Of a stretch of DNA of 55,680 nt, positions 1 to 55,680 are shown one piece after another (the first letter of the stretch is position 1; each line of letters opens with the position of its first letter). The DNA is from Psychromonas ossibalaenae ATCC BAA-1528. Its GTDB lineage: Bacteria > Pseudomonadota > Gammaproteobacteria > Enterobacterales > Psychromonadaceae. The stretch covers positions 1-55,680 of the forward strand of contig NZ_KB906999.1 of the NCBI RefSeq assembly GCF_000381745.1, given 5' to 3'. A program made the position numbers and the translations under genes. The notes beneath the pieces are model-generated. The model was given only the letters and a program-made list of their open reading frames with translations, was not told the origin of the DNA and did no database searches.

Positions 1-245
1 CGCTCCATTTCCAAGCGTTTTACTTGTGCTTTTAACTTACGGATCTCGTCCTGCTCTGGAGTTAGTTTACCGTTTCCTCTAAATGCATGGCCATCATCAT
101 TTTCTGCCTCTTTTATCCAACGGCCCAGAATCTGAGGAGTAATCTCTAAGTTTCTAGCTGCTTCTGCAATATTGTAATTTTGCTCTCTTACCAGCGCAAT
201 GGCATCAAGTTTGAACTCTTTTGAATAGGTTTTACGTGTTTTCAT
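1..245 (-). CDS. IS3-family transposase OrfA (3'-truncated by window edge)
   Basis: The minus strand from an ATG at 245 reads MKTRKTYSKEFKLDAIALVR and continues as an open frame to the window edge. This is the N-terminal helix-turn-helix of IS3-family OrfA (transposase_8 type), which binds the element's terminal repeats. The HTH (residues about 20-50, with the IAEAARNLEITPQILGRWIK region) is followed by the start of a leucine-rich coiled coil (EIRKLKAQVKRLEMER), typical of OrfA just before the frameshift into OrfB. A GGAG ribosome site lies 6 bases upstream. OrfB would lie beyond the left edge, so completeness cannot be judged. Family assignment is firm; the exact IS subgroup is not. Confidence 0.9.
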   Translation of the reverse strand, partial: MKTRKTYSKEFKLDAIALVREQNYNIAEAARNLEITPQILGRWIKEAENDDGHAFRGNGKLTPEQDEIRKLKAQVKRLEME

Positions 246-305
246 TTCAATCTCCAGTTAAATCAATTATGTCTTAACTGGGTTAGTCGAATCAATTAAA
301 CCACG
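1..305 (-). mobile_element. End of an IS3-type insertion sequence
   Basis: The orfA gene begins at 245, and the non-coding 246-305 that follows should contain the IS end. Read on the minus strand it includes TTCGACTAACCCAGTTAAGACA, similar in style to IS3-family terminal repeats. The other end is outside the window, so the exact boundary and target duplication cannot be set; position 305 is an estimate. Confidence 0.5.
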
Positions 306-371
306 TCACAGTACAAATTCGTACAGTTAAATTCTGTATCTTAGTACAACAACTAATTCAGTTACTCAAAC

Positions 372-477
372 AAAGTACTAGACCTAACTGCTCTTATCTC
401 TCCTCTTTATTAATAATAGGAGAACTGACTTAGTCAAAATTTGTTTTAAGCCTGTGCTTCGGTACGGGCTTTTTTGT
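372..477 (+). repeat. Tandem 106-bp repeat, copy 1
   Basis: This 106-bp block recurs almost unchanged at 535-641 (two substitutions and one extra T). It starts AAAGTACTAGACC, contains an internal inverted repeat TCTCCT...AGGAGA around TTTATTAATAAT, and ends in a rho-independent terminator (448-476). It has no ATG-initiated frame of useful length. The layout, repeated body plus own terminator, fits duplicated small RNA genes or the duplicated 3' end of a stable-RNA unit; neither is proved. Confidence 0.8.
448..476 (+). terminator. Rho-independent terminator of repeat copy 1
   Basis: AAGCCTGTGC / GTACGGGCTT stem closed by a TTCG tetraloop and followed by TTTTTT. It is a textbook intrinsic terminator on the plus strand, but no recognisable gene precedes it. 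Confidence 0.8.
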
Positions 478-534
478 GCCTGAAAGAAAACATTTCGTGA
501 TACAACGAAATCGGGTGCTGTAAACCCAAGAAAT

Positions 535-641
535 AAAGTACTAGACCTAACTGCTCTTATCTCTCCTCTTTATTAATAATAGGAGAACTGACTTAGTCAA
601 AATTTGTTTTTAAGCCTGTACTTCGCTACGGGCTTTTTTGT
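535..641 (+). repeat. Tandem 107-bp repeat, copy 2
   Basis: Second copy of the 372-477 block, separated from it by 57 bp that contain a small hairpin (ATTTCGT GATACA ACGAAAT). The two substitutions fall in the terminator stem and loop; the rest is identical except for one added T, so the duplication is recent or kept uniform. Confidence 0.8.
612..639 (+). terminator. Rho-independent terminator of repeat copy 2
   Basis: Same hairpin as at 448-476, here AAGCCTGTA/TACGGGCTT with a TTCG loop and TTTTTT tail. One loop-closing pair is lost relative to copy 1. Confidence 0.75.
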
Positions 642-675
642 ACTTAAAATTTACCGGAACAATTCCTGCTGTAGC

Positions 676-704
676 CTCGTTCCCACACAGAGCATGGGAA
701 CGAG
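676..704. repeat. REP-like palindrome
   Basis: CTCGTTCCCA / TGGGAACGAG, a perfect 10-bp inverted repeat with a 9-base loop (CACAGAGCA). It matches the widespread proteobacterial palindrome of the TTCCCACGCTCTGCGTGGGAA type. It lies just after the stop of the minus-strand gene at 722-1885 and could also work as that gene's terminator hairpin. Confidence 0.6.
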
Positions 705-721
705 TGCTTTGCAGAACTATG

Positions 722-1885
722 TTATACAACCTCGTCTGCAGTATCCGCGGCGTTTTCAATATCCGCTAAACTTTCTGTAGATGATAATTTATCAAGCTGT
801 GCTAACTGTTCAAACAACGCCTGACTATATTCAATCAGCTTATTAACTTCCGGCTCTTCCTGATTCAACCACTCTAACAAGCCGGCTAACTGCTCTTCAA
901 GCGCTAACGGTTTTGCTGTTTCATAAGCATCTGTTAACTCATTATTTAAAGGCTGGAGCTGATCGGCAATCTCTTTGCCGGGAAGCACCTGCTGATATTC
1001 TTTTACAGCGGCATAGGTTTCCGTGCTCTGCAGGTTCATCGAAAAGGCGGCCAGCTGGCTGGTATCCATTCCAACATTGAGTGCTTCATCAAAAGCATCT
1101 TCCAGATCACCTTCAAAAAACAGGTCACTGACATTCTGCAGGCTGCCCATCAACTCATTCACAGCAGCCTGTTCATCTTCATTTAATTCGCCGTTTACCT
1201 CAAAAGAAAACGCATAATTAAATGATTCATAATTCGACTGCGCGTAATCCATAGAGTTTTCATCAAATTTTAATACTGCCGCACTCTGCTGCAGATAGTC
1301 CGCATTAAATGTAATATTAATCTGATCGCCTTCATTAGTCGTAATACTAAACGATGCATCATTAGTTAAATTATAACGCTCAGCTTCCCGGTAATTTGTC
1401 ATACCATTAACAGCGCCTTCCTGCGGTTTAAACAGCTCCTTAGAAAAATCTTTTAAACCATCTTTAATTAAATGTTTTGCTTCGTGGATTCCATTTTTTA
1501 TCTCTTTGGTCATTAACCCGGCATCTTTAAGCTCACTTTTAGCCTCAGCAAACCCCGTTTTTATCCCTTTTTTAGCATCATGGAGCATACCTTTTAAGGT
1601 TTTATCATCTGCACCGTTTTCTTTAGCCTTGGTGATCGCCTCTGTCACGAAGCTCAATACATTCTCAGCTGCTTTTTCAAAATCAAAAGCAGATTTATCC
1701 TGTTGTGCTGACTGCTCTGGTATGCCTAAAGAGGAGGCTAATTTTCCGTGCATGATATTAACTGCAAAACTTTTCTTTTCAATATAATGAACATTACTCT
1801 GCTGCGATATTTCATTTTTCCCCTCGCTCTGCAGCAGCTTATTAAATAGTGCCGCGGGTTGAAAACTTGGCATTCCAATTCTCAT
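722..1885 (-). CDS. DUF5610-domain protein
   Basis: 387 residues from the ATG at 1885, chosen over an upstream in-frame start because TTGGAGGAAATC sits directly before it. The segment of about residues 55-150 (GIPEQSAQQDKSAFDFEKAA, then LSFVTEAITKAKENGADD and AKKGIKTGFAEAKSELKDAG) matches my recollection of DUF5610, a helical domain of unknown function in marine gammaproteobacteria. The C-terminal half is acidic and rich in Asn, Gln and Glu with beta-like NITFNADYLQ strands. There is no signal peptide or membrane segment. It stands alone between the repeats and a 520-bp non-coding stretch. Domain naming is from memory; role unknown. Confidence 0.75.
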   Translation of the reverse strand: MRIGMPSFQPAALFNKLLQSEGKNEISQQSNVHYIEKKSFAVNIMHGKLASSLGIPEQSAQQDKSAFDFEKAAENVLSFVTEAITKAKENGADDKTLKGMLHDAKKGIKTGFAEAKSELKDAGLMTKEIKNGIHEAKHLIKDGLKDFSKELFKPQEGAVNGMTNYREAERYNLTNDASFSITTNEGDQINITFNADYLQQSAAVLKFDENSMDYAQSNYESFNYAFSFEVNGELNEDEQAAVNELMGSLQNVSDLFFEGDLEDAFDEALNVGMDTSQLAAFSMNLQSTETYAAVKEYQQVLPGKEIADQLQPLNNELTDAYETAKPLALEEQLAGLLEWLNQEEPEVNKLIEYSQALFEQLAQLDKLSSTESLADIENAADTADEVV

Positions 1886-2405
1886 GATTTCCTCCAAATA
1901 CAACGTATTTAATACTGGAACGTACTTAGACCTTATCGGCAAAAACGAATAATTCTTAATTAGAATTTCAGTTCAAAGTTAGATGATTTTGTTCTATTGC
2001 GCCCTACTCTTATTACTATACAGCGATTTTAGTCGGCTAAAAACTACAGAAAAGTGTGGGTAAAAAATAACATTTACAGAGTACGATTAAATGCACCAGC
2101 CAAGAAGGCTTCGGCAGTCAGTTCAGTATGGTTTTTCCTAAAACCATCACAGAGTAACAAGCGCCGTACAGCTCTACATTGAAAAAGCAGTAAAAACAAA
2201 AGAAACCGGCCTGCCGATATCGTCCCGCCAAAGATATAATAAATGCCATTTTTTAGTGAGTAAATAATCCATATTGGTGAAGACATCCCTAGGCAAAACA
2301 ACAACAAAACAGTAACAAATTGATTTTGTTAATAATTTAACACTGGCACGTTATTTCCATTACTTTACCTGCTGCTGAGTTTTTCAGTACCCCAAGGAGA
2401 GTAAT
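1886..2405. other. Intergenic stretch without a convincing gene
   Basis: 520 bp between the DUF5610 gene and a 36-codon ORF. It must hold the DUF5610 promoter. A minus-strand frame (2074-2307) whose last 30 codons look protein-like (FRKNHTELTAEAFLAGAFNR) has no ribosome site and a low-complexity first half, so it is not called; a decayed gene end is possible. Confidence 0.5.
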
Positions 2406-2516
2406 ATGAGTAGTGATATCATGCTGTTAAGTTACGGTTACCCGATTGTGTATCAATCAATAAGACCTAAGCATAAAGTAAAACGCAGTTTTTTCCGCTG
2501 CATTTTAAGATGCTGA
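2406..2516 (+). CDS. Candidate small protein, 36 aa
   Basis: ATG at 2406 is preceded by a strong AAGGAGAG site with 5-base spacing. The frame reads MSSDIMLLSYGYPIVYQSIR and ends in a basic, cysteine-containing tail (KRSFFRCILRC) before TGA at 2514. A 14-bp hairpin follows at 2549-2592. A good ribosome site, a closed short frame and a following hairpin together suggest a translated small protein or leader peptide. The next gene downstream is the Lrp-type regulator. I do not recognise the sequence. Confidence 0.4.
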   Translation: MSSDIMLLSYGYPIVYQSIRPKHKVKRSFFRCILRC

Positions 2517-2548
2517 GTCGTTATAACCAAAATATATACCCGTTACCA

Positions 2549-2595
2549 ATGAGACTTTGTTGATAATCCAGTGGACAGCAGCAAAGTCTCATTTT
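2549..2595 (+). terminator. Stem-loop after the small ORF
   Basis: ATGAGACTTTGTTG pairs with CAGCAAAGTCTCAT (one G-T pair) around a 16-base loop, followed by a short TTTT. The stem is strong but the T-run is weak, so it may be a terminator or an attenuator-like hairpin. Confidence 0.5.
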
Positions 2596-2773
2596 CACCG
2601 ATGCTCCCCCATGCAGCTTTTATTTAAAAAAAACAATTTAGCGGGCGAGTAAATAGCTGAACCAGCGGCCTGGCTGCTATGATATTATTTTACTAAGTGC
2701 TTGACCATTACCTGTGATCCAGCTCTGCATCTATGTTATTATCCGCGTTTTGCTATTAAATGAGAACCACACC

Positions 2774-3247
2774 ATGGCAGAGCTGCAACTCGATAAAACC
2801 GATTTAGCCATTTTAAAACTACTGCAAAGTAAGGGAAAACTTTCAAACCAGGATCTCGCCGATCAGGTCGGATTATCCCCTTCTCCCTGTTCACGCCGCG
2901 TAAAAGCTCTCGAAGAGTCAGGCTTTATTACCGGTTATGCCACTTTGTTATCACCAGAGCATTTTAACCTGTCACTTGCGGCCTATGTTCAGGTATGTCT
3001 GGAAAAACATACTCCGGAAATTATTGAAACATTTGAAGCAAAAGTCTGCAGCTATGATGAAGTATTAGAATGCTGCTTACTTACCGGCAGTGATGCCGAT
3101 TACCAGCTGAAAGTACTGGTAAAGGATATGAATAGATTTAGAGAATTTTTACTGGATAAGCTGACCAGTCTTCCTAATATCGGTGCTGTGCACTCCTGTT
3201 TCGTGCTCAAACAGGTTAAGAATCATACCAGCATTCCTCTGCCTTAA
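2774..3247 (+). CDS. Lrp/AsnC-family transcriptional regulator
   Basis: 157 residues from the ATG at 2774 (MAELQLDKTDLAILKLLQSK), the usual Lrp/AsnC length. The N-terminal winged helix-turn-helix (about 8-60, LSNQDLADQVGLSPSPCSRR) is followed by the RAM/AsnC ligand-binding domain (about 68-145; CLLTGSDADYQLKVLVKD is the typical ligand-loop region). Such proteins bind amino acids and usually control a neighbouring transport or degradation gene. The next gene, same strand 239 bp on, is an amino-acid/Na+ symporter, its likely target. I left out upstream in-frame codons because the Lrp family starts near this ATG. Confidence 0.9.
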   Translation: MAELQLDKTDLAILKLLQSKGKLSNQDLADQVGLSPSPCSRRVKALEESGFITGYATLLSPEHFNLSLAAYVQVCLEKHTPEIIETFEAKVCSYDEVLECCLLTGSDADYQLKVLVKDMNRFREFLLDKLTSLPNIGAVHSCFVLKQVKNHTSIPLP

Positions 3248-3330
3248 AGCGAATAGAAAATAATTTTCATATTATAGCGGCGCAATATTCTTGCGTATTT
3301 ACCTTTTCATAAACCAACAAAACAACAAAA

Positions 3331-3376
3331 ACCCGGGTAACAACAAAAAAACGGAATAAAACAGCCCGGGTTAACA
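3331..3376. promoter_or_regulatory. Paired CCCGGGT(T)AACA motifs upstream of the symporter
   Basis: ACCCGGGTAACA and GCCCGGGTTAACA occur 34 bp apart in the 239-bp gap before the symporter gene. They form both a direct repeat and, through CCCGGG, a possible stem. The surroundings are very poor in G. They could be operator sites for the adjacent Lrp-type regulator or a leader hairpin; nothing more can be said. Confidence 0.35.
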
Positions 3377-3486
3377 AAAATCCAACACAAACAAGTAAAT
3401 AGATAACATTCTGCGCGATAACCCGTCATTGACCCGAGAAAATAAAGGTCTATTATGCGTCTCTCAAAAAATCATAGAGAGCACAC

Positions 3487-4845
3487 ATGAGCAGTACAGA
3501 TTCAAATCATTTTAGTTCACGCATCGGTTTTATTATGGCGGCTGCCGGTTCAGCTGTCGGCGTAGGTAATATCTGGGGATTCCCGACACAGGCGGCCACC
3601 CACGGCGGCGGTGCATTCCTGCTCGTATATTTAGTACTTATTGTCATTTTAGGCTATCCGATGCTGATTGCAGAACTAATGATTGGTCGACACGGACAGA
3701 CTAATCCAGCTGATGCTATGGCTAAAATAGGTAATACACCGATAAGTAAAAAAATCGGTAAGTTAATCGGTTTTACCTCTATTATCACCGCGACGCTGAT
3801 CTGCACTTTCTACAGTATATTATCCGGCTGGTTTGTTAGTTTTGCAGCAGCCCCTGTTGCCGGTGCCTTTGGGTTTTCACAAGCCTCAGCCTGGTTAACG
3901 GACTTCTCATTATCTCGTAATTTAATATTTACCACTATCTTCATTCTAATGGTGATCTGGGTAATACGTCAGGGAGTGCAGGAAGGCATAGAAAAATGGT
4001 CGAAACGCTTAATGCCGCTCCTGCTGCTTATTCTAGTATTAGGCGTGGTCTATATACTTACCCTGCCCGGTGCAATGCAGGGGCTTAAAGTATTATTAGT
4101 CCCTGATTTTTCCCGTATCTGGGAAGCTGACGTACTGATCGGTGCACTAGGGCAAACCTTCTTTTCATTGACCATAGGTACTGCTGCTATGATGGTTTAC
4201 GGTGCTTACCTGGGGAAAAAAGAGAACATTGCCAAATTAACCGCTTATGTTACTTTGACGGACAGCAGCGTCGCCTTACTGGCTGCCCTGATGATTATTC
4301 CGGCAATGTACGTTGCACAGCATAACGGCGTACAGATCTTCAATGAGTCCGGCGGCCTGCTGAATTCAGATACTTTGGTATTTACTGTCTTGCCGGCACT
4401 ATTCGCTACATTAGACGGCAGCCTGCAGTATATTTTAGCATTTGTATTCTTTGTATTAATGACGATTGCCGGACTAACTTCTGCGATATCAATTGTTGAA
4501 GTACCCACCAGCTATTTAATGGAAAAAACAAGCATGGAGCGTAACAAGGCGGCCGGCTTTATCGGCGCACTTATTATTTTCTTATCGTTAATTGTGGTGT
4601 TGAACTTCGACACTCTGTTCGGCTTTATGATCACCATAACCACTGAACGTGCACAGCCGCTTGTCGCCTTAGGAATTGCTGTCTATTTAGGCTGGGTATG
4701 GAAGCGTAACAACCTCTTACAAGAGATCCAGGAACAGCAGGATGTAGACAGCAGCAGGCTGTTCTGGCGGATCTGGCCTATTTATGTAAGATATATCTGT
4801 CCGCTGCTTATTACACTGATTATCTTCCAGTTATTTAACGGCTAA
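3487..4845 (+). CDS. Sodium-dependent amino-acid transporter (NSS/SNF family)
   Basis: 452 residues with 11-12 hydrophobic segments, the bacterial NSS (LeuT/TnaT-like) length. TM1 holds the family signature AAAGSAVGVGNIWGFP (about 18-33), the broken helix that binds Na+ and substrate; ATHGGGAFLLVY follows as in LeuT-fold proteins. The TM6-like region (GQTFFSLTIGTAAMMVYGAY) is also typical. It would import an amino acid, possibly aromatic or hydrophobic, across the inner membrane with Na+. An Lrp-type regulator gene precedes it and a terminator follows at 4887. Substrate cannot be read from sequence. Confidence 0.92.
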   Translation: MSSTDSNHFSSRIGFIMAAAGSAVGVGNIWGFPTQAATHGGGAFLLVYLVLIVILGYPMLIAELMIGRHGQTNPADAMAKIGNTPISKKIGKLIGFTSIITATLICTFYSILSGWFVSFAAAPVAGAFGFSQASAWLTDFSLSRNLIFTTIFILMVIWVIRQGVQEGIEKWSKRLMPLLLLILVLGVVYILTLPGAMQGLKVLLVPDFSRIWEADVLIGALGQTFFSLTIGTAAMMVYGAYLGKKENIAKLTAYVTLTDSSVALLAALMIIPAMYVAQHNGVQIFNESGGLLNSDTLVFTVLPALFATLDGSLQYILAFVFFVLMTIAGLTSAISIVEVPTSYLMEKTSMERNKAAGFIGALIIFLSLIVVLNFDTLFGFMITITTERAQPLVALGIAVYLGWVWKRNNLLQEIQEQQDVDSSRLFWRIWPIYVRYICPLLITLIIFQLFNG

Positions 4846-4886
4846 AGCGCCTGTCTTCCCCTAACAAAGGCATATTATCTTCAAGC

Positions 4887-4914
4887 AGCAGCGGTGCCCC
4901 ACCGCTGCTTTCTT
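4887..4914 (+). terminator. Terminator after the NSS transporter
   Basis: AGCAGCGGTG / CACCGCTGCT, a perfect 10-bp stem with a 3-base loop and a TTCTT tail, 42 bp after the transporter stop. Confidence 0.8.
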
Positions 4915-4940
4915 CCTATTTCCAGCGAGTCTTAATTATT

Positions 4941-5126
4941 ATGTTACATAAAGCAGTAGTTCGTCCGTTACAGGCAAAAAAAGGCCCCCTGCTAAACACA
5001 GAAAAGAGAATAAGCAGAGGTGAAGGCCAGTTAAAACTTGAGGATATTGCACTTAGATCGAAAAAGTTAAAACAAAAGAATTTAGTCAAAAAAGTCCGTA
5101 ACTTGAGAAAAACAGTTCATCAGTAA
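4941..5126 (+). CDS. Small basic hypothetical protein, 61 aa
   Basis: 61 codons from ATG 4941, very rich in Lys and Arg (SRGEGQLKLEDIALRSKKLK and KKVRNLRKTVHQ), no membrane segment. It lies between two hairpins (terminators at 4887 and 5147), which gives it its own transcription unit. There is no obvious Shine-Dalgarno sequence before the ATG, which lowers confidence. A nucleic-acid-binding role would fit the charge but is a guess. Confidence 0.5.
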   Translation: MLHKAVVRPLQAKKGPLLNTEKRISRGEGQLKLEDIALRSKKLKQKNLVKKVRNLRKTVHQ

Positions 5127-5146
5127 GAATGACAGGCAGTCTAAGA

Positions 5147-5168
5147 ACGCCGGCAGCCGGCGTATATT
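5147..5168 (+). terminator. Hairpin after the small basic ORF
   Basis: ACGCCGG / CCGGCGT with a 3-base loop, followed by ATATTT, 20 bp after the stop at 5126. The GC-rich stem is strong but the T tract is poor. Confidence 0.55.
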
Positions 5169-5389
5169 TAATCGTTTATACCAATAAAAAACAGCTAGTT
5201 CACTGTTCAATGATTTACTCCAATCCCGTATCTATTTTTTTTTAATAAAATGTAATCACCCTTGTTTTATTTTTGAGCAAAATAACAAAAAATAAAAAAA
5301 TATCAACAGCTTTCACACATCCGTAAAGGCAGGTCTATCATTTATACAGTGGCAGATTAATCCCCCAAAAAACATCAAAGGAATGTACA

Positions 5390-5989
5390 GTGAGAATACA
5401 ACTGCAGTTATTTTTCAGTCTAATTTTACTGTTCGCCTGCGGTCCGGCTAAAAAATTTCAATCAAATAATCAGTTTACTTTTAATAACGGCGGTTTATAT
5501 TTCTCGCAGCGTTTAATTAGCGACTGGGGGAAAGATGTTGCTGTGCCCGTTTGTAAAGAATGCAGCAAACATGTATACACGGCTTATACACCAACCGGAC
5601 CAATGCTGTTCCGTCAGGTTAATAACGGGCGGGGGGATTTAATATTCTTTTATGCGGCCAACGCACAACATAGTTTTGCATTAAACACCGGCAGCGGTCA
5701 ATACATGGCACATCTGCAGCTTAAAAATAAAAAACTGTATTTCTCTGTCAATGAGGAGAGTATTGAGCTTAAACTTAATGAACAAAATACATTCCAGTTC
5801 GGTTCACAAAGTTACTTCGTTTCATTAAAAAAGATTAAGTTTATAGAGGCCAGACAGCCAGATTCCAAATCGAAGCAGGCTACATTTATAGAGAGCAGTC
5901 AAGCAGAGGCGCAATCAAAACCAATGGATTACCGGGCAGATATTTTGATCTGGCTTAATCCGCAAAATGCAGCGGCTGTTAAATCTTAA
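5390..5989 (+). CDS. Predicted lipoprotein of unknown function
   Basis: 199 residues from a GTG at 5390, supported by AAAGGA 8 bases upstream; no in-frame ATG fits. The N-terminus MRIQLQLFFSLILLFACGPA is a lipoprotein signal with lipobox LFAC, predicting a lipid-anchored Cys17. The mature part is beta-rich and includes VCKECSKH (two close Cys, about residues 51-58) and a Gln/Ser-rich segment near 160-180. It is the only gene in a 1.1-kb interval and is not obviously linked to the guanine deaminase 230 bp downstream. I do not recognise the family. Confidence 0.7.
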   Translation: MRIQLQLFFSLILLFACGPAKKFQSNNQFTFNNGGLYFSQRLISDWGKDVAVPVCKECSKHVYTAYTPTGPMLFRQVNNGRGDLIFFYAANAQHSFALNTGSGQYMAHLQLKNKKLYFSVNEESIELKLNEQNTFQFGSQSYFVSLKKIKFIEARQPDSKSKQATFIESSQAEAQSKPMDYRADILIWLNPQNAAAVKS

Positions 5990-6218
5990 TTAATAACGTC
6001 CAAAATTTGACTTCCTTCCGGATGCAGCCAAATACAAAAATAGAATTAAACATGCACCATCAGGATCCATGTCTGCACCTTCACAACCATAAAACACACT
6101 AAATAAAGTCAATTATTTGAATGCGTTATCTATCATCCCTTTAAATACAATATCTAAACAACTGGCACAAAAAATGCCATATAGATTTTGCTTTAATTAA
6201 AATAATAAGGAAACCATA

Positions 6219-7685
6219 ATGAATCAAATAACAACAAGACTTTCAGGCTGCCTGCTGATGCTCCTCAGCTTTACTGTCGGTGCGGCACAATTTAATTATA
6301 AACAGCCCGGATTTTTAGCAACAGCGGAAAATGGCGCTTATCGGGCCGAAATTTTATATTTTGTCGAAGATCCTAGTACCACAGCATCCATCACAGATGC
6401 TGTTCGCTATTATTCTGATGGTTTATTAATTATTAAAAACGGTAAAGTAAGTGATGTCGGCGACTATCAGCAGCTAATTAAAAAATTAGGTGCGAAAGGT
6501 GAAAGCATCAAAATCAATCAAAGTTATCAGGGTAAACTTATTATGCCCGGCTTTATTGATACCCATATCCATTTCCCCCAAGCCGAAATGATCGGTGCTT
6601 ACGGCGAACAGTTATTACAGTGGCTTAATAAATATACTTTCCCTACAGAAAAAAAATATGCCGATAAAAACTATGCCGACAAAATGGCAGAAACTTTTAT
6701 TGACCAGCTTCTCAGCAACGGTACAACAACCGCGCTTGTATTCGGCAGTGTTCACCCTGAATCAGTCAATGCATTGTTTGAACAGTCTGAGCTGTTAAAT
6801 ATGCGAATGATCGCCGGTAAAGTCATGATGGATCGTAATGCCCCGGATTATTTAACAGATACAGCGCAAAGCAGTTATCAGGAGAGTAAAACCTTAATTG
6901 AAAAATGGCATGAAAAAGGCCGGGCACTATACAGTATTACACCACGTTTCGCTCCGACCTCAACAGATGAACAGTTAAATTTAGCCGGAAAATTAAAAAC
7001 ACAGTACCCTACCGTGTATATGCACACCCACCTATCTGAAAACTTAGGCGAAATAAAATGGGTTAAATCACTATTTCCGGAAGCGGCAAGTTATTTAGAT
7101 GTATACAGCCAGGCAGGATTAACCGGACAGCGCAGTGTCTTTGCCCACGGTATCCACCTTAATGAAACTGATTTTCAGGAACTTCATGATCACGGCGCTG
7201 CCATTGCATTCTGCCCGACCTCAAATCTATTTCTAGGCAGCGGCTTATTTAAGCTTCGTGAAGCAAAACAGCAGTCACGTCCGGTACGCATCGGCATGGG
7301 CACAGACGTCGGTGCAGGTACCAGTTTTTCTATGCTGCAGACACTTAATGAAGCCTATAAAGTGGTGTTGTTACAGCAGAACGGCAGAGATAAAATCATG
7401 GCCCTTTCTGCTTTTGAAGGTTTTTACCAGGCAACCTTAGGCGGCGCAAAAGCGCTTTATTTAGACGATAAAATAGGCAGCTTAGCACCCGGTTATGAAG
7501 CCGACTTTATTGTTCTAGACTGGAAAGCGACGCCGCTTCAAACACTGCGTATGAATACCATTGAAGAGCACAATCAAAGTGAACTGACACTGCTTGCCGA
7601 AAAATTATTTGCGCTAATGATGCTCGGTGATGATCGAAATATAGCAGCCGCAGTGGTCAGCGGCCGTGAGGTTTATAAAAAGTAA
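6219..7685 (+). CDS. guaD: Guanine deaminase with N-terminal signal peptide
   Basis: 488 residues of the amidohydrolase superfamily. Metal-binding motifs are in order: PGFIDTHIHFPQ (about 110-121, HxH), HTHLSEN (about 268-274), FAHGIHL (about 307-313) and GTDVGAGTSFSM (about 361-372, the catalytic Asp). These are the GuaD signatures; the enzyme hydrolyses guanine to xanthine and ammonia. Unusually, the N-terminus MNQITTRLSGCLLMLLSFTV runs to a GAA-Q cleavage site near residue 23, followed by about 40 extra residues before the usual start of the fold, predicting a periplasmic enzyme. AAGGAAACCATA precedes the ATG. No purine transporter or xanthine dehydrogenase gene is adjacent. Confidence 0.9.
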   Translation: MNQITTRLSGCLLMLLSFTVGAAQFNYKQPGFLATAENGAYRAEILYFVEDPSTTASITDAVRYYSDGLLIIKNGKVSDVGDYQQLIKKLGAKGESIKINQSYQGKLIMPGFIDTHIHFPQAEMIGAYGEQLLQWLNKYTFPTEKKYADKNYADKMAETFIDQLLSNGTTTALVFGSVHPESVNALFEQSELLNMRMIAGKVMMDRNAPDYLTDTAQSSYQESKTLIEKWHEKGRALYSITPRFAPTSTDEQLNLAGKLKTQYPTVYMHTHLSENLGEIKWVKSLFPEAASYLDVYSQAGLTGQRSVFAHGIHLNETDFQELHDHGAAIAFCPTSNLFLGSGLFKLREAKQQSRPVRIGMGTDVGAGTSFSMLQTLNEAYKVVLLQQNGRDKIMALSAFEGFYQATLGGAKALYLDDKIGSLAPGYEADFIVLDWKATPLQTLRMNTIEEHNQSELTLLAEKLFALMMLGDDRNIAAAVVSGREVYKK

Positions 7686-7700
7686 CTTACCCAAAGCATT

Positions 7701-7730
7701 AAGGCAGGAAGTTGTATTGCTTCCAGCCTT
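7701..7730. terminator. Convergent-gene stem-loop
   Basis: AAGGCaGGAAG / CTTCCaGCCTT, a symmetrical stem with one A-A mismatch, lies between the guanine deaminase and exonuclease genes. T-runs are weak on both strands, so termination is a modest inference. Confidence 0.5.
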
Positions 7731-7737
7731 CCTACAG

Positions 7738-8355
7738 TTACTTCCAGTTAGCGAGTAATTTATCGACTGATTTAGCGGGGGTTTTAGTTAACTTATAGAG
7801 CAGTTCAAAAGATATGTTTTTAATAGCATAACGCTGATAAATATCATCCAGCATTGCCTGCCATACTTTAGCTGTCATTTCAGAGTCATATAAAGCACGG
7901 TGAAAAAGTGCATCATCAGCTTGGGCATTGGTATACTCGACTAATGTTGCTAATTTATGATTCGGTGCATTTTGAAAAAGTCTTCGCGCCAGCAGCATTG
8001 AGCAGACAAACTGCCCGGAATAGTTCCTTGATATACGTTTTAATTCAGCATCCAGAAAGCGTTTATCAAATGACGCGTTATGAGCCGCCAGGTTATGCCC
8101 TGCAATAAAATCAGCAAATCGATGCATAACCTCCGCACATGGCGGCGCATCTTTAAGCATGGCATTACTAATACCGGTAAAACCTTCAATAAATCCGCTG
8201 ACAGGTATGCCGGGGTTCATTAATTCTTGAAAACGTTCTGTTACCTGCCCGTTTTCAATCAGCACCGCTCCAATTTCTATGGCGCGATCCCCCATATCGG
8301 GAGACAACCCGGTTGTTTCAAAATCTAATATGACCAGGGTATCTGCATTTGACAT
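7738..8355 (-). CDS. DnaQ-like (DEDDh) 3'-5' exonuclease
   Basis: 205 residues. The three exonuclease motifs are intact: Exo I ILDFETTGLSP (about 9-19, catalytic Asp and Glu), Exo II AAHNASFDKRF (about 92-102) and Exo III FHRALYDSEMT (about 151-161, catalytic His and Asp). This is the proofreading/RNase T-type fold, about the size of stand-alone DnaQ homologues; the C-terminal 40 residues are a short helical tail. It probably trims DNA or RNA 3' ends in the cytoplasm. It has no domain linking it to a polymerase. A MITE begins 27 bp upstream of its start, so the promoter may lie in or next to the repeat. Confidence 0.88.
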   Translation of the reverse strand: MSNADTLVILDFETTGLSPDMGDRAIEIGAVLIENGQVTERFQELMNPGIPVSGFIEGFTGISNAMLKDAPPCAEVMHRFADFIAGHNLAAHNASFDKRFLDAELKRISRNYSGQFVCSMLLARRLFQNAPNHKLATLVEYTNAQADDALFHRALYDSEMTAKVWQAMLDDIYQRYAIKNISFELLYKLTKTPAKSVDKLLANWK

Positions 8356-8381
8356 AATAATATTTCCTTTTTTGCAGGTAT

Positions 8382-8646
8382 TATACCCAAACTATTTAAA
8401 TATGCAGACTCAGAGCTTAGCTCGGAAGTCAGAACAAGGCACAATATGCAGAGAATGGTTATTCCCTTTTCAAATATTGTAACGCCGTGCTGGCTTTCGA
8501 GCCAGGCTCCCACAGGGCAAGACGAGAGTCAACCATCTTCAGCGTTATAACGCCTTGGTGTAGAATACTAGACCTGCGGCTTTATGCCTTGAATCTAGTC
8601 ACCTCTCGACTTGCTGATTCCTGCATTTTCAAGCAGCTTGGGTATA
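8382..8646. repeat. 265-bp MITE-like element, copy 1
   Basis: Begins TATACCCAAAC and ends GCTTGGGTATA, with terminal inverted repeats about 26 bp long, though less exact here than in copy 2. It matches the element at 28960-29224 over its full 265 bp with scattered substitutions. It holds no gene: short frames inside are shared by both copies only because the DNA is shared. Its size, terminal repeats and TA-rich ends fit a non-autonomous miniature transposable element. No transposase with matching ends is seen here. Confidence 0.85.
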
Positions 8647-8753
8647 TAAAGCACACGCGCCTGTTTACCTAAAGGCCGGCTAAGTTTACTAAAACAATTT
8701 AGGAGACAGATTTGAACAGTTAAGTAATGCAGACCACGCAGAGGTTAAAACAC

Positions 8754-9512
8754 TCACTCCGTTAAGTATTTATTTAATATTCCGGCAATAATTTGTTCTT
8801 CTTTAAGATCCCGAATAACCTGATCATATTCTTCCATCACCCTCTGCTTATCCGGGTGCTGCGATGCAATAGGAAAGACATTGTAATAAGGTTTAGATTT
8901 AAGCGGCTTTGGCAGATAAGCTAATCTGTGGCTGTATCCCTGCTTTTTTGCCTCATACAGTGTGCTGATGGTATTAAGAGGAACAATATCGATGCGTTTT
9001 CCAAGCAGTTTCTTGATCTGCAGATAATTCTGGGAGACATCATCAAAAGTAAGCCCTGAACTGATAAATTCCGGTGTATAGGAAATATCATTGGTAATCC
9101 CTACTTTTAACCCTTTTAAATCATTAAACGTTTCATACGTTATTGAGCCTGAGTTTTCTTTAAGAATAAAAAAATTCCAGCTGATATCGATATAAGATTC
9201 ATTCGGATAGATCAGATAATCCATACGCGATTCTTTCCTGGAGAAAAGCAGCACCATATCAGCTCTCCCTGACTTGGCTTCCTGAATGATTCGGGCAGCT
9301 GATTTAATCAGTCTAATTTTATATTTAATATCAAGGCGACGCATTACATGAGAGATAACTTCAACATCAATCCCCTTAACTACCCCCTCTTCACTGAATT
9401 TATGCGGGGCCTGCGGGCTGGCGATAATAGTAAAATCACGGGTGTAGCCAGGGAAAGAAAGCATCAGTAAAATAAATAACAATGGGCTCTGCGGCCGAGT
9501 GAAGATATTCAT
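8754..9512 (-). CDS. Periplasmic solute-binding protein (SBP_bac_3 type), solitary
   Basis: 252 residues from the ATG at 9512, chosen because CAAGGAGC lies 5 bases upstream. A signal peptide covers about residues 1-24 (LLFILLMLSFPGYT core). The mature part follows the amino-acid-binding fold: EGVVKGIDVEVISHVMRRL, then SGRADMVLLFSRKESRMDYL, then DLKGLKVGITNDISYTPEF. These are hallmarks of family-3 solute-binding proteins. No permease or ATPase is adjacent, so it may serve a distant ABC system, a sensor, or bind ligand alone. Three related genes occur in the window (24076, 28427, 48416). Confidence 0.82.
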   Translation of the reverse strand: MNIFTRPQSPLLFILLMLSFPGYTRDFTIIASPQAPHKFSEEGVVKGIDVEVISHVMRRLDIKYKIRLIKSAARIIQEAKSGRADMVLLFSRKESRMDYLIYPNESYIDISWNFFILKENSGSITYETFNDLKGLKVGITNDISYTPEFISSGLTFDDVSQNYLQIKKLLGKRIDIVPLNTISTLYEAKKQGYSHRLAYLPKPLKSKPYYNVFPIASQHPDKQRVMEEYDQVIRDLKEEQIIAGILNKYLTE

Positions 9513-9691
9513 AAAAGCTCCTTGCCCCATAAGCCAATAACTATTACACCATAAGTTAGATCAGGAAGATATTCAATGATTTAGTCGCGTGTTAAGGATT
9601 GTGTTAAAAAATTGGGAGCTAGCTTTTATAGCACCTGAAAGGCTGGTCTAGACCGATGCTATAATCCAGACCGCACTTTTTAAAGAAAACC

Positions 9692-11374
9692 TTAAGATAA
9701 CAGGATCATGACGGTACCAGCGACAGTCATTAATACATTCGCAATTGCATAGGTTCCAGCATAACCTAATGCAGGAATACTGCTGCGGGTATGATCATTA
9801 ACAATATCCATAGCAGGTGCGCAGGTACGGGCACCAATAATTGCACCAACCAGCAGCGCACGGTTCATATTAAGCAGATATGCCCCGAACAGATAAGCTA
9901 AAAACACAGGGATAATACTGACAATCATAGCGGCTGCCAGTATTTTAAAACCTGACTCAGCGAAAAATTCAAATACATTACTGCCTGCGCTTAAACCTAT
10001 GCCCACCATAAAGACCAGCAAACCTAAGTTCTTCATCATATTTAACGCTCCCTGAGGCACATAACCAAAGGTCGGGTGATTAGCCCGTAGAAAGCCCAGG
10101 GTAATACCTGAAATTAACAAACCAACCGCGCTGCCGAGTCCAAACGTAAGGTGACCAAAACTCATGGTTACCATACCGAACATCAGACCAAAGATAAAAA
10201 AACTACAAAAAGCGAGTAAATCAGAGACTTGACTATGAATGGAAATAAAACCAATTTTGTTCGCCAGGGAGTGAACCCGGCTTTTCTCCCCGCTGACTTG
10301 TAAAATATCACCTTTAGAAAGCATAATATCATGCTCTATAGGCATCTCGATCTGCGCGCGCACCACCCTGTTTAAAAAACAGCCGTACTGTGAAAGGTTA
10401 AGCTCAGAAAGGCGCTTATCGGCAATGTTATCATTCTTAACGACGATCTCTTCTTCAACAATTCGTAAATCCAGCAGATCACGATCAAAAACTTCTTTAC
10501 CGTTTCTAAAGCTCGGATCTAATCTAGCATGGCTGTCTGGATAGCCTACCAGTGCTATTTCATCACCCTGCTGCAGTATATAATTACCATCAGGATTTGC
10601 TAAAATACCATTACGACGGATACGTTCAATATGGCAGCCGGTTTTACGGTGAATACCCAGTTCGCGTAAATTTTTGCCGTCCGTCCAGTCAATAAGTTCC
10701 GAATCAACACGATAAGCACGAATAATAGGTAAGTACACTTTACGTTTTCCCGCACCGCCTATACCGCGTTCTTTGGCAATCTGCTGAGCACAGTCCTGCA
10801 GGTTCTGTTTCTGTAATTTAGGCAGTAAACGCGCAAAAATAATTAAGCTGGTTAAGCCTATCAGATAAGAAAGCGCATAACCGACACTCAGGTTATCAAT
10901 GACCTTCTTGTAGCTGACTCCCTCTGGAAGCTGCACTAAACCGGAGTTTATGGCATCTTTTGCACCGACTAAAACAGGTGTTGCGGTCAGTGAACCGGCC
11001 ATCATACCGGTCGATAAACCGTAATCCAGGTTTAAATAGTGGCTGGTCATAAATGTCAGCCCGACAGCTGAAATCAGCACCACTAAAACAAGCAGCAGAT
11101 AGTGTTTACCGTCACGCAGAAAAATACCGAAAAAATTGGGCCCGGCCTCTATGCCGACACAAAAAATAAACAGCATAAAACCAATATTTAAAGCTTCGGG
11201 AGTAAATGAATAACCAAGATGGCCGATAAAAATGGCGGCTAACAATACACCGATCGAACTTCCGATCTGGAAGCTTCCGATATGTAATTTCGCGACTAAT
11301 AACCCTAATGTTAAAACAACAAACAATAGCAAAATATCGTTTTTTGATAACAGGATCGCGACGTCAATGTTCAC
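9692..11374 (-). CDS. ybjL: YbjL-type putative transporter (AspT/AAEx family)
   Basis: 560 residues, nearly the length of E. coli YbjL (561). Two membrane halves, each with the AspT-YidE-YbjL duplication, flank a soluble part with two RCK/TrkA_C domains (about 205-370, including [17 protein letters not shown] and [17 protein letters not shown]). Each membrane half holds the conserved loop: [20 protein letters not shown] (about 122-141) and [20 protein letters not shown] (about 509-528). Relatives exchange aspartate for alanine, but the YbjL substrate is unknown. It is transcribed alone, away from the prkA operon, with which it shares a 587-bp upstream region. Confidence 0.9.
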
Positions 11375-11961
11375 TAATATTTCCTAATAATGGCTGGTCA
11401 AAAATGTGAGCAAAGTTTACCCCAGAATCACTGCTGACCCCATGGTTATTTAATAAAAAAAAACATTTAACTACGCTCTTTTTTACTTATTTACAGAGAA
11501 CTTAGAATGTCTGTCCAACAAACAGGTTTTATCTATCTCTCGTTTTTAGCAGTAAAATACTTGTAAATATAAAACACACTAATATTTTTTCTAAAAAATT
11601 TTTATCTTACAAAAACCGCCGGCAGAATAATTTAATTTTCAAAATATCAATATTTCATCGGCAGCTGAGTATCCACTATAAGCAGGCGTGCACAGCTGTT
11701 TTCTTACTCTACACTCCAAATCAAAGTCACAGCTTCAACATAAATAATAAATCACAGTAACAAGTGACCATGTCGACAATTCTGATTTATTTTACAAAAT
11801 AACGTAACTCCTTCAAAATTTTGACTATTCTTAACTTAGACTAACAAAATATCGATACATGCTATCGTCTGCTTACGGGTGCTGCGACTGAGAAAAATTC
11901 AACAGTAGAAAAATCAGGGGGTTTCAGTCACTCCCATGGTTAATAGGTCCAGGGGTAAACT
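11375..11961. promoter_or_regulatory. Divergent regulatory region ybjL / prkA
   Basis: 587 bp of AT-rich, non-coding DNA between ybjL and the prkA operon. A possible sigma70-like element for prkA is TTGACT at 11821 with CAAAAT 18 bp on; the -10 is poor, so another sigma factor may serve it. The prkA leader includes CCAGGGGT just before the ATG as ribosome site. No repeat or small gene was recognised. Confidence 0.4.
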
Positions 11962-13884
11962 ATGAGTATTTTTGATCACTACCGCCAGCGTTACGAAACT
12001 GTCAAAGAAGAAGAAATGTCAATTCATGAGTATCTGGCTCTGTGCAGAAAAGATCCCGGCGCTTATGCCTCTGCAGCAGAACGTATGCTGGCGGCGATTG
12101 GAGAGCCTGAACTAATAGATACTTCACGCGATCCGCGTTTAAGCCGCATTTTTTCCAACAAAGTGATCAAACGCTATTCCACCTTTAAAGACTTCTACGG
12201 AATGGAAGAATGTATTGAAAATATCGTTTCATTCTTTAAACACGCGGCCCAGGGATTAGAGGAGAAAAAACAGATTGTCTATCTACTCGGCCCGGTCGGC
12301 GGCGGTAAGTCATCATTAGCTGAAAAACTAAAAGCACTGATGGAAAAACAGCCGATTTACTGTATAAAAGGCTCCCCGGTATTTGAGTCTCCGCTTGGAT
12401 TATTTGATCCGGACCAGGATGGGCCATTGCTCAAAGAAGAGTTCGGTATTGCCAAACGATATGTCAGCACCATTATGTCTCCCTGGGCGGCCAAGCGTTT
12501 ACAAGAATATAACGGCGATATCAGCAAATTTAGAGTGGTTAAAGTTTACCCGTCAATTCTTAACCAGATTGCAATTTCAAAAACAGAACCAGGTGACGAG
12601 AATAATCAGGATATCTCATCCCTAGTTGGTAAAGTCGATATTCGCCAGCTTGAAGAATTTCCGCAGAACGACCCCGATGCCTACAGCTTCTCAGGCGGTC
12701 TCTGCCGTTCCAATCAAGGCCTGATGGAATTCGTCGAAATGTTCAAAGCGCCGATTAAAGTACTGCACCCTCTGCTTACCGCTACCCAGGAAAGTAACTA
12801 CAACAGTACCGAGGGGTTAAGCGCGATTCCTTTTGACGGCATGGTGCTTGCCCACTCTAATGAATCTGAATGGCAGACTTTCAAAAATAACAAAAACAAT
12901 GAAGCCTTTATCGACCGGGTATATATCGTAAAAGTTCCTTACTGCCTGCAGATATCAGAAGAAGTCAAAATCTATGAAAAACTACTGGAAAACAGTTCGC
13001 TGTACTCAGCACACTGTGCGCCGGACACACTTAAAATGCTTGCCAAATTTGCCATTCTGTCACGTCTTAAAGAACCGGAAAATTCCAACCTCTATTCTAA
13101 AATGAAAGTTTATGACGGTCAGAACCTCAAAGATACAGATCCTAAGGCGAAATCAATACAAGAGTATAAAGATACTGCCGGTGTTGACGAAGGCATGAGC
13201 GGCCTGTCGACACGCTTTGCTTTTAAAATTCTGTCTAAAGTATTTAATTTCGATCCCGCTGAAGTTGCAGCCAACCCGGTACACTTGTTATATGTACTTG
13301 AGCAGCAGATAGAACAGGAGCAGTTTCAGACTGAATTACAGGAGAAATACCTGGCCTTTATTAAAGAGCATATCGCCCCCCGCTATGTTGACTTTATCGG
13401 CAAGGAAATTCAGACCGCTTACCTAGAATCCTACAGCGAATACGGCCAGAATGTTTTTGACCGTTATGTCACCTACGCCGACTTCTGGATCCAGGATCAG
13501 GATTTCAGAGCGCCGGAAACCGGTGAAATTCTTGACCGGGCAGCGCTTAACGAAGAACTTGAAAAAATTGAAAAACCAGCCGGTATCAGTAATCCAAAAG
13601 ATTTCCGTAACGAAGTGGTTAATTTTGTGCTTAGAGCTAGAGCCAATAATGACGGTAAAAATCCGACCTGGAGCAGTTACGAGAAACTGCGCACTGTGAT
13701 AGAGAAAAAAATGTTCTCCAATACAGAAGATTTGTTACCGGTTATCTCATTCAGCACTAAAGGCTCAGCTGATGAGCAGCAGAAACATCAAGACTTTGTG
13801 GATCGTATGACTGAGCGCGGTTACACAGAGAAACAGGTCCGTCTGCTCTCTGAATGGTACTTACGAGTAAGAAAATCGCAGTAA
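11962..13884 (+). CDS. yeaG: PrkA serine protein kinase (YeaG)
   Basis: 640 residues, matching E. coli YeaG. An N-terminal AAA-type domain carries the P-loop GPVGGGKSS (about 109-117) in LLGPVGGGKSSLAEKLKALM; the C-terminal PrkA domain follows. YeaG/PrkA is a cytoplasmic stress- and starvation-linked Ser/Thr kinase; later work on the Bacillus homologue also reports protease activity. It is the first gene of a three-gene operon with yeaH (66 bp on) and spoVR (overlapping), the arrangement common in proteobacteria. Function of the trio in this organism is inferred from E. coli nitrogen-starvation and stationary-phase data. Confidence 0.95.
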   Translation: MSIFDHYRQRYETVKEEEMSIHEYLALCRKDPGAYASAAERMLAAIGEPELIDTSRDPRLSRIFSNKVIKRYSTFKDFYGMEECIENIVSFFKHAAQGLEEKKQIVYLLGPVGGGKSSLAEKLKALMEKQPIYCIKGSPVFESPLGLFDPDQDGPLLKEEFGIAKRYVSTIMSPWAAKRLQEYNGDISKFRVVKVYPSILNQIAISKTEPGDENNQDISSLVGKVDIRQLEEFPQNDPDAYSFSGGLCRSNQGLMEFVEMFKAPIKVLHPLLTATQESNYNSTEGLSAIPFDGMVLAHSNESEWQTFKNNKNNEAFIDRVYIVKVPYCLQISEEVKIYEKLLENSSLYSAHCAPDTLKMLAKFAILSRLKEPENSNLYSKMKVYDGQNLKDTDPKAKSIQEYKDTAGVDEGMSGLSTRFAFKILSKVFNFDPAEVAANPVHLLYVLEQQIEQEQFQTELQEKYLAFIKEHIAPRYVDFIGKEIQTAYLESYSEYGQNVFDRYVTYADFWIQDQDFRAPETGEILDRAALNEELEKIEKPAGISNPKDFRNEVVNFVLRARANNDGKNPTWSSYEKLRTVIEKKMFSNTEDLLPVISFSTKGSADEQQKHQDFVDRMTERGYTEKQVRLLSEWYLRVRKSQ

Positions 13885-13950
13885 CTCAGATGAGTTTATT
13901 CCTAATGAAAAGCAGCCTGTATCAAGCAGACGGGCTGATGGTGAGTGAAC

Positions 13951-15225
13951 ATGAATTATATTGTAGATCGTAGGCTTAATGGTAAAAACAAAAGCACTGT
14001 CAACAGACAGCGCTTTTTAAAACGCTACCGCAAACATATCAAGAAAGCGGTAGCAGAAGCGATCAGCAAGCGTTCAATTACTGACATTGAGCACGGTGAA
14101 GAGATAAGTATCCCTTCCGGAGATATAGGTGAGCCCATTTTCCATCATGGTCAGGGCGGACACGCAGAAAATGTCTTACCGGGCAATACCGACTTTGTAA
14201 AAGGAGATCATATACCGCGCCCCCCTTCTGGAGGGGCGGGCGGCTCGGGCTCAGGGGCCAGCGACAGCGGAGAAGGTGAGGATGAATTTGTTTTTCAGAT
14301 AACTCAGGATGAATTTCTCAATTTCATGTTTGAAGATCTGGAACTGCCTAATATGATTAAACGGCAGCTGGCCGGCAGTGATGAATTTAAAATGCGCCGA
14401 GCAGGTTTTAGTAACCAGGGTACTCCCGGACAAATTAATATTGTGCGCTCATTAAGAAATGCTAATGCACGGCGCATCGCATTAACAACCGGTAAACGGA
14501 AAAAACTAAAAGTACTAGAGCAGCAGCTTAGTTTATTACAGGCAGAAGATTCCACTGCGGAGAATCAAGCAGAGATAGAGCTGCTTATTGAAAAAATTAC
14601 TAAATTAAAAACAAGTATCAAACGCGTTCCCTGGCTCGATGATTTTGATCTGAAATATAACCTTAATGTTAAAGAACCTAACCCGCAGTCTAAAGCAGTC
14701 ATGTTTTGTATTATGGACGTTTCAGCCTCTATGGATCAGGCCACCAAGGATATTGCCAAACGCTTTTTTATCCTGCTGTATCTGTTTATCCAGAGAAATT
14801 ACCAGCGCACGGAAGTTGTTTTCATCCGCCATCATACTGAGGCCAGTGAAGTTGATGAACAGACCTTCTTTTACTCCCGCGAAACCGGCGGCACGATTGT
14901 TTCCAGCGCGCTTAAAATGATGAAGTCAATTATTGAAGAACGCTACCCGCTGGGCGACTGGAATATTTATGGTGCCCAGGCATCCGACGGAGATAACTGG
15001 AATAACGATTCAACACTGTGCAAAGATCTTTTGTGCAATGCAATTTTACCGAAAGTGCAGTATTACTCTTATATTGAAATTACCCCGCACGATCATCAGG
15101 CTATGTGGCACGATTACCAGCAGGTGAAAGAGATATTCCCTAACAGCTTTGCTATAGAGCAGATTGTTAATGCCTCGGAAATCTACTCCGTATTCCGCGA
15201 ACTTTTTCAAAAGCAGGTCGTATGA
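13951..15225 (+). CDS. yeaH: YeaH / DUF444 family protein
   Basis: 424 residues from the ATG at 13951; GGTGAG upstream favours it over an in-frame GTG at 13945. The DUF444 family is recognised from [14 protein letters not shown], the basic N-terminal third, a Gly/Ser linker near residues 90-105 ([19 protein letters not shown]), and a VWA-like C-terminal half with a MIDAS-type motif ([12 protein letters not shown], about 252-263). It is always linked to PrkA and is thought to work with it. Its stop overlaps the start of spoVR (ATGA), showing translational coupling. Confidence 0.93.
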
Positions 15226-16742
15226 AACAAAAACCACTATCAAGTACATCTGAATGGACCTTCGAACTAATTGAAGCCTATGACCGTGAGATAAGTAAAA
15301 TAGCCGCTGAATTCGGCCTGGATACTTATCCTAATCAAATTGAAGTGATCAGCTCAGAACAGATGATGGATGCTTATGCCTCAACGGGTATGCCTTTGGG
15401 TTACCATCACTGGTCCTACGGCAAACAGTTTATTAATACTGAACGTTCCTATAAACGCGGCCAGATGGGACTTGCTTATGAAATAGTAATTAATTCCAAT
15501 CCGTGTATTGCTTATCTTATGGAAGAAAATACCATGGCGATGCAGGCATTAGTCATTGCCCACGCCTGTTATGGGCATAACTCTTTTTTCAAAGGTAATT
15601 ATCTGTTTCAGACCTGGACAGACGCAGACTCGATTATCGACTACCTGCTGTTTGCAAAAAACTATATTAACCAGTGTGAAGAACGCCATGGTATTAAAGA
15701 GGTCGAAGATATTATTGATTCCTGCCACGCTATAATGAATTACGGTGTAGACCGCTATAAACGGCCTTACCCGATATCCGCCGAAGAAGAGCACAACCGC
15801 CAGCAGGAACGCGAAGAAGAACTGCAGAAACAGGTTAACGATTTATGGCGAACCATACCGCAGAATAAAACTGAAGAAGAGAAAAAACATAAAGTTCGTT
15901 TTCCTGCCGAGCCGGAGGAAAACCTACTCTACTTTATAGAAAAAAATGCACCGCTGTTAAAATCCTGGCAGCGGGAAGTCGTACGTATTGTACGAAAAAT
16001 TTCACAGTATTTTTATCCGCAGCGGCAGACTCAAGTAATGAATGAAGGCTGGGCCTGTTTCTGGCACTACACCATACTTAATGAAATGTATGACCGAGGT
16101 CTGGTGGGCGAAGGTTTTATTCTGGAGTTTTTACAGTCACATACCAGTGTCATTTATCAGCCTCCTTACAACAGCAAGTATTACAGCGGCATTAATCCCT
16201 ATTCACTGGGATTTAGTATGATGATTGATATCCGGCGCATCTGCGAACACCCGACAGAAGAAGACAAATTATGGTTCCCCAACCTTGCTGGTAGTAACTG
16301 GAAAGAAAGCATTACCGAAGCGATGCGCAACTTTAAAGATGAAAGCTTTATTCTGCAGTACTTATCACCGAAAGTGATGCGTGATTTAAAACTCTTCTGC
16401 ATTGTTGATGATGACAAAAAACCGGATATTCAAGTAAACGCTATTCACGATCAGGACGGCTACCAGACAATAAGAGAATCGCTTGCCGGACTCTATAACT
16501 TAGGCAATAGAGAGCCTAATATTCAAGTGTATAGTGTGGATATTTCAGGTGACCGTTCATTAACTCTGCATCATAGCCAGCATGCCCGCAAGCCGATGGG
16601 AGATTCTACCGAGCAAGTACTAAAACATATTCACCGCTTATGGGGGTTTGATATTCACCTGCATTCTGTCGAAAATAAAAAAATCACCAAGAGTTACCAC
16701 TGCCCGCCGATTGAGACAGATAAAGACGACTCTTCTATTTAG
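15222..16742 (+). CDS. ycgB: SpoVR family protein (YcgB-like)
   Basis: 506 residues, the YcgB/SpoVR length. Recognisable family segments are [20 protein letters not shown] (about 46-65), the [19 protein letters not shown] block (about 87-105) and [20 protein letters not shown] (about 270-289), with conserved His and Glu residues that could bind metal. SpoVR was first linked to Bacillus spore cortex formation, but in gammaproteobacteria it accompanies PrkA and YeaH in a stress operon. The start overlaps the yeaH stop by 4 bp and a terminator follows at once. Molecular activity is not established for the family. Confidence 0.94.
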
Positions 16743-16752
16743 TAAGCGCGAT

Positions 16753-16778
16753 GCAGGGCAAGGCGCCCTGCGTTTTTA
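16753..16778 (+). terminator. Terminator of the prkA-yeaH-spoVR operon
   Basis: GCAGGGC / GCCCTGC with a 5-base loop and TTTTT tail, 10 bp after the spoVR stop. It touches the end of convergent gltA. Confidence 0.85.
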
Positions 16779-18092
16779 TTTACTGCGTTTATCCATTGCA
16801 ACATAGTCCCGCCGTTTACTGCCGCAGTAAACCTGTCTTGGACGGGCAATTTTATGATCCGGATCAAGTAGAAATTCCTGCCACTGCGCAGCCCAGCCAA
16901 TACTCCGTGCAATCGCAAATAGAACAGGGAACATACCCACAGGAAACCCCATAGCCTGATAAATTAGACCAGAATAAAAATCTACATTAGGGTAAAGCTT
17001 ACGTGAAATGAAATAGTCATCCTGCAGCGCGATCCTTTCCAGCTCCAGGGCAATATCAATCAGCGGATTAACACCGGTTACAGCGAAAACATCATAGGCT
17101 AATTTTTTACAGATCTTAGCGCGAGGATCATAACTCTTATAGACACGGTGCCCGAAGCCCATCAATTTCCCGCCAGTTCCCTGTTTCACTGACTTAATAT
17201 ATTCAGGAACACGATCCACCGAGCCGATTTCAGCTAACATGCGTAATACGGCTTCATTTGCCCCGCCGTGCAGAGGACCGTAAAGTGCACCTATGGCAGC
17301 CGAAGCCGCCGAAAATGGATCTGTATAGGAGCTGGCAACAGCGCGCATCGAACTGGTACTACAGTTCTGCTCATGTTCAGCGTGCAGAATGAAAAGCACA
17401 TCAATTGCTTTTTCCAATACCGGATCCGGCTGATAAGCCAGTTCGCTTCTCTTCCACAGCATATTCATAAAGTTGCCGACAAAGGACAGCTTTTCATCAG
17501 GGTAAGCATAAGGAACACCAATACTATGGCGATATGCAAAGGCGGCTAGAGTCGGCATTTTAGCAATCAGGCGAAAGATCTGCAGATCTCTGCATTCCTG
17601 ATCATGAATATTTTTAGCATCTGGGTAGAAAGTAGATAAGGCACCAACAGTACCAACCAGTGTTCCCATCGGGTGGGCATCGTGGTGGAAGCCATCGATC
17701 AATTTTTTAATATTCTCATGAACAAAGGTATGCTCAGTAATCGCAGCACTCCATTTCTGCAGCTGTTCGCTGTCGGGAAGCTCACCATGTAGAATCAAAT
17801 AGGCAGTCTCCAGAAAAGTACTTTGTTCGGCTAACTGTTCAATGGGGTATCCACGGTAACGAAGAATGCCCTCTTCGCCATCAAGAAAAGTAATACTACT
17901 TCGGCATGAAGCGGTATTTGTATAACCAGGATCATAGGTCAACAGGCCGAAATCTTCTTCAGTCGCTTTTATCTGTTTAAGATCCATTGCATTAATGGTG
18001 GCACCGTAGCCTGGATAGGTTCCGTACTGAATAGGTATCTCATAAGTTTTCCCCGTACGGTTATCTGTAATAGTAAGACTGTGAGCAGCCAT
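16776..18092 (-). CDS. gltA: Citrate synthase (type II, hexameric)
   Basis: 438 residues from the ATG at 18092, preceded by ATGGAGGAAATATC; an in-frame start further up is rejected. It condenses oxaloacetate with acetyl-CoA at the entry of the TCA cycle. Catalytic regions are intact: HAEHEQNCSTSSMRA (His264-type), GPLHGGANEAV (His305-type), GFGHRVYKSYDPRAK and NVDFYSGLIYQAMG (Asp362-type). The N-terminal domain of about 60 residues with FGLLTYDPGYTNTASCRSSI is the extension of NADH-regulated type II enzymes. It is transcribed alone and convergent to spoVR. Confidence 0.97.
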   Translation of the reverse strand: MAAHSLTITDNRTGKTYEIPIQYGTYPGYGATINAMDLKQIKATEEDFGLLTYDPGYTNTASCRSSITFLDGEEGILRYRGYPIEQLAEQSTFLETAYLILHGELPDSEQLQKWSAAITEHTFVHENIKKLIDGFHHDAHPMGTLVGTVGALSTFYPDAKNIHDQECRDLQIFRLIAKMPTLAAFAYRHSIGVPYAYPDEKLSFVGNFMNMLWKRSELAYQPDPVLEKAIDVLFILHAEHEQNCSTSSMRAVASSYTDPFSAASAAIGALYGPLHGGANEAVLRMLAEIGSVDRVPEYIKSVKQGTGGKLMGFGHRVYKSYDPRAKICKKLAYDVFAVTGVNPLIDIALELERIALQDDYFISRKLYPNVDFYSGLIYQAMGFPVGMFPVLFAIARSIGWAAQWQEFLLDPDHKIARPRQVYCGSKRRDYVAMDKRSK

Positions 18093-18146
18093 GATATTTC
18101 CTCCATATAGATTTATCCGCACCAGGTATGAAATGGACAATGCAGA

Positions 18147-18192
18147 CAATTTATACTGTCAATTTATACTGTCAATTTATACTGTCAATTTT
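18147..18192 (-). repeat. Three tandem 13-bp promoter-like repeats upstream of gltA
   Basis: On the minus strand the unit is TTGACAGTATAAA, present three times head to tail (plus strand CAATTTATACTGT at 18147, 18160, 18173), plus a partial fourth. Each unit joins a perfect -35 hexamer to a -10-like TATAAA. Spacing between elements of adjacent units is 14 bp, shorter than the optimal 17. It lies 55-100 bp upstream of the gltA start, where its promoter should be. Confidence 0.75.
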
Positions 18193-18371
18193 AGCCCCTT
18201 ATAACGGGTTTTCCAGCAGCAGAGACTGACAAGATAAAACACTCGATAAATTATCCATAGCCCGCCTTGCCATCACAAAAATACTTCTGATAACAGTATC
18301 TTCGCCAAAACTGCAGCCTAATCCCCCTCCTTTAGCAAAGCTGAACTATTCTAATAACGTGACATAAGGAA

Positions 18372-20384
18372 ATGAAGATGAAGCTGACAGATGATAGCAA
18401 CCTGCACCAGAAACTGCTGATCGCACACGGTCCTGTATTTGCGCTCTCCGGCATTCAAAAAGAGCTTACTAAACAGCACTTGAGCTGCGTGTGTATCAAT
18501 AATAAAAAAGAACTGCAGGTTCAGTCGCCTGCCCTGCTTATATTGGATAAACAACTGCTGACACAATTAAATCAAGACTCAGCAGGCAGATGGCATAAAC
18601 CGGAGTCATTACAAGTGATTGCTGAAGAGCATCTGGACATTGAAGCAGACCTCTATGTTCCAAAAGGGTTTACTAAAAAAGTAACAATGAAGCATATTGA
18701 ATCCGCACTGCAGTCTTTTATTCAGGACAGGCAGCAGGAACAGCTCTCACGTCTGCTGGCCGATAAATCGATCAACCTGAACAGATTAGCAGATATTGGT
18801 ATCGCCCTCTCTGCAGAAAAAAACCTGACCGCTCTGTTAATTAGAATTCTTACTGAAGGCCGAAAATTAGCCTGTTGTGATGCGGCCTCCCTGTTTCTTC
18901 TGGATAACCAGGACAGTAAAAACAGTAAACTGATACTAAAGCTCACTCAAAATGCTTCCATCGACTTTCACTTTGAGGAGCAGTGTTTTCCTCTTAATGA
19001 CAGCTCCATCTCCGGTTATGTAGCGACCCATGGGCGTGAATTAAATATAGATGACGTCTACGATCTCAAAGACAAACCTTATCAGTTTAACTCAATTTTC
19101 GACGATGCTACCGGTTACCGCTGCCGCTCACTACTAGCACTACCGATACAAAACCACCATGGCGAAGTCATCGGCATACTGCAGTTTATCAACCGTACCC
19201 GTCAGCCGGATATCCGCCTCAGCTCGCATAAGATCACCCGAGAAAATGTGATTGCCTTTGACGACAACATTTGTCCTCAGCTCAGGGCGCTGGCCAGCCA
19301 GTCAGCTATTGCCATTGAAAACCGCAGGCTGATTGAAAGTATACACGGACTGTTTAAAGGGTTTGTACAAGCTTCCGTTACAGCGATCGAGCAGCGGGAT
19401 CCTACCACCAGCGGTCATTCCTTTCGTGTAGCCGATTTATGCCTTGCTCTCGCTAAGTCGCTGCAGCAGGCTGCATTGCCTCAGTATCAAAAGCAGCTGC
19501 TCGATGAAAAAAAACTGCGCCAGCTCAAGTATGCTGCTCTGCTGCATGATTTCGGCAAAGTAGGTGTTCGCGAAGCCGTACTTACCAAAGCTAAAAAACT
19601 CACTGTACATCAACTGGATGTTATCAAATACCGTATCCGTCTTGCGCAGCAGACACTATTGCGCCAGAGAGCAGAAAGCGAACTGCAGCTGTTTCAGCAG
19701 CAAGGGTGCAGAAATTCGAACCGGCACCTAAGACAGCAGGAGCAGATACAACAGCAGATTGTTCAATTAGAACAGTTCTGGCAGGATATACTCAAGGCTA
19801 ATGAGCCCACTATACTGCCTGAATCTCTAAGCAGTAACCTCGAGCAGATTCACGCTTACCACGCACCTAATGACCACGGCATACTAACGCCGTTAATTAA
19901 CCACGAAGAGTTATTAGCCTTATCGATTCCTAAAGGAAGCCTTTCCCTCGATGAAATGACTGAGATCCGCTCGCATGTCACCCACACAGAGAACTTCCTA
20001 AGACAGATTCCCTGGACTCAAGAACTTCAGGATATCCCGGATATTGCGGCGGCTCACCATGAAAAAATAGACGGCAGCGGCTACCCGAGAGGATTAACAA
20101 CAAATCAGATTCCACTGCCGTCACAGATAATGACGGTCTGTGATATTTACGATGCGTTAACCGCATCTGACCGTCCCTATAAGCATGCCGTTCCCAATGA
20201 ACTGGCATTTAAAATTCTACATAATGAAGCAGAAAAACAGCAGCTCAACGGTGATCTGGTTAAATTATTTATCGATACTAAAGTCTATCTGGTTATTAAA
20301 GATAAGCTCTACAGGAAGCCGGGTAATACGGTCAGCTGTTTCCATCACCACGTTTGTGATTTTGATCTGCTGGACAACAGCTGA
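18372..20384 (+). CDS. GAF / HD-GYP domain protein (putative c-di-GMP phosphodiesterase)
   Basis: 670 residues. Residues about 130-315 form a GAF sensor (TEGRKLACCDAASLFLLDNQ and CRSLLALPIQNHHGEVIGIL). The HD-GYP domain follows (about 335-650): HSFRVADLCLA (about 345), LLHDFGKVGVREAVL (HD, about 388) and AAHHEKIDGSGYPRGL (HH plus GYP, about 559). All main metal ligands look present, so hydrolysis of cyclic di-GMP is likely. An insertion of about 110 Gln/Leu-rich residues, probably coiled coil, separates the HD and GYP parts, which is unusual. It heads a four-gene run; the adenylate cyclase starts 10 bp on. Confidence 0.88.
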   Translation: MKMKLTDDSNLHQKLLIAHGPVFALSGIQKELTKQHLSCVCINNKKELQVQSPALLILDKQLLTQLNQDSAGRWHKPESLQVIAEEHLDIEADLYVPKGFTKKVTMKHIESALQSFIQDRQQEQLSRLLADKSINLNRLADIGIALSAEKNLTALLIRILTEGRKLACCDAASLFLLDNQDSKNSKLILKLTQNASIDFHFEEQCFPLNDSSISGYVATHGRELNIDDVYDLKDKPYQFNSIFDDATGYRCRSLLALPIQNHHGEVIGILQFINRTRQPDIRLSSHKITRENVIAFDDNICPQLRALASQSAIAIENRRLIESIHGLFKGFVQASVTAIEQRDPTTSGHSFRVADLCLALAKSLQQAALPQYQKQLLDEKKLRQLKYAALLHDFGKVGVREAVLTKAKKLTVHQLDVIKYRIRLAQQTLLRQRAESELQLFQQQGCRNSNRHLRQQEQIQQQIVQLEQFWQDILKANEPTILPESLSSNLEQIHAYHAPNDHGILTPLINHEELLALSIPKGSLSLDEMTEIRSHVTHTENFLRQIPWTQELQDIPDIAAAHHEKIDGSGYPRGLTTNQIPLPSQIMTVCDIYDALTASDRPYKHAVPNELAFKILHNEAEKQQLNGDLVKLFIDTKVYLVIKDKLYRKPGNTVSCFHHHVCDFDLLDNS

Positions 20385-20394
20385 GGGAGTTTCA

Positions 20395-22326
20395 ATGAAA
20401 AACTCTCAGAGCAGCTGCAATAAAAAACGACAAAGTGACTTCAATAAAACATACAAAAAAAACCGTACTGTTTTAGCCGCACTGCTGCTGTTTATCAGCT
20501 TTCTAACCATTAATAGTATTTATCATCCTTTTATTAATTTCGATAATATCTGGTTGGATTTTGCAGTGAAGCAGTGGAGCAGCGACAGCACTGCGGATCC
20601 CGAGATTGTTGTTATTGATATCGATGATCCCAGTCTGCAGGCAATGAAAAATAGAGTCGGCCGCTGGCCCTGGCCCCGTTCGGTTCACGCAGAGCTGCTG
20701 GAGCAGTTACAGTTACAGCAGCCTAAAGCAGTGATTTTTGATATTTTGTTTGCCGAACCCGATATCTACCGTCCCGATGCTGATAAATACCTTTCCGAAG
20801 TGATCAGCGATGCCGACAATATCTTTCTACCGATACTTCATTTAAATTCAGATCAGCCCCGACTCTTCCCGAAACTTATCGACTATCCGCCCAGCGTCGG
20901 ACTAACTGTCACGCCTGATTCTGCACAAACATATAAACAGACCCGCGCGAATCTACTGCTTCCCGCAGCCGTCAACTCTGACGCCTGGAAACTGGGCACC
21001 ATTAATTTTTATCCCGATCCTGATGGCGTCGGACGCCGTTACCAGATACAACACCCGATTGAACTGTGGCGCATAGACTCATTACCAACCAAAGCAGCCC
21101 GTTATCTCGGCGCCAGGATTCCGGAGCAGAAAGAGATAATTCTAGACTGGCACAGGGCGGCATCCAGCGGCTCAGTATCACCCTATGCGACCTATTCTTA
21201 CGCGGCGATTTATAAAGCAGTCAGCGAGGAGCAGACTTTTATTCACAAAAACTTTTTCCACAATAAAATTATAATTATCGGCTCAACAGCAACGGGTCTG
21301 CATGACATAAAAAACACCCCGGTAAGCGGTCTGTTTCCCGCCGTGTATATTTTAGCCACTGCGCTTGATAACCTGCTGCACGGTCAGCAGCTGAGCCCTG
21401 TTCCAGTCGTAATCAACCTGCTGGCCGCAATTTTATTTCTACTGCTGCTGACACTCGGTCTGCTGCTTGCCAAACGCATCTTACCCGTAGCATTGGCTTT
21501 TCTAATGATAACGCTTTGTTATTATCTGGTCAGTTATCAACTGACCGGTTATAAGTTTCTGATGACGGTTAACAGCCCGATGATGATAATCAGCGGCTAT
21601 TTTTTCTCCGTACTGGTGGTGCAGTTTCTGCAGCGGCAGCGGGAATACACCTACGCTATTGATATTTTCGGACGGTTCATGGACCGCAACGTAGTCCGGC
21701 AGTTAGTTGACTCCGGTGAAACAGAGCAGGCGCTGCATGCTAAAAGCTGCAAAATTACGGTACTTTTTTCCGATATCCGTAATTTCACCACTCTCTCGGA
21801 AAAACATACCGCCCTGGAAATCGTCCAGCTTCTGGACGATTATTTTTCCATGCAGGTAAGAGTCATTTTCCGGCATCAAGGGACTCTGGATAAATTTATC
21901 GGTGATGCCATTATGGCCTTTTGGGGCGCCCCGCTGGAAAATGAAAATCAGGAAATACAAGCGGTAGAAGCCGCGCTGACTATGGTTGAGCAACTTGAAC
22001 GTTTCCGCCTTGAGCAGAAGCTTCCTGATTTTAATATCGGTATAGGTATCCATACCGGTGAAGGAGTTGTAGGGGCGATCGGCGGCGAACAGCGCTACGA
22101 TTACACCGTAATCGGTGATACGGTCAATGTTGCCAGCCGCATTGAGGGAGTTACCAAAAACCGCTGCAATATTCTTATATCAGAAGCAACTCGTAACGCC
22201 TGCAGAGATCATTTTGACTTTATTGAGCTTGGCAGCTATACCTTAAAAGGTAGAGAAGAACCCGTTACAGTATTTATACCAAAACGTCATGAAAACATGG
22301 AAATAATCACCACAGAAAACAGCTGA
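20395..22326 (+). CDS. CHASE2-domain class III adenylate cyclase
   Basis: 643 residues from the ATG at 20395 (GGGAG 5 bases before), not the far upstream frame start that overlaps the HD-GYP gene. Order: TM1 (about 25-45), periplasmic CHASE2 sensor (about 55-330, DPEIVVIDIDDPSLQAM and RVGRWPWPRSVHAELLEQL), three TMs (about 338-412), then the cyclase domain (about 450-620). Metal Asp residues are in TVLFSDIRNFTTLS (about 454) and FIGDAIMAFWG (about 500); the adenine-specifying Lys in TLDKFIGD is present, and DYTVIGDTVNVASRIE is canonical. It should make cAMP in response to an unknown periplasmic signal. Confidence 0.93.
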   Translation: MKNSQSSCNKKRQSDFNKTYKKNRTVLAALLLFISFLTINSIYHPFINFDNIWLDFAVKQWSSDSTADPEIVVIDIDDPSLQAMKNRVGRWPWPRSVHAELLEQLQLQQPKAVIFDILFAEPDIYRPDADKYLSEVISDADNIFLPILHLNSDQPRLFPKLIDYPPSVGLTVTPDSAQTYKQTRANLLLPAAVNSDAWKLGTINFYPDPDGVGRRYQIQHPIELWRIDSLPTKAARYLGARIPEQKEIILDWHRAASSGSVSPYATYSYAAIYKAVSEEQTFIHKNFFHNKIIIIGSTATGLHDIKNTPVSGLFPAVYILATALDNLLHGQQLSPVPVVINLLAAILFLLLLTLGLLLAKRILPVALAFLMITLCYYLVSYQLTGYKFLMTVNSPMMIISGYFFSVLVVQFLQRQREYTYAIDIFGRFMDRNVVRQLVDSGETEQALHAKSCKITVLFSDIRNFTTLSEKHTALEIVQLLDDYFSMQVRVIFRHQGTLDKFIGDAIMAFWGAPLENENQEIQAVEAALTMVEQLERFRLEQKLPDFNIGIGIHTGEGVVGAIGGEQRYDYTVIGDTVNVASRIEGVTKNRCNILISEATRNACRDHFDFIELGSYTLKGREEPVTVFIPKRHENMEIITTENS

Positions 22327-22435
22327 ACTAAAAGCCTGACAGCGAAATAGAAGCATGCTCTGCCAGCGCCTTTAACTACAGCAGAATAACTCAAAAATCG
22401 ACATTTTCAACTTGCTTATATCAGGGAGAAAAGCA

Positions 22436-22909
22436 GTGAAAAACTTATTGATTATAGTTGCCGTCAACCTATTATTCAGCACTTTTTCAGCATCGGCACA
22501 ACAGGCATCAACAATTATTGATGCACATTTGAAAACATCCCCGTCCATCAGAAGCGAATCTATCGAATTCCTAAAAACAGATACATCTGTCATTATTCTC
22601 GAGCGACAGGGAGGCTGGTACCGAGTAGAGACATTTCCGCAGCTGCAGGGCTGGTTAAAAATGCTGTGGCTGCGCTACTCAGTGACAGGCACAAGCGATA
22701 ATGGTTTTTCACTGCTCACCGAGGGGGGTGGTGTTACTGTGGCAACAGGAATCCGCGGGCTGTCTGAAGAAGAGCTTGAAAAAGGCCAGGGTGATCCCTA
22801 TGCCGTCAATACGCTGGAGCGTTTCACGGTTTCGCCAGAGCAGGCCAAAGCCTTTGCGAAAGCCGGCGGTCTGAAGAAAAAACACCTGCCTTATGCAGAC
22901 ACAGAATAG
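22436..22909 (+). CDS. Exported SH3-like domain protein
   Basis: 157 residues from a GTG at 22436 with AGGGAG 7 bases before; this gives the clean signal peptide MKNLLIIVAVNLLFSTFSAS with cleavage near AQA/Q. An SH3b-type domain follows (about 27-85: LKTSPSIRSESIEFLKTDTS, RQGGWYRVETFPQLQGWLK). The C-terminal 70 residues hold VATGIRGLSEEELEKGQ and end with FAKAGGLKKKHLPYAD. It lies between the CHASE2 cyclase and an M48 protease lipoprotein, a grouping I recall from other proteobacteria. A peptidoglycan or protein-binding adaptor role is inference. Confidence 0.8.
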   Translation: MKNLLIIVAVNLLFSTFSASAQQASTIIDAHLKTSPSIRSESIEFLKTDTSVIILERQGGWYRVETFPQLQGWLKMLWLRYSVTGTSDNGFSLLTEGGGVTVATGIRGLSEEELEKGQGDPYAVNTLERFTVSPEQAKAFAKAGGLKKKHLPYADTE

Positions 22910-22922
22910 CAGGGAGCTGAAC

Positions 22923-23825
22923 ATGAAAAACAGTAAACGGAATTTATGGAAAACAGCAGGTCTCACAGTTTTAATAAGCATGGTCTTATCACTGACCAGC
23001 TGCAAAACCACAGATTTAGGGCTGGACAATATCGACCTCGATCAGCTGACCAATACCTTTGAAAAATTCATTGACCTCGGCGATAAAACTGAAGAGCAGG
23101 AACAGGCCTTTGGAAACGAAGTTGCACAGGTGCTGCTAACCGACAGTCGCCTGTTAAATAACGATCAAGTTCAGCGTTACGTTAACAGTGTCGGTCAGTG
23201 GCTGGTGCAGAACAGTGAACGTCCGAACCTTAACTGGCACTTTATCGTACTCGATGATAAAAGTTTTAACGCTTTTGCCGCCCCCGGTGGTTATATCTTT
23301 ATTACAGCAGGCACCCTGTTGAGATTAAACAATGAAGCGGAGCTGGCCGGCGTACTTGCCCACGAAATGGCACACGTATTAAAACGCCACTATTTAGAAG
23401 CGCTGCAGAAACAGACGCAGCTGGATCTGGCGTCTGACATCGGCATACTAGCCTATCAGATTAAAAGTACCAGAAGAGACAACTATGACAGCGATACCAT
23501 TGAAAATATGGAACTGGCTGAAGAAATCAGCTCTGCAATGGATGACCTGTATACCAATGGTTTAGCCAGAGGAGATGAAGAGCAGGCCGATAATATGGCT
23601 GTTATTATCTGCGCTCGGGCGGGTTATGATCCCTACTCTTATATTGCTGTTATACAGAAAATAGCCAGCGAAAAACCGGACTCTGCGGGCTGGCAGACCT
23701 TTATGAAACGCCATCCGTCGGCTAATGATCGCCTGACGGCATTACAACCTCTAATGGACAGCGTATTTTCTTCCCCTGGAAACTACCTGACTCTAAGCAG
23801 TCGTTACCAAAAATCAATCCGTTAA
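22923..23825 (+). CDS. M48-family metalloprotease lipoprotein
   Basis: 300 residues from the ATG at 22923 (GGGAGC 7 bases before). The lipoprotein signal MKNSKRNLWKTAGLTVLISM continues to lipobox LTSC, acylated Cys at about 31. The zinc site HEMAHVLKRH (about 148-157, HExxH) and a downstream RGDEEQADNMAV (third ligand Glu, about 221) are intact, so an active BepA/LoiP-like periplasmic protease is expected, perhaps acting on outer-membrane proteins. It is the last gene of the HD-GYP/cyclase/SH3 run, 13 bp after the SH3 gene, with a stem-loop after it. Confidence 0.9.
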   Translation: MKNSKRNLWKTAGLTVLISMVLSLTSCKTTDLGLDNIDLDQLTNTFEKFIDLGDKTEEQEQAFGNEVAQVLLTDSRLLNNDQVQRYVNSVGQWLVQNSERPNLNWHFIVLDDKSFNAFAAPGGYIFITAGTLLRLNNEAELAGVLAHEMAHVLKRHYLEALQKQTQLDLASDIGILAYQIKSTRRDNYDSDTIENMELAEEISSAMDDLYTNGLARGDEEQADNMAVIICARAGYDPYSYIAVIQKIASEKPDSAGWQTFMKRHPSANDRLTALQPLMDSVFSSPGNYLTLSSRYQKSIR

Positions 23826-23832
23826 CAACAAC

Positions 23833-23862
23833 AGTCAGTTTCAGCCGCTCCTGAAACTGACT
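23833..23862. terminator. Stem-loop after the M48 protease gene
   Basis: AGTCAGTTTCAG / CTGAAACTGACT, a perfect 12-bp stem with 6-base loop, 8 bp after the stop. The T-run is poor (TAAAAC), so strength is uncertain. Confidence 0.6.
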
Positions 23863-24075
23863 TAAAACAACCATTTTTTACAAGTAAATGTCACATACCT
23901 TTATCTACGCTTAGCGCTAAGTATGTTCAGGCTTATACACTGTGTTATTTCTTTAACACTTGCTGTTAGCCCCCTCCTTTTCAGCTGTGATCAAACAAAT
24001 CCTCAGCAGCCTGTACTTATATGCTTATCAGCTATAATCAATAATACGTGATGATCTTTTCAAGAGGACAAAATT

Positions 24076-24813
24076 ATGCTCCGTACACTGCTTCTTATTG
24101 TAATTATGTTGTTTTCTCCTAACTTACTGGCACAAAAAATAACACTCGCTAATGGTGAATGGGCTCCTTATCTATCCAAAGATCTTAAACAGTATGGTTA
24201 TATTGCACATATTGTCAGTGAAGCCTTTGCAGAAGAGGGAATCGAAGTTGAATATGTATTCTTACCCTGGAAACGAGGTTATGAACAGGCAAAAGAGGGA
24301 AAATATGACGGTACACTGATCTGGGGATTTTCTGAAGAGCGTGCTGCAGACTTTCTTTACAGCGATGTTGTGGCAGTGCTCGGTACAGGTCTGTTCGTAC
24401 AGAAAGGAAAAAATATCGAATGGAACGAAATGAAAGATATTAGTAAATATAATATCGGCGGCGTTCTCGGTTATGCATACGGCACAGAGAATCTGGAAGC
24501 TTCGGGTGCGATGAAGATAAAGCGCATCAGCAGCGATGAAGCTAACTTTAAAAAACTGGCAAGCGGACGCTTAGATATTGTGCTTGAAAATGGCGACGTC
24601 GGCCTGGAAATTGTAACCCGCTTGGGTCTTAATGATAAAGTATCTCTTCTTCCCAAATTACTGACCTCTAGAGATTACTCTGTCATTATTTCCAAAAACA
24701 CGAAAAATGCACAAGTGCTGGTTGATGCTTTTAACCGCGGTTTTCAAAAGCTCAAAGCCGACGGGCGTTATCAAAAATATATTGAGGCATCCCGCCGTGG
24801 TGAATATAAATAA
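24076..24813 (+). CDS. Periplasmic solute-binding protein (SBP_bac_3 type), solitary
   Basis: 245 residues with a signal peptide of about 19 residues (MLRTLLLIVIMLFSPNLLAQ). Typical features are LANGEWAPYLSKDLKQYG, EYVFLPWKRGYEQAKEGKYD and NIGGVLGYAYGTENLE. The FLPWKRGYE motif is shared with the 48416 protein (FRPWKRGFS) and approximates PWARV of the 28427 gene, so these belong to one paralogous group. AGAGGAC precedes the ATG. No ABC permease or ATPase is adjacent; the MATE gene downstream is on the other strand. Ligand unknown, a small polar or amino-acid-like compound by family. Confidence 0.85.
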   Translation: MLRTLLLIVIMLFSPNLLAQKITLANGEWAPYLSKDLKQYGYIAHIVSEAFAEEGIEVEYVFLPWKRGYEQAKEGKYDGTLIWGFSEERAADFLYSDVVAVLGTGLFVQKGKNIEWNEMKDISKYNIGGVLGYAYGTENLEASGAMKIKRISSDEANFKKLASGRLDIVLENGDVGLEIVTRLGLNDKVSLLPKLLTSRDYSVIISKNTKNAQVLVDAFNRGFQKLKADGRYQKYIEASRRGEYK

Positions 24814-24837
24814 CAGCAGGGAAAACAGTAAGGGATC

Positions 24838-26196
24838 TTATTCAGATCCCTTAACATGGGCTAAATTCGCACTATGCTCAAGCCGGACAATGGTTCGTCG
24901 ATAAAAATACCAGGCAGCCAGCCCTGCCAGACAGTTTCCTATCAATGCCCCGATAAACAGCCCTTTTATCTGACCAATTTGAGCACCTAGCCATAAACAA
25001 GGCAGAAAAAAAGCAAATAAGCGCAGTGCAGAGATAAGCAGCGCATCACCAAGTTTAGCTAATGCATTAGACACTGAAACCATCAGCATACAAATGCCTA
25101 AAGGAGCTAAACTAAAGGGGACAAATGTCAGATGCCAGTTAAGAATACTCTCCACATTTTGTTCACTCGTCATTAAAGCTGCCAGCCATGAAGAGGAAAG
25201 TAAAGTAAGCAGCGCAACCAGCAGCTGCAGGCCTAAAATAAACCTGCAGGCAATACTGACCAGCTGACGGATAGCAGTAATTTTTCCAGCACCAAGCAGA
25301 CGACCGATCATAGGCGGCATGGACATAGTCAAAGCCAGCACGGCCACAATCGCAAAAAACTCATAGCGAGATGCCAGCGCCCAGGCGGCAACAGAAGCGG
25401 TGCCGTAACCGGCAATCAGTTTTGTTGCCAGCATCGAAGACAGCGGCGGCAGCAGCTGACTTATCATGGCCGGCCCCATGATTTTTGTAATGGAATTTAT
25501 ACTGGCGGAAATATCGAGCCCATGCCAGTTGAAACTTGCCCAATGTTTTTTCAACACCTTTGGCGCAACCACCAGAATACCGCAGCTGAACGCCACAACG
25601 GTAGCCAGAGCGGCCCCTTTAATACCCATATCTAAAGTAAAGATAAACACAGGATCCAGCACTAAATTCACCGCACTGGTAACCATCATCATAGTACCGG
25701 GTAAAAATGTATTACCATTAGCACGGCAGACGCTGTAATAAAAATACAATACCGCTCCTACCCAGGCACTCAGCAGCCAGTAAGGCCAGTAGACATCAAT
25801 CACGGCATAAACAGGCGGCGGTGCACTTAGCATAGACAAAATCGGGCGGCGCAGCAGCCATAGAGCAATACAGATTACCGCTACCCCAAGCGACCCCATG
25901 AGTAAAACTAATCCACCGAGCTGCTTAGCGTAGGTGTGTTTATCAGCACCTAATGCACGCGCAAGTATAGCCGTTGTGGCGATCCCCAAACCAACTTGAA
26001 TACCAATAATGACCATCTGCACCGGCAGTGTAAATCCCTGTGCGGCTAAAGGAAGTACACCAAGCTGGCCGATAAACGCACTGTCGACTAACTGAAAGCT
26101 CATTAGTGACAGTACGCCGAACAACATTGGCCAGGTCATTGTAAATAACTGTCGTGCCGGTGAATCATTAGTTTGTTGTGTTTCTGCTAACTGCAT
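24838..26196 (-). CDS. MATE-family efflux transporter
   Basis: 452 residues with about 12 hydrophobic segments in two similar halves, the MATE size. Landmarks are TMTWPMLFGVLSLMSFQLVD near the N-terminus (TM1), FIGQLGVLPLAAQGFTLPVQ (TM2) and GTASVAAWALASRYEFFAIV in the second half. These pumps expel cationic or hydrophobic compounds using Na+ or H+. It lies downstream of the TetR regulator on the same strand (36-bp gap), so both are likely transcribed from the operator region at 26858-26928 and the pump is probably induced by the same compounds as the divergent flavin reductase. Confidence 0.9.
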   Translation of the reverse strand: MQLAETQQTNDSPARQLFTMTWPMLFGVLSLMSFQLVDSAFIGQLGVLPLAAQGFTLPVQMVIIGIQVGLGIATTAILARALGADKHTYAKQLGGLVLLMGSLGVAVICIALWLLRRPILSMLSAPPPVYAVIDVYWPYWLLSAWVGAVLYFYYSVCRANGNTFLPGTMMMVTSAVNLVLDPVFIFTLDMGIKGAALATVVAFSCGILVVAPKVLKKHWASFNWHGLDISASINSITKIMGPAMISQLLPPLSSMLATKLIAGYGTASVAAWALASRYEFFAIVAVLALTMSMPPMIGRLLGAGKITAIRQLVSIACRFILGLQLLVALLTLLSSSWLAALMTSEQNVESILNWHLTFVPFSLAPLGICMLMVSVSNALAKLGDALLISALRLFAFFLPCLWLGAQIGQIKGLFIGALIGNCLAGLAAWYFYRRTIVRLEHSANLAHVKGSE

Positions 26197-26232
26197 AAAT
26201 AGGCCGTTTATATATTAAGGTTAACTGCTGCT

Positions 26233-26823
26233 TTAACAGGCACATATATCCTGATAAAGCTGATCTGCCAGCTGCTGCAGCACTTCCGGCTGAGGATGGG
26301 TATGAGCAAATGTTCTTAATCCATATATACCCATCACAAAATAACGAGCCAGGTGAGCACTGTCTCTGTTTGTTTTAAGGGCACCTGATTCTTTGGCTTG
26401 TTCAAACAGTGCGCCTAACGCATTCTGCCAGTCAGTAAGACTAGCGCTGATACTATGACGAATTTCATCATCCTGACCTGCTGTCTCATTAAGCGCCTTG
26501 GTCAGTAAACAGGCTTTAGCCGTATCACAGCTTAAACACTCACTAACGATATTATTCAGATAGTTTTTCAGGGCGGCTAACACCGGCTGTGAACCGTCAA
26601 AAAATCCTTGAAATTCAGTAGTTCGATCCTGATTATACTGCTCTAACGCAGCTAATAATAAACCGCGTTTATTTTCAAAAGCGCAGTAAATGGAGCCGGG
26701 GTGCAGTCCGGTTGCACGGCTAAGATCCTGCATACTCGTTTTTGCGTATCCTTTGTGCATAAAGGCAGTCATGGCAGAGCGCAGTACTGCTTCTCTATTA
26801 AATTCGGCATTTCTCATTTTCAT
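26233..26823 (-). CDS. TetR-family regulator (NemR-like context)
   Basis: 196 residues. The N-terminal HTH (about 10-55: FNREAVLRSAMTAFMHKGYA, then TSMQDLSRATGLHPGSIYCA) is classic TetR. The C-terminal ligand domain holds ECLSCDTAKACLLTKALNE (about 96-114) with several Cys; NemR-type regulators sense electrophiles through a cysteine in this region, so redox or electrophile sensing is possible but inferred. It is divergent from an Old Yellow Enzyme gene and leads into a MATE gene. Three palindromes with GAAT/ATTC arms lie between the divergent genes and are its likely operators. Confidence 0.9.
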   Translation of the reverse strand: MKMRNAEFNREAVLRSAMTAFMHKGYAKTSMQDLSRATGLHPGSIYCAFENKRGLLLAALEQYNQDRTTEFQGFFDGSQPVLAALKNYLNNIVSECLSCDTAKACLLTKALNETAGQDDEIRHSISASLTDWQNALGALFEQAKESGALKTNRDSAHLARYFVMGIYGLRTFAHTHPQPEVLQQLADQLYQDICAC

Positions 26824-26857
26824 ACTCAGTAATTAACTCTGGTGCAGTATACTTAAT

Positions 26858-26928
26858 TTTGAATGTTTGTTCAAAATAACACTTGAATGAACATTCAAAG
26901 CACAGTATCTTGAATAAACATTCAAGAT
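26858..26928. promoter_or_regulatory. Three TetR-type operator palindromes
   Basis: Three related inverted repeats fill the divergent promoter region: TTTGAAtgtttgTTCAAA (26858-26875), TTGAATGaaCATTCAA (26883-26898) and ATCTTGAATaaacATTCAAGAT (26907-26928). All share TTGAA...TTCAA cores spaced about 25 bp apart. The third lies 12 bp before the reductase ATG, so binding would block that gene directly. They fit autoregulation by the adjacent TetR protein. Confidence 0.8.
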
Positions 26929-26940
26929 AGAGAGAAGCTT

Positions 26941-27984
26941 ATGACCAGTAACCTGTTTCAATCCTATGCACTAAATAACAGCATTAAACTTAAAAACCGT
27001 ATTTTGATGGCGCCGCTTACCCGTTGTATGGCAGATGAAAATCTTGTGCCGACACAAGCTACGGCAGATTATTACGGTCGCCGCGCGGAAGCTGGTCTGA
27101 TTATTTCTGAAGCGGTTCTTATCCGCCCTGACGGTCAGGGTTACCCGAATACGCCGGGATTATTTAACAAAGCACAAATCAACGGCTGGCTGAAAGTAAC
27201 CGAAGCCGTGCATAGTAACGGCGGCAAAATTTTTGCCCAGTTATGGCATACCGGCCGTGTAGCTCATCCGCACTTTTTCGGCGGCGGTGATGTAATTGCC
27301 CCTTCAGCACTCGCCGTTGAAGGCAGTGTGCCGCGCATGCGTGAATTAACCTATCAGGTTCCAAGAGCTGCCGGTGATACAGATATTAAAGAGCTTGTCG
27401 AAGATTATGCACAGGCAGCCGCCAATGCGCTTGAAGCCGGATTTGACGGTGTCGAAATTCACGGCGCTAACGGCTATCTTATCGACCAGTTCCTGCACCA
27501 TGACAGCAACCGGCGCAGCGACATGTACGGCGGTAGTGCTGAAAATATGTCACGTTTTGCATTAGCTGTGACTGACGCTGTTATCACGCGTATCGGCAAT
27601 AATAAAACAGCACTACGCATCAGTCCCGGGGCCTATGTTAATATGCAGGCCGACAGCCGTGACCGTGCAGTCTTCGATTATTTATTAGCTGAACTAGAAC
27701 TGCGGGATCTGGCTTATCTGCATATAGGTATTTTTGACGACAGTATGCAGTTTGACTATTTAGGCGGCAGTGTTTCCAGCTATGTCCGCACTCATTACCA
27801 CAAAACACTGGTTGGCGTCGGCAGTTACACTGCAGAAACCGCCAGCACCGCGATTAATGAAAATAAGTTTGATTTAATCGCAGTAGGCAGGCCTTTTATC
27901 GCCAATCCGGATTATGTCAACCGTGTCCGCGAGGGTGCAGAGCTCGTTCCCTATTCCGATGAGATGCTCGACAGCCTGGTTTAG
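26941..27984 (+). CDS. nemA: Old Yellow Enzyme family alkene/N-ethylmaleimide reductase (NemA-like)
   Basis: 347 residues. FMN-binding OYE features are in order: ILMAPLTRCMADENLVPT (about 21-38), RRAEAGLIISEAVLI (about 47-61), KIFAQLWHTGRVAHP (about 96-110), FDGVEIHGANGYLIDQFLHH (about 168-187), NRRSDMYGGSAENMSRF, and LIAVGRPFIANPDYV (about 312-326). The enzyme reduces activated C=C or nitro groups of electrophiles with NAD(P)H. Context (divergent TetR, then MATE pump) suggests an electrophile detoxification module like nemRA. A terminator follows at 28050. Confidence 0.93.
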   Translation: MTSNLFQSYALNNSIKLKNRILMAPLTRCMADENLVPTQATADYYGRRAEAGLIISEAVLIRPDGQGYPNTPGLFNKAQINGWLKVTEAVHSNGGKIFAQLWHTGRVAHPHFFGGGDVIAPSALAVEGSVPRMRELTYQVPRAAGDTDIKELVEDYAQAAANALEAGFDGVEIHGANGYLIDQFLHHDSNRRSDMYGGSAENMSRFALAVTDAVITRIGNNKTALRISPGAYVNMQADSRDRAVFDYLLAELELRDLAYLHIGIFDDSMQFDYLGGSVSSYVRTHYHKTLVGVGSYTAETASTAINENKFDLIAVGRPFIANPDYVNRVREGAELVPYSDEMLDSLV

Positions 27985-28049
27985 TCGGATTGAATAAAGA
28001 ATAAGTTGTCGCAGTCCCCTAACGTTATGCAAAATGTACAGCAGCCCTT

Positions 28050-28087
28050 TACGCTCGCTTCAGAAAAAAGCGAGCGTAGTTTTTTTC
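28050..28087 (+). terminator. Terminator after nemA
   Basis: TACGCTCGCTT / AAGCGAGCGTA around a short A-rich loop, followed by GTTTTTTT. Confidence 0.9.
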
Positions 28088-28195
28088 GTTCAAGACCAAA
28101 CCGAGCAGTAAGATGATGCTTGCTCTGCCTAAAGTAAAGTATTAAAAAAGTTGATATTACTAAATTAACAGCAAATGATTTTAATGCAGAGTTTA

Positions 28196-28324
28196 TTAAA
28201 CGATCCCGTCTAACAAAGACTCACCTAACGCCGTCGGAAAACCATCCGCCACATCACCAAGGCCATGAACTATACTGACAGTGATAATGGGATACTTGCT
28301 TTCAAATAAGATTAAGTCCGGAAA
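28196..28324 (-). pseudogene. Orphan C-terminal gene fragment
   Basis: On the minus strand an open frame without a start codon encodes a protein-like tail, including YPIITVSIVHGLGDVADGFP and ALGESLLDGIV before a TAA at 28196-28198. A stop lies in frame just upstream (28325-28327) and no ATG, GTG or TTG fits near its beginning. The composition looks like real protein rather than chance. I read it as the remaining 3' end of a gene otherwise lost between nemA and the solute-binding gene. Parent family not recognised. Confidence 0.4.
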
Positions 28325-28426
28325 TTACAAAATGCTTAACACGCTGAAATTGAGTAAATTCTCGAATACTTTGTGAAATAAAACAGAAATATGTTCTCCG
28401 AATATTCTTTAGTAAAAGAGGTTAGT

Positions 28427-29514
28427 ATGAAGTTTATCATTATTGTATTTATATGCTTAATGAGCCTAACTTCGCCGGCATTTTCCGTGCAGGAAGTAAC
28501 CATACTTATTGAAGACGGGCGCTTTGCACCATATAAATTTAATGATAAAGACGGAAATGTAACCGGCATTTACCCTGAAATAGTAAGAAAGGCGGTTGCT
28601 AGAATGCCTGAGTACCAGGTTAAATTCCTAGAACTGCCTTGGGCACGAGTTAAGCTTCATATTAAAAAGGGGATATCCTTTGCAATGCTTCCGCCTTATT
28701 TCCATGCCCATGACTGGCTGACTAATAAGAAACCTAAACGTCCTTATATCTGGCCCTACTCTTTGTCGTTAGTTACCCAAACTGATATTGTTGTCTGCAA
28801 TGCAGTGAAATTAAAACCTTCCCGCTCTAACTGGCCTGAGGATTATCAGGATTTATCTTTTGCAATGCAGCGGGGAGATGGAATCGCAGGTGAGAAATTC
28901 AACAAAATGGTCGAGAAAAAGAAGATCAATATCTATTTTGTTCGCTCCACTCTGCATACTATACCCAAACCACTTGAAGATGCAGATTCAGAGCTTAGCT
29001 CGAAAGTCAGAACAAGGCACAATATGCAGAGAATGGTTATTCCCTTTTCAAATATTGTAACGCCGTGCTGGTTTTCGAGCTAGGCTCCCGCAGGGCAAGG
29101 CGAGAGTCAACCATCTTCAGCGTTATAAAACCTTGATGTAGAATGCTAGACCTACGGCTTTATGCCTTGAATCTAGTCACCTCTCGACTTGCTGATTCCT
29201 GCATCTTCAAGTAGCTTGGGTATATAAAACAAGTACTGGCAGGGAAACAATCTTGTACGGTTATTTCCCAAATGGTGTTTGATTACCTGATTAACGAAAT
29301 GAAAAAAAATGGAGAGTATACACAATGGGCAGCAGAGGTTACTTTAGAGTCTAAAATTATCGGTACCAATGAGGCATATTTAGGTTACACCGATATCAAT
29401 GCTGAGAATAATTTTCCATTTAAAAAAGATTTTTCCATTAAATTTGACATTGAAATTTATAAAATGAAAAAGAGCGGAGAAATTCAGGAAATAATTAATC
29501 GATTTGTCGAATAG
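28427..29514 (+). pseudogene. Solute-binding protein gene (SBP_bac_3) interrupted by a MITE
   Basis: Start ATG 28427 (AGAGG 6 bases before) gives signal peptide MKFIIIVFICLMSLTSPAFS and an SBP_bac_3 mature part (DGRFAPYKFNDKDGNVTGIY, FLELPWARVKLHIKKG) up to STLHTI at 28963. A 265-bp MITE (28960-29224) then enters the gene and brings a stop at 29081. Directly after the MITE the same reading resumes as KQVLAGKQSCTVISQMVFDY and runs to the normal C-terminus (stop 29512-29514). Removing the element with one copy of its TA-type target restores an uninterrupted protein of about 275 residues. The 5' part could still make a truncated, probably non-functional protein of 218 residues. Confidence 0.9.
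28960..29224. repeat. 265-bp MITE-like element, copy 2 (inside a gene)
   Basis: Same length and ends as the copy at 8382-8646. Terminal inverted repeats are TATACCCAAACCACTTGAAG at the left and the complement of CTTCAAGTAGCTTGGGTATA at the right, about 26 bp with two mismatches. The ends TATA...TATA fit a TA or TATA target duplication. This copy's more perfect ends, and the intact gene pieces on either side, suggest a recent insertion. Confidence 0.9.
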
Positions 29515-29580
29515 CTATTTTACTGCCCAAGTTAGCTGGGAGCCGCTTTGTAAGGCTTAAGGGATTTTGCAAACTGAAAC

Positions 29581-29616
29581 AAAAAGGGTTAAACATAATA
29601 GTTAACCCTTTTTAGT
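29581..29616. terminator. Bidirectional terminator before the 5'-nucleotidase gene end
   Basis: AAAAAGGGTTAA / TTAACCCTTTTT, a perfect 12-bp stem with a 9-base loop. A-runs and T-runs on both sides suit termination on both strands: the solute-binding gene from the left and the nucleotidase from the right. Confidence 0.85.
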
Positions 29617-29625
29617 TATAACAGT

Positions 29626-31542
29626 TTAATCCTGTTTATTAAGCGCTTTAGTAATAATAATATCACGCTCAATCTGACGCTTATGCGCATCACTGTCAGC
29701 GGCTGTCAGTTGTTTTTCCAGCATTTGAATATGCTTTTTGAAGGCCTTATTATCGCTAAATGTTTTTCCTTTAACATTAATAGAAGCGACATTCGTATAG
29801 CGCCCGTCACTGCTCATTGGAACCGTAATCTTACCTGAATTAATCAATGATTTAACAACTTCTCGTTGACTCTCATAACCCGATAAGCCACTCAGCTTCC
29901 AGCGGTTCATTGTTTTTCCTTGGTAACTGCCTTTTTTCACTTCAGTTAAATAGCGGGCAGTAAAGTTGCGGATAGTCCCCTGCTCTTCACCATATTCAAC
30001 TTTAGTATCAGAAAGAACAGGGAAGTTGGAACCTTCAAGTACCCCTCCCTCTTGAGTCAAGTGCCCCATACGGTAGCTGTTCATACCAAGGCTGATTTTA
30101 GTGTTATCAGTAACCGCCTCACCGTCTGCAAAATATAGATCGGTAATACGCTGACCTGCAGGTTTAGTAAGATCAATACGGTAAGTCACACCGGCAAAAA
30201 AATCATTGGTAGAATATTTTGAAGCGCGGCGCTGCGCATTGAAGCTGTATGTTACATCACCTTCCTGCACGCTGTTAAAGTAACCCGCAGACCATTCCAT
30301 ATAGGTTTTAAGCTCTTTACCTGTCATAGAATACACTGTGATTTCACCGCCGGTATACTGGTAATTATATGCAATATCCTTTGCTTTTATAGGACCTGCA
30401 TCCAGCTGCGCATAATCATTATCTATCTGCAGCGCAATCACATTCGCTTTAGGTGCATAATGAAAAGCAGCTTCCTGATACAAAGCACTGATCCCGGTAT
30501 CCTGAATATGTACCTGTGGAATCCCCTGGATCTCATTCTCAGGTACCAGATCTTCACCGCTTAATTCTGCCAGCACACGATTAGCATTTTCCCGTAGTCG
30601 TTTATGATAAGGCTGGTACAAGGCTTCCATCTTCTGATCCGAAGCAATACCGTCAATTTTGTAGGTATAGCTGTCTTTATTAATTAACGAAAACCTGCCG
30701 CCTCGTTCCTCAAACTGCAGATCAATACGCGATAATGCTTTTCCGTATTTATCAGGCTCAGTAATAATCACACCGTTAATCACCTCTTTATCAATCAGCG
30801 TATGCATATGGCCGGCAACAATCGCATCAAGTTCCGGATTAGCCATCGCAATGTCACGTACTCCCGTATCCGCAATATTATTCTCATTATCTATGCCCAT
30901 ATGAGCAACCAGAACAATAGCATCTACCTGATCATCGATCTGCTTAATCACTTTCTTAACTTCTAATGAAGGATTACTGAAAGTCATACCGTCAAGGCGA
31001 TTTGTCCCGGCAGCAAAAACCTCTGTCATAGGGGTGTCCATACCGATCACACCAATTTTAATACCGCTGCGCTCGATAATTGTATGCGAAGGCAGAAAAG
31101 GATTACCGTCGGCACGGGTGATATTACCGGCTAGAGGCTGGCCTTCAAACTGACTAAGCGAGCGGTTAAGTACTTTTAAACCAAAATCAAATTCATGATT
31201 TCCAAGCACCCAGACATCATACTTCATTTCGTTAAAACCCAGCATCATAGGATCAACAGCTTCGTCTTTAAATGTTTCAACAAAGTTGCCCTGGATGGTA
31301 TCACCGGCGTCAACCAGAATGATATTACTCTGCTGACTGCTGATTTTTTTCACTTTAGTGGCAATCTGACTTAGACTGCCGCGCATATTAGCTTTATCCG
31401 TCGCATAATCCCACGGCATGAAATGCCCATGCAGATCAGACGTACCTAAAATAGTAACATCGACAATATCACCATCTGCCGCATTAATTGAACCGCTGAA
31501 CACAGCGGCAAATACCGCTGAATACAAAAACGTTTTATTCAT
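29626..31542 (-). CDS. Periplasmic 5'-nucleotidase / 2',3'-cyclic phosphodiesterase family
   Basis: 638 residues with a signal peptide (MNKTFLYSAVFAAVFSGSIN, cleavage near ANA/A-D at about 22). The N-terminal metallophosphatase domain carries LGTSDLHGHFMPWDYATD (about 32-49), LVDAGDTIQGNF (about 76-87), VLGNHEFDFG (about 111-120) and IVAGHMHTLID (about 241-251), the dimetal ligands of UshA/CpdB-type enzymes. The 5_nucleotid_C substrate domain follows (about 350-540). It should dephosphorylate extracellular nucleotides for uptake. Subtype (UshA, CpdB or YfkN-like) is not settled. Single gene with its own terminator. Confidence 0.9.
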   Translation of the reverse strand: MNKTFLYSAVFAAVFSGSINAADGDIVDVTILGTSDLHGHFMPWDYATDKANMRGSLSQIATKVKKISSQQSNIILVDAGDTIQGNFVETFKDEAVDPMMLGFNEMKYDVWVLGNHEFDFGLKVLNRSLSQFEGQPLAGNITRADGNPFLPSHTIIERSGIKIGVIGMDTPMTEVFAAGTNRLDGMTFSNPSLEVKKVIKQIDDQVDAIVLVAHMGIDNENNIADTGVRDIAMANPELDAIVAGHMHTLIDKEVINGVIITEPDKYGKALSRIDLQFEERGGRFSLINKDSYTYKIDGIASDQKMEALYQPYHKRLRENANRVLAELSGEDLVPENEIQGIPQVHIQDTGISALYQEAAFHYAPKANVIALQIDNDYAQLDAGPIKAKDIAYNYQYTGGEITVYSMTGKELKTYMEWSAGYFNSVQEGDVTYSFNAQRRASKYSTNDFFAGVTYRIDLTKPAGQRITDLYFADGEAVTDNTKISLGMNSYRMGHLTQEGGVLEGSNFPVLSDTKVEYGEEQGTIRNFTARYLTEVKKGSYQGKTMNRWKLSGLSGYESQREVVKSLINSGKITVPMSSDGRYTNVASINVKGKTFSDNKAFKKHIQMLEKQLTAADSDAHKRQIERDIIITKALNKQD

Positions 31543-31786
31543 TACTAACTCACATTATTATTTATAAAATTCAAAAAGATTTGTTCTACGGCGCTTCTTA
31601 CGATAACTGCTCAGAAGCACAGAGCGGCGCATTCTACTCTTTAAAATCAGCTGGTTATAATAAGAAACACACAAATATCAAATCTTACTTTATTTTTATT
31701 TATTCATTGATAAAAAGGAGACGTGCAAATGTAGAGAATAGAAAGGCCAACAGCCCCTACGGTGCACTATCGGTTTCGCACAAAGT

Positions 31787-31820
31787 AAAAAGGGTTAATC
31801 AAATGATTAACCCTTTTGTA
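31787..31820. terminator. Bidirectional terminator next to the dnaJ-like gene
   Basis: AAAAAGGGTTAATC / GATTAACCCTTTT with a 4-base loop; the minus-strand dnaJ-like gene ends 12 bp away. Its stem resembles the one at 29581 (AAAAGGGTTAA core). Confidence 0.8.
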
Positions 31821-31831
31821 TATAATTATAT

Positions 31832-32683
31832 TTAAAGTGTCTCAGCTAACTGGCTGAGCAGACTTTCCTGCTCTGTCGTCAATGTGGTTGGCGTATTAAT
31901 AATAACCTCATAAATTAAATCACCACAGGCATTGCCCTTCATCGCCTTAATGCCTTTTGACTTAATACGGAATTTACGTCCGGTTTGTGTACCTTTAGGG
32001 ATTTTAATATTGATATAACCGTCAAAAGTCGGCACTTTCATTGTACCGCCTAGTGCGGCCGTCGGAAAAGAAGTTGGTATCAGACAATGCAGATCATTAC
32101 CTTCTCTTTTGAAAAGCTCATGTTCAGTAAGAGAAATTTCTACAAGTAGATCTCCTCTCGGCGCATCTAATGTACCAGGATTACCTTTACCTGGAATACG
32201 TACGCGCTGCCCTTGATCAATGCCCGCAGGAACAGAAACTTTCAGAAGCTGCGGATTATTGGGTAGTTTTACCTCCTTGTGACAGCCGTTAATTGCTTCC
32301 TCTAAAGTTAACTCAACAGAATATAGTAAGTCAGTTCCTTTTTCCGGTCGAGGCTGGTATTGACGTCGCTGACGCTGCTGACCGAACATATCACCAAACA
32401 TATCATTAAAACCGCCGGAAGAGCTGTCAAAACCAGAGTGAGCAGAGCGCCGGTTCGGATCAAATGCCTGATGACCAAAATCATCATATTCCTGTCTTTT
32501 ATCAGGATCAGAAAGGATCTCGTAGGAGGATTTCACTTCTCTAAAATTGTTCTGAGCAACAGGATTATCCGGATTACGATCCGGATGGTATTTCATGGCC
32601 AATTTTTTATAAGCTTTTTTTATTTCTTTTTCAGTTGCACTTTTATTAACACCAAGCACTTCATAACAATCTCGTTTTGCCAT
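31832..32683 (-). CDS. Type-B DnaJ (CbpA-like) co-chaperone
   Basis: 283 residues. The J domain (1-70) has the HPD motif at residues 33-35 (MKYHPDRNPDNP), needed to stimulate DnaK ATPase. A Gly/Phe-rich linker (SGFDSSSGGFNDMFGDMFG, about 83-101) and the C-terminal substrate domain (KVSVPAGIDQGQRVRIPGKG, about 148-167) follow. The four CxxCxGxG zinc repeats of full DnaJ are absent, so this is a CbpA/DjlA-independent class B protein, a little shorter than E. coli CbpA (306). Whether it has CbpA's DNA-binding role is unknown. No cbpM-like gene is next to it. Confidence 0.88.
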   Translation of the reverse strand: MAKRDCYEVLGVNKSATEKEIKKAYKKLAMKYHPDRNPDNPVAQNNFREVKSSYEILSDPDKRQEYDDFGHQAFDPNRRSAHSGFDSSSGGFNDMFGDMFGQQRQRRQYQPRPEKGTDLLYSVELTLEEAINGCHKEVKLPNNPQLLKVSVPAGIDQGQRVRIPGKGNPGTLDAPRGDLLVEISLTEHELFKREGNDLHCLIPTSFPTAALGGTMKVPTFDGYINIKIPKGTQTGRKFRIKSKGIKAMKGNACGDLIYEVIINTPTTLTTEQESLLSQLAETL

Positions 32684-32706
32684 TTTTATATCTCATAATT
32701 ACAGCT

Positions 32707-32729
32707 TATACCCAAACTGTTTGGGCATA
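32707..32729. repeat. Palindromic MITE-end remnant
   Basis: TATACCCAAAC-TG-TTTGGGCATA, a 23-bp near-perfect palindrome made of two facing copies of the MITE terminus found at 8382 and 28960. It may be a MITE deleted down to its ends or an independent palindrome; it lies 24 bp before the dnaJ-like start and could affect its promoter. Confidence 0.55.
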
Positions 32730-32837
32730 TCACACACGTGCGGCTGATAAAAAACATCACAACCCGCAACTATTAAAACATTATAACTTAGTTATTCCTG
32801 AACTCGTGTGTTGTTTTTCTTTTCAGTACAAAAAGAA

Positions 32838-32890
32838 AAAGGGCAGCTGCTGCTGATGTTTTAAAACACCGGCAGCAGCCGCCCCTTTGT
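32838..32890 (-). terminator. Terminator of the 119-aa hypothetical gene
   Basis: On the minus strand AAAGGGGCGGCTGCTGCCGG pairs with a CAGCAGCAGCTGCCCTTT arm across an A/T loop, followed by TTCTTTTTG. It sits 20 bp after the stop at 32910. Confidence 0.8.
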
Positions 32891-32909
32891 TCATCAAAAA
32901 TAGTGCTGT

Positions 32910-33269
32910 TTACATACTTTTAAAATCATTCATACGCAGCAAAGCTTGTTTAATAACCGGCGCGGGCACACGAAGAAGAATCTCTTCTGGTTCCATATTA
33001 TTAAACAGCTCTCCAATAAAAACACAGGTATATGTTAATGGTGCACTATCAAATAACTTTGGATTCGCTATAAAGTTACAGCCTCGTGACGCCATCCATT
33101 CATGATTGTCTTGTCCTGACATAAATCCAGAGTCAACTACCGCATGCTGAAGCTTTGCTAATAACGCACCAAATTCAACATGGCTGGCATTAAAGTCATT
33201 GCTTATTTCAGCAACACAGTTGATTGAATCTTGATTTGGTAAAATTGCTAGTTGATGAATATCTTGCAT
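32910..33269 (-). CDS. Hypothetical protein, 119 aa
   Basis: 119 residues from ATG 33269, with AGGAC 10 bases upstream and a clear terminator after the stop, so it is a real single-gene unit. No signal peptide or membrane helix. It contains NDFNASHVEFGALLAKLQHA (about 24-43), SRGCNFIANPKLF (about 61-73) and a C-terminal VPAPVIKQALLRMNDF. Two or three isolated Cys are not in a known motif. Not recognised; a small cytoplasmic alpha/beta protein is all that can be said. Confidence 0.65.
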   Translation of the reverse strand: MQDIHQLAILPNQDSINCVAEISNDFNASHVEFGALLAKLQHAVVDSGFMSGQDNHEWMASRGCNFIANPKLFDSAPLTYTCVFIGELFNNMEPEEILLRVPAPVIKQALLRMNDFKSM

Positions 33270-33498
33270 TGTTTATGGGTCCTATAATTGGTTTATTATG
33301 AATATCGAAGACACTTTTTCCGTAAATATGCTGTGACTTGTACTCTGCCCATGTTCACCACTCGTCTGCACCTGAAAGTTCATTCAACTGGAATGTATAA
33401 CCGGATCTGATTTGTTTAACTCATTCCTGCAAACTCGAGCAGTGAACTTTTCCAATGAGGAGCACACTGTCTTTGTTTTTTAACCGTCCATAGAGCAG

Positions 33499-33513
33499 GG
33501 TAAGCGTTTACAT
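33499..33513. promoter_or_regulatory. LacI/GalR-type operator 1
   Basis: GGTAAGCGTTTACAT, a close match to the CG-centred palindrome TGTAAACGTTTACA bound by LacI-family repressors. Its core TAAGCGTTTACAT is identical to that of operator 2 at 33608, about 108 bp away. Confidence 0.6.
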
Positions 33514-33607
33514 CTCAATATTGTTCAAAGAGGTACTGTTATGGGTTGTCTGGTTCATCCTTAAACAAAGCCAGTGGTGAAATTTATCCACCAATATCCC
33601 TATAAGT

Positions 33608-33621
33608 TGTAAGCGTTTACA
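33608..33621. promoter_or_regulatory. LacI/GalR-type operator 2
   Basis: TGTAAGCGTTTACA, nearly perfect palindrome centred on CG, just upstream of a TTGACA (33635-33640). Position over a -35 region suits repression, with operator 1 giving a possible loop. No LacI-family gene is in the window. Confidence 0.65.
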
Positions 33622-33814
33622 TTTATACACTTTGTTGACAATTAATTCAAGTAAATAGTTATGCAAAAATGATATTGCAATGAGAATATCACAATTTAGG
33701 CTTTTCTACACACGTACATAAAAACACCATTAGCTCTATCAAAGCTAATAAATCAGAAAACTTAACGGCTGCAGATGCTAAAATAGTCGTTAAATATTTT
33801 GACAAAGGTAAACC

Positions 33815-34510
33815 ATGGCAAACTTCAAGACCCACCTCAATACCGCGGCGGTGACAACCGGCCTTGCTTCCTCAGCACTTTTATCGGCTGGACATATTGA
33901 TCTTAATAATGCGCTTTGGCTTTGGTTTATCGGGACAGTCGGAGGCCTTCTCCCGGATATTGATTCTGACAATTCAACATCACTGGACAGTATCTTTACT
34001 CTATTTGCTTTAACCGTAATACTGCTGGTGCTGCGTTTTATTACCGACAGTCAGTTCAGAGAAATAAGTTTTACTGAACTGATTATTATTCCTGTAATTC
34101 TTTACAGTATTATGAAATATGTTATACGGCCGATATTTGAAAAGATCACTGACCATAGAGGAAGCTGTCACTCTCTGCTTTTTCTACTGCTATGTGCCCT
34201 GCTCACAACTCAGGTAACCTGGAGATTAAGTCAGACTCATTCACAACAATCCGAGATTATTGCCTGGCTTTCCGGAGGATTAATTTTTCTGGGAGGAATC
34301 ATTCATTTAATATTAGATGAAGTATTCAGCGTAGATCTGCGTAATGTCAGAATTAAGAACTCCTTTGGAAGCGCCTTCAAACTGGCTGACTTTGACAACA
34401 AAATGTTAACCCTGTTGACTTTTATTGCGATCTGCATACTGCTTTACATTAGTCCAGCATCTGAGAGTACCATCAGCAGCTTAACAGACTGGTCTAAGTT
34501 CATATTTTAA
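33815..34510 (+). CDS. YdjM-like membrane-bound metal-dependent hydrolase (DUF457)
   Basis: 231 residues with 4-5 hydrophobic segments. The DUF457/YdjM pattern is visible: MANFKTHLNTAAVTTG at the start, GTVGGLLPDIDSDNST (about 47-62), TDHRGSCHSLLFL (about 111-123) and HLILDEVFSVDLRNV (about 168-182), which places His and Asp residues as metal ligands at the membrane face. E. coli YdjM is LexA-controlled, but no SOS box is seen here; instead two LacI-type operators lie upstream. The start at 33815 has AAAGG 6 bases before it. Substrate unknown. Confidence 0.85.
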   Translation: MANFKTHLNTAAVTTGLASSALLSAGHIDLNNALWLWFIGTVGGLLPDIDSDNSTSLDSIFTLFALTVILLVLRFITDSQFREISFTELIIIPVILYSIMKYVIRPIFEKITDHRGSCHSLLFLLLCALLTTQVTWRLSQTHSQQSEIIAWLSGGLIFLGGIIHLILDEVFSVDLRNVRIKNSFGSAFKLADFDNKMLTLLTFIAICILLYISPASESTISSLTDWSKFIF

Positions 34511-34522
34511 GCATATAAATAA

Positions 34523-35269
34523 TTACTTTGCTGTTTTTAATGTCTCAGACAGATACTGAGTAAAACGGGCCCAGGACTTTTTATCAGCATCGGCCTGATA
34601 ACGTGCAGATCCAAATACAGTAAAGGCATGGGGCGCGCCGCTGTAGTTGGTCATTTCATGGCTAATATTATTCTTCTCTAATTCAACGGCCAGCTGTGCA
34701 TACTGGAGCATACTGATATTGCTGTCAGCACTGCCGTGGAAAATTAACAGATTGCCTTTAGTGTGTTTATAATCTTGCCCTGGCGGCGTTTTCAGCCTGC
34801 CATGAAAGGTAACAAAACCTTTCAGATCTGCACCAGAACGAGCGTACTCCAACACCGCGGCGCCGCCGAAACAGTACCCCATAGCGACAGCATTATCGCC
34901 GTCTGCACCTTTAAGCAGAGCTGTACCTAAGGCGGCCTGAAGCAGTTCACGCATCTTAACTCGGTCTTTATATAGCTCTCCGGTGTGCTGACGTTTATCT
35001 TTTACCTGCGTGGGACGAATCCCTTTACCAAAAAGATCCGCGGCAAAAACGCTGTACCCTAAATCTGCCAGCATATTAGCGCGCTTTACCTCATAATCAG
35101 TCAAGCCGTCCCAGTCATGAACCAGTAAAACCAGTGGAGCTTCTCTGGAAGGAGTGACAAAATACCCCTGGTACAGTTTACCGCTTACCTGATAAGTAAC
35201 AAAATCGCCATCTGCATTAGCCGTCTGCATAACCATTAAAATGACAGTTAATATTATTAATATCTTCAT
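34523..35269 (-). CDS. Dienelactone hydrolase family protein, exported
   Basis: 248 residues with a signal peptide (MKILIILTVILMVMQTANAD, cleavage at about 19-20). The DLH alpha/beta-hydrolase fold is shown by LLVHDWDGLTDYEVKRANML (about 48-67), the nucleophile elbow AMGYCFGGAA (Cys nucleophile, about 129-138), HGSADSNIS (catalytic Asp, about 173-181) and GAPHAFTVFG (catalytic His, about 208-217). The triad Cys-Asp-His is complete, so hydrolase activity is likely, in the periplasm. Substrate unknown. It is convergent with the YdjM-like gene (12-bp gap). Confidence 0.9.
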   Translation of the reverse strand: MKILIILTVILMVMQTANADGDFVTYQVSGKLYQGYFVTPSREAPLVLLVHDWDGLTDYEVKRANMLADLGYSVFAADLFGKGIRPTQVKDKRQHTGELYKDRVKMRELLQAALGTALLKGADGDNAVAMGYCFGGAAVLEYARSGADLKGFVTFHGRLKTPPGQDYKHTKGNLLIFHGSADSNISMLQYAQLAVELEKNNISHEMTNYSGAPHAFTVFGSARYQADADKKSWARFTQYLSETLKTAK

Positions 35270-35437
35270 TTGTTCACTCCGGAACTGTCGAAATAAAATT
35301 GTTTGTATTTGTAACGTTAGTGCTGCAGGCAGCCTCTGTCAAAGCGGCAAAGAGCAGCGCATAAAGTTTTCTAAGAAAAGCTGGAGTACAAATCTGCACC
35401 GCTTAAGCTGCCGAATGCATGGTTAAAAACAAAAAAC

Positions 35438-36271
35438 TCAGTCACTAGCGGCGGGACGGCTTAAGCGGCCGAACATATTTACAAGTGCCTCTTTGCTTTT
35501 ATAAACAGCCAGAAAACCATTCTGATGAACAAATGCAGCTTTATCATCCGGCAGCAGCTTCCTATAAACAAGGTCAAAACTACCAGCTTTAACAGTAGGT
35601 ATTTGAATGCACCATTCATTCTTCGCTTTTACAAACCAGACCACATGAGTAATTTTCGAGTAGCGGCTCTGACCATGGATTAATGCCGTCCAGTCATAAG
35701 CGTATTCATCTAAAATAAGTATGCGGCATTTTCCGATATGGTAAATTTGCGAACGTTTAATGATTTCCTGCGTTTTAATCAATCGTTCCTGCTTTACTTT
35801 CAGGTCGGCGATAAAAGTAACCGCAATTTTCAGCGCTTCATAAAACTGCCTCTGCTGGCGGCTTTCATTAAATACATCACCATGATTATAGGAGGCAATA
35901 ATCTCTGCAAATGAAAAGCCGGGCATCTTCTGCACGCCGCAGTCATGTTTATCAACGGCATCAACAAAGCGGTCAATTTGTCTGTTAACTTCACCGCCCT
36001 GCTGTTTTATCCACTGCCATACCAGCCCGGCACTTGACACCCTGCCGTTTACAATCTGATGATGGTCAAAGCGCCGCTTGTCAGGATCATGAATTCCACC
36101 GACATCTAATACAATATCAGCCTGGTTAATAACATCCATTTCTCGAGTGCGAATTATATTAAGGCTGGGATAGTCAATAATTCCATAAACATGCAGCAAA
36201 GCCACTGCCGAGACTTCATCTGCATGAAAAGTACCGTTATGGGTGACAAGTTGTATTTTATCTACAGTCAT
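35438..36271 (-). CDS. MYG1-family (UPF0160) metal-dependent nuclease-like protein
   Basis: 277 residues. MYG1 signatures are VTHNGTFHADEVSAVALL (about 9-26), RTREMDVINQADIVLDVGG (about 41-59), DPDKRRFDHHQ (about 63-73) and VDAVDKHDCG (about 103-112), a DHH-like metal site. Eukaryotic MYG1 is described as a 3'-5' RNA exonuclease; bacterial members are uncharacterised. The usual family length is about 290-340, so this one is short. Only a possible 32-codon ORF precedes it on the same strand. Confidence 0.88.
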   Translation of the reverse strand: MTVDKIQLVTHNGTFHADEVSAVALLHVYGIIDYPSLNIIRTREMDVINQADIVLDVGGIHDPDKRRFDHHQIVNGRVSSAGLVWQWIKQQGGEVNRQIDRFVDAVDKHDCGVQKMPGFSFAEIIASYNHGDVFNESRQQRQFYEALKIAVTFIADLKVKQERLIKTQEIIKRSQIYHIGKCRILILDEYAYDWTALIHGQSRYSKITHVVWFVKAKNEWCIQIPTVKAGSFDLVYRKLLPDDKAAFVHQNGFLAVYKSKEALVNMFGRLSRPAASD

Positions 36272-36300
36272 TATTTTTCAGTTATTCCAAAAAAGAAAAT

Positions 36301-36399
36301 TTACACCGGTAGAATTAACCGGCCGTTTATAATTTTAGTAATAGAATCACGATCTGTCTGTAACTGCTCTAAAAAAGCAGCCGCCCGGCTATAAGACAT
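36301..36399 (-). CDS. Candidate 32-aa ORF or gene remnant upstream of MYG1
   Basis: ATG 36399 to TAA 36301 reads MSYSRAAAFLEQLQTDRDSI then TKIINGRLILPV. The composition (helix, then a hydrophobic end) is protein-like and it runs towards the MYG1 gene with a 29-bp gap. No ribosome site is visible, so it may be the residual C-terminus of an older gene instead of a live small protein. Confidence 0.3.
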   Translation of the reverse strand: MSYSRAAAFLEQLQTDRDSITKIINGRLILPV

Positions 36400-36454
36400 T
36401 AGGCATGATATTTGCTAACTATATGATTATTAATTTTAAATAAAGGTTCAGCAG

Positions 36455-37135
36455 ATGACGGCGGTAATCACATCACAAACACCTCAACCCTTATCAAACA
36501 GTATTGGTTATACCAGCAGCACTGAAGCGGCTTCCGCCGGCAAAGAGGTTAAAGCAGCGGACAATACTGCGCCGATCAGTAAAACAACGGACGGAACGGC
36601 AGGTGAAACGGTCAGCTTCACAAGCAGGGCTATAAAAATACAAAGCATTGCCTCGGATTTTTTCGGCAGCGGACAGCTTTCTATGGCAGATATCCCGAAA
36701 TATATTCAAAGGCTGCAGAGCGATGGTTTATTGACGCATCAGCAGGTAGAGCAGCTTGGTTATTCAAAAACTGCACAGGCAGATAAAAACGCCAATGCTG
36801 TGGTTAAAGTGTTGGATTTTATTGAAAGTTTTACAGATAAAGTGAGCAGTCAGGATCCTGAGGATAATCTTATCGGCACCTTAGACAGAGCAAAAAAGGT
36901 CATAGAAAACTTAGATTCAACAACAGGGAAATTAAACGCTTCCGATGTAAAAGTATCCTTGATAGAAATCACCGCATACCTGAATGGTGATCAGGCTGAA
37001 AAATGGGATGAACAAGATCTGAATTCACTAAAGGAGATAAAGAACATAATCTCGGCCACTAACCAAATTCACTTTAGTCAGACCAACTCTACAGCGGCTA
37101 ACCGCTACCTGCAGTTTTCCGGCCGTTCATTTTAA
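36455..37135 (+). CDS. Hypothetical protein, 226 aa
   Basis: 226 residues from ATG 36455, AAAGG 9 bases before. No signal peptide or membrane segment. The first 55 residues are Ser/Thr/Ala-rich and disordered (TPQPLSNSIGYTSSTEAASA); the rest is helical with EF-hand-like acidic stretches (SADIP-like LSMADIPKYIQRLQSDGLLT, about 76-95; KLNASDVKVSLIEITAYL, about 160-177). The N-terminus resembles in style flagellum-associated or secreted bacterial proteins. Not recognised. It stands alone between MYG1 (divergent) and aroH (convergent). Confidence 0.65.
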   Translation: MTAVITSQTPQPLSNSIGYTSSTEAASAGKEVKAADNTAPISKTTDGTAGETVSFTSRAIKIQSIASDFFGSGQLSMADIPKYIQRLQSDGLLTHQQVEQLGYSKTAQADKNANAVVKVLDFIESFTDKVSSQDPEDNLIGTLDRAKKVIENLDSTTGKLNASDVKVSLIEITAYLNGDQAEKWDEQDLNSLKEIKNIISATNQIHFSQTNSTAANRYLQFSGRSF

Positions 37136-37179
37136 ATTAGGAAATTAACAACAACCGGCAATTATAACGACAGGTAAAA

Positions 37180-37227
37180 ACACACCCGAAGATTATCTCA
37201 CTAAAATAGATAATACTCGGGTGTGTT
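37180..37227 (-). terminator. Terminator of the DAHP synthase gene
   Basis: Read on the minus strand AACACACCCGA...ATTATCT pairs with AGATAAT...TCGGGTGTGTT and is followed by TTTT. Two-part stem of about 18 bp, 17 bp after the aroH stop. Confidence 0.85.
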
Positions 37228-37244
37228 AGATAAAACAGGATTGA

Positions 37245-38303
37245 TCAGATTTTATGCATCCGGTCTCTGCTTGCATCAGCCAGTTCACGAAGCATATTTT
37301 CCGTGTCGCTCCAGTTAATGCATGCATCTGTAATGCTTTTACCGAAAACCAGTTCTTTACCGTCTTCCACGGACTGACTGCCCTCTTCAATAAAGCTTTC
37401 AATCATCACGCCGGATATTGAACGGCATCCGTCACGCATCTGCGCCATCACATCATGAGCAACATCCCATTGTTTTTTATACTCTTTAAAGCTGTTACCG
37501 TGACTGAAATCAACCACTAGACGCTGACTTAAGCCGACCTTATCCAGCTCATTTACTGTATTGCGAATATCAGCCGCGCTGTAGTTAGGTGTTTTGCCGC
37601 CGCGTAGAATCAAGTGACCGTAGGGATTACCGGCAGTTTTATAAATTGTCATACGGCCGATTTTATCCGGCGAATAAAAAATATGACGGGCTTTAGCCGA
37701 ACGCACCGCATCCATAGCAATTTTTAAATTACCATCAGTCCCGTTTTTAAATCCAACCGGGCAGGACAGTGCCGATGCCATTTCACGATGTACCTGGCTC
37801 TCTGTCGTACGGGCACCAATAGCCCCCCAAGTAATAAGGTCAGCAATATACTGACCGGTCACCATATCCAAAAATTCCGTTGCAGTTGCCAGGCCCAGCT
37901 CATTAATATCGACCAGTAATTTTCTGGCCAGTTTAATACCTTTATTAACATTATTCGTGCCGTCCAGATCAGGATCGTTGATCAGCCCTTTCCAACCGAC
38001 AATCGTGCGCGGTTTTTCAAAATAGGTACGCATCACAATGCACAACTCATTGGTAAATTCATCTTTGAGTTTTACCAGACGCTGCGCATATTCAAGGGCG
38101 GCATCCGGATCATGAATAGAACAAGGGCCGACAACCACCAGCAGGCGGTGATCTTCACCGGCTAGAATCGCTTCAACCTCTCTGCGGGCACGGGTCACCA
38201 CACCGGCAGAACTATCTGATATTGGACAATCTTCAGCTAATTCAGCCGGAGTAATAAGGTAGTCTAGTCTTTCGGTTCGTAATTCATCTGTTTTTAATGG
38301 CAT
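37245..38303 (-). CDS. aroH: 3-deoxy-7-phosphoheptulonate (DAHP) synthase, Trp-type
   Basis: 352 residues. It joins phosphoenolpyruvate and erythrose 4-phosphate in the first shikimate step. Class I features: LLVVVGPCSIHDPDAALEYA (about 54-73), RTYFEKPRTIVGWKGLINDP (about 89-108), GAIGARTTESQVHREMASAL (about 160-179) and GVMIESFIEEGSQ (C-terminal). The start MPLKTDELRTERLDYLITPA and the DKIGRMTIYKTAGNPYGH segment resemble E. coli AroH (Trp-sensitive) more than AroG, hence the symbol, by recall. No clear TrpR box was found upstream. Single gene. Confidence 0.92.
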   Translation of the reverse strand: MPLKTDELRTERLDYLITPAELAEDCPISDSSAGVVTRARREVEAILAGEDHRLLVVVGPCSIHDPDAALEYAQRLVKLKDEFTNELCIVMRTYFEKPRTIVGWKGLINDPDLDGTNNVNKGIKLARKLLVDINELGLATATEFLDMVTGQYIADLITWGAIGARTTESQVHREMASALSCPVGFKNGTDGNLKIAMDAVRSAKARHIFYSPDKIGRMTIYKTAGNPYGHLILRGGKTPNYSAADIRNTVNELDKVGLSQRLVVDFSHGNSFKEYKKQWDVAHDVMAQMRDGCRSISGVMIESFIEEGSQSVEDGKELVFGKSITDACINWSDTENMLRELADASRDRMHKI

Positions 38304-38491
38304 AGAATATTACTCAAGATAATGAAGTGAAGGCACTAATGCCGTTGTATATAGTTATCAATACACCTTAACCAAAAATGTCCGCAGATAAAAGTATAAA
38401 ACGCCGCAAAAAGCTATTATGGTCAGACAATTAGGCTAAAGCGCTATTAACCGGAAAAATCTGCCCAAAACAACGGTTATAGAAACGACGC

Positions 38492-39352
38492 TTAGCAGCT
38501 GTAACTATCAAATTTATCTTTTATTAAGTCGGTAATTGCTTTGATCCGTTTAACTCCTCTTAAATCCGGATGAATAAGGATCCATACATCTAGTGCTCCT
38601 TCAGCGAACTCCGCTGAGATCTGTTTTAGTTTCGGATCTCTGTTTGCCAGACAGGGAATTAATAAACCGATACCCGCACCATTTTTTATTAAACTGGATA
38701 TTGATGCATAGGTGTTCACCACCAGTGCAGACGTCGAACCGCCGCAAAGCTTTTCAGCAAGCTGCTCAGCTGGTGCATGTCTAAACTTAGGCGCCCAGCG
38801 AATCCAGGGGTAGTCAGACCAGTTTTTAGCAGAATCAACGGAATAATCAGCAGCTGCAAACAGTGCTACGGGCAGTTTAGCAACTGCTCTGCCGACCATA
38901 TCTTCCGGGGGAGACTGGGCAACCCGCAGGGCAATATCCGCCTCTCTTCGCGCCAGATCGGCAACCTCAGAACTACAGGAAAGGTGAATTTTTAATTTAG
39001 GGTGCTGCTGTGAAAACGGTGCTAATAATTCACAAAGCATTTCGTTAAACGCATCGGGAAAATGAATATGCACATCACCGCTTAATTCAATATCCGCACC
39101 TTCTATTTTCCGCTCGCTGCCAAGAAGCAGATCTTCCATCTCCTCGGCGGCTTCACTGATAATTTTTCCCGATGCCGTCAGTACATAACCGCCGGGTGTT
39201 TTTTCAAATAAACGCGCCTGTAAACGCTTCTCTAAGGCATCGATACGCCTGGCAACCGTTGTATGGTTAACCTGTAAACTTTTAGCCGCCTGCCTGATAG
39301 AGCCGCTTCGTGCTAAAGCCAGGACAAAACGTACATCGTTCCAACTGTTCAT
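38492..39352 (-). CDS. LysR-family transcriptional regulator
   Basis: 286 residues. The N-terminal winged HTH (about 3-62: DVRFVLALARSGSIRQAAKS, LQVNHTTVARRIDALEKRL) is LysR; the usual QS replaced by NHTTVARR resembles the subgroup with partial recognition. The substrate-binding domain follows (about 88-280, SCSSEVADLARREADIALRV). It is divergent from the LolA-like/barrel/RND operon with a 233-bp gap that holds a perfect inverted repeat at 39424, so it is the natural candidate regulator of that operon. Confidence 0.9.
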   Translation of the reverse strand: MNSWNDVRFVLALARSGSIRQAAKSLQVNHTTVARRIDALEKRLQARLFEKTPGGYVLTASGKIISEAAEEMEDLLLGSERKIEGADIELSGDVHIHFPDAFNEMLCELLAPFSQQHPKLKIHLSCSSEVADLARREADIALRVAQSPPEDMVGRAVAKLPVALFAAADYSVDSAKNWSDYPWIRWAPKFRHAPAEQLAEKLCGGSTSALVVNTYASISSLIKNGAGIGLLIPCLANRDPKLKQISAEFAEGALDVWILIHPDLRGVKRIKAITDLIKDKFDSYSC

Positions 39353-39423
39353 AACTCTTCCCCTGCATGCATAGATGAAATTAAACTGCCTAATTCATAT
39401 TTTAACATCAGCAGACTTTTTAT

Positions 39424-39443
39424 GTGGTGCATTTTAGCACCAC
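39424..39443. promoter_or_regulatory. Inverted repeat in the LysR / RND-operon divergent region
   Basis: GTGGTGC-attttA-GCACCAC, two exact 7-bp arms, 70 bp from the LysR start and 143 bp from the LolA-like start. Length and position fit an operator for the LysR protein, though it is not the T-N11-A consensus. Confidence 0.5.
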
Positions 39444-39585
39444 CACTGGTTGATTTTGGTTATATATCATCCAGAAAAAGTTAACTAAGATTAGCTCGAA
39501 TCAATAAGAACATTGAGCCGCAGTATAAATCTTTTCGATCTGCATGGTCATGAGGGTTTACTTTCAACGCATTTAAGGAGTGAAA

Positions 39586-40383
39586 ATGTTGAACAATATC
39601 AGCATCAATAAACTGGCAGCCGCCGCCGTATTTACCCTGGTAAGCACCAGCAGCTTTGCATTAACTCAGGAGCAGCAGGGACTGGAAATATCGCAGCAGG
39701 TAAAACAACACGATACGGGCTGGACAGACAGCAGCGCCGACATGCTGATGATTCTGCACAATGCACAGGGGCAGAAAAGCATACGTGAATTAAAAATAAA
39801 AACCATTGAGCAATTAACTGACGGAGACAAAAGCCTCACCACCTTTAACAAGCCTCGTGATGTTAAAGGCACCGCGTTTCTAAGTTTTTCTCACCCGGTA
39901 GAAGCTGATGACCAATGGTTATATCTACCAGCTTTAAAGCGGGTAAAACGAATTTCATCACGCAATAAATCCGGTCCGTTTATGGGCTCGCAGTTTGCGT
40001 TTGAAGATTTAAGCTCCTTTGAAATTGAAAAATACAGTTATAAATACTTGGGAGATGAAGTCATTAACGGTCTGGACAGCTTTAAAGTTGAACAGTACCC
40101 CGTTGATCCGCATTCCGGTTATACACGGCGTATCGTCTGGGTAGATAAAGAAGCTTACCGCATTCAGAAAATTGATTTCTACGATCGCAAAAATACCCTG
40201 CTGAAAACCTTAACTTATACAAGTTACCGGCAGTATCTTAATCAATACTGGCGCGCCGATACATTGAATATGGTTAACCACCAGAACGGCAAAAGCACCG
40301 AGCTGAAGTGGAAAAACTACACCTTTAAAAGCGGTCTGAAGGACGGTGATTTTAACAAAAATGCATTAAAACGAGTACGCTGA
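39586..40383 (+). CDS. LolA-like periplasmic protein (outer membrane lipoprotein-sorting family)
   Basis: 265 residues from ATG 39586; AAGGAG ends 5 bases upstream, so this start beats the in-frame GTG at 39580. A signal peptide covers about residues 1-26 (FTLVSTSSFALTQEQQG cut near ALT). The LolA_like family is recognised by DQWLYLPALKRVKRISSRNK (about 110-129), GSQFAFEDLSSFEIEKYSY and RRIVWVDKEAYRIQKIDFYD (about 184-203). These half-barrel proteins carry hydrophobic molecules across the periplasm. The next gene begins 1 bp after its stop. Confidence 0.88.
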   Translation: MLNNISINKLAAAAVFTLVSTSSFALTQEQQGLEISQQVKQHDTGWTDSSADMLMILHNAQGQKSIRELKIKTIEQLTDGDKSLTTFNKPRDVKGTAFLSFSHPVEADDQWLYLPALKRVKRISSRNKSGPFMGSQFAFEDLSSFEIEKYSYKYLGDEVINGLDSFKVEQYPVDPHSGYTRRIVWVDKEAYRIQKIDFYDRKNTLLKTLTYTSYRQYLNQYWRADTLNMVNHQNGKSTELKWKNYTFKSGLKDGDFNKNALKRVR

Positions 40384-40384
40384 T

Positions 40385-41587
40385 ATGTGGTTTAAATGGT
40401 CACTGCTCACCATCAGCCTGTTACTAAGCAGCGCAGTTACCTGTTCAGAATTTGAAGCAAATGCCAAGGTCGGTGCCGACAGTCGTTATTTTTTTGAACA
40501 GGGCCAGTACCCTGAGCAGTTAGAAAATACACAGCCGGGTTTTTATGCACAGGCGGAAATTTATTACGCCTGGAACAACAGTGCTGATTCCATCACTTTT
40601 ATCCCTTATTACCGCTATGACAGCGAGGACTCAGAGCGTACTCACGGGGATATCAGAGAGCTTTCCTATATCCATGTCAGTGAAAACTGGGAGCTGCGTG
40701 CAGGTATACGGCGGGTATTCTGGGGGGTGACTGAATTTCAGCATTTAGTGGATGTTATTAATCAGACGGACGCAGTAGAAGACATCGACGGAGAAGATAA
40801 GCTCGGCCAGCTGATGCTTAATCTGTCCACGGTCAATAACTGGGGCATTGTCGATTATTATCTGCTGCCCGGCTTTAGAGAACGCACCTTTGCCGGCCAG
40901 AACGGGCGGTTACGCGGTCCGGCTGCGGTTGATACGGATAATGCAGTTTATGAGTCGTCAGCGGGTAAACAGCATGTCGATCTTGCTCTCCGCTGGTCAC
41001 ACAGCATCGGCGATTTTGATCTCGGCAGCTACTGGTTTCACGGTACTAACCGCGAACCGCTTCTCCAGCCCAGTAGTCAGGAACCGCAAAGCCTGATCCC
41101 GTATTATGAGCAGATGGATCAGCTCGGTATTGATATTCAAGCAACCAGCGGCGCCTGGTTATGGAAGTTTGAAAGTATTTACCGCGACACGAGTAAGGAT
41201 AATTTTGCAGCTGCACAGGCCGGTTTTGAATATACCAGTGTCGGTATTTTCGATTCAGGTGCAGACCTTGGCTGGCTGATGGAATACGCCTGGGATTCTC
41301 GCGGGCAGGCAAGTGAAGCTTCCCGCGGCGCGGATCTGCAGAATGATCTGTTTCTCGGAAGCCGTATTGCCCTTAACGATGTACAGAGCAGCGAGCTGTT
41401 AATTGGTTTTAGAACAGATATGGAGCACCACAGCAATACCTTTTTAATCGAAGCAAACCGGCGTTTCGGCGACAACTACAAAGTCAGTTTTGATCTGCGC
41501 CTGTTTGACAGTAATCAGCCGCAGGATTTTGTTTCCATGCTTAACAATGATGATCATATTCAGCTTTCCGTTGAACGCTATTTTTAA
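40385..41587 (+). CDS. Outer-membrane beta-barrel protein
   Basis: 400 residues with a signal peptide (MWFKWSLLTISLLLSSAVTC then S, about 20 residues). The mature protein alternates short amphipathic strands (FYAQAEIYYAWNNSADSITF, SYWFHGTNREPLLQPS) and ends in RYF, the C-terminal aromatic recognised by the BAM machinery. This predicts a barrel of roughly 14-16 strands. Residues about 95-135 (IRRVFWGVTEFQHLVDVINQ) look conserved. It follows the LolA-like gene by 1 bp and precedes an RND transporter, so it is the outer-membrane part of a presumed three-part pathway. Similar to DUF1302-type proteins in style, not identified. Confidence 0.75.
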   Translation: MWFKWSLLTISLLLSSAVTCSEFEANAKVGADSRYFFEQGQYPEQLENTQPGFYAQAEIYYAWNNSADSITFIPYYRYDSEDSERTHGDIRELSYIHVSENWELRAGIRRVFWGVTEFQHLVDVINQTDAVEDIDGEDKLGQLMLNLSTVNNWGIVDYYLLPGFRERTFAGQNGRLRGPAAVDTDNAVYESSAGKQHVDLALRWSHSIGDFDLGSYWFHGTNREPLLQPSSQEPQSLIPYYEQMDQLGIDIQATSGAWLWKFESIYRDTSKDNFAAAQAGFEYTSVGIFDSGADLGWLMEYAWDSRGQASEASRGADLQNDLFLGSRIALNDVQSSELLIGFRTDMEHHSNTFLIEANRRFGDNYKVSFDLRLFDSNQPQDFVSMLNNDDHIQLSVERYF

Positions 41588-41600
41588 TTATCAGGGACAC

Positions 41601-41622
41601 TAACTGCTCTGTAGAGCAGTTA
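41601..41622. repeat. Palindromic hairpin inside the operon
   Basis: TAACTGCTCT-GT-AGAGCAGTTA, a perfect 22-bp palindrome between the barrel and RND genes. With no T-run it is more likely an mRNA-processing or stability hairpin than a terminator. Confidence 0.6.
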
Positions 41623-41664
41623 AAAGTTTACATAACGATAACCCAAGTTATCAAAGAGGGATTT

Positions 41665-44001
41665 ATGACCAATTTACTTGCACAAAACCTAGTTAGATGG
41701 CGGTGGCTGTTTGCCCTGCTTTCTTTAGTGATCGTTTTCACTATGGCCAGCGGCGCCCGTTTTCTAAGCTTCGCAACGGATTATCAGATCTGGTTTTCAG
41801 ATGATAATCCGCAGTACCTGGATTTTTCTGAAATTCAGAAAACCTATGTAAAAGCCGATAATGTGGTTATTCTTATCACCCCTAAAGACGGACAGGTTTT
41901 TAATCAGAAAACATTAAGCAGCGTAGAATGGCTGACTAATGAAGCCTGGCAGATTCCTTTCTCATCACGGGTAGATTCACTGAGTAATTTTCAATATACC
42001 TATGCCTTAGACGATGATTTGGTGGTCGGAGATCTGATTGAAAATGCGGCCGCAAAAAGTGATAAGCAGCTGGCGGAAATAAAACAGATAGCGCTCAACG
42101 AACCGCTGCTGCTTAACAGCGCCATTTCGGCAGATGCTAAAGTAACCGCAGTTAATGTCACCATTAATCTGCCTGAAGGCGACTCTGAAGGCAGCCCTAA
42201 AGTCATTGCTTATACCCGGAATTTAATCAGCCAGCTAGAGCAGAGTAACCCGGACATTGAAGTACGTTTGACAGGTTTAGTGGCGATGGATAATGCCTTT
42301 ATGGAAGCCTCAATGGCGGATATGGGGTCTTTAACATTAATCATGTTTGCCCTGATCTTAATCGGCTTATTGTTCTTCCTGCGCAGCATTACAGCAACAC
42401 TCACTATACTGATGATTATTCTGTTATCAATTGTGTCCACCATGGGATTTGCCGGATGGTTAGGGGTGCAGCTTACTCCGGTTTCAGCCAGTGCGCCGAC
42501 CATTGTAATGACCATTGTTGTGGCTAATGCCGTGCATATCCTGCTTTCCATGATCCATAATATGCGCGCCGGAATGGAAAAACGTTCTGCATTAAGTGAA
42601 AGCCTGCGCGTTAACATGCAGCCGGTAGTACTGGCGACCATCACCACTATGGTTGGTTTTTTAACCATGAACTTTTCTGACGTACCGCCCTTTCACCATC
42701 TGGCCAATATGGTAGCTGTCGGCGTACTGATCTCATTTATGCTGTCAATGACACTGCTTCCCTGGCTGCTGATGTTATTTCCGGTGCGTGTCAAAGTCAG
42801 TAAAAACAAAACATCTAACGGCATCAAGGTTATCGGCGAATTTGTGATTAACAGACGTAAACAGGTTTTATGGTCAATGACCGGGCTGACAGTGCTGCTG
42901 TGTTCACTGATTCCGTTAAACATTGTTAACGACAAAATATGGGAATTTTTTGATCAGTCCGTCGCCTTTAGAGTAGATACTGATTATGCCTCGGATCATC
43001 TTACCGGCCCGTATAATATTGAATATGGTTTAGATTCAAACCAGCCCGGCGGTGCCAGTGATCCGGAATATTTACAAGTGCTGGAACAATACCGCAGCTG
43101 GTTATATCAGCAGCCGGAAGTCGTTCATGTCAATGTTTTATCGGATATTATGAAACGTCTGAATAAAAACCTGCATGGTGATGACCCGGACTTATACCGT
43201 TTACCGGCAGATAGAGAATTAGCAGCACAGTATTTATTACTGTACGAAATGTCACTGCCTTACGGCCTAGACCTTAACAATCAGATTAATGTTGATAAGT
43301 CAGGAACACGGGTTACAGTGTCACTGCACAATTTATCAAACAACGAGATGATTGCTTTCAATGCACGGGCAGAAGCGTGGCTGCATAATGCGGCGCCGTG
43401 GATAAACGTAACCTCAGGCAGTCCGCAGTTTATGTTTTCACATATTAGTTTACGCACCGTTAAACAGATGACCGGGGGTGTTGCTTTTGCACTGGCACTG
43501 ATTTCACTGTTGATATTAATCTCGCTGCGTTCACTAAAAATCGGCATTATCAGCCTGGTACCCAACCTTGTACCGCCTTTGATGTCATTCGGACTTTGGG
43601 CGCTGCTGGTAGGTGAAATCGGTTTTGCACTGGCTTTATCGGTGAGCATGATTATCGGTATTATTGTTGATGATACGGTGCACTTTCTCAGCAAATATAT
43701 GCGCGGCCGCCGCGAAAAGCAGCTCAATGCTGAGCAGGCTGTACGTTATGCCTTTACGAATGTCGGCCCGGCATTATTTATTACCACAGCGGTATTAACA
43801 GCTGGTTTTTCAGTGCTGATGTTATCAACATTCAAGTTAAACTTTGAATTAGGCTTGATCACGGCAATGACCATCAGTATCGCTTTGGTTGTTGATCTGC
43901 TGCTGCTGCCGGCGCTGTTATTAACCTTTGATAAAAAAGAGATTGTTTTAAGCAGTAAACAGGCGCTTGATAATAAAGAGGTTTCATTAGCCGGCGCTTA
44001 A
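41665..44001 (+). CDS. RND-superfamily transporter (MMPL family)
   Basis: 778 residues, with 12 predicted TMs in two halves: 1+5 in residues 1-375 and 1+5 in residues 395-755, each followed by a large periplasmic loop. The patterned segments LVPPLMSFGLWALLVGEIGF and MIIGIIVDDTVHFLSKYMRG (about 672-691, with the Asp pair used for proton relay) are typical of COG1033 exporters related to HpnN and MmpL. Loops of about 160 residues give the periplasmic docking domain. It should export a hydrophobic compound or lipid to the LolA-like carrier. Last gene of the operon before a perfect terminator. Confidence 0.92.
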   Translation: MTNLLAQNLVRWRWLFALLSLVIVFTMASGARFLSFATDYQIWFSDDNPQYLDFSEIQKTYVKADNVVILITPKDGQVFNQKTLSSVEWLTNEAWQIPFSSRVDSLSNFQYTYALDDDLVVGDLIENAAAKSDKQLAEIKQIALNEPLLLNSAISADAKVTAVNVTINLPEGDSEGSPKVIAYTRNLISQLEQSNPDIEVRLTGLVAMDNAFMEASMADMGSLTLIMFALILIGLLFFLRSITATLTILMIILLSIVSTMGFAGWLGVQLTPVSASAPTIVMTIVVANAVHILLSMIHNMRAGMEKRSALSESLRVNMQPVVLATITTMVGFLTMNFSDVPPFHHLANMVAVGVLISFMLSMTLLPWLLMLFPVRVKVSKNKTSNGIKVIGEFVINRRKQVLWSMTGLTVLLCSLIPLNIVNDKIWEFFDQSVAFRVDTDYASDHLTGPYNIEYGLDSNQPGGASDPEYLQVLEQYRSWLYQQPEVVHVNVLSDIMKRLNKNLHGDDPDLYRLPADRELAAQYLLLYEMSLPYGLDLNNQINVDKSGTRVTVSLHNLSNNEMIAFNARAEAWLHNAAPWINVTSGSPQFMFSHISLRTVKQMTGGVAFALALISLLILISLRSLKIGIISLVPNLVPPLMSFGLWALLVGEIGFALALSVSMIIGIIVDDTVHFLSKYMRGRREKQLNAEQAVRYAFTNVGPALFITTAVLTAGFSVLMLSTFKLNFELGLITAMTISIALVVDLLLLPALLLTFDKKEIVLSSKQALDNKEVSLAGA

Positions 44002-44010
44002 TACTTCACC

Positions 44011-44042
44011 AGGCAGGACATTGTATTTACAATGTCCTGCCT
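44011..44042. terminator. Terminator after the RND operon
   Basis: AGGCAGGACATTGTA / TACAATGTCCTGCCT, a perfect 15-bp stem with 2-base loop, 10 bp after the RND stop. T tracts are short; the convergent EAL gene ends 98 bp on. Confidence 0.8.
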
Positions 44043-44139
44043 TCAACGTTAATACTAAATCAGTCAACAAACGATCCGGCAGATACAGGTGATATCAGCT
44101 TTATAATGCAGTTAAGTATTTAACCCCGGCAGCTTCATA

Positions 44140-45480
44140 TTAGATTGTGCAGCGGCTGTTCATTTTCAATATAAATTGCTCTACTGAACAGGGTTCAGCA
44201 TAATACTGCCCCTGAACCAGTTTACAGCCTAACTCTTTCACTAATTCAGCCTGCTCGGCTGTTTCGACCCCCTCAGCTGCAGTTGTTATTCCAAGCCGAT
44301 TAGCATTCTCAATAATTGCCTTCACAAGCTTCTTATCACAAGGATTATTGAAAATACTGTTTATATATGCACGGCTTATTTTTAACGTCCGCTCAGAGCT
44401 TGTTTTCAGATAAGCTAAAGTCGAATAACCCGTTTGAAATTCATCAATAGCAGCACCAAATCCCAGCATACTTAATTCACTGAATTTCTCTTCTACTTTT
44501 TTTGAATCGTTCAATAAAAAGCTTTCTGTAAAATCAAGTTCAATATCTATTGGCAGTGCTCCCTCAGAGAGAACATTATTGAGCAGCTCATGAGTGAAGT
44601 TTTTCAGCTTGAGCTGGTGAATTGATATGTTAATTGACAACTTGCCGGATAAAGGAGTCCCGGCATCATTCCATTTTTTTAACTGCAGACAGCTTTGCTT
44701 AATTAACCATTGCCCGATGTCCGGTATTACCCCCAGATGCTCGGCAATAGGAATAAATTCATCATGGCTTACGAAACCTAATTCAGAATCGCTCCAACCC
44801 AGCAGTACTTTAGCCCCGTAAAAACAGTTACTATCGAGAATAACTGCAGGCTGGTAGAGCAGATGAAACAACTCTTCATATGCTGCTTCTTTTAATTTCT
44901 GAGCAATACGGTACTCGCGAACCTCACCGTTCAGCCGCTTATACGAATAACAATACTCTACCTGTTTATCTTCTGCACACAATTTGACAATATCAGAACT
45001 ACGCAGATCCTCAGAGGCTGTATTTCCATCAGGCAGACAGCGTGCAGTATCAACGTATGGATCTAAATGATGCGCAGCTCCTTCTATGGAAAGCGCTGTT
45101 TCAAGGGCCGGGTATAAGCGGGCAGCTGTATCTAAAATCAGCGTTTCAGATTCTCTAATCGATAATGCCGGTATACTGCTGTCAGACTGTGCTAATCTCC
45201 ATTCTTGAACTGCTGCATGTTTAAATAACTTAGATGCAGCAGTAACTGTCTGCTCATCGGCTAAGCCCGAAAAATTTTTATCCTCCTGGTTAAATCGATT
45301 CAGCTCATCAAATATCAAATTATTTTCCTGAGCACTATCAAAGCTTAACAAGTTAATTGATGAAAGCATAAATACGCTTCTATTAAACGGCTGTATTAAG
45401 CATTTATAATATGCCGTCCGTTCAGTCTCTAAATTCAGCGAACAAAATTCACAGGGAGCTATATTGGAAGCTTTTTTCAT
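44140..45480 (-). CDS. Degenerate EAL-domain protein
   Basis: 446 residues from the ATG at 45480 (AAGGTG 6 bases before). The first 190 residues have no recognised domain (cysteines in APCEFC at the start). The EAL fold spans about 195-446. Each catalytic motif is altered: canonical xxGAEALLRW reads YGAKVLLGW (E to K), the LELTES Glu motif reads ELDFTES, the DDFGTGYS loop reads DEFQTGYS, and LKIDRSFV reads LKISRAYI. The AEGVET motif (about 413-418) remains. So it should bind but not hydrolyse cyclic di-GMP, or serve only as a protein-binding module. Partner unknown. Confidence 0.85.
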   Translation of the reverse strand: MKKASNIAPCEFCSLNLETERTAYYKCLIQPFNRSVFMLSSINLLSFDSAQENNLIFDELNRFNQEDKNFSGLADEQTVTAASKLFKHAAVQEWRLAQSDSSIPALSIRESETLILDTAARLYPALETALSIEGAAHHLDPYVDTARCLPDGNTASEDLRSSDIVKLCAEDKQVEYCYSYKRLNGEVREYRIAQKLKEAAYEELFHLLYQPAVILDSNCFYGAKVLLGWSDSELGFVSHDEFIPIAEHLGVIPDIGQWLIKQSCLQLKKWNDAGTPLSGKLSINISIHQLKLKNFTHELLNNVLSEGALPIDIELDFTESFLLNDSKKVEEKFSELSMLGFGAAIDEFQTGYSTLAYLKTSSERTLKISRAYINSIFNNPCDKKLVKAIIENANRLGITTAAEGVETAEQAELVKELGCKLVQGQYYAEPCSVEQFILKMNSRCTI

Positions 45481-45653
45481 ATAAAACACCTTATAGTCGA
45501 GAAGCTTCGTTTTTCACGATATTCTCTTCGCTAACATTTCAATCGTTAAATAATACTCTTTCTAAATAACATGCTCTGTTCTTTAAAGAACAAAAGCTTC
45601 AGCTAAGCGCTCTCACTTATATTCAAAAATATCAAATTATCACCTTTTATTTT

Positions 45654-45695
45654 ACTTAGCGTGCTAACCAATATACATTAGTTAGCACGCTAAGT
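45654..45695. promoter_or_regulatory. Double SlyA-box operator
   Basis: Two 12-bp palindromes, TTAGCgtGCTAA (45656-45667) and TTAGCacGCTAA (45682-45693), themselves inside a larger 15-bp inverted repeat (ACTTAGCGTGCTAAC / GTTAGCACGCTAAGT, spacer 12). The core matches the enterobacterial SlyA consensus TTAGCAAGCTAA in all but the central bases. The second box ends 17 bp before the slyA ATG, so autoregulation and control of the downstream pump genes are strongly suggested. Confidence 0.9.
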
Positions 45696-45709
45696 TATTA
45701 AGGGTTTAT

Positions 45710-46177
45710 ATGATTGATGATATTAAAGTATTACAGGAACTGTCGCTGGCCGAGCAGCTGGGCCGTCTTGCGCGTTTATGGCGCACTGCTGCAGATAAAG
45801 AACTGGCACCACTTGGATTAACATATTCACGCTGGACCGCGTTATGGAAGCTGAAATCTCTAAAGGATAATGTCAGTCAAAAAACACTCGCTGATGCACT
45901 TGAAATTGAATTAGCTTCTCTGATGCGCACACTTAAACAATTAGAAGAACAAGGCCTGATTGTCCGTCACTGCAGTGACAAAGATAAGCGCGTACGCATT
46001 GTCAGTCTTACCGTTCAGGGCGGTGAAGTCATCAGTAAAATTGAAACCCACATTATGCAGGTTCGCCACGATTTATTAGCCGGTATTGATGAGGCAGAAC
46101 TTGCTCAATTTAAAAAAATTATCGAACAAATAGCACGCAACGCATTACACAGATTAAGTGATACAGAAGCACAGTAA
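45710..46177 (+). CDS. slyA: MarR-family regulator, SlyA type
   Basis: 155 residues, near E. coli SlyA (144-146). SlyA features are LGRLARLWRTAADKELAPLG (about 18-37), LTYSRWTALWKLKSLKDNVS (about 38-57), and the wing SDKDKRVRIVSLTVQGGEV (about 88-106) in the winged HTH. A canonical SlyA double operator stands just upstream. It heads an operon with an HlyD-type adaptor and a FUSC-type membrane protein, parallel to the E. coli slyA/ydhIJK locus. The start codon at 45710 has AGGG 9 bases before it. Confidence 0.93.
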   Translation: MIDDIKVLQELSLAEQLGRLARLWRTAADKELAPLGLTYSRWTALWKLKSLKDNVSQKTLADALEIELASLMRTLKQLEEQGLIVRHCSDKDKRVRIVSLTVQGGEVISKIETHIMQVRHDLLAGIDEAELAQFKKIIEQIARNALHRLSDTEAQ

Positions 46178-46190
46178 GAGAGAAATTAAT

Positions 46191-47249
46191 ATGACACCAG
46201 AACAAAAATTCAGCCGCTGGATAAAGCTTTCAATGATCCTCTTTGTGATGGTTTTTGCTTATTTTATTTTAGCCGATTTAAAAATGCCGCTGACTCAACA
46301 GGCAATGGCGACAAGATCTGTCACTAAAGTTGCACCGCAGCTCAATGGTCACATTACCGCGGTTAACGTTAATAATAATCAGCGGGTTTCTAAAGGTGAG
46401 CTGCTGTTTAATATTGATCCGGCCCCCCATCACCTGGCGGTAGAAAAAGCGCGCCTAAACCTGGAACAGACCCGCAAAAGTAATAGACAGCTGGATGCCT
46501 CATTAGCAGCTGCTGAGGCAGAAGTGAGAGCTAACAGTATTGTTACAGAGCAGAAACAACGCTATGCGCAGCGCATGAGCTCACTAATCAGCCGCAATGA
46601 TGTATCGCAGCAGCAGAAAGATGATGCACAAAGCACGGCAACAGCCGCTCAGGCCAGCTTACTGGCGGCCAAAGCACGTTTGAAAGAACTGCAGGTACGC
46701 CGCGGCGAACTTGATGAGCAGAACGTCAATCTGCGGGTGGCACAAAACCAGCTTGAGCAGCAGCAGTTAAATTTATCCTATACCCAGGTTAAAGCAGAGC
46801 AGGACGGTATTGTCACTAATCTACAGCTTAAGGCCGGAGCTTATGCGGCCACCGGCAAACCGCTGCTTGCTCTGGTTTCCACTGAGCTCGATATCATTGC
46901 GGATTTCCGGGAGAAAAGCTCGCGCCAGGCGATAACTGGCGGTCGTGCATTAGTTGCCTTTGACGGTGATCCGGGTCATCTCTATCCAGCCTATATAACA
47001 AGCATGGATGCCGGGATCAGCGCCGGTCAGTTTGAGGCCAACGGCAGCCTGGCGACACCAGCAAAGTCAAACCGCTGGGTACGGGATGCGCAGCGTATGC
47101 GCATGCATCTGACACTTGACGATGACTATCCGTATACCTTGCCATCAGGGGCGCGGGCAACGGTGCAGCTGCTGCCTGACAATTCTGTTTTTTCTCTACT
47201 TGCACAGATGCAGATCAGCCTGCTGAGCTATCTACATTACATCTATTAG
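46191..47249 (+). CDS. HlyD-family membrane fusion protein (YdhJ/AaeA-like)
   Basis: 352 residues from ATG 46191; AAGAGAG lies before it, and the upstream in-frame start overlapping slyA is rejected. One N-terminal TM (about 10-30), a barrel-sandwich segment (VTKVAPQLNGHITAVNVNNN, about 43-62), a coiled-coil hairpin of about 100 residues (LNLEQTRKSNRQLDASLAAA onwards), then the second half of the lipoyl domain (YTQVKAEQDGIVTNLQLKAG, about 198-217). It should link an inner-membrane pump to an outer-membrane channel. It follows slyA by 13 bp and precedes the FUSC gene by 9 bp. Confidence 0.9.
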   Translation: MTPEQKFSRWIKLSMILFVMVFAYFILADLKMPLTQQAMATRSVTKVAPQLNGHITAVNVNNNQRVSKGELLFNIDPAPHHLAVEKARLNLEQTRKSNRQLDASLAAAEAEVRANSIVTEQKQRYAQRMSSLISRNDVSQQQKDDAQSTATAAQASLLAAKARLKELQVRRGELDEQNVNLRVAQNQLEQQQLNLSYTQVKAEQDGIVTNLQLKAGAYAATGKPLLALVSTELDIIADFREKSSRQAITGGRALVAFDGDPGHLYPAYITSMDAGISAGQFEANGSLATPAKSNRWVRDAQRMRMHLTLDDDYPYTLPSGARATVQLLPDNSVFSLLAQMQISLLSYLHYIY

Positions 47250-47258
47250 GCCGCTGAT

Positions 47259-48287
47259 ATGAAATTATGGCATCACTCTTTATCTGAAAATGATATCCGC
47301 CAATGCCTGCGCATCGCGACGGGCGCGACATTGGGTTTCACTCTGTGTAAAATTTTCAACTGGAACTACGGCGTATTTTTCACCGTAACCCCGATACTGC
47401 TGCTGGGAATGATACCCAAAATGAATAGCCAGGCTGCCAAGCAGTGCATTGCAGCGGCCGTTGTCTGTGGGGTGGAAGTCGGTATTTTAGGCGGTTTATT
47501 CGGCAGTCATCCGGTGCTGATGCTGATCATTGCTTTTTTTCTGTTTCTGTATAAATTCGCCTGCATGTCAAAAGGCAGTCTGTTTTTATTCGGTGCACAA
47601 AGCGTGCTTAGCTTAAGTATTATGCTGAATTTCGCCAGCTATCCGGCAACAGATCTCAATGAACTTATTTTCACTAATCTCTGGGCAAGTATAATAAGCG
47701 TCAGTATCGCATTGTTAATGACAATGCTGATTCCGGACAGTGAAGAAAGAGCAAAATATGCCCCGCAAACTAAACAGTCACAGCGAATGCGCCATGAAGC
47801 GCTAATGGGCGCATCAATTGCTGCATTATCATTTCTGCTGTTTCAGATCTTTGACTTAAGCGATTCAATGTCTGCCCAGGCAACAACCCTTCTTCTGTTA
47901 TTTCCTATGCATTGGAACGGCACATTAAGTTATGCAAGAAAACGTGCCATGGGCACACTGTTAGGGGTTGTGCTCGGGTTAGCCGCTCAACTGTTTTTAT
48001 ACAACTGGTCGGGTGAATTAATATTAGTAATACCGCTGCTGTGGATAGGTTTAATGCTGCTTAGTTATGCACACGTAAAAGAAGACGGCGGTTCCGGTGT
48101 GGGATTTGCTGCGCTCACCACCTTAGGCATACTATTCGGGCAGTATCTTGCGCCTGATAATGATCTGGTCTTCAGCGCCCTGTACCGGATCAGCAGTATT
48201 TTGTTCGCCATTGTCGCCACTTTACTGTTTTGTTATCTGATCCACCGCTTACTTAATAGTTTCGCAGCGACCCGCTTCGGTCAATAA
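47259..48287 (+). CDS. FUSC/DUF2955-type inner membrane protein
   Basis: 342 residues with two sets of about 5 hydrophobic helices (residues 20-165 and 185-335). The N-terminal ATGATLGFTLCKIFNWNYGV and the second repeat QATTLLLLFPMHWNGTLSYA with RKRAMGTLLGVVLGLAAQLF belong to the DUF2955/FUSC group that partners HlyD-type adaptors (compare E. coli YdhK, AaeB). It probably exports aromatic acids or similar small molecules. Shorter than AaeB because it lacks the large cytoplasmic domain. Third gene of the slyA operon. Confidence 0.88.
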   Translation: MKLWHHSLSENDIRQCLRIATGATLGFTLCKIFNWNYGVFFTVTPILLLGMIPKMNSQAAKQCIAAAVVCGVEVGILGGLFGSHPVLMLIIAFFLFLYKFACMSKGSLFLFGAQSVLSLSIMLNFASYPATDLNELIFTNLWASIISVSIALLMTMLIPDSEERAKYAPQTKQSQRMRHEALMGASIAALSFLLFQIFDLSDSMSAQATTLLLLFPMHWNGTLSYARKRAMGTLLGVVLGLAAQLFLYNWSGELILVIPLLWIGLMLLSYAHVKEDGGSGVGFAALTTLGILFGQYLAPDNDLVFSALYRISSILFAIVATLLFCYLIHRLLNSFAATRFGQ

Positions 48288-48415
48288 GTCAAAATCAAAT
48301 CACCATGGATTCGTGCCCGGCAGTACAGCATTTGCTTAAATATTAAAGGGTGCTTATCCTTTATAATAATAAGTCCTATTACCAAGTAAATGAAGCCTGC
48401 CGTCAATGAGCCACT

Positions 48416-49141
48416 ATGAAAATAATTTTATTACTGTCTTTACTACTTAGCCTGAACTGCCAGGCACAAAAAATTAATCTGGTAACTGGAGATTTTCCGC
48501 CTTTTGTCGGCAGTCATCTAGAAAACGGCGGTATGGCAGCAGAAATAATTCATCAGGTTTTCACGAATATGGGGCATCAGCCGCAAATCACCTTTAGACC
48601 CTGGAAGCGCGGATTTTCTGCAACTATGAACGGCCAGTTCCTAGGCACCTTTCCCTACAGTAAAAACAGTGAACGCGAAAAAACCTTATACTTCTCGGAT
48701 GTAATGTACGAGCTTCATGAATATTTTTTTACAAAACAGGCCTTTAATTTTACCTATCAAACAGACAATGATTTAACCGGTTTACGAGTTTGTAAACCGA
48801 TAGGATATAACTTGTTCGGGTTAAAAAAATTAGTGGAAAAGAATGTTATTAAGCTTGCCAGACCCAAAAGCATGGGTCATTGTTTTAAAATGCTGGAATC
48901 AGATCGGGTCGATCTGGTAATGACCAATAAAATTGCAGGCTGGAAATTTATTGAAGACCTGTTTGAAAACAGAAACAAATTTAAAATGCTGGAAAATAGT
49001 TTTGTTAAAATAGGTCATTATTTTATCATACCCAAAACTAATGCCGAAGGTGAGCAAATAATAAAAAGTTTCAATGAAATATTGAGCAGACTGGCATCAA
49101 GCGGTAAAATAAAAACAATTCAAGATAAACATATAAAATAA
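48416..49141 (+). CDS. Periplasmic solute-binding protein (SBP_bac_3 type), solitary
   Basis: 241 residues with signal peptide MKIILLLSLLLSLNCQAQKI (about 17). Family features: LVTGDFPPFVGSHLENGGMA (about 22-41), ITFRPWKRGFSATMNGQFLG (about 59-78) and KSMGHCFKMLESDRVDLVMT. Its WKRGF motif links it to the 24076 protein and the broken gene at 28427. It sits 128 bp after the slyA operon with its own upstream region and no transporter nearby. Ligand unknown. Confidence 0.83.
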   Translation: MKIILLLSLLLSLNCQAQKINLVTGDFPPFVGSHLENGGMAAEIIHQVFTNMGHQPQITFRPWKRGFSATMNGQFLGTFPYSKNSEREKTLYFSDVMYELHEYFFTKQAFNFTYQTDNDLTGLRVCKPIGYNLFGLKKLVEKNVIKLARPKSMGHCFKMLESDRVDLVMTNKIAGWKFIEDLFENRNKFKMLENSFVKIGHYFIIPKTNAEGEQIIKSFNEILSRLASSGKIKTIQDKHIK

Positions 49142-49195
49142 AAAACAGCAGCAAATCTATTGTTTTTTTGAGTATGTTATAAACAGATGTTTTTA

Positions 49196-49223
49196 TTGAC
49201 ATACATCAAAACAACTTTATACT
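49196..49223 (+). promoter_or_regulatory. Sigma70-type promoter for mgtE
   Basis: TTGACA (49196-49201), 16-bp spacer, TATACT (49218-49223). Perfect -35 and one mismatch in -10, predicting transcription from about 49230. Confidence 0.65.
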
Positions 49224-49529
49224 TTCCAAAAAATTAACTAGGCAAATAAAACTAATGGGTACAGATAGTTGCAGGAAAATCTGCTTTAAAAACAGGAGGA
49301 CTCACTGCTAATCTGAAACATTATTTAGATTTATCCAGTCTCCCGGCTTACAGCTTTCCTTATTACAATCTAACACCATAGTAAAAAACGGCCAGCCGCT
49401 GTTAAACGTCTGAATCAACAATATTCAGCAGCCCCTTAGTCATATTTTTTAATACCAGTGAGAATAACTATCTGCTCATTCAGACAGACTGCTATTTGCA
49501 CCCTAACCATTCATACGTAGGAGAGCTTT

Positions 49530-49586
49530 ATGCTTAACGATATCCCTCCGAGTAGGGAAAACAGCGCTGGAGGATACTTATGGTAA
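49530..49586 (+). CDS. Candidate mgtE leader peptide, 18 aa
   Basis: ATG 49530, with AGGAG 6 bases before, reads MLNDIPPSRENSAGGYLW and stops at TAA 49584. Adjacent prolines at codons 6-7 follow an Asp, a pattern recalling the E. coli MgtL leader peptide that controls mgtA through ribosome destabilisation at low Mg2+. The ribosome-site GGAG (49520-49523) can pair with CTCC (49546-49549) in the ORF; the same CTCC can pair instead with GGAGGATA (49569-49576). The stop lies in the first arm of the terminator-like hairpin. Function by analogy only. Confidence 0.65.
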   Translation: MLNDIPPSRENSAGGYLW

Positions 49587-49611
49587 AATTTAAGCTTTAA
49601 ATTTTACCTTT
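49582..49611 (+). terminator. Attenuator-like hairpin in the mgtE leader
   Basis: GGTAAAATTTAA / TTAAATTTTACC, a perfect 12-bp stem with loop GCT, followed by TTTGTATTT. It overlaps the leader peptide's stop codon, so translation and hairpin formation must compete. The stem is AT-rich, so termination would be partial. Confidence 0.65.
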
Positions 49612-49726
49612 GTATTTAATAAAATTCTGATTGTTCAATCAGCAGACACTGTTAATCCCCCCTGTCGTTGTCCCTTTCAAAAATCCAACATCATATATTT
49701 AAATCCTATTTTTGGGAGGACTAACC

Positions 49727-51007
49727 ATGTCCACAATTGCAGCTATTACACCAAATTACATTAACCCGCACTGTCCTGCTGATTTTGATTACAGAAGCCA
49801 TGAACAGCACAACTTTGATACAGACAACAAAAAACGACAATTACTTACTTTTATAAAAAGTTTAACTTCTGAACAGCTTAGTGAATGGCTTTCTGATATG
49901 TCACTGCAGCAGTGCTTTTACATCTATAACCCCCTGATTGAACCGGACAGAGCCTATTTAAGAAAGCATATGCCCGTCTGGTTAATGAGCGATATCATAA
50001 AGCTGTCTCTTGAGCAGAATCCGGTTATTTCCGTTATATCCAACAGCCCGTTTTTATCTTTAAGCGCAGAAACTTCTGTGTCACAAGCAATTGAACAGAT
50101 TAAATTACTGGATCCAAGCATTGATAACAAAGTACTGTTTATTGTTGATAAACAAGGTCTGTACTGCGCATTACTGGAATTACATCAGCTATTTGCACAT
50201 GATGCGGATACCCTGCTTAAAGATATCGGCGAGCCCGCTTCCGGTCACTATGCCGGTTTAGATCAAGAGCAGGCGGTAACATTATTACAGCAAAGCTCAT
50301 TAGACTGCCTGGCTATTGTGGACGGCAGAGGCCGCCCCGCTGGTTTATTAGGCCCGAAACAGGCTATGCAGGTAATGCGCCAGGAGCAGACTGAAGATGT
50401 AGAGCTTTTAATGGGGATTCAAAGCGCTGCTGATCCGGCCCCCTATCTCGATACCCCGGTATTAACGCATGTTAGAAAACGTATTTACTGGATCGCCGGG
50501 CTCGCGGCTGTGGGTATTTTATCGGGTATGGTTATTCAAAGTTATGAGGATGCTATCACTGCACTGGTTATTTTAGCATTGTATATGCCGATGGTGGCAG
50601 ATACGGGCGGCAACGCAGGAAGTCAGGCGGCCACTGTAATTATACGTTCAATGGCGCTAGGAGAGCTTAATATAAAACACTGCTTTGCTGTAATATGGAA
50701 AGAGCTGCGCATATCAATTTTTATCGGAGTGGCTTTAGCAGGTGTCTCATATTTAAAAATTCAATTTCTGTCCTTCGGCGTTGAGCTGCCGGACAATTTG
50801 TCTCTAAATATGATAGGTTTTGCGATTGCTCTGGCACTGTTCATTCAAGTTGTCACCTCAACCGTTGTAGGAGCTACACTGCCGCTGCTGGCAAAATTCT
50901 GTAAGCAGGATCCGGCAGTTGTCGCAAGCCCGGCAATCACCACTATCGTTGACTTGAGTGGTCTGCTGATCTATTTCTATGTGACTTCGCTGCTGCTGTT
51001 TATATAA
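49727..51007 (+). CDS. mgtE: MgtE-family magnesium transporter
   Basis: 426 residues from the ATG at 49727, with GGGAGGACTAACC before it. The order is a degenerate N-terminal helical domain (about 1-110), two CBS-like segments (about 115-230, KVLFIVDKQGLYCALLELHQ and LDCLAIVDGRGRPAGLLGPK) and five TMs (about 250-426). The channel signatures LYMPMVADTGGNAGSQAATV (about 286-305) and DPAVVASPAITTIVDLSGLL (about 396-415) are intact. It imports Mg2+ across the inner membrane. A long leader with a peptide and hairpin precedes it. Terminator at 51022. Confidence 0.93.
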   Translation: MSTIAAITPNYINPHCPADFDYRSHEQHNFDTDNKKRQLLTFIKSLTSEQLSEWLSDMSLQQCFYIYNPLIEPDRAYLRKHMPVWLMSDIIKLSLEQNPVISVISNSPFLSLSAETSVSQAIEQIKLLDPSIDNKVLFIVDKQGLYCALLELHQLFAHDADTLLKDIGEPASGHYAGLDQEQAVTLLQQSSLDCLAIVDGRGRPAGLLGPKQAMQVMRQEQTEDVELLMGIQSAADPAPYLDTPVLTHVRKRIYWIAGLAAVGILSGMVIQSYEDAITALVILALYMPMVADTGGNAGSQAATVIIRSMALGELNIKHCFAVIWKELRISIFIGVALAGVSYLKIQFLSFGVELPDNLSLNMIGFAIALALFIQVVTSTVVGATLPLLAKFCKQDPAVVASPAITTIVDLSGLLIYFYVTSLLLFI

Positions 51008-51021
51008 GGTTAATTTGTAAT

Positions 51022-51049
51022 AAAAACGCAGCCGGACGGCTGCGTTTAA
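51022..51049. terminator. Bidirectional terminator mgtE / nuclease
   Basis: AAACGCAGCC / GGCTGCGTTT, perfect 10-bp stem, loop GGAC, A/T runs on both sides, between convergent genes. Confidence 0.88.
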
Positions 51050-51071
51050 TCATACATTTTAATTCAAAAAA

Positions 51072-52697
51072 CTACGGGCATGAAGAAGCGTATAACTCTG
51101 ATGCCCAGCCGCTGTTATCGATGAACGGATTACGGTTTTTCTGCCATTCGAAGATACGGTTGTTACGGCGGCGCTCCCAGTCACTGACAGGATCCTGAAG
51201 ATGCCAGCTAAGCAGAGTACAAAGATCACCTAATAATGGATCACCTGTAGATGTTGTACCGTCAGCAATGCTCAAATCCGGTGTACCGCTGCTGTCATTG
51301 CCCTGATATCTCACATCCATATAAAACACCATGCGTGCGACATCACCTTTCACTTCATCTCTCGGCTCAAAACTGTCATTGTCGGTATAATTACCCGGTG
51401 CTTCAGATATCTCACTGCCGCCGGCAGCAAAATCTTTATTACCTCGGCTGCTGTTCACGCTCACATCGGCAGGACGCAGGTGGTGGAAATCGGTATAACC
51501 ATGCTGACCGCTGGAAGGAAAACCATGGCTTTTAGCCCATACATGTTCACGGTTCCATGCATCTGATGAGTTACTCATACCTGCACGGTTTGTTTTAGCT
51601 TCAGAGCGGCCGGTGTACAGTAAAATAACATTATCGCTGTTATTCGGATCTTCATCGGCATAATTTAATCCGTCCCAAACCTGTGAATAGCTAAAACGAG
51701 TATGCCCTTTGATAATCTGATTAAGGCTGGATTTCAGTGCAGAGCCGGACTTGCCGATAGCATCACTATAATAAACAGAATAGCTGTAATCACCATTGCT
51801 CTCACCACCGGTGTCACCACCGCTTTGCGCAGTATAATTTACTATTAAACTAACACCGCTAAAGCTTTCATAGGCTTCTATATTAATATAATAACGGCCT
51901 GTCACCGGTGTCGCCACTGCACACTGTTCGTCATTTCCACTGAGGTAAGGCGCACAGTCGCTTACACTCGTTGTCGGTTCACTGCCCTGACGCATATAAA
52001 GATCTGCATCACCTGTTCCACCGCTCATAACAAAACTAAGCTTTGTGGCACCGGCAGGAATATCTGCTGTAAACTTCAGTGTCTGCCCCGCCGACGCTGC
52101 TAAATTACTTTTAATCTGACCATTTTCTAGCAGAGCAGGATCTGTTTCACTGCCGCCTGTATCGCCGTTGTTATCGCAGCTAGTCGACAGCGAACCGCTT
52201 CCGGGATTTCCTGCATTACTGCTGGCACTCCAGTCAGCCGCAGATTTGCTGTTAACCACGGTTGTTCTATATAGCGACACATTGCGTACATTTAAAGACC
52301 AGCCCGACAGCCCGCCTTCCCAGGCAACCACATCAACCTCTTCAGAGCCTTTATTCAAACGTACATAATCACCGGAATTACCTAGGGTCAACGACATAGG
52401 AGACTGATCCGGTGTCTCGCCGAAAAGGCTGCTGAATCCGCTCTGATCCGATGCTATCGTAAAGTAAGCACCCGATGCTAAACTGCCTTGGAGATTATAG
52501 CTGCTGCTGTTATCACTAAGCTGGTACTGGCTTAAATCTACCGCTTCACAGCCGGCATTAAACAGCTCAACAAATTCCTCAACAGTGTCATTATTTGGAG
52601 CGTCATAGAGTACTTCACTTATAAGTACATCGGCATTTACATTAAACGCTAATCCTGCGCAAAGTGCAGTCATAGATAATTTTGATTTATTCATCAT
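51072..52697 (-). CDS. Secreted LTD-PPC-endonuclease I protein
   Basis: 541 residues with a signal peptide (MMNKSKLSMTALCAGLAFNV, cut at NVNA/D). Domains in order: lamin-tail domain (about 24-150, SEVLYDAPNNDTVEEFVELF), a Ser/Gly/Asp linker, a PPC domain (about 205-290, GATKLSFVMSGGTGDADLYM), then an EndA/Vvn-type endonuclease I domain (about 300-541) with the beta-beta-alpha-Me core NREHVWAKSHGFPSSG and DFHHLRPADVSVNSSRGNKD (His and Asn/Asp metal ligands). This is the ExeM/ExeS type used for extracellular DNA use and biofilm dispersal. It has no C-terminal anchor or rhombosortase tail. Single gene. Confidence 0.92.
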   Translation of the reverse strand: MMNKSKLSMTALCAGLAFNVNADVLISEVLYDAPNNDTVEEFVELFNAGCEAVDLSQYQLSDNSSSYNLQGSLASGAYFTIASDQSGFSSLFGETPDQSPMSLTLGNSGDYVRLNKGSEEVDVVAWEGGLSGWSLNVRNVSLYRTTVVNSKSAADWSASSNAGNPGSGSLSTSCDNNGDTGGSETDPALLENGQIKSNLAASAGQTLKFTADIPAGATKLSFVMSGGTGDADLYMRQGSEPTTSVSDCAPYLSGNDEQCAVATPVTGRYYINIEAYESFSGVSLIVNYTAQSGGDTGGESNGDYSYSVYYSDAIGKSGSALKSSLNQIIKGHTRFSYSQVWDGLNYADEDPNNSDNVILLYTGRSEAKTNRAGMSNSSDAWNREHVWAKSHGFPSSGQHGYTDFHHLRPADVSVNSSRGNKDFAAGGSEISEAPGNYTDNDSFEPRDEVKGDVARMVFYMDVRYQGNDSSGTPDLSIADGTTSTGDPLLGDLCTLLSWHLQDPVSDWERRRNNRIFEWQKNRNPFIDNSGWASELYASSCP

Positions 52698-53056
52698 AAT
52701 ATATAACTCTTAATCCTTTAATATTTTTCAATACATATACCCGTTAGATCTTCAATTTCATGCTTAGAACCTACTCGCCTCTCGACTTGCTGATTTTTAC
52801 ATTTCGATTGATAACAGGTATACACACACTGACTCTGTGCTCAGATTCAAATGAGGCACAAATTCATAATAAAGGGAGAAATTATTACAGATATATTGAT
52901 CATATTAGAGTTTGAGTGGTTGGCGCAGTTATATATCACATTTTAATAGCTTACATAACCAAAACATATCAATTACGAATTAAACCCGATTTAACAAACA
53001 CTTAGCGGTTATTTTACGGAAAGACATACGTTTAAAGAGCACAATAGCAGCTGAGA
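52698..53056. other. Intergenic stretch with a short MITE relative
   Basis: 359 bp between the nuclease gene (promoter side) and the end of the Cache kinase gene. It holds the 87-bp element at 52736-52822; no gene or terminator was recognised in the rest. Confidence 0.6.
52736..52822. repeat. Short MITE relative, 87 bp
   Basis: Ends are TATACCCGTTA and TAACAGGTATA (11-bp inverted repeat with one mismatch). Inside, GCCTCTCGACTTGCTGATT nearly copies the ACCTCTCGACTTGCTGATT segment near the right end of the 265-bp MITEs. It is a deleted or divergent member of the same family, 39 bp upstream of the nuclease start. Confidence 0.7.
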
Positions 53057-55060
53057 TCATACGATAGGAATTTCCAGTTTGACCTCAGTACCACTTTCAA
53101 TCGTACTTTTGATTTCAATTGTGCCGTTTAAAATATCTTTGACTGAATGCTGCACAATACTTAAACCTAACCCGGCATTAGTACTGGATTTATTGGTATA
53201 AAAAGGTTCAAAAACACTATGCAGATCCTGCTCACTGATACCCTTGCCGTTATCGGAAATTAGAATGGACAGATGCATTTTCCTCATAACAACATTAACA
53301 TCGATAAGACCCGATTTATCAATATCATATCCATGTGTCAGTGAGTTGCTCAGTATATTATTAATAATCAGGTCAAAGACCGCTGAGTAGCTGTTTATCT
53401 CGATATCTTCTTCGCAAGTGAGTGTGATTTTATGCTCTCCAAGGCGCAGCATACTGATACTTTTTTCAATCTCTCTTTTTACATTAAAGCGGTCTTTAGT
53501 CAGGGAGACATCATCTCTGGTAAGCAGCTTAAACATATCAATCAGATTAGCAGACCTCTGTAAACCTGACATTAATAATTCGTAGGATTTATCATGCTGG
53601 TTAAAAAAAGTTTCAATATTTTTTTTACTAATCTTATGTTCGTTATAGGTTTGATGCAGCTGCGCAACCAGGTCTTCAATATAGGTTGCCGAGGTAATCG
53701 AAATACCTAACGGGGTATTGATATTATGAGCAATATCTTTAATAAGGCGGTTAACAGCAGTTAATTTTTCACTTTGAATAATTTCATTCTGCGCTTCATG
53801 AAGCTCTTTAGTACGGTCTTTTACTACCTCTTCTAAATTTTCGTTTAAAGCAGCCAGTTTCCCAGAGATATTCTGCCTTCTGATAATTTCTTCATGCAGC
53901 TTGGCATTATTAGTTTCCAGGGATTCAATAAAATTATTAAAATGAATACCTAGCTGATTAATCTCATCACCACCGTTTACTGCAACACGTACCGACAAAT
54001 CGCCGTTTACCCCTTTTAATACTGTTTCTTCAAGTTTTTTAATTGGTTTTATCACCATGGCGCTTATCTTGACTGTCACCGCTGTCATTATAAGCAGAGA
54101 GAACAGCAGTGCGATCACAATAATTTTTGTAACATCATTAAGCGCGCCGTAAAAATCAGATTTATAAGCAGAAGAGGCAATGATCCAGTTATATTCTTTT
54201 AATTCGGAATAAACTAACACTTTCTTTCTTGATACTTTGTCTGAAGGGTTTTTCCAGTCGTATTCAATAATGCCGTTTTTATTTTTAATGATTTCACTAA
54301 CAACGGCACCACGCGGATCCTGTTCAGCAATTAAATTACGCCCTTTAAGTGACGGATGAACTAAAAAGGTGCCCTGGTTATCAAGAATAACCGGATAACC
54401 ATCCTGTCCGAATTTAACACCGGTTACCTGCTGCTCGAAGTCGCTGAGGTTAAGTAAGTCAGAAAATTCACTCCTGTAACTCGATGCACTGACAATCCAG
54501 TCCCAGGGCGCAAAATATCTCATATACAATGCTTTGGAACGATCTGTTGTATCTCCAGGATTACTCCACATATACTCAATATAACCATTCTTGTTTTTTA
54601 TCTGTTTTTTTATAAAGTCATATTGAGAAATATTAGTATACTGCAGCGCCTTATAGGGGTGATATAGAAGTTTGCCAGTACTGTCTAAGATATACATATA
54701 ACCTGTAGTACCGATTTTTACCGGTCTGATACTGCTAAGCGCCTTTTCTTTAGCCTGCGGCTCACTAAGCTCCCCTTTTTTATATAAATCGTAATAATAG
54801 GCGGCATTTTCCAGAGCAACTTCGGAGGTGGTTCTCAGATGAGTTTTTATAGAGGTATCAAGGGCCGTTTTAATCATGCTGTTGATCAGATATGAGCTGT
54901 TCTGCAGTTCTGATTCAATATTAGTGGTAATCACTTTTTTAACATTAAACAATATCGCAGAGACAGTAATGCTGATAATAACTAAAAAAACTGTGCTGTA
55001 TACAACAATCAGACGGCATGTTAATTTGGTCTGTACTAATTTTTGGTATAACCAGTTCAT
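53057..55060 (-). CDS. Tandem Cache-domain sensor histidine kinase
   Basis: 667 residues from the ATG at 55060, where AAAGGGC fits better than for the ATG 6 bp upstream. TM1 (about 15-40), then two periplasmic Cache-type modules in tandem (about 60-190, GTTGYMYILDSTGKLLYHP; about 205-305, GQDGYPVILDNQGTFLVHPS), each ending in a similar W-D/N-WI-ASS-Y motif; TM2 (about 308-332), HAMP (about 333-385), coiled coil, the H-box DIAHNINTPLGISI (His about 442) and a HATPase with DNGKGISEQD and NAGLGLSIVQHSV. No response regulator gene is adjacent, so the partner is elsewhere. Ligand unknown, small organic by family. Confidence 0.9.
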   Translation of the reverse strand: MNWLYQKLVQTKLTCRLIVVYSTVFLVIISITVSAILFNVKKVITTNIESELQNSSYLINSMIKTALDTSIKTHLRTTSEVALENAAYYYDLYKKGELSEPQAKEKALSSIRPVKIGTTGYMYILDSTGKLLYHPYKALQYTNISQYDFIKKQIKNKNGYIEYMWSNPGDTTDRSKALYMRYFAPWDWIVSASSYRSEFSDLLNLSDFEQQVTGVKFGQDGYPVILDNQGTFLVHPSLKGRNLIAEQDPRGAVVSEIIKNKNGIIEYDWKNPSDKVSRKKVLVYSELKEYNWIIASSAYKSDFYGALNDVTKIIVIALLFSLLIMTAVTVKISAMVIKPIKKLEETVLKGVNGDLSVRVAVNGGDEINQLGIHFNNFIESLETNNAKLHEEIIRRQNISGKLAALNENLEEVVKDRTKELHEAQNEIIQSEKLTAVNRLIKDIAHNINTPLGISITSATYIEDLVAQLHQTYNEHKISKKNIETFFNQHDKSYELLMSGLQRSANLIDMFKLLTRDDVSLTKDRFNVKREIEKSISMLRLGEHKITLTCEEDIEINSYSAVFDLIINNILSNSLTHGYDIDKSGLIDVNVVMRKMHLSILISDNGKGISEQDLHSVFEPFYTNKSSTNAGLGLSIVQHSVKDILNGTIEIKSTIESGTEVKLEIPIV

Positions 55061-55331
55061 ACTCATGCCCTTTATTAGCGTTAATACACAAACCTGCTGA
55101 TCCTGCCAATCCAGCTGACATTACAGTCACTGCCAAGTTAATAAAATTATTCAAATATGATTAACTATCAGTTACTAAGCATAGTCACAGGAAAAATTAT
55201 GGCAATAACAATTAACACAATAATCAGCGCCTGAACGACAAAATTCAGCGCATTCAAAAACACTATAAAGAGCAGTACAACGTTTATCTTGAAGTTAGCT
55301 ATTATGCATTTGCAGACTGATCAGGCCACGG

Positions 55332-55680
55332 CTAGCGCATTTTAATCCCTGATTCTAAAAGGGCTGAGCGATAGCCATCATCTAGTGCTGCCATCTTTTT
55401 TTTTGCAGCTATACTCGCCGACTTTGTCTTATCTTGTTTAAATAAGCCCATCGCTATTTTTCTCATTACATTAAAAGCAAGTGGACCTCGGCCTTTACGA
55501 ATCCTTGATTCATCTTCTCTAAAAGTCATATCTAGCATCCAGTGCATACTCTCAACCTGCCAATGATTACGGACTGCATGTAGACTTTGTTCTGCGTTTA
55601 AGTTCAGTGAACTAATGTACCAACGGGTTTCTGTGGTCTCTTTTCCTGTGGATTTTTCATATACATCCGATGTAACTTTA
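55332..55680 (-). CDS. ISAs1-family transposase, C-terminal part (cut by window edge)
   Basis: Open minus-strand frame from the right window edge to TAG at 55332, including ETRWYISSLNLNAEQSLHAV, RNHWQVESMHWMLDMTFRED and NVMRKIAMGLFKQD. The RNHW.VE..HW.LD..F.ED block is the conserved C-terminal catalytic region (with the catalytic Glu) of ISAs1-type DDE transposases. Only about 115 residues are inside the window; the missing part lies to the right, so it cannot be told whether the element is intact. The IS end should lie near 55300. Confidence 0.93.
   Translation of the reverse strand, partial: KVTSDVYEKSTGKETTETRWYISSLNLNAEQSLHAVRNHWQVESMHWMLDMTFREDESRIRKGRGPLAFNVMRKIAMGLFKQDKTKSASIAAKKKMAALDDGYRSALLESGIKMR

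Follow-up and report, generated by a model that had tools for sequence, protein, structure and literature searches.

An upstream open reading frame with the conserved core [DE]-x-P-P-S (uORF2) precedes mgtE, the gene for a divergent magnesium channel, in the window analyzed here, a 55,680-nucleotide stretch of DNA from Psychromonas ossibalaenae ATCC BAA-1528. The peptide core is conserved and a hairpin covaries in two groups of leaders; translation, Mg2+ sensing, ribosome drop-off, the involvement of Rho and the direction of the response we infer. We consider it reasonably probable that uORF2 is a ribosome-abortion Mg2+ sensor of the MgtL/MgtP/MgtQ type that turns mgtE on at low Mg2+. By analogy with those systems, the leader probably extends the known Mg2+ leader-peptide type to another transporter family; ribosome-read Mg2+ sensing would then reach mgtE, in four families, beyond the mgtA, mgtB and corA genes of enterics. 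Searches of the open-access PMC literature turned up no description of a leader peptide ahead of mgtE for these bacteria.

The mgtE leader in the window

An earlier note on this DNA had described a strong promoter, a leader of about 495 nt and an 18-codon ORF with an AGGAG ribosome site and DIPP as codons 4–7, and all of these are present as described (Table 1); the leader measures ~497 nt up to the mgtE ATG if, as assumed from the −10 box, transcription starts near 49230. The statement that no M-box was visible also holds, as a Rfam scan of the leader returned zero families at gathering score, and the five chance matches at E up to 10 included no M-box.

Table 1. Features of the mgtE leader and gene, in window coordinates
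Feature	Position	Strand	Basis
Sigma-70-type promoter, TTGACA-16-TATACT	49196..49223	+	11/12 consensus positions, promoter scan
uORF1, MGTDSCRKICFKNRRTHC then stop; acidic-start leader ORF	49255..49311	+	Relatives MDTDSCRE.., MESDHCRRAYI, MDSDSLKG..; 13/16 long-MgtE leaders
Shine-Dalgarno (SD) TAGGAG of uORF2	49518..49523	+	Read from sequence
uORF2, MLNDIPPSRENSAGGYLW then stop; leader peptide, core [DE]-x-P-P-S	49530..49586	+	Conservation across loci
CCTCC in PP codons, complementary to mgtE SD	49545..49549	+	RNAalifold consensus, 8 f1 and f6 leaders
Hairpin P2, 5' arm (CAGCG..GGAGGAT), uORF2 codons after PPS	49562..49575	+	Alignment, predicted folds
AT-rich palindrome, insertion of the window genome; provides the uORF2 stop there	49582..49608	+	Comparison of loci
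Hairpin P2, 3' arm (ATCCCCCCTGTCGTTG), within C-rich, G-poor stretch (putatively rut-like)	49655..49670	+	Alignment, C/G count
SD GGGAGGA of mgtE	49714..49720	+	Sequence, consensus fold
mgtE, divergent 426-aa magnesium channel	49727..51007	+	Pfam PF01769; TIGR00400

The product of mgtE matches the Pfam MgtE family (PF01769) with an E-value of 9.3e-33 and shares 81% identity with its counterpart from Psychromonas aquimarina. Its divergence is apparent from the full-length NCBIfam model TIGR00400, against which it scores 197.3 bits, below the cut-off of 232.75. The window genome (G000) encodes a second, ordinary MgtE (G000:C14), and no MgtA-type Mg2+ ATPase exceeded the curated cut-off anywhere in that genome.

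Ahead of uORF2 lies a further short ORF, uORF1, which begins MGTDSC in the window and MDTDSC in P. aquimarina. In 13 of the 16 leaders of long MgtEs from families f1, f2 and f6, a promoter of the TTGAC(A/T) type is followed by an ORF starting M[DEG][ST]D, which begins 30–32 nt past the end of the −10 box. This set is partly preselected because the filter required an SD word and an acidic residue near the start, but the fixed spacing was not preselected. The same filter found no uORF1 in loci L039, L064 and L063; in the first two, the promoter ends 50 and 132 nt before uORF2, respectively.

Conservation of the [DE]-x-P-P-S peptide

An order-wide search of 394 genomes with an MgtE alignment retrieved matches in 59 genomes at E <= 1e-50, and searches within families, overlapping with this set, retrieved 8 of 11 genomes in f2 and 12 of 116 in f6. 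Of the 59 order-wide matches, 53 were examined, and an ORF with the PPS core was present in 35 and absent in 18 (including L068, L083 and L091). The f6 search added L061–L066, which carry the ORF, and L067, L069 and L070, which do not. Presence follows the MgtE score: above 205 bits, mgtE is preceded in all 41 examined loci, which come from four families within a single order, by an ORF that begins with ATG and fits M.{0,4}[DE]-x-P-P-S, and below 191 bits the ORF was found in none of 21 examined loci from the same searches. L072 (201.7 bits) lacks it, and L071 (228.6 bits) stands outside the 41 because it lies at a contig end without upstream DNA. When the search was widened to 369 genomes of the class, 11 matched, including that of the window; among 11 other loci, the ORF was found in none of the eight with upstream DNA.

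In the 41 loci, uORF2 starts 151–317 nt upstream of the mgtE start used, is preceded by an SD word in 36 by a strict and in 40 by a loose definition, and encodes 28 distinct whole peptides, whose core falls within the first nine codons. Examples before long MgtEs, besides that of the window, are MLNDIPPSRETV (genome G010), MEIDIPPSLLPFQKCDV (f2) and MENEIPPSRENSDGGKVW (f6); the peptides MNNTDHPPSLNGEE (f21) and MKTTDYPPSRKGEK (f6) precede short MgtEs. Codon usage was tabulated for the first 36 loci, in which four core peptides occur in 14 nucleotide versions. The acidic codon is GAC in 27, GAT in seven and GAA in two, the residue after it varies (His 18, Ile 15, Tyr 3), the first Pro codon is CCT in 31 and CCC in five, and the second is CCT in 27, CCG in eight and CCC in one. 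Differences in the D/E, P and P codons are thus confined to third positions, and the Ser codon is AGT in 36 of 36. Conservation of peptide codons across relatives, the comparison by which the earlier note proposed to check for an MgtL-like translated leader peptide, therefore strongly supports that proposal at the codon level.

The regular expression ^M.{0,4}[DE].PPS was written after leaders had been seen, and its background was counted over 6775 short ATG ORFs (832 kb strand-bases). Of the 37 matches, 35 were mgtE leaders, one was the window copy of one of these and one was unrelated. This count omits the repeat fetches L003, L004, L005, L031, L032 and L047; as L005 and L047 are one place, that place is left out entirely. 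Two gene-blind nucleotide scans covered 295 genomes. Each of the 16 matches to the pattern ATGN9GAYYAYCCNCCNAGT lies beside mgtE, and ATGN6GANATHCCNCCNAGT gave 33, of which 11 lie at mgtE, 19 encode MSDDIPPS and three are others; with the patterns reversed as controls, the scans returned 1 and 0 matches, respectively. Judged from sequence comparison, uORF2 is real and is conserved to a greater extent than chance would give.

Twenty of the tabulated leaders precede short MgtEs, which span 281–287 aa in the five measured (L047, L056, L058, L065 and L066). The single one tested, from L047, aligns only to positions 265–449 of the full-length model, corresponding to the membrane part. Extrapolated from this case, the short MgtEs would lack what the full-length model has as its cytosolic part, and control of expression may replace control of gating in them.

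RNA pairings and the readings they allow

Pairings were sought in alignments that included one of 18 of the 20 short-MgtE leaders (L050 and L060 were dropped, as their mgtE start could not be aligned) and one of eight leaders from f1 and f6, with L064 left out as short. For the short-MgtE leaders, RNAalifold predicted, among other helices, PL, which joins the D-H-P codons CGACCATC to GATGGTCG shortly before the mgtE SD, and PA, which joins the last uORF codons GGAGAAGAAT to ATTCTTTTCC. Taken together, PA and PL have 96.3% of cells paired and a covariation of 0.149, against 0.030–0.092 for slid partners; none of 500 shuffles reached the pairing or the covariation, and 463 of 500 reached the number of pair types. 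A helix P1 between uORF codons 3–5 and bases past the stop is weaker, its covariation being reached by 19 of 500 shuffles. In the f1 and f6 leaders, hairpin P2 pairs the codons after PPS with a downstream arm (88.5% of cells; covariation 0.286 against 0.068–0.185 for slid partners, reached by 17 of 500 shuffles). Three of its pairs are changed on both sides, a number reached by 60 of 500 shuffles and also obtained with a slide of −1, and its pair types are reached by 142 of 500. The shuffle tests ignore relatedness, and the structures were derived from the alignments on which they were tested.

In the f1 and f6 leaders and in the short-MgtE leaders, a conserved predicted hairpin thus has the last uORF codons as its left arm, as in mgtP. 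In L039, one nucleotide is missing directly behind the core; this deletion alters the end of the peptide, which there reads MLNDIPPSRETV, and spares P2, which suggests that the head is kept as peptide and the tail as RNA. Tested against shuffles, the tail and downstream sequence were predicted to form a single RNA duplex at p <= 0.05 in 7 of 8 f1 and f6 leaders, 6 of 20 short-MgtE leaders and 1 of 7 f2 leaders. Of the compensatory changes that had been suggested as a check, a new covarying hairpin was thus obtained in two groups and not in f2, where P2 is unsupported. Fold z-scores were −2.50 for the window leader and −0.51 for that of P. aquimarina, and for segments −1.94 (L039), −3.37 (L041), −0.88 (L065) and +0.15 (L064).

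Beyond the uORF, base composition shifts to 20.7% C and 13.9% G (35 leaders, L064 being omitted as short), compared with 18.6% and 17.6% upstream of it (36 leaders). The skew of C over G is strong in the 15 long-MgtE leaders counted (G 3–10%) and slight in the short-MgtE leaders. Rho loading sites are expected to have C over G.

In the reading we prefer, uORF2 would be a translated, cis-acting leader peptide whose [DE]-x-P-P-S core slows or ejects the ribosome at low Mg2+, an effect that could arise at D-x-P-P from intrinsic ribosome destabilization together with the prolyl pair. Compared with EPDP, a single acidic residue followed by PP seems the weaker destabilizer. On its left side, a hairpin (P2, or PA in the short-MgtE leaders) would be built from the codons after PPS, with its partner arm lying downstream. 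At high Mg2+, ribosomes would complete uORF2 and hold this hairpin open, exposing C-rich RNA to Rho, and the PP codons would re-pair with the mgtE ribosome-binding region, so that mgtE is off. At low Mg2+, abortion at D-x-P-P would let the hairpin form while ribosomes cover the anti-RBS codons, leaving mgtE on. In mgtP-type leaders, stem-loop C goes with expression. The direction proposed here, in which abortion inside the uORF favors mgtE, is suggested by the precedents of mgtQ and MgtL. At mgtQ, according to passages of PMC8092293, acidic codons abort translation and thereby free the mgtB RBS. For MgtL, passages of PMC11282234 and PMC11552253 describe a low-Mg2+ drop-off at EPDP that reshapes the RNA, making the Rho site inaccessible, so that mgtA is transcribed.

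Pairing of the D-x-P-P codons with the mgtE ribosome-binding region would also fit a purely translational switch resembling mgtQ, in which a lingering ribosome frees that region without Rho, and we regard this as possible, if on the unlikely side. The helix PL is whole in 16 of the 18 aligned short-MgtE leaders, and the other two (L065 and L066) retain 4–5 of its 8 pairs, two of them through changes on both sides; in the f1 and f6 consensus fold, CCUCC of the PP codons pairs with GGAGG of the mgtE SD in 8 of 8 leaders; and mgtQ, as portrayed in passages of PMC8092293, offers a precedent. However, CCUCC fits any good SD, and its pairing never varies in f1 and f6, so there is no covariation there; two of the seven f2 leaders have CCCCC, a mismatch to the mgtE SD, and alignment failed for L050 and L060. 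A translational switch also leaves the C-rich stretch of the long-MgtE leaders and the hairpin unexplained.

The two pairings further raise the tentative and somewhat doubtful idea of a dual-coded sensor, in which the same dozen nucleotides would encode D-x-P-P and be antisense to the mgtE ribosome-binding region, an aborting ribosome thereby unlocking mgtE. The two leader groups have different predicted pairings (CCUCC with the SD in one, CGACCAUC with GAUGGUCG shortly before the SD in the other) and, were the idea correct, would have arrived at such a sensor by different routes.

We consider it unlikely that the signal is charged tRNA-Pro or EF-P activity instead of Mg2+, with the PP codons stalling ribosomes when either is short as in mgtP of the mgtCBR leader. 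PP is present in all 36 tabulated uORFs, as the regular expression requires, and in all 41 loci, and mgtP is described, in passages of PMC3641672, as responding to proline via conserved Pro codons. Yet an acidic residue two codons ahead of PP is equally constant and would be unneeded for proline sensing alone, most of the uORFs have two Pro codons only, and the gene is a Mg2+ channel. It is very improbable that the conserved block is an RNA element in which the ORF is incidental: the window and P. aquimarina do differ by a single base from the uORF2 SD through GGAGGATA, and the Ser codon is invariant, but across families the peptide core is kept via synonymous changes in differing surroundings, always after an ATG.

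The least probable reading is that of an intrinsic attenuator, proposed in the earlier note, in which the palindrome overlapping the uORF2 stop ends transcription: it is near-perfect and forms in the predicted window fold, but it is AT-rich, has no T-run, is not among the terminator-scan calls and falls within a 32-nt stretch missing from P. aquimarina. It occurs once in the window genome, and all four copies seen across 181 fetched loci come from that genome, a confinement on which the terminator idea fails; intrinsic-terminator attenuators are recognized here by a conserved, G+C-rich hairpin with a T-run. Alternative CTCC pairings had been put forward with it. Pairing of CTCC with the SD of uORF2 itself appears in the predicted folds of the window and P. 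aquimarina, but the arrangement is patchy, both words occurring in 24 of 41 leaders and being absent from f2 and most f6 long-MgtE leaders, and GGAGGATA is restricted to the window and P. aquimarina among the 36 tabulated leaders. Inspection by eye for a helix between the C-rich arm and the mgtE SD revealed no apparent conservation.

Known Mg2+ leaders and other acid-proline ORFs

The mgtE leader combines an acid-plus-Pro head as in MgtL, tail codons that serve as a hairpin arm as in mgtP and a head that is antisense to the RBS region as in mgtQ. With MgtL, which precedes mgtA in E. coli and Salmonella (passages of PMC11282234 and PMC11552253), it shares a short ORF that has its own ribosome site and lies in a leader preceding a gene for a Mg2+ transporter, and early conserved acidic and Pro residues, [DE]-x-P-P occurring in 41 of 41 examined loci; it differs in the gene, in the RNA pairings and in the core, [DE]-x-P-P-S taking the place of an EPDP motif that uORF2 lacks, and translation of uORF2 is itself putative. 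The 41 leaders form a comparative set that yields this minimal core. The Salmonella mgtCBR leader likewise has two short ORFs in tandem, mgtM and mgtP, but mgtM is noted for adenines whereas uORF1 has an acidic start, the peptides are unrelated and the gene here is mgtE. Salmonella mgtQ is also an acid/Pro uORF with codons in a structure that controls the RBS of a transporter gene (passages of PMC8092293), but it is 8 aa long, intergenic, has a single Pro and precedes mgtB. The M-box before mgtE-type loci in mycobacteria, as presented in part of PMC12810186, similarly exerts RNA-level Mg2+ control; no M-box match occurs in the window leader.

Loci with ordinary-type MgtEs lack the PPS ORF in 15 of 15 cases, and it is likewise absent from L067–L070, L083 and L091. 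Among 25 loci (L006–L030), the regular expression matched in one, L017, 310 nt upstream and without an SD word; L006 and L009 have different acid-proline uORFs. In a further 15 loci, from other MgtE lineages, the uORF reads MNPDPDSR or MTPDPDSR in seven cases, MDPDSRNF in two and MDPIPSPRWDE, MDVPSSRPCLP and MNADADSC in one each, with none seen in three (L083, L091 and L096); the uORFs of L067–L070 read MDPS(T/P)SSP(S/G)WD. Many of these ORFs have no SD word by the list used. Leader peptides of this kind may accordingly be widespread upstream of mgtE within the order. Those before the ordinary-type mgtE genes of f10 and g28 (L084–L093, L067–L070 and L082) are nearer in flavor to the EPDP of MgtL. 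The mgtE frame of L094 has one internal TGA, and its uORF reads MNADADSC where relatives have MNPDPDSR.

A separate likeness concerns CorC, a Mg2+ homeostasis protein, which in genus g6 starts MSDDIPPS and so has the core of the mgtE leader peptide (L109–L116, for example L114:1501-2376). Eight of the 19 MSDDIPPS matches were fetched, and all eight are CorC-like by translation; the one tested was named CorC by NCBIfam. Of 30 CorC relatives read, only the g6 one starts MSDDIPPS and most start MS[DE]D.. otherwise, so the likeness may be due to chance; it may instead reflect a Mg2+-responsive start of opposite sign.
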